Assembly: GCA_025353105.1 (NCBI GenBank)
Contig: JANXRG010000039.1
Coordinates: 1-43,144, forward strand
Source of the DNA: Verrucomicrobiota bacterium
GTDB taxonomy: Bacteria > Verrucomicrobiota > Verrucomicrobiia > Chthoniobacterales > SZAS-18
Direction: 5' to 3'
Length of the DNA: 43,144 nt
Of the stretch, positions 1-43,144 are shown piece by piece. Both the position numbers and the translations under genes were made by a program. Every line of letters begins with the position of its first letter. Position 1 is the stretch's first letter. A model generated the notes under the pieces. It was not told the DNA's origin and made no database searches. It was given only the letters and a program-made list of their open reading frames with translations.

Positions 1-784
1 CGCGGTGGCCGATGCCCATGATCTTCTTCTTCTGGGCGAGCTGTTCCTCGAGCCACGGAATCACGCGATCTTCGCGGCCGATTTCCTGAAGCATGTGAAT
101 GACGCCCTCGTTTGCGCCCCCATGCAGCGGGCCCTTGAGCGTGCCGATCGCCGCCGTGACGGCGGAATAAATGTCGGTGAGCGTGGCGATCGTGACACGC
201 GCGCTGAAGGTCGACGCGTTCATGCTGTGGTCGGCGTGGAGCACGTAGGCGAGATCGAGCGTTTCCGTGGCCTCCTTCGTCGCCGTGGTGCCGTTGAGGA
301 GGTAAAGGAAATGCGCGGCCTCGGTAAGATCCTTGCGGATCGCCGGGAGTTCCTTGCCGTGGCGGGCGCGATGAAAATACGCGGCGATGACCGGCACCTT
401 GGCGGTCAGGCTCACGCAGCGGCGGTAATTTTCCGCCTTCTCGTCCTCGCGCGGCTTTTGGGGATCGAACAGCCCCAGCATCGAGACGGCGGTGCGAATG
501 ACGTCCATCGGGCTGGCGTTCTTTGGCGCGCGACGGATGAAGTCGACCACACCTTCCGGCAGCACGCGCTCAGCCCGGAGCGCATACTCAAACTTTTCCA
601 ACTCCTGGCGGTTCGGCAGGCGGTTGTTCCACAACAGGTAAATCGTCTCGCAGAAAGTCACCTTCCCCGCGAGCTCGTTGATATCATAGCCGCAATAAAT
701 CAGCTGGCCCTCCTCGCCCTTGACGTCCGAGATGCGGGTGGAGTTTGCGACGATGCCTTCGAGGCCCTTTGCGATGGCGGACAT
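1..784 (-). CDS. gltA: Citrate synthase, 3'-truncated by window edge
   Basis: Condenses oxaloacetate and acetyl-CoA to citrate, the entry step of the TCA cycle. The minus-strand frame opens with ATG at 784-782 and stays open to base 1, so about 261 N-terminal residues are visible. Family signatures are present: a His-rich segment HADHSMNAS near residue 183, GPLHGGAN with His221, and GIGHR with His260 at the very edge. The catalytic Asp and the C-terminus lie outside the window. It follows sucD on the same strand after a 205-nt gap that holds an inverted repeat, so it is probably the last visible gene of a sucC-sucD-gltA unit. A 2-methylcitrate synthase is a possible alternative, because the two families are close and prpE occurs later in the window, but the TCA neighbours favour citrate synthase. 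Confidence 0.9.
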   Translation of the reverse strand, partial: MSAIAKGLEGIVANSTRISDVKGEEGQLIYCGYDINELAGKVTFCETIYLLWNNRLPNRQELEKFEYALRAERVLPEGVVDFIRRAPKNASPMDVIRTAVSMLGLFDPQKPREDEKAENYRRCVSLTAKVPVIAAYFHRARHGKELPAIRKDLTEAAHFLYLLNGTTATKEATETLDLAYVLHADHSMNASTFSARVTIATLTDIYSAVTAAIGTLKGPLHGGANEGVIHMLQEIGREDRVIPWLEEQLAQKKKIMGIGHR

Positions 785-835
785 AAGTGGTGGAACGAGG
801 GTTGGTGGTGCGTGAATGGCAGATTCAAAAAGCTC

Positions 836-976
836 AAAATTCAAAACTCGAAGCTCGAAGAAAGTTCCATCTCTTAAGTTTCAAAGGCGCGTGATTCTTA
901 TTAGGCCGACTTTCGTCGTTTTGATTCTTTGATTTTCGAGTTTTCTTCGAGTTTCGAATTTCGAGTTTCGAGTTTC
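836..976. repeat. Inverted repeat, TTCGAAACTCGAA-type words
   Basis: Two arms (about 836-867 and 931-976) are built from degenerate 7-bp words of the type ACTCGAA and are inverted relative to each other around a 63-nt AT-rich loop. The unit fills the sucD-gltA gap. The same word family recurs at 42934-43089. As RNA it would fold into a long imperfect hairpin, so it could attenuate or protect the message between sucD and gltA. Confidence 0.75.
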
Positions 977-989
977 CCACCGGGCGGGC

Positions 990-1895
990 TCAGCCCTTCC
1001 AGCGCTTGATCAAAGTCTCCGCCATGACGGCGGGCGTGTCCGCCACCGCAATGCCGGCTTCATGCAGCGCGTCGATCTTACCCCGCGCGGTGCCCTTGCC
1101 CCCGCTCACGATCGCGCCGGCGTGCCCCATTCGACGCCCCGGCGGCGCCGTGGCGCCGGCAATGAACGCGGCGATGGGTTTCTGGCAATGGTCCTTCGCC
1201 CACGCCGCCGCGCGTTCCTCGGCGTCGCCGCCGATTTCGCCGATCATGATGATTGCCTCGGTCTCGGGGTCGTCGTTGAACATCTGCAGCGCGTCGAGAT
1301 GCGACGTGCCATTCACGGGATCGCCACCGATGCCGACGCATGTGCTCTGGCCAAAGCCTCGCCGCGTCAGCTGCCACACCGCCTCGTAGGTGAGCGTGCC
1401 GCTGCGGCTCACGACGCCCACATTACCGCGTTTGTGAATGTACCCCGGAGAAATCCCGATCCGGCAGCCGCCGTGCGAGTCCTTGCCGGTGCCAGGGGTG
1501 ACGACGCCGGGACAGTTCGGGCCGATGAGGCGCGTCTTGCTGCCTTGCATCGCCGCCTTCACTTTCACCATGTCATTCACCGGGATGCCTTCCGTGATGC
1601 AAACGACCAGCGCGAGACCCGCGTCCACGGCCTCCAGAATCCCATCCGCGGCAAACGGCGGCGGAACAAAGATCACGCTCACGGTCGCGCCGGTTTGTTT
1701 GGCAGCGTCACTCACCGTGTCGAAAATCGGCACCTTGAACGAACCGTGTTCAAACGTCTGGCCGCCCTTGCCCGGCGTCACGCCCGCGACCACCTTCGTA
1801 CCGTAGTCGAGCGACAACTTCGCGTGGCGCGACCCAAAGTCGCCCGTGATGCCCTGGACGAGAATGCGCGTGTTCGAATCAACGAGGATGGACAT
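990..1895 (-). CDS. sucD: Succinyl-CoA synthetase alpha subunit
   Basis: Alpha subunit of succinate-CoA ligase, which converts succinyl-CoA to succinate with substrate-level phosphorylation in the TCA cycle. The 301-residue product has the N-terminal CoA-binding Rossmann fold ([12 protein letters not shown], residues 11-22) and the active-site histidine segment [10 protein letters not shown] with His258. It is about ten residues longer than the usual ~290, mainly through an insert GTGKDSHGG near residue 136. The ATG at 1895 starts directly at the conserved N-terminus. Its partner sucC lies upstream on the same strand, but 547 nt separate the two reading frames because a four-helix-bundle gene and its flanking repeats sit between them. 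In most bacteria the two frames nearly touch. Confidence 0.96.
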
Positions 1896-1909
1896 GGGAA
1901 AGAGAAGAT

Positions 1910-2446
1910 AAGCGTTAGCGGTTATTCGTTAATGGTTATTGGTGATTGCACGCGGGATCGAAAGCAACAGGGGCGATTGATTCGAAGTTCGGCAGGACGC
2001 ACGAGTCGGATTCTTCTCGAACGACTGCGCTATCCGGACCGGCATGCTGGAGGTATTTCATGTACCCATTCAAGATTCGAACAGCGTTCTTGAACTGAAC
2101 GCGCGCATCCGCATGACCCTCGCTGCTGATAAACCCGTCATCGTGCGCTGTGTTCAGATGGTCGAGCACTTCAAACAGTGACCCGCGCGCATTGCTGCAA
2201 AACTTGTAGTTGTCGCGGTAATGAAATCTCCCGAAGCCCTCGGCGATGTTTGCCGTGACAGATCGGGCAGCTCTCCGGAGCTGGTTGGCCAACTCGAACC
2301 GCTCCTCTCGAGGAAGCTTCTTCACCACTTCCGACATCACAAAGACCCGAAGTTGCCGGCACGCTTTCCAGCATTCCAAGTCCTCGAATGTCCGAATCAC
2401 ACTCATGAATAAGTAACTAATAACCAGTAACTTAATAACCAATCAC
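1910..2446. repeat. Inverted-repeat unit enclosing the four-helix-bundle gene
   Basis: The arm at about 1910-1950 reads GGTTATTCGTTAATGGTTAT and onward on the plus strand. The arm at about 2407-2446 carries the same GGTTATT, GTTACT and GTGATTG words on the minus strand. The arms are therefore inverted and enclose the small gene at 1936-2406 almost exactly. The right arm starts at the sucC stop codon, and the left arm encodes the last residues of the small gene. Similar but gene-free inverted-repeat units of 100-160 bp occur at seven other places in this window. This looks like an inserted cassette; mobility is inference. Confidence 0.65.
1936..2406 (-). CDS. Four-helix-bundle (S23/IVP-like) protein
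   Basis: Product of 156 residues of the four-helix-bundle family first known from intervening sequences of bacterial 23S rRNA genes and related in fold to Avd of diversity-generating retroelements. Signatures are the opening TFEDLECWKACRQLR, the core RAARSVTANIAEGFGR, and ARGSLFEVLDHLNTA in the third helix. ATG at 2406 is preferred; an upstream in-frame TTG would add residues encoded by the repeat arm. The molecular function of free-standing family members is not established. The gene sits between sucC and sucD in the same orientation and is bounded by inverted repeats. Its C-terminal residues (ACNHQ) are written in repeat sequence. No reverse transcriptase or rRNA is nearby, so the DGR and rRNA contexts do not apply. 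Confidence 0.85.
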   Translation of the reverse strand: MSVIRTFEDLECWKACRQLRVFVMSEVVKKLPREERFELANQLRRAARSVTANIAEGFGRFHYRDNYKFCSNARGSLFEVLDHLNTAHDDGFISSEGHADARVQFKNAVRILNGYMKYLQHAGPDSAVVREESDSCVLPNFESIAPVAFDPACNHQ

Positions 2447-3636
2447 TCCGTCGCAGCAGCGACCGCGGCGACAATTTTCTTCGCGGCATCCGCGAGATCC
2501 TCCGCGCTGGTGATGGCAATTCCGCTATCCGCCAGAGTCGTCTTCCCCGCCGCGACGTTATTGCCCTCGAGGCGCACGACGAGCGGGATTTTCAGGCCAA
2601 TTTCGCGCGCGGCCGCGACGATGCCCGTCGCGATCACGTTACAGTCCATGATGCCACCGAAAATGTTTACAAGGATGCCCTTCACCTGCGGATCAGCGAG
2701 GATGATCTTGAACGCAGCCGACACCTGGTCCTTGCTCGCGCCGCCGCCGACATCGAGGAAATTCGCCGGTTTGCCGCCCGCGTATTGAATGATGTCCATC
2801 GTCGCCATCGCGAGGCCCGCGCCGTTGACGAGGCACGCGATGTTGCCGTCGAGCCCGATGTAATTGAGGCCGAACTTGCTGGCCTCCACCTCGCGCGGAT
2901 CCTCCTCGTTCGTGTCGCGCATCGCGAGGATGTCGGGGTGCCGGAAGAGCGCGTTGTCGTCGAAATTAAATTTCGCGTCGAGCGCGAGCACCTTGCCGTC
3001 GGGCGTGACCACGAGTGGATTGATTTCCACCATCGAGCAATCGCAGCCGATGAAGAGCCGGTAGAGCGCGAGCAGCAGGTCGGAAAACTGCCGAAACTGC
3101 GCGCCCTGAAATCCCAACAGGCCCGCGATCTTTCGCGCCTGGTAGGGCTGCAGGCCCAGCAGCGGATGCACCGGCTCGTGAAAAATCTTGTCGGGGGTTT
3201 TCTCCGCCACGGTTTCGATGTCAACGCCGCCTTCCGTGCTCGCAATCACAATCGGAGCACTCGTCGCGCGGTCCGTCAGGATGGCCAGATAGTACTCCTT
3301 GGCGATGTCCACACCGGTGGCGATAAGCACCTGGTTCACCATCTTGCCCTCGGGCCCGGTCTGGTGGGTGACGAGCGTTTGCCCGAGCATTTTCGACGAC
3401 AGTTCCTTCGCCTCGGCCGGCGTCTTGCAGAGGTGCACGCCCCCCTTGAAGCCGTTCTTAAACGTCCCCTTCCCGCGTCCGCCCGCGTGGATTTGGGCCT
3501 TCACCACGAGATCGCTCGACTTCAATTCCTGCGCGGCGGCTTCGGCTTCCGCGGGCGTTCGCGCGACGCGCCCGGGAGCGGACGCGACGCCGAATTTCAC
3601 AAAGAGTTCCTTGGCCTGAAATTCGTGAATATTCAT
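2443..3636 (-). CDS. sucC: Succinyl-CoA synthetase beta subunit
   Basis: Beta subunit of succinate-CoA ligase; its ATP-grasp domain binds the nucleotide, and it pairs with the SucD alpha subunit. The 397-residue product opens with [17 protein letters not shown], continues with [12 protein letters not shown] (ATP-grasp loop), and carries [20 protein letters not shown] and the C-terminal GGGASKDQV and [10 protein letters not shown] segments typical of the family. The ATG at 3636 gives the conserved N-terminus. It is first in the sucC/small gene/sucD/gltA unit on the minus strand. The stop codon TGA (2445-2443) lies at the edge of the repeat that introduces the four-helix-bundle gene. Confidence 0.96.
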
Positions 3637-3727
3637 GAAAAAGGGGAGCCGGAAGCGGGCGGATTTTGCCGCGCGAGCGGAAATTCGCCGAAAGTCGCGT
3701 CACCCTAGGCGGGCGCGTCGAGAAGCG

Positions 3728-4489
3728 TCAAGGCCAACTTCCCGCGAACGATTGCAGATCCTCCGGCGGCGTCGCCGTCACTTCAATCCGACGCCCGTCC
3801 GGGTCCAAAAATCCGAGCCGATGCGCATGCAACGCGTGGCGCGGCAGCCACAAACTCCGCGCGAGCGTCGGCGTCCATCCCGTCTCGATGAAGCGCAGGT
3901 AGCACGTTTCGTCCGGACCGTAAATCTTGTCGCCAACAAGCGGATGCCCAAGTGCCGCGGCATGCACGCGAATCTGGTGCATGCGACCTGTCCGGGGACG
4001 CACGGCAAGCAGCGCGAATTTTTCTCCGTCCCGTTCGAATCGAGTCCGGATCGAAAACTCCGTGCGCGCCGGCACGCCGTCCGGATGAATCGCCTGCTTC
4101 AGCCAAATCCGAAACGGCCCGCGCGATCCCTCGCGCAGAATGGGCGCGTTCACTTCCTGCTCATCCCAATCCGGCCAGCCGAAGACGATCGCGCGATACT
4201 CTTTGTCCATCGCGCCGCGTTCGATCTGCCGCGAAAAATGTCGCGCGGCGGCCGCCGTCGTGGCCACGAGGAGCAGCCCGCTGGTTTCTCGATCGAGCCG
4301 ATGGATGAGGGAAACCTGTCCGATCCCCGCCAGCTCGGGTCCGAGCCACTGCCGCAGCAATCCCTGCAACGTGATCGTCCCATCCGGACGCGTGGGGTGG
4401 ACCAGCAACCCAGCCGGTTTGCTGACGACCAGCCAGTCCGGCCCCGACGCCACAATGGGAATCGTGGCGGGGGAAAAACTCTTTCGCAT
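3728..4489 (-). CDS. RluA-family RNA pseudouridine synthase
   Basis: Isomerises specific uridines of structured RNA (rRNA or tRNA) to pseudouridine in the cytoplasm. The 253-residue product has the RluA signature HRLDRETSG (residues 63-71) with catalytic Asp66, followed by RPRTGRMHQIRVHAAALGHP, the conserved Arg/His RNA-binding segment, and GDKIYG. No S4 domain is present, as in RluA and TruC rather than RluC/D. The Met at 4489 is chosen because a longer start at 4531 would need TTG. The target nucleotide cannot be read from sequence. It is divergent from the exonuclease gene at 4606. Confidence 0.9.
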   Translation of the reverse strand: MRKSFSPATIPIVASGPDWLVVSKPAGLLVHPTRPDGTITLQGLLRQWLGPELAGIGQVSLIHRLDRETSGLLLVATTAAAARHFSRQIERGAMDKEYRAIVFGWPDWDEQEVNAPILREGSRGPFRIWLKQAIHPDGVPARTEFSIRTRFERDGEKFALLAVRPRTGRMHQIRVHAAALGHPLVGDKIYGPDETCYLRFIETGWTPTLARSLWLPRHALHAHRLGFLDPDGRRIEVTATPPEDLQSFAGSWP

Positions 4490-4605
4490 CGGCACGGGTA
4501 GGAAGGCTGGTCCCCCGCCAGACGATCGCAAGCGCGGCGCATTTTAATTCCGGAAGCGAAAGCGGTTGTCGCCTCGATGCCGCGCTGCTTCATTCCCGCT
4601 CCCCA

Positions 4606-5151
4606 ATGGCTGGCCGGAACATCGTTTACTTCGACCTCGAAACCCAGCGCGCCGCGGGCGATGTCGGGGGTTGGGGAAATAAACGCGCCATGGGCATGTC
4701 CGTCGGGGTGACGTTCTCCACCGCCGAAAACCGTTACCGCATCTACACCGAGCGCACGGTCGACGACCTCGTGCGCGAGCTCATGCGCGCGGATCTCGTC
4801 GTGGGCTTCAACCATCTGGGTTTCGATTACGAGGTGTTGATGGCGTACACGATCGTGGATCTGCCGCATCAATTGCAGACCCTCGATCTGCTCATCGAGA
4901 CCGAGAAAGTGCTCGGTCATCGCCTGAAGCTCGACGTGATCGCGCAGGCGACGCTCGGGATCTGCAAAACCGCGGAAGGGCTCGAGGCGATCAAATGGTG
5001 GCGCGAGGGCAGGCTGCGCGAACTCGCCGAGTATTGCTGCTTCGACGTGAAGGTGACGAAGATGGTTTACGAGCACGCCCGCGATCACGGCGAACTTTCC
5101 TACATCGATCGCAACGGGAAGAAACAAAAGTTTGCGATTCGCTTTCCGTGA
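4606..5151 (+). CDS. RNase H-fold DEDD-type 3'-5' exonuclease (YprB-like)
   Basis: Small 181-residue exonuclease-fold protein. The three exonuclease motifs are visible: VYFDLET with Asp10 and Glu12 (Exo I), VGFNHLGFDYEVL near residue 66 (Exo II), and EYCCFDVKVT near residue 140 (Exo III, Tyr/Asp). This arrangement matches the YprB/RNase H-like DnaQ superfamily, which binds two divalent metals. Homologues are often annotated as helicases because the domain is fused to helicases elsewhere; no helicase motif is present here. The substrate is unknown. It stands alone in the plus direction, followed by a 281-nt gap with a repeat. Confidence 0.8.
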   Translation: MAGRNIVYFDLETQRAAGDVGGWGNKRAMGMSVGVTFSTAENRYRIYTERTVDDLVRELMRADLVVGFNHLGFDYEVLMAYTIVDLPHQLQTLDLLIETEKVLGHRLKLDVIAQATLGICKTAEGLEAIKWWREGRLRELAEYCCFDVKVTKMVYEHARDHGELSYIDRNGKKQKFAIRFP

Positions 5152-5199
5152 GTTTCCGGGCGTCGACGGTCGACAGTCGAGAAGCAGAACGGCAGAGGG

Positions 5200-5347
5200 T
5201 TAACCACAGATTAACGCAGATTTACGCAGATTATTTTGGGGGATGACACCGGGCGAGCGCCGCAACTGACCCCCGATTCAACCCGGGCACTTTCGACTAT
5301 TTGTCGGGCTCGGTAAACTGCGCAAATCTGCGTTAATCTGCGGTTAA
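5200..5347. repeat. Inverted repeat, ACGCAGATTA-type words
   Basis: Arms at 5200-5233 and 5314-5347 are 34 nt each and match in inverse orientation with about four mismatches. Each contains two to three copies of a 10-bp word ACGCAGATTA introduced by TTAACCACAG. The 80-nt loop has no gene. The unit occupies the gap between the exonuclease gene and hslO (5152-5432), in which I see no other feature. Confidence 0.8.
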
Positions 5348-5432
5348 AATGTAAGCCTTCGACCCTCACCCCAACCGTCTCTGTCACCGCGTTGCATTCG
5401 GTCCGGGAGCGGGCACATTCGGCATCTTTGCC

Positions 5433-6239
5433 ATGTCCGAACCTGCTGCCATCCCACCCGTCGACGGCCTCGAGATCCGCACGTATTTTGTGCGGGGGCG
5501 GAACGCGCTCGTCGCCCGCGCGGATTTCACGGAGCTCTTCGTCGACTATTACCTCCATCAGGGCCAGCACGGCCACCAGCATGATCCCGCGCACGACGGT
5601 TTGCTGAAGGAAGCGCTCGCGGCGCTGGCTCTGCACTGCGCCTCGCGGCCCTGGAACGAGGCCTCGGCCTGGACGATTCATTTTCAGGAACCGCTTTTGA
5701 ATCTGTTTCTTACCGGTGACAACCGTCGCGGGTGGCTCGTCGGCCAGATTTTCACCGAGAACGTGAAACCGGACGGCCAGCCGCGATTTATTTCCGATAT
5801 CGTGCGCGAGGGCGACGAGCCAAGGCGCAGCGTCGTGGATTTCGGTGAGGACGTAACAGATTCCTTCCAGGCGGTGGAACGGTACTACACGAACAGCGAG
5901 CAGCGGCCCGCGCGCTTTTTCCGGCTCGACGGCGATGATTACGTCATGATCGCCGCGCAGCCGGATTGCGACCTCGCCTGGCTTGCGTCGCTCGACGTCC
6001 CTGTCGTGGCGACGCTCGATCAATCCGAGGAGCTCAGGCTGCTCGAACAGCGCCACTACCGATGGCATTGCGGCTGTTCGGAGGAGCGCATGCACCAGAT
6101 GCTGGCGCCGATCATGCGCACGGATCCGGAAAGTCTCTTCGGCGAGGACGCGTTGCTGCGCATGAGCTGCCCGCGCTGCGGCGCGCGCTACGTCGTGACG
6201 CGCGAGGCTCTCGAGGGCTACATCGCATCCGGTGAATAG
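5433..6239 (+). CDS. hslO: Hsp33 redox-regulated chaperone
   Basis: Cytosolic holdase that becomes active when oxidative stress removes zinc from four cysteines. The 268-residue product has the Hsp33 fold, including WTIHFQEPLLNLFLTG and a VEQYY-like linker (VERYYTNSEQRPARFF), and a C-terminal zinc centre of four Cys: C213 and C215 in HCGCS, C246 and C249 in CPRC. The CxC plus CxxC spacing with about 30 residues between is diagnostic. The ATG at 5433 is followed by the normal N-terminal region. tcdA follows 30 nt downstream on the same strand, so the two may be cotranscribed. Confidence 0.95.
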   Translation: MSEPAAIPPVDGLEIRTYFVRGRNALVARADFTELFVDYYLHQGQHGHQHDPAHDGLLKEALAALALHCASRPWNEASAWTIHFQEPLLNLFLTGDNRRGWLVGQIFTENVKPDGQPRFISDIVREGDEPRRSVVDFGEDVTDSFQAVERYYTNSEQRPARFFRLDGDDYVMIAAQPDCDLAWLASLDVPVVATLDQSEELRLLEQRHYRWHCGCSEERMHQMLAPIMRTDPESLFGEDALLRMSCPRCGARYVVTREALEGYIASGE

Positions 6240-6269
6240 CCGGACATAACCGGAAGCCGTCCAATCGCA

Positions 6270-7058
6270 ATGGATGATTACGCGCAGCGATTCGCGGGGC
6301 TCGGCCGGCTCTTCGGGCCCGATGCGCTGGATCGCCTGCGCACGGCGCACGTCGCGGTCGTCGGCGTGGGCGGCGTCGGGTCGTGGGCGGTCGAAGCGCT
6401 CGCCCGCTCCGGTCTCGGCGCGATCACGCTGATTGATCTTGATGACGTCTGCGTGACCAATATCAACCGCCAGCTTCCCGCGCTCAATGACACGATTGGG
6501 CGGCCGAAAGTTGCGGTGCTCGCGGAGCGCATCGCGCTCATCTCTCCGGTTTGCCGAATCCGTGCCGCTGCGGAATTCTTCACCTCGGAATCCGCGCACC
6601 GGCTGCTGGACCCGCGACCCGAGTTCGTGATCGACGCGGTGGATCGGTGTTCGCACAAATGCCTGATCATCGCGTCGTGCCGCGAGCGCGACGTGCCGGT
6701 ATTGACGGTCGGCGCAGCGGGCGGGCGGCGGGATCCGACGGCGGTGCGCACAGGCGATTTGGCGGGCTCGGTGAATGACGAACTGCTGCGCGAGGTGCGG
6801 CGGAAACTGCGACGCAACCACGGATTTCCGCGCGGGGCGCACGTCCAATTCGGCGTGCCGTGCGTGTACTCGGCCGAGAAGCCGCTCTTCCCGTGGAGCG
6901 ACGGGAGAATGTGCGTCGAGCCGGAGCCAGGAACTTCGCTGCGGCTCGACTGCTCGACGGGATTCGGCACGGCTTCCTTTGCGACGGGTGCGTTCGGATT
7001 CGCGGCCGCCGCCGAGGTCGTGCGGCGGATCGCGTTGAATGAGCGAAGGGTGAAATGA
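6270..7058 (+). CDS. tcdA: tRNA threonylcarbamoyladenosine dehydratase (TcdA/CsdL)
   Basis: E1-like ATP-dependent enzyme that cyclises t6A37 of ANN-decoding tRNAs to ct6A. The 262-residue product opens with YAQRFAGLGRLFG, as in TcdA, then has the nucleotide-binding VGVGGVGS (residues 31-38), the NINRQLPAL segment (Arg for ATP), and VIDAVD. It lacks the zinc CxxC pairs and the C-terminal adenylation tail of ThiF/MoeB, which separates it from the thiamine ThiF even though thiS and thiH lie just downstream on the other strand. Length and N-terminus fit TcdA. It lies 30 nt after hslO on the same strand. Confidence 0.9.
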   Translation: MDDYAQRFAGLGRLFGPDALDRLRTAHVAVVGVGGVGSWAVEALARSGLGAITLIDLDDVCVTNINRQLPALNDTIGRPKVAVLAERIALISPVCRIRAAAEFFTSESAHRLLDPRPEFVIDAVDRCSHKCLIIASCRERDVPVLTVGAAGGRRDPTAVRTGDLAGSVNDELLREVRRKLRRNHGFPRGAHVQFGVPCVYSAEKPLFPWSDGRMCVEPEPGTSLRLDCSTGFGTASFATGAFGFAAAAEVVRRIALNERRVK

Positions 7059-7068
7059 ACTGGAAATT

Positions 7069-7262
7069 GGAACCACGAATTTCACCCGAATCAGGGCACG
7101 AGTTTTTTGGGTGAGGTGGAACGCGATCTCCGAGCGCGTTGGCAAAAGTAAATGCATCCCGCACCCGCGGGATGCCTGGCCCTCTCATCGTGCCCGGAGG
7201 TCACGATCCACCTAGTCCAGCTCGAAAAGGATGTCCGGTCCCCCTCTTCCTCGGTGTCCTCT
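7069..7262. repeat. Solo repeat arms between tcdA and tatD
   Basis: This convergent gap (7059-7283) holds a single arm GGAACCACGAATTTCACCCG (from 7068), of the same word family as the inverted repeat at 34698-34803. It also holds a second type at about 7235-7262 whose minus strand reads CCACAGAGGCTCAGAGGACA. Neither has its inverted partner nearby. A hairpin lies between them at 7154-7175. Confidence 0.55.
7144..7175 (-). terminator. Likely intrinsic terminator of the thiH-thiS-tatD unit
   Basis: Perfect 9-bp stem GCATCCCGC / GCGGGATGC (7154-7162 and 7167-7175) with a 4-nt loop. On the minus strand the stem is followed by ATTTACTTTT. This fits rho-independent termination of tatD transcripts. 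It lies about 110 nt past the tatD stop, with a repeat arm in between. Confidence 0.5.
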
Positions 7263-7283
7263 GAGCCTCTGTGGCAAATCTGC

Positions 7284-8084
7284 TTATCTACAAAACAACC
7301 GCTGGAAATTCTCCGCGACGCGGGCGGCCAGCGTCTCCACGGGCATTCCGCGAATTTCCGCGAGGCCGGCGTACGCGACCTCCAGATTCGCGGGATGATT
7401 GAGCGGCCGGCCGTCTTCGTCGGACAACGGATGCGCGTTTCGCTCGGGCGGCGGCCAAAGGTCCGGGGCGTCGGTTTCGACGAGCAGGCGTTCGAGTGGA
7501 ATCTCCGCAAACACCCGCCGCTGCTCACCTTTGCGTTCGTGCAGAAAATACGGCGAGAATGAAAAGAACGCCCCAGCCCTCGCAAATTCCGACACCAGTT
7601 CCATCGGGCCGCCATAGGCATGAAGGAGGAATCCGCGCGGTGGCGCCGGTCCAGCCCGCAGCATTTCCTGCAACGTTCCCCACGCCCGCAAGCAATGGAT
7701 TGTCACGGGTCGCTTAACTTCCGCCGCAATCACCAATTCTTCCGCGAACACCCGCCGCTGATCCTCGAGATCGTGCCCCTCGAACCAACGATCCAGACCC
7801 ACCTCCCCCACCGCCGACCGCGGATAATCGTTCAGAACCTGCATGAGCGCGTCGCGCCACGCGGGCGATCGTTCGCGCACAAACCATGGGTGCAGCCCAA
7901 ACGACGGAATCATTCCCAAATGCGCAGCACAGAATTCCGCCACCGCCGGCCAGTCGGATTCGCGCGTTCCATTCACCACCGCTCCGCGCAGGCCGAGCGA
8001 GGCGAGGCGCGGCACGAATTCCGCACGATGGGTCCACAGCCGAGCGTCTTGGTAGTGACAGTGCGCGTCAAAAAGCGGCGTCAT
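7284..8084 (-). CDS. tatD: TatD-family metal-dependent hydrolase
   Basis: Amidohydrolase-fold DNase/exonuclease family member of 266 residues. The metal ligands and conserved blocks are in order: FDAHCHYQD near residue 5, FGLHPW, GEVGLDRW, TIHCLRAWG, FLLHAYGG and LLVETDAPDLWP. TatD proteins are linked to 3'-5' DNA/RNA exonuclease activity and D-aminoacyl-tRNA or DNA-repair roles; the exact substrate is open. It starts 4 nt after the thiS stop, so it is almost surely cotranscribed with thiH and thiS, although no thiamine role is known for TatD. Confidence 0.9.
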   Translation of the reverse strand: MTPLFDAHCHYQDARLWTHRAEFVPRLASLGLRGAVVNGTRESDWPAVAEFCAAHLGMIPSFGLHPWFVRERSPAWRDALMQVLNDYPRSAVGEVGLDRWFEGHDLEDQRRVFAEELVIAAEVKRPVTIHCLRAWGTLQEMLRAGPAPPRGFLLHAYGGPMELVSEFARAGAFFSFSPYFLHERKGEQRRVFAEIPLERLLVETDAPDLWPPPERNAHPLSDEDGRPLNHPANLEVAYAGLAEIRGMPVETLAARVAENFQRLFCR

Positions 8085-8088
8085 GCGA

Positions 8089-8301
8089 TCAACCGCCGGC
8101 CACGATCCGGATGATCTCGACGCGGTCGCCCGGCGCGAGTTTCACGTCAGCCCATTCCGTCGGCAGCAACGCGCGGTCGTTGTACTCGATCAACACCCCG
8201 GCCTTCATGCCCAGCTCATCGAGCAGCGCGGGCAGCGACGTTCCGGCGAGGGCGGGACGCGGGTCTCCGTTGAGGAAAATCTCGATGGATTCGTTGGCCA
8301 T
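8089..8301 (-). CDS. thiS: Sulfur carrier protein ThiS
   Basis: Ubiquitin-like sulfur carrier of about 70 residues. Its C-terminal Gly-Gly (IIRIVAGG) is thiocarboxylated and donates sulfur to the thiazole ring of thiamine. The beta-grasp pattern is visible: IEIFLNGDPR, then LPALLDELG, VLIEYNDRALLP and LAPGDRVEIIRIVAGG. The ATG at 8301 is preferred; the frame is open further upstream but runs into thiH, which ends 23 nt before this start. It lies between thiH and tatD. thiG and the adenylating thiF are not in the window, so they must be elsewhere if the pathway is complete. Confidence 0.92.
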   Translation of the reverse strand: MANESIEIFLNGDPRPALAGTSLPALLDELGMKAGVLIEYNDRALLPTEWADVKLAPGDRVEIIRIVAGG

Positions 8302-8324
8302 GGCGGCGGTTGACGTGAGTGGCT

Positions 8325-9449
8325 TCAAAGACCGACATCCCAATCCTTCCACACGGGTTCAAGTCCGTGGCGATCGCGCAGAACCGCCGAGATTTCCCCC
8401 GGCGATCGGTGGTCGGCGATCTCAAACTGGCTCGTCGCCAGCGCGTGCGCGCGATCGGGGAGTTCGACCTCCTGGCGCCGGCCGCGAACGGTGAGGTGCA
8501 GGTCGCCCCGGCCCTGGCCGGTGTAACCGCCAGGCTCCGTGTGGCTCCCCGCGCTCATCATCGTGAAGCCCAGCGGCAGAATCGCGTCCCGCAACGCCGC
8601 CGGCTCCCGCGTGCTGAGCACGAGTCCGACTTGCGGAAACGTCAGGCGCATCGCGCAGATCAACTGCACGAAATCGCGATCCGACAGCCATTCGCGCGGT
8701 TGAAATTCACCCGCGGCGGGACGCAGCCGCGGCAGCGCGACTGTCAGGTGCGAACGCCAGCAGACCCGCAGGATATGCTCGAGATGAGCCGCGAGCGCCC
8801 TCGCCTCAAAGCGCCAGTCGTGGAGACCGAAGAGTGCCCCAATGCCGATCCGCCGGAAGCCGGCCGCGTGCGCGCGCTCGGCGCAGTCGAGCCGCCAGTC
8901 GAAATCGCGTTTCGGGCCCGCCGTGTGCAGCTCCGCGTACGTCGGGCGGTGATACGTCTCCTGGTACACGACGAGGCCCTCCGCCCCGGCGGCCACGAGC
9001 GGCCGGTAGTCGGCGGTTTCCATCGGACCGAGCTCGAGCGAAATCGCGGGGATACCAACATCATCGCGGAGTCGGCGGATGCAAAGCTCGAGGTAATCGC
9101 CGGCGACGAATTTTGGATGCTCGCCCGCGACGAGCAGAATGTTCCGGAAGCCCTCGGCTGCGAGGTGGCGCTCCTCGGCGATCACCTGCTCTACATCGAG
9201 CGTGACGCGAAGGATCGGATTGTCCCGCGAAAAGCCGCAGTACTTGCAGTTGTTAATGCACTCGTTGGAGAGATACAGCGGCGCGAAGAGCCGCATGGCG
9301 CGGCCAAAATGTTTCATCGTCAGGGCGCGCGCCCGCGCCGCCCGCGCCTCCAGCTCCGCGTCACTGCACGGGTCGAGCAACTGCCCAAACGCGCGCAGGG
9401 ACGGGCCCGGCGCGGCGATGGCGCGATCGATGAGCTGGGAAAATGCCAT
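8325..9449 (-). CDS. thiH: 2-iminoacetate synthase ThiH (radical SAM)
   Basis: Radical SAM tyrosine lyase that makes dehydroglycine for thiazole formation in anaerobic-type thiamine synthesis. The 374-residue product has the cluster motif CINNCKYC (C64, C68, C71) and continues with GFSRDNPI. The conserved YQETYHRPTY and GLHDWRFEA segments, and MMSAGSHTEPGGY near the C-terminus, fit ThiH. The ATG at 9449 gives the expected N-terminus. thiS follows after 23 nt. Using ThiH rather than the oxygen-dependent glycine oxidase ThiO is seen in many Gram-negative bacteria. No TPP riboswitch motif is visible upstream (9450-9601). Confidence 0.94.
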   Translation of the reverse strand: MAFSQLIDRAIAAPGPSLRAFGQLLDPCSDAELEARAARARALTMKHFGRAMRLFAPLYLSNECINNCKYCGFSRDNPILRVTLDVEQVIAEERHLAAEGFRNILLVAGEHPKFVAGDYLELCIRRLRDDVGIPAISLELGPMETADYRPLVAAGAEGLVVYQETYHRPTYAELHTAGPKRDFDWRLDCAERAHAAGFRRIGIGALFGLHDWRFEARALAAHLEHILRVCWRSHLTVALPRLRPAAGEFQPREWLSDRDFVQLICAMRLTFPQVGLVLSTREPAALRDAILPLGFTMMSAGSHTEPGGYTGQGRGDLHLTVRGRRQEVELPDRAHALATSQFEIADHRSPGEISAVLRDRHGLEPVWKDWDVGL

Positions 9450-9601
9450 GGCGACGGTTGACCGGAGCAAGCCTATCACTTAGACGGTGGCGGCGCACGT
9501 TGCCATCCGGCCAGGGGTTGACCGGGCGGGGTTTCGGGCGCCCATTTCCCGCTTCCACCTTTTTCATCGCACGCCACATCCGTTGGACCGTCTCATCTCG
9601 T

Positions 9602-10777
9602 ATGGCCACCGTGGGCACATTTTCCAAACTCGGTCCGGGAGGCGGTCTCTCCCGCGGGCTGCTGGCGGCCGTCCCGGCCGCAGACGGGATCACCGCCGCA
9701 GACCTCGCGGCGTTGCAGGCGGCGGTCGACAGGTTCATGGCGGAATACCTGGCGCACGCCCGGCCCGAGTACGCGCGCCAATCGATCAACGCCGCGTTGT
9801 ACGACGACGCGATGGAATTTCTCTGCCGTCCGGGCAAGCGGCTGCGGCCCCTGCTCTTCCTGCTGGCCCACCGCATCTTCCGGCGGCCCGATGACCCGAC
9901 GAGCGAGCGCGACCTGCTCGCGCTCGGCACCAGCTTGGAGTTGCTGCACGGCTTCATCCTCATCCACGACGACATCATCGATCGCTCCGAAACGCGCCGC
10001 GGCCTGCCCACGCTGCACCGCGTGCTCGAGGCGAGGTTGCCCGCGTTTGCGGACCGCGATCGCGCGGGGAAAAATCTGTCGCTCGTGATCGGCGACATTC
10101 TGTTCGCGCTCGCGCAGCAATGTTTACTCGACGCGGAGTCGGTCGACCCCGCCAAGCGCCTGCAACTCAGCCGCATGCTGCTGGGCTGTCTCGTCGAGAC
10201 CGGCTTCGGCGAAGCGGCGGACATCATTTACGGCACGCGCGACATCTCAAAGATCAGCCACGGCGAAATCGAGCGGATGTACCTGCTCAAGACGACGCGG
10301 TACACGATCGAGGGCCCCCTCGCGATGGCGGCGACCCTCGCCGGCGCGGCGCCGGCCGCCATCCGGCAAATCGCGCGCGTCGCGCTCCCGGCGGGACTCG
10401 CCTTTCAGATCCAGAACGATCTCCAGGAATTCGCGCGGTTTGAAATCAGCGACACCGAGGTGCCCGCAGATATTCTCGAGGGCAAGAAAACGCTGCTGAT
10501 TCACACGGCGTTTGAATTGTTGGGCGATACCGATCGCAGCCTGCTTCAGCTTTGTTTCAGCGGCACGTCGCCCAGCGAGGCGACCGTCTCCAAGGCTCGC
10601 GAACTCATCGCCCGGAGCGGGGCCGTCGCCAAGCTCCACGAGCGGATGGTGGAGTTGCTCGCCGAGGCCGACGCGGCCGCGCATTCCAGCGCGTTTTCGA
10701 TGGAAGAGCAACACGGGTTGGTTGCGTTGATCCGGATGGTGCGCGAGGCGGCCAATCGATCGAAATCGGCGGCCTGA
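9602..10777 (+). CDS. crtE: Polyprenyl diphosphate synthase of the carotenoid cluster (CrtE-like)
   Basis: Trans-prenyltransferase that extends isoprenyl diphosphates, probably supplying the phytoene-type precursor. The 391-residue product has GKRLRP (residues 78-83) and the first Asp-rich motif IHDDIIDRSE (DDIID, 123-127). The second motif is changed: where DDxxD is usual, residues 272-276 read NDLQE in the context FQIQNDLQEF. It keeps KISHGEIERMYLLKTTRYT. At 391 residues it is longer than typical GGPP synthases (~300), with an N-terminal extension of about 35 residues. The ATG at 9602 is chosen; an upstream ATG at 9443 would overlap thiH and give an Arg-rich tail. It stands 28 nt before crtI. 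FPP or GGPP as product cannot be decided from the sequence. Confidence 0.85.
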   Translation: MATVGTFSKLGPGGGLSRGLLAAVPAADGITAADLAALQAAVDRFMAEYLAHARPEYARQSINAALYDDAMEFLCRPGKRLRPLLFLLAHRIFRRPDDPTSERDLLALGTSLELLHGFILIHDDIIDRSETRRGLPTLHRVLEARLPAFADRDRAGKNLSLVIGDILFALAQQCLLDAESVDPAKRLQLSRMLLGCLVETGFGEAADIIYGTRDISKISHGEIERMYLLKTTRYTIEGPLAMAATLAGAAPAAIRQIARVALPAGLAFQIQNDLQEFARFEISDTEVPADILEGKKTLLIHTAFELLGDTDRSLLQLCFSGTSPSEATVSKARELIARSGAVAKLHERMVELLAEADAAAHSSAFSMEEQHGLVALIRMVREAANRSKSAA

Positions 10778-10805
10778 TTGGCCCCGCCGCACCCCGCGTC
10801 CGTCC

Positions 10806-12347
10806 ATGACCGTCTCCATCCGCGTTCCCCCGCCGCCAAAAGCCGCTGCCGCAGCCGCGGACCGCAAGCCGCGCGCGGTCGTCATTGGGAGCGGCCTCGG
10901 CGGCATCGGGGCCGCCATCCGACTGCAGGTGCGCGGTTATCAGGTCACGCTGCTCGAGATGCGCGACAAGCCCGGGGGCCGCGCCTACGTCTATGAGCAG
11001 GATGGTTTCACGTTTGACGCGGGACCGACCATCGTCACGGCGCCCTTCCTGATCGACGAGCTCTTCGCGCTGGCCGGCGAGCGAACGGCGGACCACGTGA
11101 AGATCGTGCCGTGCTCGCCCTTTTATCGCATCCGGTTTCACGATGGTCGCGTCTTCGATTACACGGGCGATGAGGCGGAGATTATCGACGAGATCCGGAA
11201 ATTCGAACCCGCCGATGTGCCCGGGTACAAGCGCTTCGTGGAGCGTTCGCGCGCGATTTTCGACAAGGCCTTCACGGAGCTCGCGGACAAACCGTTTTCG
11301 AGCATCTGGGACATGCTGAAGATCGCGCCCGACCTCCTGAAGCTTCAATCGCACGAGTCGGTATTTAAGCTCATCTCGCGGTACATCAAGAACCCGCACC
11401 TGCGACAGGTGTTCAGTTTTCATCCGCTCTTGATCGGCGGCAATCCGTTCCAATCGAGCTCGATCTATTCGATGATTCATTATCTCGAGCGGAAGTGGGG
11501 GGTTCATTCCGCGATCGGTGGCACCGGCGCAATCGTGCGCGCGCTCCTCGAGATGTTTGCGCGGCTCGGCGGGGAATTGCACCTCAATGCGCGCGTGGAG
11601 AAGATCCAGATCGAGAAGGGCGCAGCGACCGGCGTGGAGCTGGCCGATGGCCGGCAGTTCCCGGCGCGCATCGTGGTTTCGAATGGCGACGTTGCGAACA
11701 CGTATCGCAAGATGATTGCGCCGAAATGGCGGCGGAAATGGACCGACCGAAAGCTCGAGCGAATGCGGTATTCGATGGGCCTGTTCGTGCTCTATTTCGG
11801 AACCAACCGCACCTACGAGCATCTCGCGCATCACACCATCGTGCTGGGTCCGCGCTACCGCGAGTTGCTGCAGGAGATCTTCGTCGAGAAACATCTCGCC
11901 GAGGATTTTTCCCTCTATCTGCATGCGCCGACGCGCACCGACCCGAACCTCGCGCCGCCCGGTTGCGAATGTTTCTACGTGCTCTCGCCCGTGCCGAATC
12001 TGCTGGGTGGGCAGGATTGGGAGGCGGTGAAGGAGCGCTACGCTGACGCGATTCTTGCCTCGCTCGAAATCCCGGGGCTGTGTCCGGATGTGCGCAAGCA
12101 TGTCATCACGAGGCGCATCATGACGCCGCTCGATTTCGAACGGGATCTCGATGCGTACGTTGGCAGTGCTTTTCAGTTTGAGCCGATCCTCACGCAGAGC
12201 GCGTGGTTCCGACCGCACAACGAGAGCGAGGACGTGCGCGGGCTGTATTTCTGCGGCGCGGGCACCCATCCGGGCGCCGGTATGCCCGGCGTGCTCTCGA
12301 GCGCGAAGCTGCTCGACCGGGTGATTCCGGAAGCGGTGCCGGCGTAG
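10806..12347 (+). CDS. crtI: Phytoene desaturase-type carotenoid oxidoreductase (CrtI/CrtN family)
   Basis: FAD-dependent desaturase that introduces conjugated double bonds into phytoene or diapophytoene at the membrane. The 513-residue product has the dinucleotide-binding GSGLGGIG (residues 28-35), then KPGGRAYVYEQDGFTFDAGP, SIYSMIHYLERKWGV, and the C-terminal family signature LYFCGAGTHPGAGMPGVLSS. An Ala/Pro-rich N-terminal leader of about 22 residues precedes the Rossmann motif. It follows the prenyl synthase by 28 nt and is separated from crtB by an opposing gene. Whether it acts on C40 or C30 substrates is open. Confidence 0.93.
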   Translation: MTVSIRVPPPPKAAAAAADRKPRAVVIGSGLGGIGAAIRLQVRGYQVTLLEMRDKPGGRAYVYEQDGFTFDAGPTIVTAPFLIDELFALAGERTADHVKIVPCSPFYRIRFHDGRVFDYTGDEAEIIDEIRKFEPADVPGYKRFVERSRAIFDKAFTELADKPFSSIWDMLKIAPDLLKLQSHESVFKLISRYIKNPHLRQVFSFHPLLIGGNPFQSSSIYSMIHYLERKWGVHSAIGGTGAIVRALLEMFARLGGELHLNARVEKIQIEKGAATGVELADGRQFPARIVVSNGDVANTYRKMIAPKWRRKWTDRKLERMRYSMGLFVLYFGTNRTYEHLAHHTIVLGPRYRELLQEIFVEKHLAEDFSLYLHAPTRTDPNLAPPGCECFYVLSPVPNLLGGQDWEAVKERYADAILASLEIPGLCPDVRKHVITRRIMTPLDFERDLDAYVGSAFQFEPILTQSAWFRPHNESEDVRGLYFCGAGTHPGAGMPGVLSSAKLLDRVIPEAVPA

Positions 12348-12397
12348 GGAAATGCCGAATGGCGAATACCAAACGCCGATCGGTGATCGGTGCGGCC

Positions 12398-13210
12398 CTA
12401 CTTTCCCGGCCAGGTGGGAAGGTCGACGAGAAATTCAGGGCAGACCCCGCCGACCCACACGTCCTTCTCATCGATCTTCCTCGCGTACACGAGCCGCGAC
12501 AACAGGCTTACGACGACCGCCGAAACGAGCAAAAGAAGCGGTAGAATCCACAGCGCGTTCTCCACCTTGTAGGCAATAAGCAGGCCGACGGAGACCGGCA
12601 CCGCGAGGAGCAGGAGCCAGGAGAGAACAATCTTCCACCGTCGTCGAACCACGTGGGCGTGACAGACCGAGAGTTCGACTTGCACCGTCTTTCTCACGAT
12701 GAGGGCGACCACCAGGTACACCAACAGATTCACGAGAATCGTGAGATAAACCGCCGGATGATGCCAATAGAGGCGGCGTTTCAGGCGGCGGAGGTTGGCG
12801 GTGGTGTTGCAATGCACGCATCGCTCCGGCAACTGCGCGTCGCGAGCCGCGACAAGCGTCTTCCCGCTGCGCCACAGCCGGCCCGGCATTGTCACCTCCC
12901 CCTCGTGTAACATTTGCAGACGCGCCGGCTTGCACCGCGCGCACACCGTTGCCCCCGCGATCGTCACCAGGTCGCCGGCCGGAAACGTGCCGCCGCAATC
13001 CTGGCAGAGCTCCGGGGTGGCCAGCGCGACCGAGACCGGATACCCGACGGCGGCGACGGTCCCAACGCTCGAGCGCGGCTGCCACTCCGTCATGCCCTCG
13101 CGCCACACGAGCGTATCCGGGGCGATCGTTCCAACCGCGGCCAGGCTCTCGAATTCCGCCGCCGGAATCGGTCCCACCGCATGCCCACCGCTTTCGTAAA
13201 ACCAGTTCAT
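12398..13210 (-). CDS. GYF_2 (DUF4339) domain membrane protein with Cys pairs
   Basis: Unknown function. The 270-residue product starts with a GYF_2-type domain: MNWFYESGGHAVGPI, then TLVWREGMTEWQP at residues 33-45. Three CxxC pairs follow (C69/C72, C90/C93, C131/C134), likely binding zinc. Three hydrophobic segments near 154-172, 195-214 and 219-240 anchor it in the inner membrane. The gene runs against the carotenoid genes and lies between crtI and crtB, so it interrupts the cluster. It is divergent from crtB with 97 nt between starts. Nothing in it points to carotenoid chemistry. Confidence 0.8.
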   Translation of the reverse strand: MNWFYESGGHAVGPIPAAEFESLAAVGTIAPDTLVWREGMTEWQPRSSVGTVAAVGYPVSVALATPELCQDCGGTFPAGDLVTIAGATVCARCKPARLQMLHEGEVTMPGRLWRSGKTLVAARDAQLPERCVHCNTTANLRRLKRRLYWHHPAVYLTILVNLLVYLVVALIVRKTVQVELSVCHAHVVRRRWKIVLSWLLLLAVPVSVGLLIAYKVENALWILPLLLLVSAVVVSLLSRLVYARKIDEKDVWVGGVCPEFLVDLPTWPGK

Positions 13211-13307
13211 CCATCGACTTCAGAATTCTCCCGCCAGCAACGCAAGCCCAATCGCGCGCGGGGAACACTTTGACTTTCCGGTCGCGCCGCGTTCCGCTCC
13301 CTGCGCC

Positions 13308-14216
13308 GTGTCGATTCCCAACGCCCTCGCCGCCAGCCATGCGTCCTGCCACGCGGCGACGCGGCGGCATGCACGCAGTTTCTATTTTTCGTCGTTCGCA
13401 CTGCCGCGCGAAAAGAAACGCGCGGCGTACGCGGTCTACGCCTATTGCCGTTATGCCGATGATCTGGTCGACCGTGCGATCTCGATCGAGGGACTCGACG
13501 TAATTCTCCGGCAACTGGCGGACAACTTCGACTGCATCCTCGATGGAGGTCGCGAGGATCTCCCATTTGCGCCCGCCTTCGCCTGGGCCGTGCGACGCTT
13601 TGACATCGAGAAACAGTATTTCCTCGATCTCCTGCGTGGTGTCGCGATGGATCTCGGCCCGGTCAAGATCCCGGACTGGCCCGCCCTGCGGGACTATTGT
13701 TACCACGTCGCATCGGTCGTGGGCTTGATGATGGCACGCATCTTCGAGCTGCGCGATCCCGCGGGCCTCGAGCGCGCGATCGACCTCGGCATCGCCATGC
13801 AGCTCACGAACATTGCGCGCGACGTTGGCGAGGACTGGCGCAATGGCGGTCGCGTCTATCTGCCGGCGACCGAGCTGGTCGAACACGGTGTGAATCTGGC
13901 CGACGAGATGACGCATCCGGCCAAGCCGGGCGCAGATTTTGTCCGCCTGATGCAATTCCAGATCGCGCGGGCTCGGGAATTCTACGCGCGCTCGGAGCCC
14001 GGCATTCCGCTGCTGGCCGACGACGGTTCGCAGTACACCGTCTGGCTGATGCGTCACGTGTACGCCGGCATTCTCGACGAGATCGAGCACCTCGACTACC
14101 GCGTGCTCGATCGCCGCGCCGCCACGTCGCTGCCGCGGAAGATTCTCCTCGCGATGAAAGCGCGCCGCGCGCTCAAAGCAACAAGGAGGAAGGAAGAAGG
14201 AAGAATCCAGAAATAA
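13308..14216 (+). CDS. crtB: Phytoene/squalene-type synthase (CrtB family)
   Basis: Head-to-head prenyl transferase joining two GGPP (phytoene) or two FPP (diapophytoene). The 302-residue product has SFYFSSFALP, YAYCRYADDLVD (Asp motif 51-55) and QLTNIARDVGEDW (Asp motif 172-176), the two diphosphate-binding motifs, and RVYLP. The start is GTG at 13308; no ATG fits the conserved N-terminus. The last dozen residues, rich in Arg, Lys and Glu (ATRRKEEGRIQK), are encoded by the left arm of an inverted repeat, so the natural end of the family is probably near residue 290. The acyltransferase gene follows 65 nt later. Confidence 0.93.
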   Translation: MSIPNALAASHASCHAATRRHARSFYFSSFALPREKKRAAYAVYAYCRYADDLVDRAISIEGLDVILRQLADNFDCILDGGREDLPFAPAFAWAVRRFDIEKQYFLDLLRGVAMDLGPVKIPDWPALRDYCYHVASVVGLMMARIFELRDPAGLERAIDLGIAMQLTNIARDVGEDWRNGGRVYLPATELVEHGVNLADEMTHPAKPGADFVRLMQFQIARAREFYARSEPGIPLLADDGSQYTVWLMRHVYAGILDEIEHLDYRVLDRRAATSLPRKILLAMKARRALKATRRKEEGRIQK

Positions 14217-14277
14217 CTCCTCAGCGCGTTGGATCTCTGCGCTTGTTCCTTGTTCCCTCCTCCTTGTTCCTTTCCCT
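14176..14277. repeat. Inverted repeat, AGGAAGG-type words, at the crtB end
   Basis: The left arm (14176-14203) reads ACAAGGAGGAAGGAAGAAGG and the right arm (about 14244-14277) is its degenerate reverse complement (TTCCTTGTTCCCTCCTCCTT). The words have a 7-bp period. The left arm is translated as the C-terminus of crtB, and the right arm sits directly upstream of the acyltransferase ATG. The same word family occurs at 28994-29140. Confidence 0.75.
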
Positions 14278-14281
14278 GCCC

Positions 14282-15022
14282 ATGATCCCGGCGAAAAAAT
14301 CACGATTGGCCGACGCCACGATTGGCAGAGTGATTGCAGGTTCTATCCGCCGCCGCTTCCGCGCGGTGTACGTCATCGGGGCGGAAAACCTCGCGCGACT
14401 CGATCCGTCGCAGCCGGTCATCGGCTGCTCGAATCACACGAACTGGTGGGATGGATTCGTGCTTTACGCGTTTGCCCGGAGACGCCTCCCGGTTCGCGCC
14501 TTTCATCTCGCGATGGACGAGCGGAACCTCGCACGCTATTTCTTTTTCCCGTGGCTCGGCGTTTTCGGAGTCGGCCTGGAGGGCGCCGCCGACGCGATCG
14601 CCGGTCTGCGCTACGCGGTTCGCCTGCTGCGCGGCCATCCCGACCGGATCGCGTGGATCTTCGTGCAGGGCAAGCTCACGTCGCCCCGCGAAACGATTGT
14701 CGCGAAGCCCGGAGCCACGTTCATCGCGCGTCAGGCCGGCGCCCAGATCCTACCCCTGGTCCTGCGCTACGAGTGGCTGATCGAATCGAAACCCACGGTT
14801 TTCATTTCGATCGCCGAACCGCTCCCCGCGGGGACGCAACCGGACGCGATCGCCGCGCGGTTGAACGGTTTGAACGCGGAACTTTGCGCGCGAATTGACC
14901 TGTCGGCCCGCGACGGCTTCGAGCCCGTGTTCCCGGCGCGACTCTCATTGAATAAGCGGTGGGACTATCTCCGGCACGTCGCGACCGGCCGGCGCGCAGA
15001 ATTTGAGCGCGACAACCGGTGA
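14282..15022 (+). CDS. PlsC-type acyltransferase in the carotenoid cluster
   Basis: Glycerol-3-phosphate/lysophosphatidate acyltransferase fold, 246 residues. The HX4D catalytic motif is NHTNWWDG (His52, Asp57). Later blocks include WIFVQGKLTSPRE and KPGATFIARQAGAQILPL, in the place of the usual FPEGTRS. Position between crtB and a glycosyltransferase, with a 4-nt overlap to the latter, suggests it acylates a glycosylated carotenoid, in the way CrtO acts in staphyloxanthin synthesis. That role is inferred from context; a phospholipid acyltransferase cannot be excluded. The ATG at 14282 is used, although the frame is open far upstream through crtB. Confidence 0.82.
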   Translation: MIPAKKSRLADATIGRVIAGSIRRRFRAVYVIGAENLARLDPSQPVIGCSNHTNWWDGFVLYAFARRRLPVRAFHLAMDERNLARYFFFPWLGVFGVGLEGAADAIAGLRYAVRLLRGHPDRIAWIFVQGKLTSPRETIVAKPGATFIARQAGAQILPLVLRYEWLIESKPTVFISIAEPLPAGTQPDAIAARLNGLNAELCARIDLSARDGFEPVFPARLSLNKRWDYLRHVATGRRAEFERDNR

Positions 15023-16233
15023 CGATCACGCGCATGAGTTTCGCCCTCGTCTTTCACGCGGTGATCGGGTTCGTCCTGCTGCAGACGCTCGCGTCGATCT
15101 TCGTGAATCTTTTCCTCTTCCGCCGGCCGCGCCGGACGTCGACGGCCCCGGCGAATCCAGTGCTCGTCTCGATCCTCGTGCCGGCGCGCAACGAGGAGCC
15201 GCGTCTGCCGCGGTGTCTCGATTCGCTTCTCGCGCAGACGTATCCGAATTTTGAGATCGTGGTGCTGGACGACAATTCGACGGACGGCACGTCACGCGTG
15301 GCCCTCGAGCGCGGCTTCTCCACCGATGCCGGCGCGGCGCGGCGGTTATTGAGCGGCGCCGCTCTTCCACCCGGCTGGACCGGCAAGGGCTGGGCCTGTC
15401 ATCAACTCGCGCAGGCGGCGCGCGGAGAATACCTGCTGTTCACCGATGCGGACACCCACCATGCGCCCGACTGTCTCGCCACCGCCATCACGCATGCGAT
15501 CGAAGAGCGCGCCGACCTGTTGGCCGCGTGGCCGCGACAAATCACGCTGACGTGGTCGGAGCGACTCGTCATCCCGCTGATCGGCCTCTTGATCCTCGGT
15601 TTCATGCCGCATCTTTTCATCTGGCTGCCGCAACGTTTCCCGGCGCTCGCGAAACGAATCCCTCGGCAATGGCTCTGGGGTCTCGGCGGAGCCAACGGCC
15701 AGTTTCTTTTGTTTCGCCGCGCGGCGTACGATACAATCGGCGGCCACGAGGCCGTGCGCGATCACCTCGTCGAGGACGTCGCTCTCGCGCGTCGCATCAC
15801 GCAGCGCATCCGGGACGGCATGCGGCTGATTAATTGCGACGGCTCACAAATCGTGAGCTGCCGGATGTACGAAAACCTCGCGGGCGTCTGGGAGGGCTTC
15901 ACCAAGAACCTGCGCGCCGCGTTCGACAATCGCGTCGCGGTGTTCCTCGGTTTTGGGTTGATGCAAGTTGTCTGCTTCGTGTTCCCGTTTGCGATGGCCG
16001 GCGCGCCTAGATGGCTCGGTCCGTGGTGGAAGATGGCGGTACTCGAGGTCGCACTGATTTATCTTATCCGCATTATCCTCACGCTGCGACTCGGCACGTC
16101 GTGGCTAAGCTGCGTCCTGCATCCCGTTGCCCAACTCTTCGCCCTGACAATCGGGTTGAACAGCTGGCGGTTGAGCCGCGGCAAGGGCGTCCGGTGGAAG
16201 GGACGCACCTACACGATAGGCGAGACCGTCTGA
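15019..16233 (+). CDS. Family 2 glycosyltransferase (CrtQ-like), membrane-bound
   Basis: The 404-residue product has an N-terminal membrane segment (about 8-34), the GT-A core SILVPARNEEPRLPRCLDSL, VVLDDNSTDGT, the metal-binding TDADT (142-146), HLVEDVALARR as catalytic/acceptor motif, and hydrophobic C-terminal segments. This architecture is that of glycosyltransferases such as CrtQ that add a sugar to carotenoid acids. The GTG start at 15019 overlaps the acyltransferase stop (GTGA), which supports translational coupling; a later ATG at 15034 is possible. With the acyltransferase it predicts an acylated glycosyl carotenoid; the sugar and backbone remain unknown. Confidence 0.85.
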   Translation: MTITRMSFALVFHAVIGFVLLQTLASIFVNLFLFRRPRRTSTAPANPVLVSILVPARNEEPRLPRCLDSLLAQTYPNFEIVVLDDNSTDGTSRVALERGFSTDAGAARRLLSGAALPPGWTGKGWACHQLAQAARGEYLLFTDADTHHAPDCLATAITHAIEERADLLAAWPRQITLTWSERLVIPLIGLLILGFMPHLFIWLPQRFPALAKRIPRQWLWGLGGANGQFLLFRRAAYDTIGGHEAVRDHLVEDVALARRITQRIRDGMRLINCDGSQIVSCRMYENLAGVWEGFTKNLRAAFDNRVAVFLGFGLMQVVCFVFPFAMAGAPRWLGPWWKMAVLEVALIYLIRIILTLRLGTSWLSCVLHPVAQLFALTIGLNSWRLSRGKGVRWKGRTYTIGETV

Positions 16234-16255
16234 GGCGGCCGCCGCGCCGCCGGCG

Positions 16256-16636
16256 TCACTTCGGACGCTGGATCAACTCGACCTCGTAACCCTCGGGCGC
16301 GTCGATGAACGCGATCACGCTGCCGGTGCCGCTCTGGTGCGGGCCGTCGGTGAGCGGGTAACCGAGCTTGCTGCTGTGCGCGGCGAAGGCCTCAATGTCA
16401 TCGACCTCGAACGCGAGATGCGTGAGGTCCGGGCCCATCTGCACGGGACCGCTGGCGTCAAACTTGCAGATCTCGATCAGCTCCTCGCTGCCCGGCGCCT
16501 TGAAGAACACGAGCTGCGATCCGCGGCCGGAGGTGTGACGCGAGATTTCCGCGAGCCCGAGGACATCGCGATAAAATTTCACCGTCTTCTCGAGATCATG
16601 AACGCGGTAGCGGGTGTGCAGAAGTTTGGTGACCAT
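16256..16636 (-). CDS. gloA: Lactoylglutathione lyase / glyoxalase I family protein
   Basis: The VOC-fold product of 126 residues has the metal ligands in order: His in LLHTRYRV, Glu in ELIEICKF, His in DLTHLAFEV and Glu in GYEVELIQ. RYRVHDLEKTVKFYRDVLGL is the typical start. The expected reaction is isomerisation of the methylglyoxal-thiol hemithioacetal. The region that decides glutathione use cannot be judged without alignment. It lies 40 nt after trpE on the same strand and may be the last gene of a hisI-trpE-gloA unit. It converges with the glycosyltransferase. Confidence 0.85.
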   Translation of the reverse strand: MVTKLLHTRYRVHDLEKTVKFYRDVLGLAEISRHTSGRGSQLVFFKAPGSEELIEICKFDASGPVQMGPDLTHLAFEVDDIEAFAAHSSKLGYPLTDGPHQSGTGSVIAFIDAPEGYEVELIQRPK

Positions 16637-16676
16637 GGAAGCGGATTCGAATTGGGATGGGTTTGCGTTGGAAGAA

Positions 16677-18221
16677 TCAATCGACCATCTGACGCGCCAG
16701 GTCCAGCGCGCGCAGCACGCCGGCGGCCTTGCTCACGGTTTCCTCATATTCGGAGGAAGGCACCGAGTCAGCCACCACGCCGGCGCCGGCCTGCACGTAG
16801 GCCTTGCCGTCCTGGAGCACGACCGAACGCAGCGCGATGCAGGAGTCAAGATTGCCATCGAAACCGAAGTAACACACCGCGCCCGCGTAAAACCCGCGTT
16901 TCGATTTCTCGAAGTCGGAAATGATCTGCATCGCCCGCACCTTGGGCGAACCGGTGACCGTGCCCGCCGGAAACGTCGCGCGCATTACATCGTACGAGGT
17001 GAGGCCCGGACGCAGTTCGCCGACGACATCGGAAACGAGATGCATGACGTGGCTGTAGCGCTCGACGCGCATGAAGTCGGTGACGCGCACGGTGCCAAAA
17101 TTCGTGACGCGGCCGACGTCGTTGCGCGCGAGATCGACAAGCATCAGATGCTCCGCGCGCTCCTTGGGGTCGGCCAGCAGCTCGGCGGCGAGAGCGGCGT
17201 CCTCCCCGGGAGTCGGCCCGCGCTTTCGCGTTCCGGCGATCGGTCGAATCTCCACGCGGTCGTCCAAAGCCCGCACGTGCACCTCGGGCGAGCTGCCGAC
17301 GAAGGCGAGTTTGGGCCCGAACTGCAGGTGAAACATATAGGGCGAGGGATTCACAAAGCGCAGGGCGCGATAAAGCGCGAGCGGCGGGCCGTCGTAGGCG
17401 GCCTCGAAGCGCTGCGACGGGACAAATTGAAAGATGTCGCCGGCAAGAATGTGTTCCTGGCCGCGGCGGACCATGTCCTCGTACTCCGCGCGAGTCGTAT
17501 TGGAGGCGGCGGTGGACTTGCCGTCGAGTTCCGGCCAGACCCGGGTGGGACGCAGATTTCCGGGCTGGCCCAGCCGGTGCACGAGCTGCGAGAGGCGCGC
17601 AACCGCCGCCTCATACGCCAGCGCGGCGTCGGGCGCGGTTTCGTCGAGCAGGACATTTACGATCACCCGCAACCTGCGATGACGATGGTCGAACACGAGG
17701 AGGGTGTCCGTGATCATGAATAAGGCGTCCGGCAGCCGAAGGTCGTCGGGTGGCGGTTCCGGCAGGGTGGGCTCAAAGAAGCGCGTCATCTCATAGCCGA
17801 GATAACCGACCGCGCCGCCGACAAACGGCACTGCGACCAGCGCGGGGTCAACCGCGCTGCGATAACGCGCCATCAGGGCCTGCAGCTCGGTCAGCGGATC
17901 GGACTGGGTCGTGAAGCTCCGCGTCTGCCCCCGTTCGGTGACGCGGATTTCGCGGCCGCGCGCCTCAAACACCGCGGCGGGGCGGAAGCCCATGAAGGAA
18001 TAGCGGCCGATGCCCTCGGCCTGCTCGGCCGACTCAAGCAGGAACATGTGCCCGCCTCCCGGGCCGATGGCGGCGTCCTCATCGAGCAACTTCTGGAATG
18101 CACCGATGGGCGTTTCCCCGTCCGCGATCAGTTCAATCGACAGCGGAATCAGATTCGCGCCCCCGGCCGCCCGTGCGAGGAATTCATCGCACGTCGGGCG
18201 AATGGGAAGATCGGTGGCCAT
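16677..18221 (-). CDS. trpE: Anthranilate synthase component I
   Basis: Converts chorismate and ammonia (from TrpG) to anthranilate, the first step of tryptophan synthesis. The 514-residue product has the feedback-site motif MFLLESAEQ and the chorismate-binding blocks IAGTRKRGPTPGEDAALA, LVDLARNDVGRV, FPAGTVTGSPKVRAM and AGAGVVADSVPSSEYEE. The ATG at 18221 is chosen; the frame is open upstream into hisI. hisI ends 13 nt before it, so histidine and tryptophan genes are coupled here. trpG is not in the window. No leader peptide or T-box is visible. Confidence 0.95.
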   Translation of the reverse strand: MATDLPIRPTCDEFLARAAGGANLIPLSIELIADGETPIGAFQKLLDEDAAIGPGGGHMFLLESAEQAEGIGRYSFMGFRPAAVFEARGREIRVTERGQTRSFTTQSDPLTELQALMARYRSAVDPALVAVPFVGGAVGYLGYEMTRFFEPTLPEPPPDDLRLPDALFMITDTLLVFDHRHRRLRVIVNVLLDETAPDAALAYEAAVARLSQLVHRLGQPGNLRPTRVWPELDGKSTAASNTTRAEYEDMVRRGQEHILAGDIFQFVPSQRFEAAYDGPPLALYRALRFVNPSPYMFHLQFGPKLAFVGSSPEVHVRALDDRVEIRPIAGTRKRGPTPGEDAALAAELLADPKERAEHLMLVDLARNDVGRVTNFGTVRVTDFMRVERYSHVMHLVSDVVGELRPGLTSYDVMRATFPAGTVTGSPKVRAMQIISDFEKSKRGFYAGAVCYFGFDGNLDSCIALRSVVLQDGKAYVQAGAGVVADSVPSSEYEETVSKAAGVLRALDLARQMVD

Positions 18222-18234
18222 GGGTGTTTCCGGC

Positions 18235-18663
18235 TCAGACCCCGTACACTGCCTCCGGTTCAAATCGTTTATCCTCGCGGACTGGCAGGGCCACCCCGGC
18301 GAAATCCAGCGGTTGAAAGAAGCAGCTCTCATAGCCCGTGTGGCAAGCGCCACCGGTCTGCCGGACCGCAAAGAGCAGCGCGTCACCGTCGCAATCGCGG
18401 TACCACGACACCACCTCCTGGACGTGACCGCTCGTTTCGCCCTTGAGCCAGAGTCGGTTCCGCGATCGGCTCCAATAGTGCATTTTCCCGGTGGCGAACG
18501 TCCGCTCCAGAGCTTCCCGGTTCATCCACGCGAACATCAAAACGCGCCCTGCCGGCGTCGACGCTGCGGGGTCAGCAGCCTGTTGGACGATGGCCGCGAT
18601 GAGCCCGTCCGGGGTGTACCGGAGGGCGTCGAGGGCAGAGGTAATCGAAGGGTTCACAGACAT
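18235..18663 (-). CDS. hisI: Phosphoribosyl-AMP cyclohydrolase
   Basis: Opens the adenine ring of PR-AMP, the third step of histidine synthesis. The 142-residue product has VLMFAWMNREAL, HYWSRSRNRLWLKGETSG, RDCDGDALLF (metal-binding Asp cluster) and GGACHTGYESCFF (zinc cysteines). No HisE pyrophosphohydrolase domain is fused. The ATG at 18663 is preferred; the frame extends 42 nt upstream without a better start. trpE follows after 13 nt. It is divergent from the pilus/GTPase gene run, whose first start is at 18835. Confidence 0.94.
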   Translation of the reverse strand: MSVNPSITSALDALRYTPDGLIAAIVQQAADPAASTPAGRVLMFAWMNREALERTFATGKMHYWSRSRNRLWLKGETSGHVQEVVSWYRDCDGDALLFAVRQTGGACHTGYESCFFQPLDFAGVALPVREDKRFEPEAVYGV

Positions 18664-18834
18664 TTTCCGGTTTTTTGATGGAAATTTGTCGCCAACGGGG
18701 GCCAAATAACGGTCCTGCCCCGATTCCTTGCAACTGTCCTTCGCCCGAGGGATCCGTTTCGGGAAACGGTGGTGGTGAACATTTGCACAGCGACAAATAA
18801 TCCCGGCATGCTTCTAGCTTAACGTGATCCGCCC

Positions 18835-19854
18835 ATGGATGCCAATCTGACCAGCGAAGAGCGCGCGCAGATTTTGCAGACGATCGAGATGTTTGAGGTG
18901 ATTGCCCAGACACAGCCCGATGACTGCCAGTCGCTCGATATTTTGAAAGAAGCCTACGTGAAAATTGGCCAGCAGGACGACGCGCTCCGAGTGGCGCGCC
19001 GCCTCGCGGACGCGTATTTGACAAACGGTCTGTATTCCAGCGCCCTGCTCGAATGCGAGCAAATCCTGTCGAAACAGCCGGACGCGCCCGACGTCGTGGC
19101 GTTGATGGGGGAAATTGAAAGCCGTTCGGGCGGATCGTCGACCGCACCGGCCACGCCGACCGCGGCCGCCTCGAAGTCCAACGGGACCGAGGCAAAGGAA
19201 AACGGGGCCGAAAGCGGCCTCACCGCACCGCGGGATACGGGCGGGCTGACTGAAGCCACGCCCAGGGGCACGGGCGGCCTGACCGCACCCATGCCCAAGG
19301 AAAACCAATCGACCGCACTGACCAAGACCCGGCGGGTGCCGGGCCAAGAGACCGGCCTGCCCTCCATTGTCCTGCCCGAGGAAGACGGGAGCGAGCAATT
19401 TGCGCGGTACCTGGTGCATCACCGCATCGTGGCGGACAAGGTGGCGATCACGGCGCTTACGAACATGCGCGCGATCAACAAGAAGATCATCCCAGGCTCC
19501 CAGCCGGCCGCGTCGCTGCTCGAGCAGGTAACCAAGGCGGGCGGTCCGAAGGTCGATGAAATCCTCAGTGCGTTGATCGATGCCACCAAGCTCGGCTACG
19601 TCTCGCTCGAACATTACGACATCGACCGCTCGGTCGTGCGCATGCTGCCGGAGACCCTGACGATGGGCCGGTTGGTGATCCCCTTCGATATTGTCAGCCG
19701 GACCCTGATGGTCGCCTTTTGCAATCCCTTTGACTCCGCCGCGAAGGAAGCGACGCACACGTCGCTCGACTATCACATCCAGTGGTATCTCGCGAAGCCG
19801 CTCGCGATGATGCGGGTCCTGAAGGACGTGTACCGGCTCGACGCGCGCGACTGA
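18835..19854 (+). CDS. TPR protein with MshEN/GspE-N-like domain
   Basis: The 339-residue protein has an N-terminal helical TPR-like region (residues 10-95: LDILKEAYVKIGQQDDALRV, then LYSSALLECEQILSKQPDAPDVVALMGEIE). A disordered Thr/Gly/Pro linker follows (about 98-180) with near repeats of GGLT. The C-terminal domain (about 185-335) resembles the N-terminal domain of type II/IV secretion ATPases: LLEQVTKAGGPKVDEILSAL, then RLVIPFDIVSRTLMVAFCNP. There is no ATPase core. It starts the run that includes pilB 26 nt later. MshEN domains bind cyclic di-GMP in some ATPases, so an adaptor or sensor for PilB is a reasonable inference. Unknown function otherwise. Confidence 0.75.
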   Translation: MDANLTSEERAQILQTIEMFEVIAQTQPDDCQSLDILKEAYVKIGQQDDALRVARRLADAYLTNGLYSSALLECEQILSKQPDAPDVVALMGEIESRSGGSSTAPATPTAAASKSNGTEAKENGAESGLTAPRDTGGLTEATPRGTGGLTAPMPKENQSTALTKTRRVPGQETGLPSIVLPEEDGSEQFARYLVHHRIVADKVAITALTNMRAINKKIIPGSQPAASLLEQVTKAGGPKVDEILSALIDATKLGYVSLEHYDIDRSVVRMLPETLTMGRLVIPFDIVSRTLMVAFCNPFDSAAKEATHTSLDYHIQWYLAKPLAMMRVLKDVYRLDARD

Positions 19855-19880
19855 CTTCCGCGACATTCTACGTTGTAAAT

Positions 19881-21602
<1,722 letters not shown>

Positions 21603-21643
21603 GCTATAACCCCAACCGAGAACGCCCACACCCCTTCGCCGCC

Positions 21644-24622
21644 ATGGCATTTTCCTTTAGCAATCTCTTCCGTTCCAAATCGAAATCCCCCGCCAAGGAG
21701 GAATCGACGGAAACGCCGCCCCCGATGCCGAAACCGGAACTTCCGAGCAGTGCACAGGAGTTCCGTTCCCCGAGGATCGCGGTTCCGAACAGCGTTCGAC
21801 CGGTCAGCCTGCGCACGTCGCCCGGCGTCGCGCCGGCAGCCTCGTTCCCGCCGGCGGCGCAGTCCCGCACGATTTCCTTCGCGCCCAGCGGCGCCGGACC
21901 GCAGGCCGCGGAACCCTTCATGACGGAGCCCACCCCGCCGGTCGCCCCCGCCCCCGCCGAGGTGCCGGTGGCGCCCGACGTGAGCATCACGCTCGAACTC
22001 GGTGATTTTGTCGATCGCATCCCGCCGAGCTTTCTCCGCCCCGGACCGGTGAACCGCAAGCAGCCCGTCGTCTTTCACGCCTCGGACCTGTATTCGGACC
22101 TCTCCAAAGGCCGGGCCTCCGTCCCGCTCTCCGTCATCCACGGCGTGTGTCAGGAAATTTTCGCAAAGCCCGTGAGTTCGACCGAGGACGTTGAAGTCCT
22201 GCTCCCGCTGCAAAAGCTCGTCGAACAAATGTCCGGCTCGCTGAAGCAACGCGGCGATCAGATCATGGACGAGGATGTCGGCCAGATCGACACCCCGTTC
22301 CTCCAAGTCGCGCTCGAGGACAAGGCGCGCCTGCCGCAGGGCGCTCCGAGCGGCCCGACGTTCCAGCCGCCATCCGCGACCGCGGCACCGACGTTCACCA
22401 AGCCGCCCACCGGGCCGATCCCGGTGGCGGCCCCATCATTTGGATCCATCCGCCCGCCGTCGGGCCCGGTCGGCCTGTTGGCCGCAGCCGAGGCGCCGCC
22501 CGCACCCGCCGCGCCGCTTCCCAGCGCGCCGCCGCCGATCATGGGTGACGCCGCGCCGGCCGGAAAACGTTTGCCCTCGACCGTCCGAGCCTCTGTCTCC
22601 GGTGGAAAAATTCGACTGAGCGGCCCGTCCCTCCCGCCCCAGCGTCCGGCGGTGGTCCCGGCCGGATTCGGCACGGCACCCATACCGGCGCGCCCCATCG
22701 TTCCGGTGCAGCCGGCGGTCTCGGCACTGACTTCCAAAAAGACGGCCCGCATCCAACTGCCGCCCATCGCGCTGCGTTCGACCGCGAGTCCGGCGTTCGG
22801 CGCACCCCCGATTTACAAGCCGGGCGCCGCGCCCGCCGCGACACCACCAACGGCCCGGGCCCCAATTGGAGCGCCGCCTTCCGCGTTCCGCACCCCGACG
22901 ATTCCAAGCGCCGCGCCGCCGCCTCCGAGCGCCATTCCTCTACCGGTCGTCCCGGCCCCGATCGGCCCGACGCCTGCGCCGAGATCTGCCTCGGGACCGA
23001 TTCCGATCGCGCCGCCGACGGGGCCCACGGCCCTGTCGCTCGCCGGAGAAGCGGAGAAGGTGCCGCCGATTTCCCATGGCACGGGCTCGGTGCCCCCGCC
23101 GATTCGCACCACGATTGTTCAACAGCCGGCGGCTCCGACCGTCGATCCTTCGTCCCCTTCGACGTCCCGCGTACCGCTTTCGCGCAGGACCGAGTCGGCC
23201 CCAATTGTGGCCGCAGTCGCCCCGTTGCCGCCGCCGCCCGCGCTCGCGAAACCAGGGTCTTCCAGCTCCGGATCTGGAACCGGCATGGTGCCGATCAAGT
23301 CGGTTCCCGGAGTCAGCGGGGCCACGCAGATTCAGCTCAGCCTCGCCGCGATTCTTCGCGCGCTGCCGGCGACCGCTTTGGGCGAGGGCATGACCTTGGT
23401 GGACGATTCCGTCCGTATCACGCTGCCGTTTACACTCATCGAGCCGCAATTGGCCCAGGGCCGCGTCAGCGTTCCGCGGGACCAGTTCGTGGCCGTTTTG
23501 CCCGCGGACTTCCGCGAGCGCTTCGAGTCGAATTGCGAGCTCACGACCATTCCCATTCCGCTTCAGGAGATCTTCCAGAATCTGCCGATGAACGCACTCG
23601 CCATGCGCGAGGACCAAATCGTCCCGGAAAAAGGCCCGGAAATCCCGACCCCGTTTGGCCAGAAGGCGGCCGAGGACGCCCAGCGCCTGCAGAGCGAGCC
23701 TGTCGCCGAAGCCGATGCGGAAGCGATCGCGCCAGAGGAGCCCGTCGCGCCGACGCCGGTGGACCCGGGGGTCGAGCACATTCCGATCGTCGGCCCCGAG
23801 GCCACCGGCTTGACGCCGATCGCGGCCACGGCCGCTCCGACGCCGGCGATTCCCACCGCGCCCCTCCCCGCGCCCCCGAAACTTGCCCCGCTGCCCAACC
23901 TCGAAAGGCCCGTCTCACCGCCACCGCTGCCGCCCATGGTCGCGCCCATCCCGGTCATTCCGGTCATTCCGGTTCCGGTGGTGCCAATTTCCCGCGTGGT
24001 CGAGTCGGTGACACCGGCCAACCCCGAAGTCGAAGCGCCGGTGCGCACCACGACGCGCATCGTGTTGGGTGCCTCGTCGGCGCCAGTGACCGTGCAGCCG
24101 CATCTGAAGCCTGCCCTCCTGCACGATCCGATTGACGAGAAGGCCAAGCCGGAAACGACGTCGGTCCCGCTTGAACCGGCGGGCGAAGAGGATCCGTCGG
24201 AGCGCCAGCCGACGGGCATGGCCGAGCTGCAGTCGCTCTTCATGACGGACGAGACGCTCGACGCAAAGAAGGTGGTCCGGCTGGTCAGCAAGCTGCCCGG
24301 CATCACCGCGTGCACGATCATGTTCAGCGACGGTCTGACGCTCGCGGGGAATTTCCCCAAGGAGTTGGACGGCGAAGGCTTCAGCGCGATGAGCCCGCAG
24401 TTTTACCGGCGGGCCGTGGCGTTCACGACCGAATTGAGTCTTGGCCAAATGCAGACCTACAGCATCTACACCGACCGTTCCGTGCTCAGTTTCTTCATGC
24501 AGGAGGACATCTGCCTCAGCGTGATGCAGACCGGACGCGGCTTCCTGCCCGGCGTCCGCGAAAAGCTGATGTCCGTCACCACCGAACTTTCGAGGATGTA
24601 CGCCCGTGCCGGTGCGCACTGA
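21644..24622 (+). CDS. 992-residue Pro/Ala-rich protein with duplicated module and C-terminal roadblock-like domain
   Basis: Unknown function. Layout: a low-complexity N-terminus (1-110); module A (about 115-230); a ~330-residue Pro/Ala/Ser linker; module B (about 560-682); a second Pro-rich linker; and a C-terminal domain (about 857-992) with the roadblock/LC7 pattern VRLVSKLPGITACTIMFSDG. Modules A and B align: LELGDFVDRIPPSFL with LSLAAILRALPATAL, LSKGRASVP with LAQGRVSVP, LLPLQKLVEQM with PIPLQEIFQNL, and IDTPFLQVALEDKARL with IPTPFGQKAAEDAQRL. No signal peptide or membrane segment is seen, so it is probably cytoplasmic. It lies between pilB (41 nt) and the MglA-type GTPase (50 nt), suggesting a scaffold that links the GTPase to the pilus motor. 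Confidence 0.8.
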   Translation: MAFSFSNLFRSKSKSPAKEESTETPPPMPKPELPSSAQEFRSPRIAVPNSVRPVSLRTSPGVAPAASFPPAAQSRTISFAPSGAGPQAAEPFMTEPTPPVAPAPAEVPVAPDVSITLELGDFVDRIPPSFLRPGPVNRKQPVVFHASDLYSDLSKGRASVPLSVIHGVCQEIFAKPVSSTEDVEVLLPLQKLVEQMSGSLKQRGDQIMDEDVGQIDTPFLQVALEDKARLPQGAPSGPTFQPPSATAAPTFTKPPTGPIPVAAPSFGSIRPPSGPVGLLAAAEAPPAPAAPLPSAPPPIMGDAAPAGKRLPSTVRASVSGGKIRLSGPSLPPQRPAVVPAGFGTAPIPARPIVPVQPAVSALTSKKTARIQLPPIALRSTASPAFGAPPIYKPGAAPAATPPTARAPIGAPPSAFRTPTIPSAAPPPPSAIPLPVVPAPIGPTPAPRSASGPIPIAPPTGPTALSLAGEAEKVPPISHGTGSVPPPIRTTIVQQPAAPTVDPSSPSTSRVPLSRRTESAPIVAAVAPLPPPPALAKPGSSSSGSGTGMVPIKSVPGVSGATQIQLSLAAILRALPATALGEGMTLVDDSVRITLPFTLIEPQLAQGRVSVPRDQFVAVLPADFRERFESNCELTTIPIPLQEIFQNLPMNALAMREDQIVPEKGPEIPTPFGQKAAEDAQRLQSEPVAEADAEAIAPEEPVAPTPVDPGVEHIPIVGPEATGLTPIAATAAPTPAIPTAPLPAPPKLAPLPNLERPVSPPPLPPMVAPIPVIPVIPVPVVPISRVVESVTPANPEVEAPVRTTTRIVLGASSAPVTVQPHLKPALLHDPIDEKAKPETTSVPLEPAGEEDPSERQPTGMAELQSLFMTDETLDAKKVVRLVSKLPGITACTIMFSDGLTLAGNFPKELDGEGFSAMSPQFYRRAVAFTTELSLGQMQTYSIYTDRSVLSFFMQEDICLSVMQTGRGFLPGVREKLMSVTTELSRMYARAGAH

Positions 24623-24672
24623 TGGAGTGAGGCCCCTCCCGAAACTCCCGAAACTTTAGCGACCGAACCGCC

Positions 24673-25314
24673 ATGTCGATCATCAACTACGCCAGCAAGG
24701 AAATTCAGTTCAAGATCGTGTACTACGGTCCCGCGCTGTGCGGCAAAACCACGAACCTCGCGTACATCCACTCGCGGATTAACCCGGACAACCGGGGTGA
24801 TCTCGTCTCGCTGGCCACGGCCGCGGACCGCACCCTGTTCTTCGATTTCCTGCCGCTGAACGCGGTGGTCATCAAGGGCTTCAAGACGAAGTTCCAGCTC
24901 TATACCGTGCCCGGCCAGGTGATTTACAACGCCACGCGTCAGCTTGTGCTGCGCAGCGTCGACGGCATCGTCTTCGTCGGCGATTCGCAGTGGGAAAAGA
25001 TGGAGGAAAACATCGACAGCTTCAAGAACCTCGAGGAAAACCTCGCGAAACAGAATGTCACGTTGGACGACATGCCGTATGTGTTGCAGTATAACAAAAG
25101 GGATCTGCCGAACATTGCGCCGGTGAACTATCTGGAGTTTTTGTTGAACAACCGCAAGAAGCGCGTGCAGAGCTTTGAGGTCGTTTCCAGCACCGGCCAG
25201 AATGTCTTCGCCGCTCTCAACGCCGTGTCCCAATTGCTCCTCCACAAATTCAGCCGCGACAGCGATCCCGCCCGCCCCGCCACCGCACCCGTCGCCCTGC
25301 CCCGCCGCCGCTGA
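24673..25314 (+). CDS. mglA: MglA-type small Ras-like GTPase
   Basis: Bacterial Ras-like GTPase that sets cell polarity and controls motility machines in Myxococcus and relatives. The 213-residue product reads KIVYYGPALCGKTTNLAYIH with the P-loop at residues 19-27, AADRTLFFDFLPL with Arg53, YTVPGQVIYNATRQL with Gln82, and NKRDLP (141-146). Arg53 and Gln82 match in number the residues needed for GTP hydrolysis in M. xanthus MglA. A basic/Pro-rich tail of about 20 residues is extra. Its start is 50 nt after the roadblock-fusion gene, and a second roadblock gene follows after 70 nt, the classic GTPase/GAP pairing. Confidence 0.93.
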   Translation: MSIINYASKEIQFKIVYYGPALCGKTTNLAYIHSRINPDNRGDLVSLATAADRTLFFDFLPLNAVVIKGFKTKFQLYTVPGQVIYNATRQLVLRSVDGIVFVGDSQWEKMEENIDSFKNLEENLAKQNVTLDDMPYVLQYNKRDLPNIAPVNYLEFLLNNRKKRVQSFEVVSSTGQNVFAALNAVSQLLLHKFSRDSDPARPATAPVALPRRR

Positions 25315-25384
25315 CCTCCGTCTTCCCGCACCGTTCGATCCTCCCGTCCTTCTCATCATTCCCCGGAATCCCGCCGCCTAAATT

Positions 25385-25852
25385 ATGGACTCCATTCCCG
25401 CTCTCACGATTGAAGATGTCGCCAACATCGACGGAGTCCTCCAGGACTATCTGCAAAAATCCGAATCGGATCTGGCGGTCATCATCGACAAGGGCGGTAA
25501 CGTCATTTCGCAGTACGGGGACCTCGAGGTGATGGACGTCACGATCATCGCCGCCCTCGCCGCCGGCAGCTTTGCCGCGACCAAGGAACTCGCCCGCCGC
25601 ATCGGTGAAGTGGAGTTCAACGCGCTGTACCACCAGGGCAACGGCAGCCACATCTTCATGAACTCGGTGGATGACGACACGATCATGATCACCGTCTTCG
25701 GCGGCCAGACCACGGTGGGGTTGGTGCGCTTCTATTCCACCAGCGCAGCGAGCGGCCTCGCGAACGTGCTGCGCGGACTACGCGAGAAAACGTCGCCCGG
25801 CTTCCAGTTCTCGCCCAGCGACATTCGCGACGCGCACCTGTTTGAGAACTAG
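25385..25852 (+). CDS. Roadblock/LC7 domain protein (MglB-like)
   Basis: The 155-residue protein has the roadblock/LC7 fold: IDGVLQDYLQKSESDLAVII, DKGGNVISQYGDLEVMDVTI, ALAAGSFAATKELARRIGE, then a beta segment TIMITVFGGQTTVGLVRFYS and a C-terminal helix. Roadblock proteins such as MglB dimerise and act as GTPase-activating proteins or anchors for MglA GTPases. Placement directly after the MglA-type gene supports partnership with it. The gene is named only by fold because MglB orthology needs alignment. Confidence 0.88.
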   Translation: MDSIPALTIEDVANIDGVLQDYLQKSESDLAVIIDKGGNVISQYGDLEVMDVTIIAALAAGSFAATKELARRIGEVEFNALYHQGNGSHIFMNSVDDDTIMITVFGGQTTVGLVRFYSTSAASGLANVLRGLREKTSPGFQFSPSDIRDAHLFEN

Positions 25853-25944
25853 CTCCCCGTGCGGTCGGGCGACGGCGAAATTTCCTCGACTTCGCGCCTT
25901 CAAGGGCGACTTTGGCGGGTTAAACGCCCGCGGCGGGCGACTCT

Positions 25945-26667
25945 ATGCAGGACTTGATGCAAAAAGGCGGGCCGTTGATGTGGCTGTTGTTCCCCATCAG
26001 CGTCCTGGCTGTTGCCGTGTTCATTGAGCGGTTTGTTTACCTGCATCGGAGCACCATCTCGACGCCCGACATCCTGCGTGGCCTCGGAAATTTGATTCGC
26101 GGACATCGCTTCGCCGAGGCCGCGCGCGAGTGCCAGGCCACGCCCGGGCCGGTCGCCCGCGTTCTGCGCGTCGCGATTGCCCATCACGATGCATCGCGCT
26201 CCGAAATGAAGGAGTACATCGAGGAGGCGGCGCAGCTCGAAGTAAAACGCCTCGAGGGTTACCTCCCCATCCTTTCCACGATCGCCCACGTCACGCCGCT
26301 CATCGGACTTTTGGGCACCATCACGGGACTGCTGCAAGCCTTCAGTGCCGTCAATGCGCAAGGTGGCTACGTCAATGCCGCGGATCTTTCGTCCGGTCTC
26401 TACAACGCGCTGCTCACTTCCGCGGGCGGACTCGTCGTCGCCATTCCCGCGTATCTTGCCCATAGTTACCTCTGTTCCCGGGTTAACCTGCTGATCGATG
26501 ACATGGAGCGTGGCGGGACGGAAATCGTCCACCTCGTCCAGGAGGCGCAGTCGACCGCTCTGGTGTCCGACTCGATCATCCCGTTCCAGACCCCGGCCAC
26601 GCGGGCGGCGGCGCCGACCGCGAAACCGGAGCCTGAGGTGGGCAAGCGGACCGACCGGATTCGTTAG
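25945..26667 (+). CDS. exbB: MotA/TolQ/ExbB proton channel family protein
   Basis: Inner-membrane channel subunit that uses the proton gradient to energise TonB- or Tol-like machines. The 240-residue product has an N-terminal membrane segment (about 10-30, PLMWLLFPISVLAVAVFIER), a cytoplasmic helical region, and the conserved pair ILSTIAHVTPLIGLLGTITG and LYNALLTSAGGLVVAIPAY with its third membrane helix. The Pro/Ala-rich C-terminus is dispensable-looking. The ExbD-like gene follows after 11 nt. It lies in the same direction as pilB/mglA, 92 nt after the roadblock gene. Confidence 0.92.
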   Translation: MQDLMQKGGPLMWLLFPISVLAVAVFIERFVYLHRSTISTPDILRGLGNLIRGHRFAEAARECQATPGPVARVLRVAIAHHDASRSEMKEYIEEAAQLEVKRLEGYLPILSTIAHVTPLIGLLGTITGLLQAFSAVNAQGGYVNAADLSSGLYNALLTSAGGLVVAIPAYLAHSYLCSRVNLLIDDMERGGTEIVHLVQEAQSTALVSDSIIPFQTPATRAAAPTAKPEPEVGKRTDRIR

Positions 26668-26678
26668 CGCGGCGGCCC

Positions 26679-27086
26679 ATGAATCTTTCCCGCCTGCAGC
26701 CCGCCAAGCCGGGGTGGATGCTCTTCGCGCCGACGCTGTGCGCACTCGCCTTGTTGTTCTTCTTCTTCTTCTTCGGGCGATCGTTTGTCGTCCAACCCGG
26801 TATCGCGGTCGTGCCGCCGCCTTCGCCCTTCATCGTGGCGCCCGCCGCCGGCGCCGCGGTGGTGACCATTCTCTCGGGTCCCAGTCCGCAGATTTTTTTC
26901 CAGGATCGACCGATGACGTTCGGTGAACTCGATCAAGCGCTGCAAAACACGCCCGACGCCTCGGCCCGCACGCTGATCATTCGCGCGGATCGGGGGACCA
27001 GGTACGACACCGTGCTGGCGGTCGCGAACAAGGCGATCGAGCATCATTTCTCCGTCGTCCTCGCAGGATCGCCGCCGGCGCGTTGA
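26679..27086 (+). CDS. exbD: ExbD-like protein lacking the membrane Asp
   Basis: The 135-residue product has a short cytoplasmic N-terminus, one membrane segment (about 14-33, with a run of six Phe at 27-32), a Pro-rich stretch and a periplasmic ExbD/TolR-like domain (FFQDRPMTFGELDQALQNTP, LIIRADRGTRYDTVLAVANK). Known ExbD and TolR proteins carry an essential Asp at the start of the membrane helix, usually in a PLIDV-type motif; here the segment reads PGWMLFAPTLCALALLFF with no acidic residue. It is paired with the exbB gene (11-nt gap), so the complex is expected, but how it would relay protons is unclear. Confidence 0.82.
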   Translation: MNLSRLQPAKPGWMLFAPTLCALALLFFFFFFGRSFVVQPGIAVVPPPSPFIVAPAAGAAVVTILSGPSPQIFFQDRPMTFGELDQALQNTPDASARTLIIRADRGTRYDTVLAVANKAIEHHFSVVLAGSPPAR

Positions 27087-27146
27087 AGGCCGGCGGGTGG
27101 CGGGTTACCGTCAGAGGTCGCGGCGACGGGTTTTCCGCGGCACCGC

Positions 27147-27542
27147 ATGCCTGCCGACGTTGCCCCCTCTGAAATCCCCGAGTCGATGCGGGAGCATCCG
27201 GTTTGGCGCGGACTGGCGATCCTGCTCGCCTCCCTGCTTGGTCACGTCGTCTGCTTTTTCCTCCTGCAGGTGTCGTATCCTCCGACAATTTCGCGGCCGC
27301 CGGTGCCGGCGCGCATTTATCTGCCGGTACCCGGCTCCGAGGAGGCGCGGCTCGTCGCCCTTTGGGCCGAGGTCACGGACCCGAGCCGGATGATGATTTC
27401 CCCGGAACCGCCGCCTCGTCGCGGTTTGGACCTGCTCGGTCCGAACCCTTACCGGCCGTTCTTTGCCGACTACGAACCCGCCAGGGTGCCTGCGGCCGCT
27501 CCGAAGGCGCCGACCCAACCCGGACGCCCCACCGTGCCATGA
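27147..27542 (+). CDS. Single-pass Pro-rich membrane protein downstream of exbBD
   Basis: Not recognised as a named family. The 131-residue protein has a cytoplasmic N-terminus, one membrane helix (about 21-42, WRGLAILLASLLGHVVCFFL) and a periplasmic Pro-rich part (PPVPARIYLPVPGSEEARLV, PSRMMISPEPPPRR). The topology and place after exbB/exbD resemble a TonB-like energy transducer, but there is no C-terminal TonB domain. Its stop overlaps the start of the next gene (ATGA), so the two are translationally coupled. Confidence 0.65.
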   Translation: MPADVAPSEIPESMREHPVWRGLAILLASLLGHVVCFFLLQVSYPPTISRPPVPARIYLPVPGSEEARLVALWAEVTDPSRMMISPEPPPRRGLDLLGPNPYRPFFADYEPARVPAAAPKAPTQPGRPTVP

Positions 27543-27778
27543 TACGCGTCAGCCTCGCGGTGCTCGTTTTTCTTTACCTCTTCGTCTTCATCATGGCGGT
27601 CTTCGCCGTGTGGGTGCTGGAGGAGCGCCGGCGGCAGCGCCACGCGCGAGTCGCGCTGCAAAACCGCGTGCATTGCAGCGTTTGCGCTTACGACTTCGAG
27701 GATGCAAGTTCCGGCCTCCTGCCGGTCTGCCCCCGCTGCGGCACGACCAACGAACGGCAGAAGCCCTCGAAGATTTAA
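27539..27778 (+). CDS. Small membrane-anchored zinc-ribbon protein
   Basis: The 79-residue protein has an N-terminal hydrophobic segment (about 4-27, SLAVLVFLYLFVFIMAVFAV), a basic stretch ERRRQRHAR and a C-terminal zinc ribbon with CSVCAYDF and CPRCGTTNE. The ATG overlaps the stop of the preceding gene by 4 nt. The function is unknown; it is the last gene of the co-directional run starting at 18835. Confidence 0.7.
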   Translation: MIRVSLAVLVFLYLFVFIMAVFAVWVLEERRRQRHARVALQNRVHCSVCAYDFEDASSGLLPVCPRCGTTNERQKPSKI

Positions 27779-27813
27779 CCCCTCAGCTTTTTACCCTCAA
27801 AAGGACCTCACCA

Positions 27814-28992
27814 ATGGGAATGTGGATCGGACGCAACCGCAAAGCACGCGTCACTTACGGCTTCGACGAGATCGCCCTCGTGCCCGGTGACGTGACCATC
27901 AACCCCAACGAGGTCGACACGACTTTTCACATCCCGCGGCCCGACGGTTCGTCGATCAAGCTGCCCATTCCAATCCTCGCGAGCGCGATGGACGGCGTCA
28001 CCGATGTGAAGTTCTGCATCGCGATGGGCAAGCTCGGCGGGCTCGGCGTGATCAATCTCGAGGGCGTGCAGACGCGCTACGAAAAACCGGCGGAAATTCT
28101 CGACCAGATCGCGACGGCGGATAAGGACGAAGTCACGTCGCTCATCCAGAAAATCTACCTCGCGCCCATCAAGGAGAAGCTGATCATCCGGCGCATCGAG
28201 GAGCTGAAGGCCGCCGGCGTGCTTGCGGCCGTGAGTTCGATTCCGCAAAAGGCCGAACGCTTCGGCGTCATCGCGCAAAAGGCCGGGGCGGACGTTTTCA
28301 TCGTGCAGTCCACCGTATCGACCGTCCGGCACGTCGCGACCGAGTACAAATCGCTCGAACTCGCGGCGTTCTGCAAACGGATGAAGATTCCTGTCATCAT
28401 CGGCAACGCCGTCACGTACGACGTGACGCTCGAGTTGATGGATTGCGGCGTGGCCGGCGTGCTGGTCGGCGTCGGACCCGGTGCCGCCTGCACCAGCCGC
28501 GGCGTGCTCGGGCTCGGCGTACCGCAGGTCACCGCCACAGTCGATTGTGCCGCCGCGCGCGATGAGCATCACAAACGGACCGGCCGATTCGTCCCCATCA
28601 TCACCGATGGCGGCATGAGCAAGGGCGGCGACGTCTGCAAGGCGCTCGCGTGCGGTTCGGATGCCGTCATGGTCGGCAGCGCCTTCGCGCGCTCGGAAGA
28701 AGCGCCGGGGCGCGGGAACCATTGGGGCATGGCCACGCCGCATGCCAATCTCCCGCGCGGCACCCGCATCAAAGTCGGCGTCACCGGCTCGTTGAAGCAG
28801 ATTCTCTTCGGCCCGGCAACGGTGGACGATGGCTCACAGAATCTCATCGGGGCCATCACCACGTGCATGGGCAACGTCGGCGCCGCCACCATTCGCGAGT
28901 TCCAGGAAACCGAGATCATTATCGCCCCCAGCATCAAAACCGAAGGTAAGTTGTTCCAGACCGTCCAGAACGTCGGCATGGGAACGAGGTGA
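27814..28992 (+). CDS. GuaB3-type IMP dehydrogenase family protein
   Basis: TIM-barrel protein of the IMP dehydrogenase/GMP reductase family, 392 residues. It has no CBS-domain insert, and the segment GPGAACTSRGVLGLGVPQ replaces the usual GSICTT catalytic loop but retains the Cys. ITDGGMSKGGDVCKAL, GSDAVMVGSAFA and ILASAMDGVTD are further family blocks. These features match the GuaB3 subfamily seen in actinobacteria and cyanobacteria. Whether it makes XMP or has another purine role is not settled by sequence. The ATG at 27814 is preceded by AAGGAC 8 nt upstream, a good ribosome-binding site. fabF follows after a 149-nt gap that holds a repeat. Confidence 0.85.
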   Translation: MGMWIGRNRKARVTYGFDEIALVPGDVTINPNEVDTTFHIPRPDGSSIKLPIPILASAMDGVTDVKFCIAMGKLGGLGVINLEGVQTRYEKPAEILDQIATADKDEVTSLIQKIYLAPIKEKLIIRRIEELKAAGVLAAVSSIPQKAERFGVIAQKAGADVFIVQSTVSTVRHVATEYKSLELAAFCKRMKIPVIIGNAVTYDVTLELMDCGVAGVLVGVGPGAACTSRGVLGLGVPQVTATVDCAAARDEHHKRTGRFVPIITDGGMSKGGDVCKALACGSDAVMVGSAFARSEEAPGRGNHWGMATPHANLPRGTRIKVGVTGSLKQILFGPATVDDGSQNLIGAITTCMGNVGAATIREFQETEIIIAPSIKTEGKLFQTVQNVGMGTR

Positions 28993-28993
28993 G

Positions 28994-29140
28994 AAAAGGA
29001 GCAGGGAGGAAGGAGGAAGGAACAAGGGGTGCAAATCCCTGACGTTGTCCTGCTTCGCCCCCAGCCATCCCCTCTGATCTTGCCTCGCACGCGAAATCCC
29101 TCAATCTTCCTCGTTCCTCCCTGTTCCTTGTTCCTTCCCC
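28994..29140. repeat. Inverted repeat, AGGAAGG-type words, before fabF
   Basis: The left arm (about 28994-29030) contains GGGAGGAAGGAGGAAGGAAC; the right arm (about 29104-29140) is its degenerate reverse complement (CGTTCCTCCCTGTTCCTTGT). The right arm ends directly before the fabF ATG. Words of 7 bp recur. It is the same family as the unit at 14176-14277. Confidence 0.75.
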
Positions 29141-29141
29141 T

Positions 29142-30392
29142 ATGAATCGACGAGTCGTGATAACTGGCATCGGCGTGATGACGCCGATCGGCGATGACCT
29201 GCCGACCTTCTGGCACAACCTGGCCAACGGCGTGAGTGGCATCGGGCCGATCACTCTTTTTGACACGACCTTGTACGACTGCAAGATCGGCGGCGAGGTG
29301 AAGAACTTCGAACCGGTTAATTACTTCAAAGTGCCCAAGGACGTGAGGCGCGCCGACCGCTACAGTCAGTTGCTCATGGCGGCATCCAAGCTGGCGGTGA
29401 AGGACGCCGGCCTCGGAAATTTTGAAACGGTGGATCGCGATCGGTTCGGTTGTTTCCTCGGCAGCGGCATCGGCGGACTGAAGAGTATCGAGGACCAGCA
29501 CACGAATTTGATCACGAAGAGCCCGAGTCGCGTTTCGCCGTTCATGATCCCGATGATGATCGCGAATATGGGCAGTGGTCTCGTCGCCATGGAATACGGG
29601 CTGCGGGGGCCAAACATGAGCATCGTCACCGCCTGCGCGTCCGCCAACAACACGCTCGGCGAGGCGTGGCGCACGATTAAGTTCGGTGATGCCGACGGCT
29701 TCATCGCTGGTGGCGGCGAGGCCGCCATTGCGCCGCTCGGACTTTCCGGCTTCGGCAACATGAAGGCGCTCTCGATGCGCAACGACGATCCCACCCGCGC
29801 GTCGCGGCCGTGGGACAAGGACCGCGACGGCTTCGTGCTCAGCGAAGGCGCCGGGGTGATGATTCTCGAGGAGTTGGAACACGCGAAGAAGCGCGGAGCG
29901 CGGATCTACGCCGAGCTTACCGGCTACGGCGTGTCGTGCGACGCGTACCACATGACCTCGCCCACGCCCGACGGCTCCGGCGCGGCGCTCGCGATGAACA
30001 TGGCGCTGAAGCACGCCCAGATTAATCCGGAACAGGTCGATTATTTGAATGCCCATGCGACATCCACGGGCCTGGGTGATATCGCCGAGACGACGGCAAT
30101 CAAGCGCGCGTTCGGCGGGTACGCGAAGAATGGGCTGGCGGTCTCGTCCACGAAATCCATGACAGGCCACACGCTCGGCGCGGCGGGCGCCATCGAGCTA
30201 GCGGCCTGCCTGCTGGCGATGCAGCACGGCGTGCTTCCGCCGACGATTAATTTGGACATGCCGGATCCGGAATGTGATTTGGATTACGTTCCGAACGTGG
30301 CGCGCGAGAAGAAGATCAGGACCGCAATGAGCAACAGCTTCGGCTTCGGCGGCCACAACGCGACCCTGGTGGTGTCGGAGTTTGTGGGGTAG
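29142..30392 (+). CDS. fabF: 3-oxoacyl-[ACP] synthase II (FabF-type)
   Basis: Condensing enzyme elongating acyl-ACP with malonyl-ACP in fatty-acid synthesis. The 416-residue product has the Cys-His-His triad: C165 in VTACASANN, H305 in NAHATSTGLGD, and H343 in STKSMTGHTLGAAGA, plus the C-terminal SNSFGFGGHNATLV. The ATG at 29142 gives MNRRVVITGIGVMTPIG, the standard FabF start. No acpP is adjacent, although it usually is. Confidence 0.95.
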   Translation: MNRRVVITGIGVMTPIGDDLPTFWHNLANGVSGIGPITLFDTTLYDCKIGGEVKNFEPVNYFKVPKDVRRADRYSQLLMAASKLAVKDAGLGNFETVDRDRFGCFLGSGIGGLKSIEDQHTNLITKSPSRVSPFMIPMMIANMGSGLVAMEYGLRGPNMSIVTACASANNTLGEAWRTIKFGDADGFIAGGGEAAIAPLGLSGFGNMKALSMRNDDPTRASRPWDKDRDGFVLSEGAGVMILEELEHAKKRGARIYAELTGYGVSCDAYHMTSPTPDGSGAALAMNMALKHAQINPEQVDYLNAHATSTGLGDIAETTAIKRAFGGYAKNGLAVSSTKSMTGHTLGAAGAIELAACLLAMQHGVLPPTINLDMPDPECDLDYVPNVAREKKIRTAMSNSFGFGGHNATLVVSEFVG

Positions 30393-30423
30393 GCGCGCAC
30401 GGCGGCTTGACCGCGATTAAAGC

Positions 30424-31479
30424 ATGTCGAATTCCCTCCAAATCGAGCCCGACGAGCAGGATTCGCAGGCTCGAAACCGTCGGCATAATCTACGTCTGGC
30501 GATTTCGCTCGCGATCTGCATTCCGCTCTCGACGGCCCTCTTCGTGCTGATTGCCGCGATCGGCTTCCCTTACGCGGGTTGGGACACTTGGAAGGACAAG
30601 CGTGAGGCGTTCGAGAAAAGCAGAAAGCTGCCGACCTACGAGGCATTGGTGCCTGGGGCGATCCCTGATGACCAGAACTTCGTGATGATTCCCGAATTCG
30701 CGCCCTTGCATGCGTTCCTCGCGCTCGGGCCCGAGGCACGCGGTGAGGGCGAACCGGCTCCGATCGTGTTTCCGGAAATTTGGGGGCTGACGGCATCGGG
30801 AAAGAAAGCACTGCTCGATGTCGCGGATCAAAAACGGCAGAATGTTGAGGAACTGCGAGCTGCGCTGGCGGAATCAGGTTGCGCCAGCGCGAACGGTGAA
30901 GCTGCGATTGCCGTCCTCGCTGCGGTCGAGGCCCATAGCAGGGTGTTCAACGCAATCGAAGCCGGCGTAAAGCGCAATTCTTCGCGCTGGCCCGTTCGCT
31001 ACGACTTGGGATTCAGCATGGCACCTCCACCATGGCCATCGCTCCGCCAACTCACCTACCTGTTTGCCATCAGGAGCCTGGCGCGTCGCAGCGCCGGAAT
31101 GCCCCAGGAGGCGGCTGACGATGTTGTAACGCTCCTGCGTCTCGCCCGCGCGCTGCAACGCGATCCGCTTCTGGTATCAACGATGATCGGCGTCGCGATC
31201 GAGCGAGCTGCACTGTCCGAAATCTGGGACGGCATGGCTTCGCATGCTTGGAGTGGGTCGTGTCTCGCACGATTTCGCGGCGAGTTGCTCGACGTCGACG
31301 AATTTGCCTCGTGGCACAGATCAGTGTTGTTTGAAGGAATCGCTATGACTCGCCTGCTTGAGTCGGCCATTCGCGAGGAAAAACCGGTTTGGGGATTGCG
31401 CGACGATGAATCCAACGAAGTACATTGGGCCATTTGCAGATCGGCTGGCGGAGATGACAGGATCCATCACGATCCATGA
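30424..31479 (+). pseudogene. Membrane-anchored protein, 5' part of a frameshifted gene
   Basis: I do not recognise the family. This reading frame gives 351 residues: a charged N-terminus, one membrane helix (about 26-48), then a soluble helical region with RSLARRSAGMPQEAADDVVT and a run WDGMASHAWSGSCLARFRGE. It then passes into an unlike tail (CRSAGGDDRIHHDP) and stops at 31479. The next frame, one base over, continues with sensible protein to 31888. The two overlap by about 120 nt. A single-base insertion (or two-base loss) between about 31375 and 31425, perhaps in the A5 or G4 runs there, would explain it. It may be a real mutation or a sequencing error. Confidence 0.6.
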
Positions 31480-31888
31480 AGGCTTCTTCCAGCGCGATGA
31501 CTACGATGCCTGGAAAGAGCGCTGCGAAACGTACATCAAATGGAAGGATCCCTCCCTAGTCGAATTCGTCAGTGGCAGAGAACGCGCCCTTATTCGCGTT
31601 CTCAACACCGTCATGTTTCGACGATTTGCGCTGCTCGCGTGCAATCTCGAGGAGCAATTTCTGGGATCGGGGAAGTATCCAGCGGAACTCGACGATGCAG
31701 GAGATCTAAGTGTGGATATTGCAAACGGAGAGGCGGTCGTTTACCAATGCGCGAAGGACCGACGCACCTATCGAATGTACTCAGTTGGCTGGGATCGCGT
31801 CGACGACGACGGAGCACAAAAAAAATTTGAGCCGCCGTGGACCGGGGATTGGGTATGGAGTCTGCCGGGATTTGTCCCGCCCCCGTAG
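31406..31888 (+). pseudogene. 3' part of the same frameshifted gene
   Basis: This frame continues the protein begun at 30424. It has no good start of its own; the first plausible Met is at 31406. It reads DRLAEMTGSITIHEGFFQRD and goes on to ALIRVLNTVMFRRFALLACNLE, KYPAELDD and MYSVGWDRVDDDG, ending in GDWVWSLPGFVPPP. The closing YSVGWDxxDDGG...GDWVW pattern is common at the ends of membrane-anchored Verrucomicrobia proteins of about 450-500 residues, so the joined product would have a normal size. No ribosome-binding site is evident before 31406. Confidence 0.6.
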
Positions 31889-31983
31889 GCGGTCCGTGAA
31901 CCGTCCAGCCTCGCCGGACAGGCGGGGTGGATTTCCCTCCCCCTCTCCGGCCGGTGGCCCCGGATGGCGATCTTATCCCACCC

Positions 31984-32018
31984 AAAAAAAACAGGGCGAC
32001 CCTTCCGGATCGCCCTGT
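31984..32018 (-). terminator. Intrinsic terminator of the DUF3597 gene
   Basis: On the minus strand a perfect 9-bp stem ACAGGGCGA / TCGCCCTGT (bases 32018-32010 and 31999-31991) with a 10-nt loop is followed by eight T residues (31991-31984). It lies 32 nt past the DUF3597 stop codon. This is a textbook rho-independent terminator. Bases 31889-31983, between the split gene and the terminator, show nothing else. Confidence 0.85.
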
Positions 32019-32050
32019 CGAAAACGAAATGGACTCCGGTCGGCTTGTGC

Positions 32051-32647
32051 CTACGCGAGATTCGCCGGCAGATTCCCGCCGTTCGCAGCGAGGGCATTCA
32101 GCAACGCGCCATGCAACGCGGTGTTGCCGGCCTCGGACCCGGCGCTGTGTGCGTCAAGGCCCAGCGCAGCCATGTAGTGCTTGCGCGCGCCCATGCTGCT
32201 GTCCTTGCCCAGCAGCTTGAGCAGGTCGACCACCGAATTCTGCCAATCGAGATCCTCGCCCGTCGTCTCGGCTTTGGCCGCCAGGATCGCGCTGACGTCC
32301 ACCGAGACCGTGCTCGAGTTCCCGGCGTGCGTCGAGCCCGCGGAACCGACCGAGGTGACCGCCGTTGACGCCGACAGCCCGAACCGCTCTACGACGCTGG
32401 CGAGGCTCGAGACCACGTCGCTGCCGGCGCTGGAGCCAAGGGCCGCGGCGATGGCCCCGAGATCCGCCTTGGTCCGCTCGCCGTAGGTCTTGGCGTCGAG
32501 CGTTTCTCCGGCTACCTGGCCGAGGAATTTCTTAGCGTTCCATTCGAGATTCGTGAGCTGAGTCGCCACCGCCGCATTGCCTTGCAGCGAAGCAACCACC
32601 TTTTGGAGAATGTGGTTCGCGAAAACTTGCTGGGGATCAAGTGCCAT
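32051..32647 (-). CDS. DUF3597 domain protein
   Basis: The 198-residue protein has a C-terminal DUF3597-type domain (about 116-198): VDVSAILAAKAETTGEDLDW, NSVVDLLKLLGKDSSMGARK and NALAANGGNLPANLA match the family pattern. The N-terminal half is helical and Ala/Ser-rich with no signal peptide. The function of DUF3597 is unknown; some members carry LysM domains, absent here. The ATG at 32647 (MALDPQQVF) is chosen over an upstream start at 32689. It is a single-gene unit closed by a strong terminator and divergent from prpE. The AT-rich stretch near 32690-32715 probably contains promoters for both. Confidence 0.82.
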   Translation of the reverse strand: MALDPQQVFANHILQKVVASLQGNAAVATQLTNLEWNAKKFLGQVAGETLDAKTYGERTKADLGAIAAALGSSAGSDVVSSLASVVERFGLSASTAVTSVGSAGSTHAGNSSTVSVDVSAILAAKAETTGEDLDWQNSVVDLLKLLGKDSSMGARKHYMAALGLDAHSAGSEAGNTALHGALLNALAANGGNLPANLA

Positions 32648-32766
32648 AGGGCGGAAACAATGCGTTCCCACAACAGACCGAACCAGCACAATTTCTTGAA
32701 AATATTGTCATCGCCACGCCCAAATCTTTCTCGCAGTCCAGGGCATCCCGACGCACCCTCGAGTCC

Positions 32767-34692
32767 ATGACGACCCCGTCTTCCCCCGGCGGCGAGGGCT
32801 ACCGCGCCGTGCATCGCCGCTCGCTCGAGGATCCCGCCGCGTTCTGGTCCGCGGAGGCTCGCCTCATTCATTGGAACTCACCGTGGGAGCAGGTCTGCGA
32901 TTACTCAAATCCCCCCTTCGTGAAGTGGTTCCCTGGCGGCACGACGAACCTTTGCTTCAACGCCGTTGATCGTCATCTCGCCGCGTGGGCGGACCATCCC
33001 GCGCTCATCACAATTTCGACCGAAACGAACGAAACCGTGACGCTGACCTTTCGCGAATTGTACCAGCGCGTGAATGCCATGGCCGCCGTCCTGCGCGCCC
33101 ACGGCGTGACGAAGGGTGACCGGGTGCTGATCTATCTTCCGAACATCGCGGAGGGCCCGGTCGCGATGCTCGCCTGCGTGCGCATCGGCGCGATTCATTC
33201 CGTCGTCTTCGGCGGATTCGCCGCGCCCAGCCTCGCGACGCGGATCGACGACTGCCAGCCGAAGCTGATCATCAGTGCCGATGCCGGCATGCGCGGCGGA
33301 AAAATCATTTCCTACAAGCCGCTGCTCGATGAGGCCATTCGCCTGGCAAAATTTCCGCCCAAATGCGTCCTGCTGCTTTCGCGCGGGCTCGACCCGGCAA
33401 TGAATTACGTCCGCGGGCGCGACATTGATCTGCGGGTCGAACTCGCGCGCCACGACGGCGCTGAAGTCCCGATTGAATGGGTGGATGCCACGCATCCGAG
33501 CTACATCCTCTATACGTCCGGCACCACCGGCACCCCGAAGGGCATCGTGCGCGACACCGGCGGTTCCGCGGTCGCGTTGATGCATACGATGCAGACGATT
33601 TATCCGGGCAAAGCCGGCGAGCCGTATTTCTGCACGTCGGACATTGGCTGGCAGGTGGGTCATTCGTACGGCGTGTACGGCACGCTCATGCAGGGGATGA
33701 CCAGCATCCTGTACGAGGGCCTGCCGATTCGGCCCGATGCGGGCATCTGGTGGAAAATCGTGCAGGATTATCGCGCGGTGATGATGTTCTCCTCGCCCAC
33801 CGCAATCCGGGTCCTGCGCCGACAGGATCCGGCCTTCCTCAAAAAATACGACACGAGCTCACTGCGATATCTGTACCTCGCCGGCGAACCCCTCGATGTG
33901 CCGACCTCCGAATGGATCGAGAGCGCCCTGAACGTGCCGGTCATCGACAACTACTGGCAGACCGAAACCGGCTGGCCAATTCTCGCGGGCTTTCCCGGCA
34001 GTGGAAAATTGGAACGCAAACTCGGTTCGCCCGGCCTGCCCTGCGCGGGCTACGACCTGACGCTGATCGGCGACGAGAGCGGTCCGGTGACGGAGGAAAA
34101 CGGCGAGCGCAAGGGCGTGCTCGCGATTCGCCCGCCGCTGCCGCCGGGCTGCTTTCCGACGCTCTGGCAGGATGACGCGCGCTTTTTGGAAACGTATTTC
34201 AAGGAACGCGATGCGAACGGGAAAATGGTCTACACGACGTTCGATTGGGCCACGATGGACGAGGCCGGATTCGTGACGATTCTGGGCCGCACGGACGACA
34301 TCATCAACGTCGCGGGCCACCGTCTCGGCACGCGCGAAATCGAGGAAGCGCTCAGCGCGCACCCGGCGGTGGCAGAGTGCGCGGTGGTCGGAGTGAAAGA
34401 CGAAATCAAAGGCCAGGCCGTGTTCGCGTGCGTGGTCATCAAAGCCGGAGAACAGCCAGAGGGCGAGGCGGCGAAAGCGGCGCTCATCGACGGCCTCAAG
34501 CGCGAGGTGGACACGCGGCTTGGGGCCATCGCGCGGCCGAACGCGATTCATTTTCTCACCGCGTTGCCGAAGACACGGTCGGGGAAAATTCTCCGTCGTG
34601 GCATCCGCGCGCTCGCCGAGGGCCGCGACCCGGGCGACCTCTCAACCCTCGAGGATGGCGGCGCGCTGGATCAGGTTCGTGCGGCCGTGTGA
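32767..34692 (+). CDS. prpE: Propionyl-CoA synthetase (PrpE-type AMP-forming ligase)
   Basis: Activates propionate (or acetate) to its CoA thioester through an acyl-adenylate. The 641-residue product has YTSGTTGTPKGIVRDTGGSA (P-loop), DIGWQVGHSYGVYGTL, DNYWQTETGWP, GRTDDIINVAGHRLGTREIE and the acetylatable Lys607 in KTRSGKILRR. The GIVRDTGG and QVGHSYGVY variants are those of PrpE rather than Acs. No methylcitrate-cycle genes are adjacent, so propionate could enter other routes. The ATG at 32767 lies in a divergent gap with the DUF3597 gene. Confidence 0.88.
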   Translation: MTTPSSPGGEGYRAVHRRSLEDPAAFWSAEARLIHWNSPWEQVCDYSNPPFVKWFPGGTTNLCFNAVDRHLAAWADHPALITISTETNETVTLTFRELYQRVNAMAAVLRAHGVTKGDRVLIYLPNIAEGPVAMLACVRIGAIHSVVFGGFAAPSLATRIDDCQPKLIISADAGMRGGKIISYKPLLDEAIRLAKFPPKCVLLLSRGLDPAMNYVRGRDIDLRVELARHDGAEVPIEWVDATHPSYILYTSGTTGTPKGIVRDTGGSAVALMHTMQTIYPGKAGEPYFCTSDIGWQVGHSYGVYGTLMQGMTSILYEGLPIRPDAGIWWKIVQDYRAVMMFSSPTAIRVLRRQDPAFLKKYDTSSLRYLYLAGEPLDVPTSEWIESALNVPVIDNYWQTETGWPILAGFPGSGKLERKLGSPGLPCAGYDLTLIGDESGPVTEENGERKGVLAIRPPLPPGCFPTLWQDDARFLETYFKERDANGKMVYTTFDWATMDEAGFVTILGRTDDIINVAGHRLGTREIEEALSAHPAVAECAVVGVKDEIKGQAVFACVVIKAGEQPEGEAAKAALIDGLKREVDTRLGAIARPNAIHFLTALPKTRSGKILRRGIRALAEGRDPGDLSTLEDGGALDQVRAAV

Positions 34693-34697
34693 CAGAC

Positions 34698-34803
34698 GGG
34701 GAAACCACGAATGACACACGAATTGACCCGAATTGGGTACAGACCGGCTTGGAACGGATCTCATTAATTCGTGTTCATTCGTGTAGAATTCGTGGTTCCT
34801 TTC
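34698..34803. repeat. Inverted repeat, CACGAATT-type words
   Basis: The left arm (34698-34734) carries AAACCACGAATGACACACGA and the right arm (34762-34803) is its degenerate reverse complement, ending CGTGGTTCC. Words of about 10 bp around ACACGAATT recur. The unit fills the gap between prpE and the DUF423 gene. A solo arm of the same family is at 7068-7091. Confidence 0.8.
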
Positions 34804-34810
34804 CGTTCGC

Positions 34811-35170
34811 ATGACGCCCCGCCTCGCTTTTCAAATTGCTGCCGTTTTCGGATTTCTCGCGGTCGCCCTGGGTGCGTTCGGCGCGCACGGGTTGAAGTCG
34901 ACGCTCGCAACGCTGGGCACGACCGAGAGCTTTGAAATTGCGGTGCGTTATCAATTTCTTCACGCGCTGGCGATGCTCGTTGTCGCGCGTCTCCGACCTT
35001 TTCCTGCCGGGGTGTGGTGGTGTTTTGCGACTGGGATTCTCGTCTTCAGCGGAAGTTTGTTCGTCCTCGCCCTGACCGGATCGAAATGGCTTGGAGCCGT
35101 GACGCCGATCGGCGGGGTCGCGTTTCTCGCGGGATGGTTGTGGCTCGTCTTTCGCGCGCCGCGTGATTGA
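34811..35170 (+). CDS. DUF423 (YgdD-type) inner-membrane protein
   Basis: The 119-residue protein has four hydrophobic segments and the DUF423 opening AAVFGFLAVALGAFGAHGLK. Further signatures are the RYQFLHALAMLVV segment and FSGSLFVLALTGSKWLGAVT with PIGGVAFLAGW. The function is unknown. The HIT gene follows after 11 nt, and the repeat lies immediately upstream. Confidence 0.9.
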   Translation: MTPRLAFQIAAVFGFLAVALGAFGAHGLKSTLATLGTTESFEIAVRYQFLHALAMLVVARLRPFPAGVWWCFATGILVFSGSLFVLALTGSKWLGAVTPIGGVAFLAGWLWLVFRAPRD

Positions 35171-35181
35171 ATTGCAGGACG

Positions 35182-35685
35182 ATGGACGACAAGGAATTTC
35201 CCAAACAACTTGGCACGCTCTGGGCGCCGTGGCGCGTGGAATATTTTGAGCAGAAGCCGGCGGACCCGGATTTTCTCCTTGAAGCGGCGAACACCACGGA
35301 CGATGCCGCGCACCTCGTGCTGCGCCGCGGCAAGGGCGCTTTCCTGATCATGAACCGGTATCCGTATGCCTCCGGCCACCTGATGGCGGTGCCGTATCGC
35401 AAGGTCGCGGCGCTTTCGGATCTCACAGACGCGGAGAAGCTGGAGTTGTGGCAGCTCGCGGAAGTCGCGCAGGATGCATTGCGCCGCGTGATGCGCGCGG
35501 AGGGATTTAATCTGGGGCTCAATCTTGGCGCGTGTGCGGGCGCGGGAGTCACGGACCACGTGCATCTCCACATCGTGCCGCGGTGGGCCAACGACCAGAA
35601 TTTCATGCCGATCCTCGCGCAGACGCGCATCATTCCCGAGGGGTTGATGCCGCTCTACGAAAAGCTGCACGCCGCGCTGGCCTAA
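35182..35685 (+). CDS. HIT-family nucleotide hydrolase/phosphorylase
   Basis: The 167-residue protein has the histidine triad DHVHLHIVPRW (His126, 128, 130) and the upstream MNRYPYASGHLMAVPYRKV block. The opening TLWAPWRVEYFEQ matches the bacterial subgroup close to Ap4A phosphorylases. The likely substrates are dinucleoside polyphosphates or nucleoside phosphoramidates; the exact one is not visible. The stop codon overlaps the stop of the photolyase gene on the other strand by 4 bases (35682-35685). Confidence 0.88.
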   Translation: MDDKEFPKQLGTLWAPWRVEYFEQKPADPDFLLEAANTTDDAAHLVLRRGKGAFLIMNRYPYASGHLMAVPYRKVAALSDLTDAEKLELWQLAEVAQDALRRVMRAEGFNLGLNLGACAGAGVTDHVHLHIVPRWANDQNFMPILAQTRIIPEGLMPLYEKLHAALA

Positions 35686-37214
35686 GCCAGAGACCCGTTC
35701 AAGAACTCCCGGGCCGAGCTCCTCACGGCGTCCTTCTCGACGTCCGTTTTCTTTTCCCACGTTCGAACCATCATCGACACACGCGGATTGGATCGGAAAC
35801 GATCCGCGTGACGATCGAAGAAATTCCAATAGAGATAGTTGAACGGGCACGCCTCCGGCCCGGTTTTCACCGCCGGCTTGTAGCGACATCCCACGCAGTA
35901 ATCACTCATTCTGGAAATGTATCCGGAACCCGCGACGTAGGGCTTCGTCGCCATGAATCCACCGTCGGCGTGCAGCACCATGCCGATGACATTTGCGGCC
36001 ATCGCCCAGTCGTTTGCATCGCAGTACATCTCAAGAAACCAACGCAAGGCCTGGCGCGGCTCCACCTCGGTCAGAATCAGGAAATTCCCGAGCACCATCA
36101 ATCGCTGAATGTGATGATTGTAGGCGGTGTCGATGACCTGGTTCAGACACTGGCGCACGCAGTTCAAATCCGTCCGACCCGTGTAGAACCAGGGCGGCAG
36201 GGAGCGCCCCGCGTCGAGTCCATTACTCTCGACGTAATCGGGCATCTTCAGCCAGTAGACGCCGTTGATGAATTCGCGCCAACCGATGATCTGGCGCGTG
36301 AAGCCCTCGACCGAATTCAATGGCGCTTCACCCTTCCGGTAGGCCCCAATCGCGGCATCCACACATTCTGCCGGGGAGAGCAGCCCGATGTTCAACAGCG
36401 GAGAAAGGATCGAGTGATAAAGCAGCGGATCTTCGGTGGCCATCGTGTCCTCGTACGCGCCAAAGTTTGCCAGCCGCTCGCGGACGAATCGTTCCAACCA
36501 CCGCAGGGCTCTGGCGCGATCGACGGGAAGCCAGAAGCCGTCCGCTTTCCCGGGGTGCTCCGGAAACTCCCTGGCTACCATCGCGATAACATCCCGCGTC
36601 GCTTCGTCCGGCGGCTCGCGAACGGGCGACGGGGGTCGCGCCGGACGCTCCGTGGCAAAATTGGCAAACGTGCGCCGGTTCTCAACGTCGAGATTCCAGC
36701 TCCCTCCCTCGGGCTTTCCGTCGTCATCCACCAAATAACCGAGTTCCAGACGCATGCGCCGGTAATGGTTCTCCATCAGCAACCGCTTGCTCTTGCCGGC
36801 CCACCGCCGGAATTCATCGCGACCGCAGAGGAAAAAATTGGTCGGCAGCAGGTCGACCGGGAGGCCGAGCCGTTTACGAATCGCCGGGATCGCCTGCGCC
36901 ATCGGCCAGTCGTTCGGCTCCATCAAAACAATGCGCGAGGGCCGGAAGGTCTTGGCATGGCGATCCAGGGCACTCGAGAAATCCGCCGTCTCCGGCAGGA
37001 GATGATAATCCACCGCCCAACCCGCCGCGCGCAGATCGGCCGCAAAATGCCGCATCGCCGCGTAGACGAGCACGAGTTTTTGCTGGTGATAGCGTAGTCG
37101 ACGGGCGCGTTTGCGCGACTCGATCATCAGCACGACCGCATCCTTCCGCGGGCCACCCGCAAGTGCCGGGTGGCGCCACGTCAACTGATCGTCCAATACC
37201 CAAATCGTCTCCAT
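35682..37214 (-). CDS. phrB: Iron-sulfur bacterial photolyase/cryptochrome (PhrB-type, probable (6-4) photolyase)
   Basis: FAD-containing light-driven DNA repair enzyme of the FeS-BCP class. The 510-residue product has the N-terminal photolyase-related Rossmann domain (WVLDDQLTWRHPAL), then the FAD-binding helical part with YHSILSPLLNIGLLSP, IIGWREFINGVYW and AYNHHIQRLMVLGNF. Four Cys lie at 352, 440, 443 and 456; the spacings 88, 3 and 13 are identical to the [4Fe-4S] ligands C350, C438, C441 and C454 of Agrobacterium PhrB. Length also fits (~507). The ATG at 37214 is chosen over a 7-codon extension. dgt lies 25 nt upstream. Confidence 0.93.
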   Translation of the reverse strand: METIWVLDDQLTWRHPALAGGPRKDAVVLMIESRKRARRLRYHQQKLVLVYAAMRHFAADLRAAGWAVDYHLLPETADFSSALDRHAKTFRPSRIVLMEPNDWPMAQAIPAIRKRLGLPVDLLPTNFFLCGRDEFRRWAGKSKRLLMENHYRRMRLELGYLVDDDGKPEGGSWNLDVENRRTFANFATERPARPPSPVREPPDEATRDVIAMVAREFPEHPGKADGFWLPVDRARALRWLERFVRERLANFGAYEDTMATEDPLLYHSILSPLLNIGLLSPAECVDAAIGAYRKGEAPLNSVEGFTRQIIGWREFINGVYWLKMPDYVESNGLDAGRSLPPWFYTGRTDLNCVRQCLNQVIDTAYNHHIQRLMVLGNFLILTEVEPRQALRWFLEMYCDANDWAMAANVIGMVLHADGGFMATKPYVAGSGYISRMSDYCVGCRYKPAVKTGPEACPFNYLYWNFFDRHADRFRSNPRVSMMVRTWEKKTDVEKDAVRSSAREFLNGSLA

Positions 37215-37239
37215 GCCCTTCTCTCGACGCAGCACGTCG

Positions 37240-38394
37240 TCACGTCACGGACTTCCCGAATAATCGTTCGTGTTCCTCGATGAGATACCGGTCCGTCATG
37301 CCCGAGAGATAATCGCAAACGGTGCGATGGAGGCCGTCCTCAGCGAGGCGCGTCGCGGTGGCCTTTCCGAGGAGATTGGGCGAGGCCAGATAAGCTTCGA
37401 AGACGCGCTCGAGGCGCTCGCAAGCGCGGTGATTAACCTCCGCAACCGTCGGATGAAAATATAAATTCTGGTAGAGGAAACGCCGCAGTTGCTGGTTCGC
37501 CGCCAGCAGGGGCTGGCTGTAACGAATGAGCAGCTCCGGATGCCGCCGCACATCGTCCACGCTGCGCACGCCCGCGCCAGCGATCGCGGTGGCACTGCTC
37601 GCGATGACGTCCTCCGCCTCACGATCGATGATCGTGCGGATGATCGCGGCCGGCGTTTCAACGGTCGACAAATTGGGAAATCTCGTGCGAGCCAGATCTG
37701 CGCACTCGGCCCACAACGGCACGCCGGCGAGCGACGCCTCGGAAATCAGTCCCGAGTCCAGGCCGTCATCGAGGTCGTGGCTGTAGTAGGTGATCTCGTC
37801 GGCCAGATTGGCGATTTGCGCCTCCAGCGACGGACTCGGATACGGCCCGGCCTCCGCCCGGTTGGGGGGTGGATCGAAAAACGCGCGGTGTTTTTTCAGT
37901 CCTTCGATGACTTCAAAGCTGAGATTGAGCCCGCGGAAATCCGGATACGGAGATTCGATGGATTCCACGATCCGCTGGCTCTGTTCGTTGTGATCGAATC
38001 CCCCGTGGTCGTGCATCAGGCGATCCAGTGTCTCCTCGCCGGAATGGCCGATGGGCGGGTGACCGAGGTCGTGCGCGAGGGCGATCGCCTCGACAAGATC
38101 CTCGTTTAGCGCAAGCGCTCGCGCGATCGTCCGGCCGATCGCGGCGACCTCGATAGTGTGCGTCAACCGCGTGCGCAAATGATCGCCAGTACCGTTGAGG
38201 AAGACCTGGGTCTTGTACTCAAGTCGACGAAACGCCCGGGAACGGAGCACGCGGTCCCGATCGCGCTGGAAGGCCAGGCGAAACGGATGGGCTGCTTCGG
38301 GGTGGGTGCGCCCGCCCGAGGCGCGGCTCGACTGCGCATATGGGGCGAGCTGGCTGAACTCGGCGTGCTCCATCTGCTCGCGGGTCTGGCGCAT
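37240..38394 (-). CDS. dgt: dGTP triphosphohydrolase-like HD protein
   Basis: Hydrolyses dNTPs to nucleoside and triphosphate. The 384-residue product has RDRDRVLRSRAFRRLEYKTQ, THTIEVAAIGR, the HD motif AHDLGHPPIGHSGE and a second DEITYYSHDLDDG metal site, typical of the bacterial dGTPase-like subgroup 2 that lacks strict dGTP preference. The Met at 38394 is used; an inner Met 24 nt downstream is an alternative. ispA ends 7 nt upstream, so the two are cotranscribed. Confidence 0.9.
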   Translation of the reverse strand: MRQTREQMEHAEFSQLAPYAQSSRASGGRTHPEAAHPFRLAFQRDRDRVLRSRAFRRLEYKTQVFLNGTGDHLRTRLTHTIEVAAIGRTIARALALNEDLVEAIALAHDLGHPPIGHSGEETLDRLMHDHGGFDHNEQSQRIVESIESPYPDFRGLNLSFEVIEGLKKHRAFFDPPPNRAEAGPYPSPSLEAQIANLADEITYYSHDLDDGLDSGLISEASLAGVPLWAECADLARTRFPNLSTVETPAAIIRTIIDREAEDVIASSATAIAGAGVRSVDDVRRHPELLIRYSQPLLAANQQLRRFLYQNLYFHPTVAEVNHRACERLERVFEAYLASPNLLGKATATRLAEDGLHRTVCDYLSGMTDRYLIEEHERLFGKSVT

Positions 38395-38401
38395 GGGCTG
38401 T

Positions 38402-39286
38402 CTAGAAATCGCGTTCGAGCAAATGATTGGCGAGTTCGCGCAAGCGATCGCCGCGGGAACCAAAAACCTCGAGCGCCGCGTGCGCCTCGGCCGTCAACCG
38501 TCGGGCCTCGGCTTTTGCTCCAGCCAAACCGAGAATTGCCGGATACGTCGCCTTCTTCGCCGCGACATCCTTGCCGGCGCTCTTGCCGAGTTTTTCGCTC
38601 GTCTGCGTGACATCGAGAATGTCGTCGATCACCTGGAACGCGAGACCCAGCGCGTGTCCGAAACGCGTCAGCGCCTTGAGTTCGCTGGCCGGTGCGTTCG
38701 CGCTCATGCCGCCGAGCCGGATGGATGTCGTCAGCAACGCGCCGGTCTTGCACTCGTGAATAAAGCGCAATTGCGCCTCGGTGATGCGCCGCCCCTCGCC
38801 CTCGAGGTCGGCCACCTGCCCCGCAATCAACTTCAAACTCCCCGCCGCGTGCGCCAGTTCGCGCACCAGGGCCCGCATGTCGTACCGCGGCCAGGTCTCC
38901 GCGTGGCCCAATATCTCAAACGCCATCGTCAGCAACCCATCGCCGGCGAGTACCGCCATGCCGTCGCCGAAAACCTTGTGATTGGTCAGGCGCCCGCGGC
39001 GGTAGTCGTCGTTGTCCATCGCGGGCAGGTCATCGTGAATGAGCGAGTACGTGTGGATGCACTCGACTGCGCAGGCGAGCGGCACGGCGGCTTCAATCTT
39101 TCCTTCGCACGCCTCCGCCGCGGCAAGGCAGAGGATTGGCCGCAGGCGTTTTCCGCCCGCGAAAAGCGAATAACGCATGGCCTTGTGGATCGTCGCCGGT
39201 TTCCGCGTCGCCGGCGGGAGGAAGCGATCGAGCGCGGTGTCGACCACCTTGGCGTGCGATGCGAGATACGATTTGAGCGATGACAT
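38402..39286 (-). CDS. ispA: Farnesyl/geranylgeranyl diphosphate synthase (IspA type)
   Basis: Chain-elongating prenyltransferase, 294 residues. Both Asp-rich motifs are canonical: SLIHDDLPAMDNDDYRRG and FQVIDDILDVTQ. GGKRLRP, GQVADLEGEG and KTGALLTTSIRLGG complete the fold. The insert between the first two Asp pairs (DDxxxxD) marks the bacterial FPPS type. This is the second prenyl synthase in the window and the one with intact catalytic motifs. It lies between asd and dgt, not with the carotenoid genes. The ATG at 39286 is preferred; an upstream extension would run into repeat sequence. Confidence 0.93.
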   Translation of the reverse strand: MSSLKSYLASHAKVVDTALDRFLPPATRKPATIHKAMRYSLFAGGKRLRPILCLAAAEACEGKIEAAVPLACAVECIHTYSLIHDDLPAMDNDDYRRGRLTNHKVFGDGMAVLAGDGLLTMAFEILGHAETWPRYDMRALVRELAHAAGSLKLIAGQVADLEGEGRRITEAQLRFIHECKTGALLTTSIRLGGMSANAPASELKALTRFGHALGLAFQVIDDILDVTQTSEKLGKSAGKDVAAKKATYPAILGLAGAKAEARRLTAEAHAALEVFGSRGDRLRELANHLLERDF

Positions 39287-39292
39287 TGAAAC

Positions 39293-39408
39293 GATTTCGG
39301 ATTGCCGATTGCCGATTGCGGATTGAAACACCAACCACAGAGGCAACGCGCCCGTCGAGACAAGGAATCCCTTCAATCCGCAATCCGCAATCCGAAATCC
39401 GCAATTCT
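39293..39408. repeat. Inverted repeat, GATTGCC-type words
   Basis: The left arm (39295-39329) is a 7-bp tandem, GATTGCCGATTGCCGATTGC; the right arm (39371-39408) is its near reverse complement, CAATCCGCAATCCGCAATCC. The loop is about 40 nt. The unit ends at the asd stop codon and fills the asd-ispA gap. Confidence 0.85.
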
Positions 39409-40403
39409 CACAGGAGTTCCGCGATTTGCACCGCGTTCAACGCCGCGCCTTTAAGCAGTTGATCCCCCGCGATCCACATCGCGAGGCCGTTCTCGAGCGC
39501 GCAGTCCATCCGAATCCGCCCAACCTCACAATCGTCCCGGCCCGCGCAATGCAATGGCATGGGGTACTCGTTCTTCGCAGGATCATCAACCACGCGCAGG
39601 CCTGGCGCACCGGCGAGCACTGCGCGCGCGGCGTCGACACTGACGGGTCGCTCAAATTCCGCGTTCAGGGCCACCGAATGCGCGCGGTAAACCGGCACGC
39701 GGACGCAGGTCGCGGAGAGCCGCAGCGCGGGATGATGCAAAATTTTGCGCGCCTCGTCCTGCATCTTCACTTCTTCGCCCGTGTAGCCGTTCTCGCGGAA
39801 CGAATCGATGTGCGGCAGGACGTTGAAGGCGATCTGGTGGGGATAGACGCTCTTTTCGATCGGAAGTCCGGCGACACTGGCTTCGATCTGCTGGCGCAGT
39901 TCCTCGATCGCCTTCGCACCCGTGCCGGAAACAGCCTGGTAGCTCGCGGCGAAGACTCGCTTCAAACCGAATGCGCGATGGAGCGGCGCCAGCGCCATCA
40001 GCGCGACCGCGATGGTGCAATTGGGGTTGGCGATGATGCCGCGATGCCGCGCGGCGTCGGCGCCGTTTATTTCCGGAATGACCAGCGGGACGCCGGTGTC
40101 CTGCCGGAACGCGGATGAGTTGTCGATTACCACGGCTCCAGCCCTCACCGCGGGCGGGACGAATTGCCGCGAGACGCCGCCGCCGGCGCTGAAGAGAGCG
40201 ATATCGATCCCGGCAAACGAATCCTCGCGCAGTTCCTGCACCTCGATCTCTGCGCCGTCGAAGCGCACCTTCATCCCGGCAGAGCGACCGGACCCCAGTG
40301 GACGGATGGATGCGACGGGAAATCTTCGCCGGCGGAGCACGTCGAGCATTTCCCGGCCAACGGCGCCGGTGGCGCCAACGATGGCAATGTGCTTGGCTTT
40401 CAT
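39408..40403 (-). CDS. asd: Aspartate-semialdehyde dehydrogenase
   Basis: NADPH-dependent reduction of aspartyl phosphate for lysine, threonine, methionine and diaminopimelate. The 331-residue product has GATGAVGREML (NADP loop, residues 10-20), NSSAFRQ, catalytic Cys129 in NPNCTIAVAL, SYQAVSGTGAKA and FNVLPHIDSF. The ATG at 40403 gives the conserved start. It is the first gene of a minus-strand unit asd-ispA-dgt-phrB and divergent from the L,D-transpeptidase. Confidence 0.95.
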   Translation of the reverse strand: MKAKHIAIVGATGAVGREMLDVLRRRRFPVASIRPLGSGRSAGMKVRFDGAEIEVQELREDSFAGIDIALFSAGGGVSRQFVPPAVRAGAVVIDNSSAFRQDTGVPLVIPEINGADAARHRGIIANPNCTIAVALMALAPLHRAFGLKRVFAASYQAVSGTGAKAIEELRQQIEASVAGLPIEKSVYPHQIAFNVLPHIDSFRENGYTGEEVKMQDEARKILHHPALRLSATCVRVPVYRAHSVALNAEFERPVSVDAARAVLAGAPGLRVVDDPAKNEYPMPLHCAGRDDCEVGRIRMDCALENGLAMWIAGDQLLKGAALNAVQIAELL

Positions 40404-40474
40404 GGTTGCGCGGACAACAAAATGGACCGGGACGTTACCGCAGACCCGCGTCCTGTCACCGCCGAACCTATCCC

Positions 40475-40933
40475 ATGCCCGCCCGCCGCAGTCTGCGCAT
40501 TTCCATCGCGCGGCAAACCCTCGAGCTCGTTTCGCCCGACGGCAAAGTGCTCCGGCGCTGCCGCGTGTCGACGTCGGCGCGCGGGACGGGCTGCCGCGAG
40601 GGAAGCCTGCGCACCCCGACCGGCCGCTTTCGCATCTGCGGGAAACACGGCCGCAACGCGCCCATCGGCATGATCTTCAAGGAGCGCAAGGCGACCGGCC
40701 GCATCGCGCGCGAGGGCGAGCCGGGCGACCTCATTCTCACGCGCATTCTCTGGCTCGAAGGGCTCGATCGCGCCAACGCCAACACGCGCTCGCGTTTCAT
40801 CTATCTCCATGGCACGAATCACGAATCGCAGCTCGGCCGACCGGCGAGCCACGGCTGCGTGCGCGTGGGCAATGCGGACGTCGTGGAGCTTTTTTCGCTG
40901 GTCCCTCGCGGGGCTCTCGTGCACATCTCTTAG
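40475..40933 (+). CDS. L,D-transpeptidase (YkuD) family protein
   Basis: The 152-residue protein is essentially only a YkuD catalytic domain: SIARQTLELVSPDGKV, GSLRTPTGRFRI, FIYLHGTNHESQLGRPASHG and the active-site SHGCVRV with His126 and Cys128. No signal peptide is visible with the ATG at 40475, so export would need another route or a longer, unseen N-terminus; the frame is open upstream but enters asd antisense. The expected role is peptidoglycan cross-linking or lipoprotein attachment. The tiny lipoprotein gene follows after 84 nt. Confidence 0.85.
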   Translation: MPARRSLRISIARQTLELVSPDGKVLRRCRVSTSARGTGCREGSLRTPTGRFRICGKHGRNAPIGMIFKERKATGRIAREGEPGDLILTRILWLEGLDRANANTRSRFIYLHGTNHESQLGRPASHGCVRVGNADVVELFSLVPRGALVHIS

Positions 40934-41017
40934 AAAACCATTGCTAATTGAGCGCCAATGGGCCAAATGACGCTCTCCGTCGCAAACTGCTAAGAAAGGA
41001 AGGTGAATTTACATACC

Positions 41018-41134
41018 ATGAAAGCCATCAAAGTTATCGCCATCGTTGCCGTCGCTGCCGCGGCGCTCGGATTGGGCGCCTGTGCGTCCCAGCCGGCTCC
41101 CGCTCCCGCTCCAGTAATGACCAGGTCGAAGTAA
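41018..41134 (+). CDS. Tiny lipoprotein, 38 residues
   Basis: An ORF of 38 residues starting at ATG 41018 with AAGGAAGG 13 nt upstream. The product opens MKAIKVIAIVAVAAAALG, then the lipobox LGAC and a short Pro/Ala tail (ASQPAPAPAPVMTRSK). Signal peptidase II would leave a lipid-anchored peptide of about 17 residues. A strong terminator follows, so it is a self-contained small transcript. Such entericidin-like or Lpp-like peptides act at the envelope in other bacteria; no specific role can be read here. Confidence 0.75.
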   Translation: MKAIKVIAIVAVAAAALGLGACASQPAPAPAPVMTRSK

Positions 41135-41198
41135 TTCGACGCAGTCTCTGATTGCGCCGCCGGACTCACGCCGGTGCTGCCATCAGAAAACAATTTGC

Positions 41199-41242
41199 CC
41201 GGATTGAGCAGGCCGAAACGCTTGCTCAATCCGGTTCTTTTT
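41199..41242 (+). terminator. Strong intrinsic terminator after the small lipoprotein
   Basis: Perfect 12-bp stem CCGGATTGAGCA (41199-41210) and TGCTCAATCCGG (41223-41234) with a 12-nt loop and a following TTCTTTTT. It lies 64 nt past the stop codon of the small lipoprotein gene. It is the strongest terminator seen in the window. Confidence 0.9.
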
Positions 41243-41690
41243 GTCCTCCACATGCGCTCAGCGATGGGCCGCTATCTCGTGCCGTAAATCGTCGGGCCGG
41301 TCCGTCCGCACCTCGCGGACGTCCTCGCCCCCAGCGCCACCTTCGCGGCCCGGGCGGCTTCCCGACAATGCGCCCAAGCGCCCGCGGATGCGGACGCAGC
41401 CCTCGCGGCACTCGACCTCGCTCCCGATTAAACGCACCGCCGGCTCGCCGGCGAGCCGCGCAGCGCCAACGAAAGTCGGAAGTCGTCACGGCCGTGTTCA
41501 GACGCCGGTGAAATGCGCGCGAGGAGCCCGAATCCGAAAGATCCGCGGCCGCCAGTGCGACGCATTCAGGGAGAGCCTTGAGTGCCAACCACGCGGACCA
41601 CGCGACGTGCCGGGGTCGGTTGACAAACTCTGCGCGTGGGGCCGATGCTCGGACACGTCCGGAAATTAACGGCAGTTATCATACGTCTCC
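41243..41690. other. 448-nt stretch without a convincing gene
   Basis: No open frame here has a start, a ribosome-binding site and protein-like composition together. A 47-codon open stretch at 41288-41428 (plus strand) has an Ala/Asp/Leu/Pro-rich protein-like composition, but it is closed on both sides by stops and has no start, so it could be a gene remnant. A perfect 16-bp palindrome GGCTCGCCGGCGAGCC lies at 41442-41457. TTGACA occurs at 41620 without a matching -10 box. Confidence 0.5.
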
Positions 41691-42458
41691 ATGGGTCGTT
41701 TCGTTCAATTTTTCTTCCGGAACACGACTCTCCGGATCTGCGCGTATTCCGCGGTCGTCGTGTTTCTCACCGGTTGTGAGCGGCTGGGCGTCGTGCGACA
41801 CGACCCGCAAAAGCAGCTCCAACTCGGCGCTGAACGCCTCGCTGCGCGCGACTTCCGCGGCGCGGTCGCCGCCTACGAAAACGCGCTCGACGGCACGCCG
41901 AAGACCGCAGAGGCGCATTTCCGGCTCGCGCTCATCTACTACGATCACCTGCAGGATCCGGTCGGCTCGATTCATCATTTCCGACGCTATCTCGAGGTGG
42001 CCGGTGACGGTCCGCAGGCCAAACAGGCTCGCGCCAACATTGCGCGCGCCGAAATGAACCTTTCCACCAGCTTGAGTAACGGCACCCTCGTGAGCCGGGG
42101 AGAGGCGACACGGATCCGCAGTGAGAATCTCCAACTCAAGCAGCAGCTCGCGATCGCCAAGGCCAGCCCGCCGCCCGGGGCAAAAGGCACCCAAAAAGGT
42201 GGCACCGTCGAGGCCGACGATGTCGCCACTGGAGGCAAGGCTCCGCAGCGCGCCGCGGCGGCCGCGGTGAAGGAGGCCGAGCGCAAGGCGCAGGCCGAAA
42301 CCCGCACCTACAAGGTCCAGCCGGGCGACACGCTCCAGGGTATCTCGCGGAAATTTTACCAGACGCCCAACCGGGCCACCGACATTCTTGACGCGAACCT
42401 CAACGCGCTGCCCGACGAATCGAAGCTGCGCGCCGGCATGACGCTCATCATTCCGTAA
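41691..42458 (+). CDS. Lipoprotein with TPR repeats and C-terminal LysM domain
   Basis: The 255-residue protein has an N-terminal signal with lipobox LTGC (residues 26-29), a TPR-like helical region (about 40-125: LGAERLAARDFRGAVAAYEN, then HFRLALIYYDHL), a coiled-coil/Ala-rich linker, and a LysM peptidoglycan-binding domain (about 206-255: TYKVQPGDTLQGISRKFY). This suggests a lipid-anchored envelope protein that binds the cell wall. No catalytic domain is present. Confidence 0.85.
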   Translation: MGRFVQFFFRNTTLRICAYSAVVVFLTGCERLGVVRHDPQKQLQLGAERLAARDFRGAVAAYENALDGTPKTAEAHFRLALIYYDHLQDPVGSIHHFRRYLEVAGDGPQAKQARANIARAEMNLSTSLSNGTLVSRGEATRIRSENLQLKQQLAIAKASPPPGAKGTQKGGTVEADDVATGGKAPQRAAAAAVKEAERKAQAETRTYKVQPGDTLQGISRKFYQTPNRATDILDANLNALPDESKLRAGMTLIIP

Positions 42459-42479
42459 CCCTGTCTCCGCCCGGACGAG

Positions 42480-42932
42480 CTAGCGCAGACGCCGATCTTT
42501 TTTTGGGGCGTGGTGCCGGAGCGTTCGCGCGAAATCCTTCTCGGCACGGTCCAGCCAGTCGCGCAGCGTGTCGACGGAGATCGAGTCGGCGCCGAACGTG
42601 AACACCGTCTGGCGTTCCATGCTGTCCGAGGTCGCGACCGTGATGCTCCGCTTGGAGGCGTATTTGGCGGCCAACCGCTCGATGATGTCGTCGGCCGTGG
42701 TGTTCGTCGACGAATAGAAAATCTGGATGCCGGCCTCCTCGGTCGTCTCGCTCAGGCGGCTGCCGCGGCCGTCGAAAACGACCACCACGCGCGTGCCGGT
42801 CTGGTCCTGATAATTCGTGAGCCGGCGCACGAGCACCTCACGGGCGGCCTCGCGCCGCCGGTCGTGCATCGCGCGCAGTTCGGGCCAGCCGAAGATGACC
42901 GAGTGGCCGTCGACGATGAGGTACTCGGGCAT
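42480..42932 (-). CDS. YacP-like NYN-domain nuclease
   Basis: The 150-residue PIN-like NYN protein has YLIVDGHSVIFGWPEL at the start, VVVVFDGRGS, YSSTNTTADDIIERLAAKY and ITVATSDSMERQTV, giving the conserved acidic residues of the YacP/Rae1 family. Bacillus Rae1 cleaves mRNA on the ribosome; here the family suggests an RNase, but a target is not known. It converges with the LysM lipoprotein gene (21 nt between stops) and starts beside a repeat unit. Confidence 0.87.
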   Translation of the reverse strand: MPEYLIVDGHSVIFGWPELRAMHDRRREAAREVLVRRLTNYQDQTGTRVVVVFDGRGSRLSETTEEAGIQIFYSSTNTTADDIIERLAAKYASKRSITVATSDSMERQTVFTFGADSISVDTLRDWLDRAEKDFARTLRHHAPKKDRRLR

Positions 42933-42933
42933 A

Positions 42934-43089
42934 AAACTCGAAGTTCGAAACTCGAAACTCGAAGAAAACTCAAAGAGGAAAACCCAAGCAAGTTGCCAAA
43001 GGGCCGTCCGTCCGCGTCGGACGACGACCCAATTTTGAGCTTACTCCCTTTGAACTTACTTCGAGTTTCGAGTTTCGAACTTCGAGTTT
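42934..43089. repeat. Inverted repeat with 31-bp perfect arms, ACTCGAA-type words
   Basis: Bases 42934-42964 and 43059-43089 are exact reverse complements over 31 bp and consist of ACTCGAA/GTTCGAA words with a 7-bp period. Similarity continues on the loop side. The loop is 94 nt and gene-free. It is the same word family as 836-976 and the best-preserved pair in the window. Confidence 0.9.
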
Positions 43090-43105
43090 CCGCGGCGGCT
43101 GGCCG

Positions 43106-43144
43106 TTACTCGGCCGCGGGAACCGCCGCTGGAGCCGGAACTGC
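43106..43144 (-). CDS. C-terminal end of a further minus-strand gene, partial
   Basis: On the minus strand the last 39 bases can be read as a frame ending AVPAPAAVPAAE followed by TAA (43108-43106). Such Ala/Pro tails are common at bacterial protein ends, and the gap and repeat beside it fit a gene end. The rest lies outside the window, so the product is unknown and the call is weak. Confidence 0.35.
   Translation of the reverse strand, partial: AVPAPAAVPAAE

Follow-up and report, generated by a model that had tools for sequence, protein, structure and literature searches.

The window analysed here, a stretch of 43,144 nucleotides from a Verrucomicrobiota bacterium, contains genes on one strand in the order TPR-MshEN protein, PilB-type ATPase, MOD-RB (our label for a 992-residue protein), MglA, MglB, ExbB and ExbD (Table 1). 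The gaps between the genes from PilB to ExbD are 41, 50, 70, 92 and 11 bases, so the cluster appears compatible with an operon. For the PilB-type ATPase, whose start codon is uncertain (about 33 codons into the frame there is an ATG), PilB was the best NCBIfam model, scoring 671 bits where the cut-off is 676. The TPR-MshEN gene recurs as the same neighbour in many relatives, and the MglA translation contains the motifs DRTLFFDFL, PGQ and NKRD. In the whole genome, a single MglA and only two roadblock domains were detected, all of them within this cluster. The original prediction for this DNA was silent on these neighbours; it is the cluster context that supplies the functional meaning of MOD-RB. 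Elsewhere in the window, three ORFs of 648, 380 and 351 amino acids (5211-7157 on the minus strand, 8319-9461 and 30424-31479 on the plus strand) gave no Pfam match at E 0.01.

Table 1. Genes of the MOD-RB cluster and parts of the MOD-RB protein, with positions in the window
Feature	Position	Strand	Evidence
TPR + MshEN domain protein	18835..19854	+	MshEN E 1e-9, TPR_14 E 8e-5
PilB-type ATPase with MshEN domain	19782..21602	+	T2SSE E 2e-142, MshEN E 5e-18
MOD-RB gene (992-aa protein)	21644..24622	+	ORF/translation with ATG start; full-length AlphaFold2 model
Module 1, residues about 111-230	21974..22333	+	Repeat and profile evidence; pLDDT about 88-97 over 111-200
Module 2, residues about 560-685	23321..23698	+	Repeat and profile evidence; also modelled alone
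C-terminal roadblock/LC7 domain (predicted), residues about 856-992	24209..24619	+	Orthologue PF03259 matches; fold match to MglB
MglA small GTPase	24673..25314	+	E 3e-67 to M. xanthus MglA
MglB-type roadblock protein	25385..25852	+	E 7e-18 to M. xanthus MglB; Robl_LC7 E 1.7e-10
ExbB/TolQ/MotA-type channel protein	25945..26667	+	MotA_ExbB E 7.5e-27
ExbD/TolR-type protein	26679..27086	+	ExbD E 2.3e-7

The reading frame of MOD-RB was present as the original prediction had claimed, and its product consists of module 1, a Pro-rich linker, module 2, a second Pro-rich linker and the roadblock domain, in that order. The linkers, which had been described as long and Pro-rich, contain 25% (residues 231-556) and 24% (687-855) proline and are mostly predicted to be disordered, with block pLDDT values of about 35-52 in the AlphaFold2 model of the full protein. 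Three segments, 111-200, 561-650 and 861-980, were predicted with high confidence in the whole-protein AlphaFold2 model built with 71 homologues (pLDDT about 88-97).

Residues ~115-230 and ~560-682 had been proposed to align with each other, and this was borne out at several levels. Module 1 and module 2 gave a Smith-Waterman score of 96 over about 120 residues, whereas 2000 shuffles gave a mean of 29.4 (sd 5.3) and a maximum of 61, none of them reaching 96. The paired motifs that had been quoted were all present: GRASVP at 156 with GRVSVP at 606, LPLQKLVEQM at 187 with IPLQEIFQNL at 638, DQI at 205 and 657 ahead of the ending of each module, and DTPFLQVALEDKARL at 216 with PTPFGQKAAEDAQRL at 668. 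The first copy used as a phmmer query recovered the second copy of the same protein (i-E 2.7e-5), and a family-level profile-profile comparison of first copies with second copies by hhalign gave Prob 99.5 and E 8.7e-23 over 138 columns. Shuffles and profile comparison together rule out a chance repeat, and the two segments are homologous. In a tree of the modules of the window's order, all first copies (33/33) were placed apart from all second copies (32/32), and because of this complete separation we conclude that the duplication took place before the order arose. Comparing the second-copy profile with itself also revealed a half-repeat inside the module, its halves displaced by about 45 residues (E 1.3e-5).

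AlphaFold2 predicted the same order of elements for both modules, namely four short strands with a helix right after each (beta-alpha x4), followed by a tail with the DQ and TPF motifs and a final helix. Modelled alone with 121 homologues, module 2 had a mean pLDDT of 82.5, and a search with the module modelled alone found no fold match in the PDB, the best Foldseek E value being 2.7 and none of 36 chains reaching a VIA Z of 2; the missing match is no proof of a new fold. Searches with 122 and 46 module sequences gave no consistent match to a named family among Pfam, NCBIfam and PDB sequences, in keeping with the original prediction, which had not recognised the module as any named domain. Near-invariant Pro, Gly and Phe positions occur in the module among homologues, and at least one recognisable module is retained in nearly all complete MOD-RB homologues. 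In the libraries searched the module corresponds to no named domain family, and it defines one that is absent from Pfam and NCBIfam. A phage or viral origin was considered and rejected: a PHROGs search with 46 module members returned a single weak match, and a viral structure library gave no match under E 1.8.

The C-terminal ~135 residues had been assigned to the roadblock/LC7 pattern. Residues 861-980 are predicted by AlphaFold2 to follow the roadblock element order (alpha, two strands, alpha, three strands, alpha), and by Foldseek and VIA-align the C-terminus resembles archaeal roadblocks and MglB at Z of about 14-17, with a VIA Z of 16.7 to 9jue and of 14.6, over 120 residues, to MglB 6hjm. 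The window's roadblock domain alone matched PF03259 (Robl_LC7) at E 0.0037 and 17.4 bits, which is under the Pfam cut-off of 23; among MOD-RB orthologues, 54 of 68 matched the same family at E 0.1 or better, the best at 1.9e-11. On its predicted structure the C-terminus of MOD-RB is a roadblock fold, and the assignment stands, as does every other point that the original prediction had made. It differs from MglB in sequence (about 10-17% identity in the fold alignments listed) and in being no separate gene: MglB is a small single-domain protein, whereas MOD-RB has 992 residues and two extra modules, and the true MglB gene adjoins.

Among 289 Verrucomicrobiota genomes, the module profile was positive in 30, MglA was present in 27 and both were present in 26 (Fisher p about 1e-31, a value that counts related genomes, which are not independent). 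By family, the module was found in 15 of the 16 with MglA. A first count had given 25/27, and a better module profile raised the figure to 26/27; G239, which had appeared to be an MglA genome without the module, was a sensitivity artefact, since the better profile detects its module. In the one exception, MglA lies at the edge of its contig, at base 55. The four genomes with the module only all come from one family; the ones inspected encode a small standalone module. A small one-module protein with no roadblock was seen in family f27 (L218:5137-5676, L219:5278-5757, L162, L164), in genomes without MglA. Six genomes, G096, G108, G125, G204, G314 and G064 (family f16), have two Robl_LC7 domains, with no module or MglA match at E 1e-20.

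Nearly all of those among 80 MglA loci from genome contigs that had upstream sequence carried MOD-RB there; this set was anchored on MglA, and linkage was therefore also checked starting from the module. Outside the window's order, the two genes are often divergent rather than co-directional but still adjacent, and in family f42 they lie apart in the genome. Both linkage to MglA and co-occurrence with it were found for MOD-RB: in these samples, MglA was never seen without MOD-RB where the contig permits judgement, while MOD-RB was seen without MglA. Many of the order's loci have PilB and TPR-MshEN genes upstream; in other families PilB is not an adjacent gene. In several families ExbB is found downstream of MOD-RB, or of MOD-RB plus MglA, whether or not MglB is there too, and an ExbB-like gene of any kind occurs in 28 of the 87 loci with room for one, some on the opposite strand.

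MglA is a bacterial Ras-like switch, and MglA/MglB switches are known chiefly from Myxococcus, Thermus and Bdellovibrio. We regard the MOD-RB system as a variant of this known polarity switch. In M. xanthus, the N-terminus of RomR is a folded domain, its middle is Pro-rich/disordered and its C-terminal helix binds the roadblock protein MglC (PMC12719032), and a complex of RomR, MglC and MglB sets the rear pole (PMC10329633). MOD-RB is like RomR in having a folded domain at its N-terminus, a long Pro-rich middle that is predicted to be disordered and a C-terminal part that would meet a roadblock of the MglA switch (PMC12719032, PMC10329633), but RomR has a receiver first and a helix last, whereas MOD-RB has the undescribed repeated module first and the roadblock last. 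Neither a RomR-type receiver nor any other known N-terminal domain was found in MOD-RB, the only Pfam match being the weak one to Robl_LC7. MglC offers a further parallel, since it too is a roadblock that an MglA system has in addition to MglB (PMC7949163); however, it is small and single-domain, whereas the MOD-RB roadblock forms the C-terminal part of a far longer chain and its binding to MglB is putative. Receiver-roadblock fusions and the globin-roadblock protein HGbRL of Methylacidiphilum similarly join, in bacteria, a putative sensory or other domain to a C-terminal roadblock (PMC4316618, PMC4476040), but their N-terminal domain is a different one, they are short and have neither Pro-rich tethers nor a duplication, and the HGbRL gene lies outside any MglA operon. 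The conservons of Streptomyces (CvnA-D) also combine an MglA-type GTPase, an MglB-type roadblock and lineage-specific extras in a conserved operon (PMC4316618), although the extras there are a histidine kinase and CvnC, with no fused roadblock or MOD-RB-type module.

We propose that MOD-RB is a core scaffold of the polarity/motility switch that Verrucomicrobiota build on MglA, in which its roadblock engages the switch and its modules bind an effector or a positional mark, and we hold this reading at about even confidence. The roadblock of MOD-RB would dimerise or stack with that of MglB and/or contact MglA, and the modules (two here, one to three across the phylum) would act as binding heads on long, Pro-rich, disordered tethers. 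Candidate targets of the modules are the type IV pilus motor PilB, the TPR-MshEN neighbour and the ExbB/ExbD proton channel. MglA is known to act on pili together with SgmX, a TPR protein (PMC7519303), and, in M. xanthus, to bind a MotA-like gliding motor (PMC9120999); by analogy, the PilB and TPR-MshEN neighbours recall the pairing of MglA with SgmX, and ExbB/ExbD recall the gliding motor. MOD-RB may combine in one chain the roles played in M. xanthus by RomR as scaffold and by MglC as adaptor roadblock. The proposal starts from the duplication of the module, the predicted roadblock fold and disorder, the linkage and co-occurrence with MglA, and the retention of MOD-RB where MglB or MglA was not found; all of its binding, its place in the cell and any effect as a GAP or GEF we infer. 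Because MOD-RB accompanies MglA wherever the sampled genomes allow an assessment, the cell-polarity/motility switch of Verrucomicrobiota probably includes it as a core part that has been overlooked. The scaffold reading is further favoured by the clustering of the genome's only MglA with its only two detected roadblock domains, by a linkage between MOD-RB and MglA that survives a change of orientation, by the recurrence of upstream PilB and TPR-MshEN genes in the order and of downstream ExbB in several families, and by the position of MOD-RB beside MglA even in a family without detected MglB. Against it stand the persistence of MOD-RB in f6 and f13 without detectable MglA or MglB, the separated genes of f42, the lack of PilB adjacency in other families and a co-occurrence that counts related genomes.

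The family without detected MglB, f4 (G009, G018, G025, G033, G041, G047, G052; L210-L214), also bears on a different reading. Its members have an MglA whose PGQ and DRTLFFDFL motifs are intact, together with three to four MOD-RB paralogues, each mostly a single module plus roadblock; the window MglB used as a query found no MglB in 7/7 genomes, with two f8 controls positive, and a Robl-type profile found only the MOD-RB proteins. Such a set speaks for a reading in which the MOD-RB roadblock would itself regulate the GTPase, as a second GAP or as a RomY-like co-GAP of MglB, with the modules as on/off input domains. Roadblock proteins are known MglA GAPs, and fusions of a sensor to a roadblock are known with a response regulator (PMC4316618) and with a globin (HGbRL, PMC4476040). 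Nevertheless, a separate MglB adjoins MOD-RB in the window and in most relatives, the roadblock aligns weakly with MglB, and a query with a single sequence could miss a divergent MglB in f4, although the profile search gave only MOD-RB there. We regard direct regulation of the GTPase by MOD-RB as unlikely.

Families f6 and f13 (L204-L208) present the reverse case, in which MOD-RB has one degenerate module and no MglA was detected; MglB was likewise not detected in the three genomes tested. ExbB follows MOD-RB directly in 5 of the 6 loci examined, and the MOD-RB-ExbB unit resembles the cluster of the window in reduced form. The idea that a divergent GTPase replaces MglA right after MOD-RB in these families was rejected, the next gene being ExbB. 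Since MOD-RB persists here in the absence of detectable MglA and MglB, part of its job may be independent of the switch. On another reading, MOD-RB might chiefly work with the ExbB/ExbD proton channel, in an AglR-like motor or a TonB-type transporter, with MglA/MglB gained or lost later. The direct MOD-RB-ExbB adjacency in f6 and f13, the order MOD-RB-MglA-ExbB found in f4 and the binding of MglA to a MotA-homologous gliding motor in M. xanthus (PMC9120999) are consistent with this, but a nearby co-directional ExbB is missing from most of the MglA loci in other families (the 28 of 87 include any ExbB-like gene), and ExbB genes are common enough for the adjacency to be incidental; we hold the channel-partner role to be improbable. 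That the modules are spacers or self-association units that bind nothing specific, leaving a standard roadblock as the sole functional part, is highly improbable: one module is missing or degenerate in some lineages, but at least one is kept, with its near-invariant residues, in nearly all complete homologues, its fold is predicted with high confidence, and f27 has it as a small standalone protein.

Returning to MOD-RB as a scaffold, a protein that tracks MglA across the phylum is a candidate for how Verrucomicrobiota wires its switch, and the lineages that naturally lack MglB, in one case, or MglA, in others, provide ready tests of which part does what. It is possible, though we are inclined to doubt it, that MglA switches in Verrucomicrobiota have MOD-RB as their general third component, a protein that has an undescribed module of possibly new fold, merges the roles of RomR and MglC and replaces MglB as GTPase regulator in at least one family. 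The complete MOD-RB genes at MglA loci mostly encode two modules, and homologues with three modules were observed at L104:3058-5361 and L106:3522-5963.
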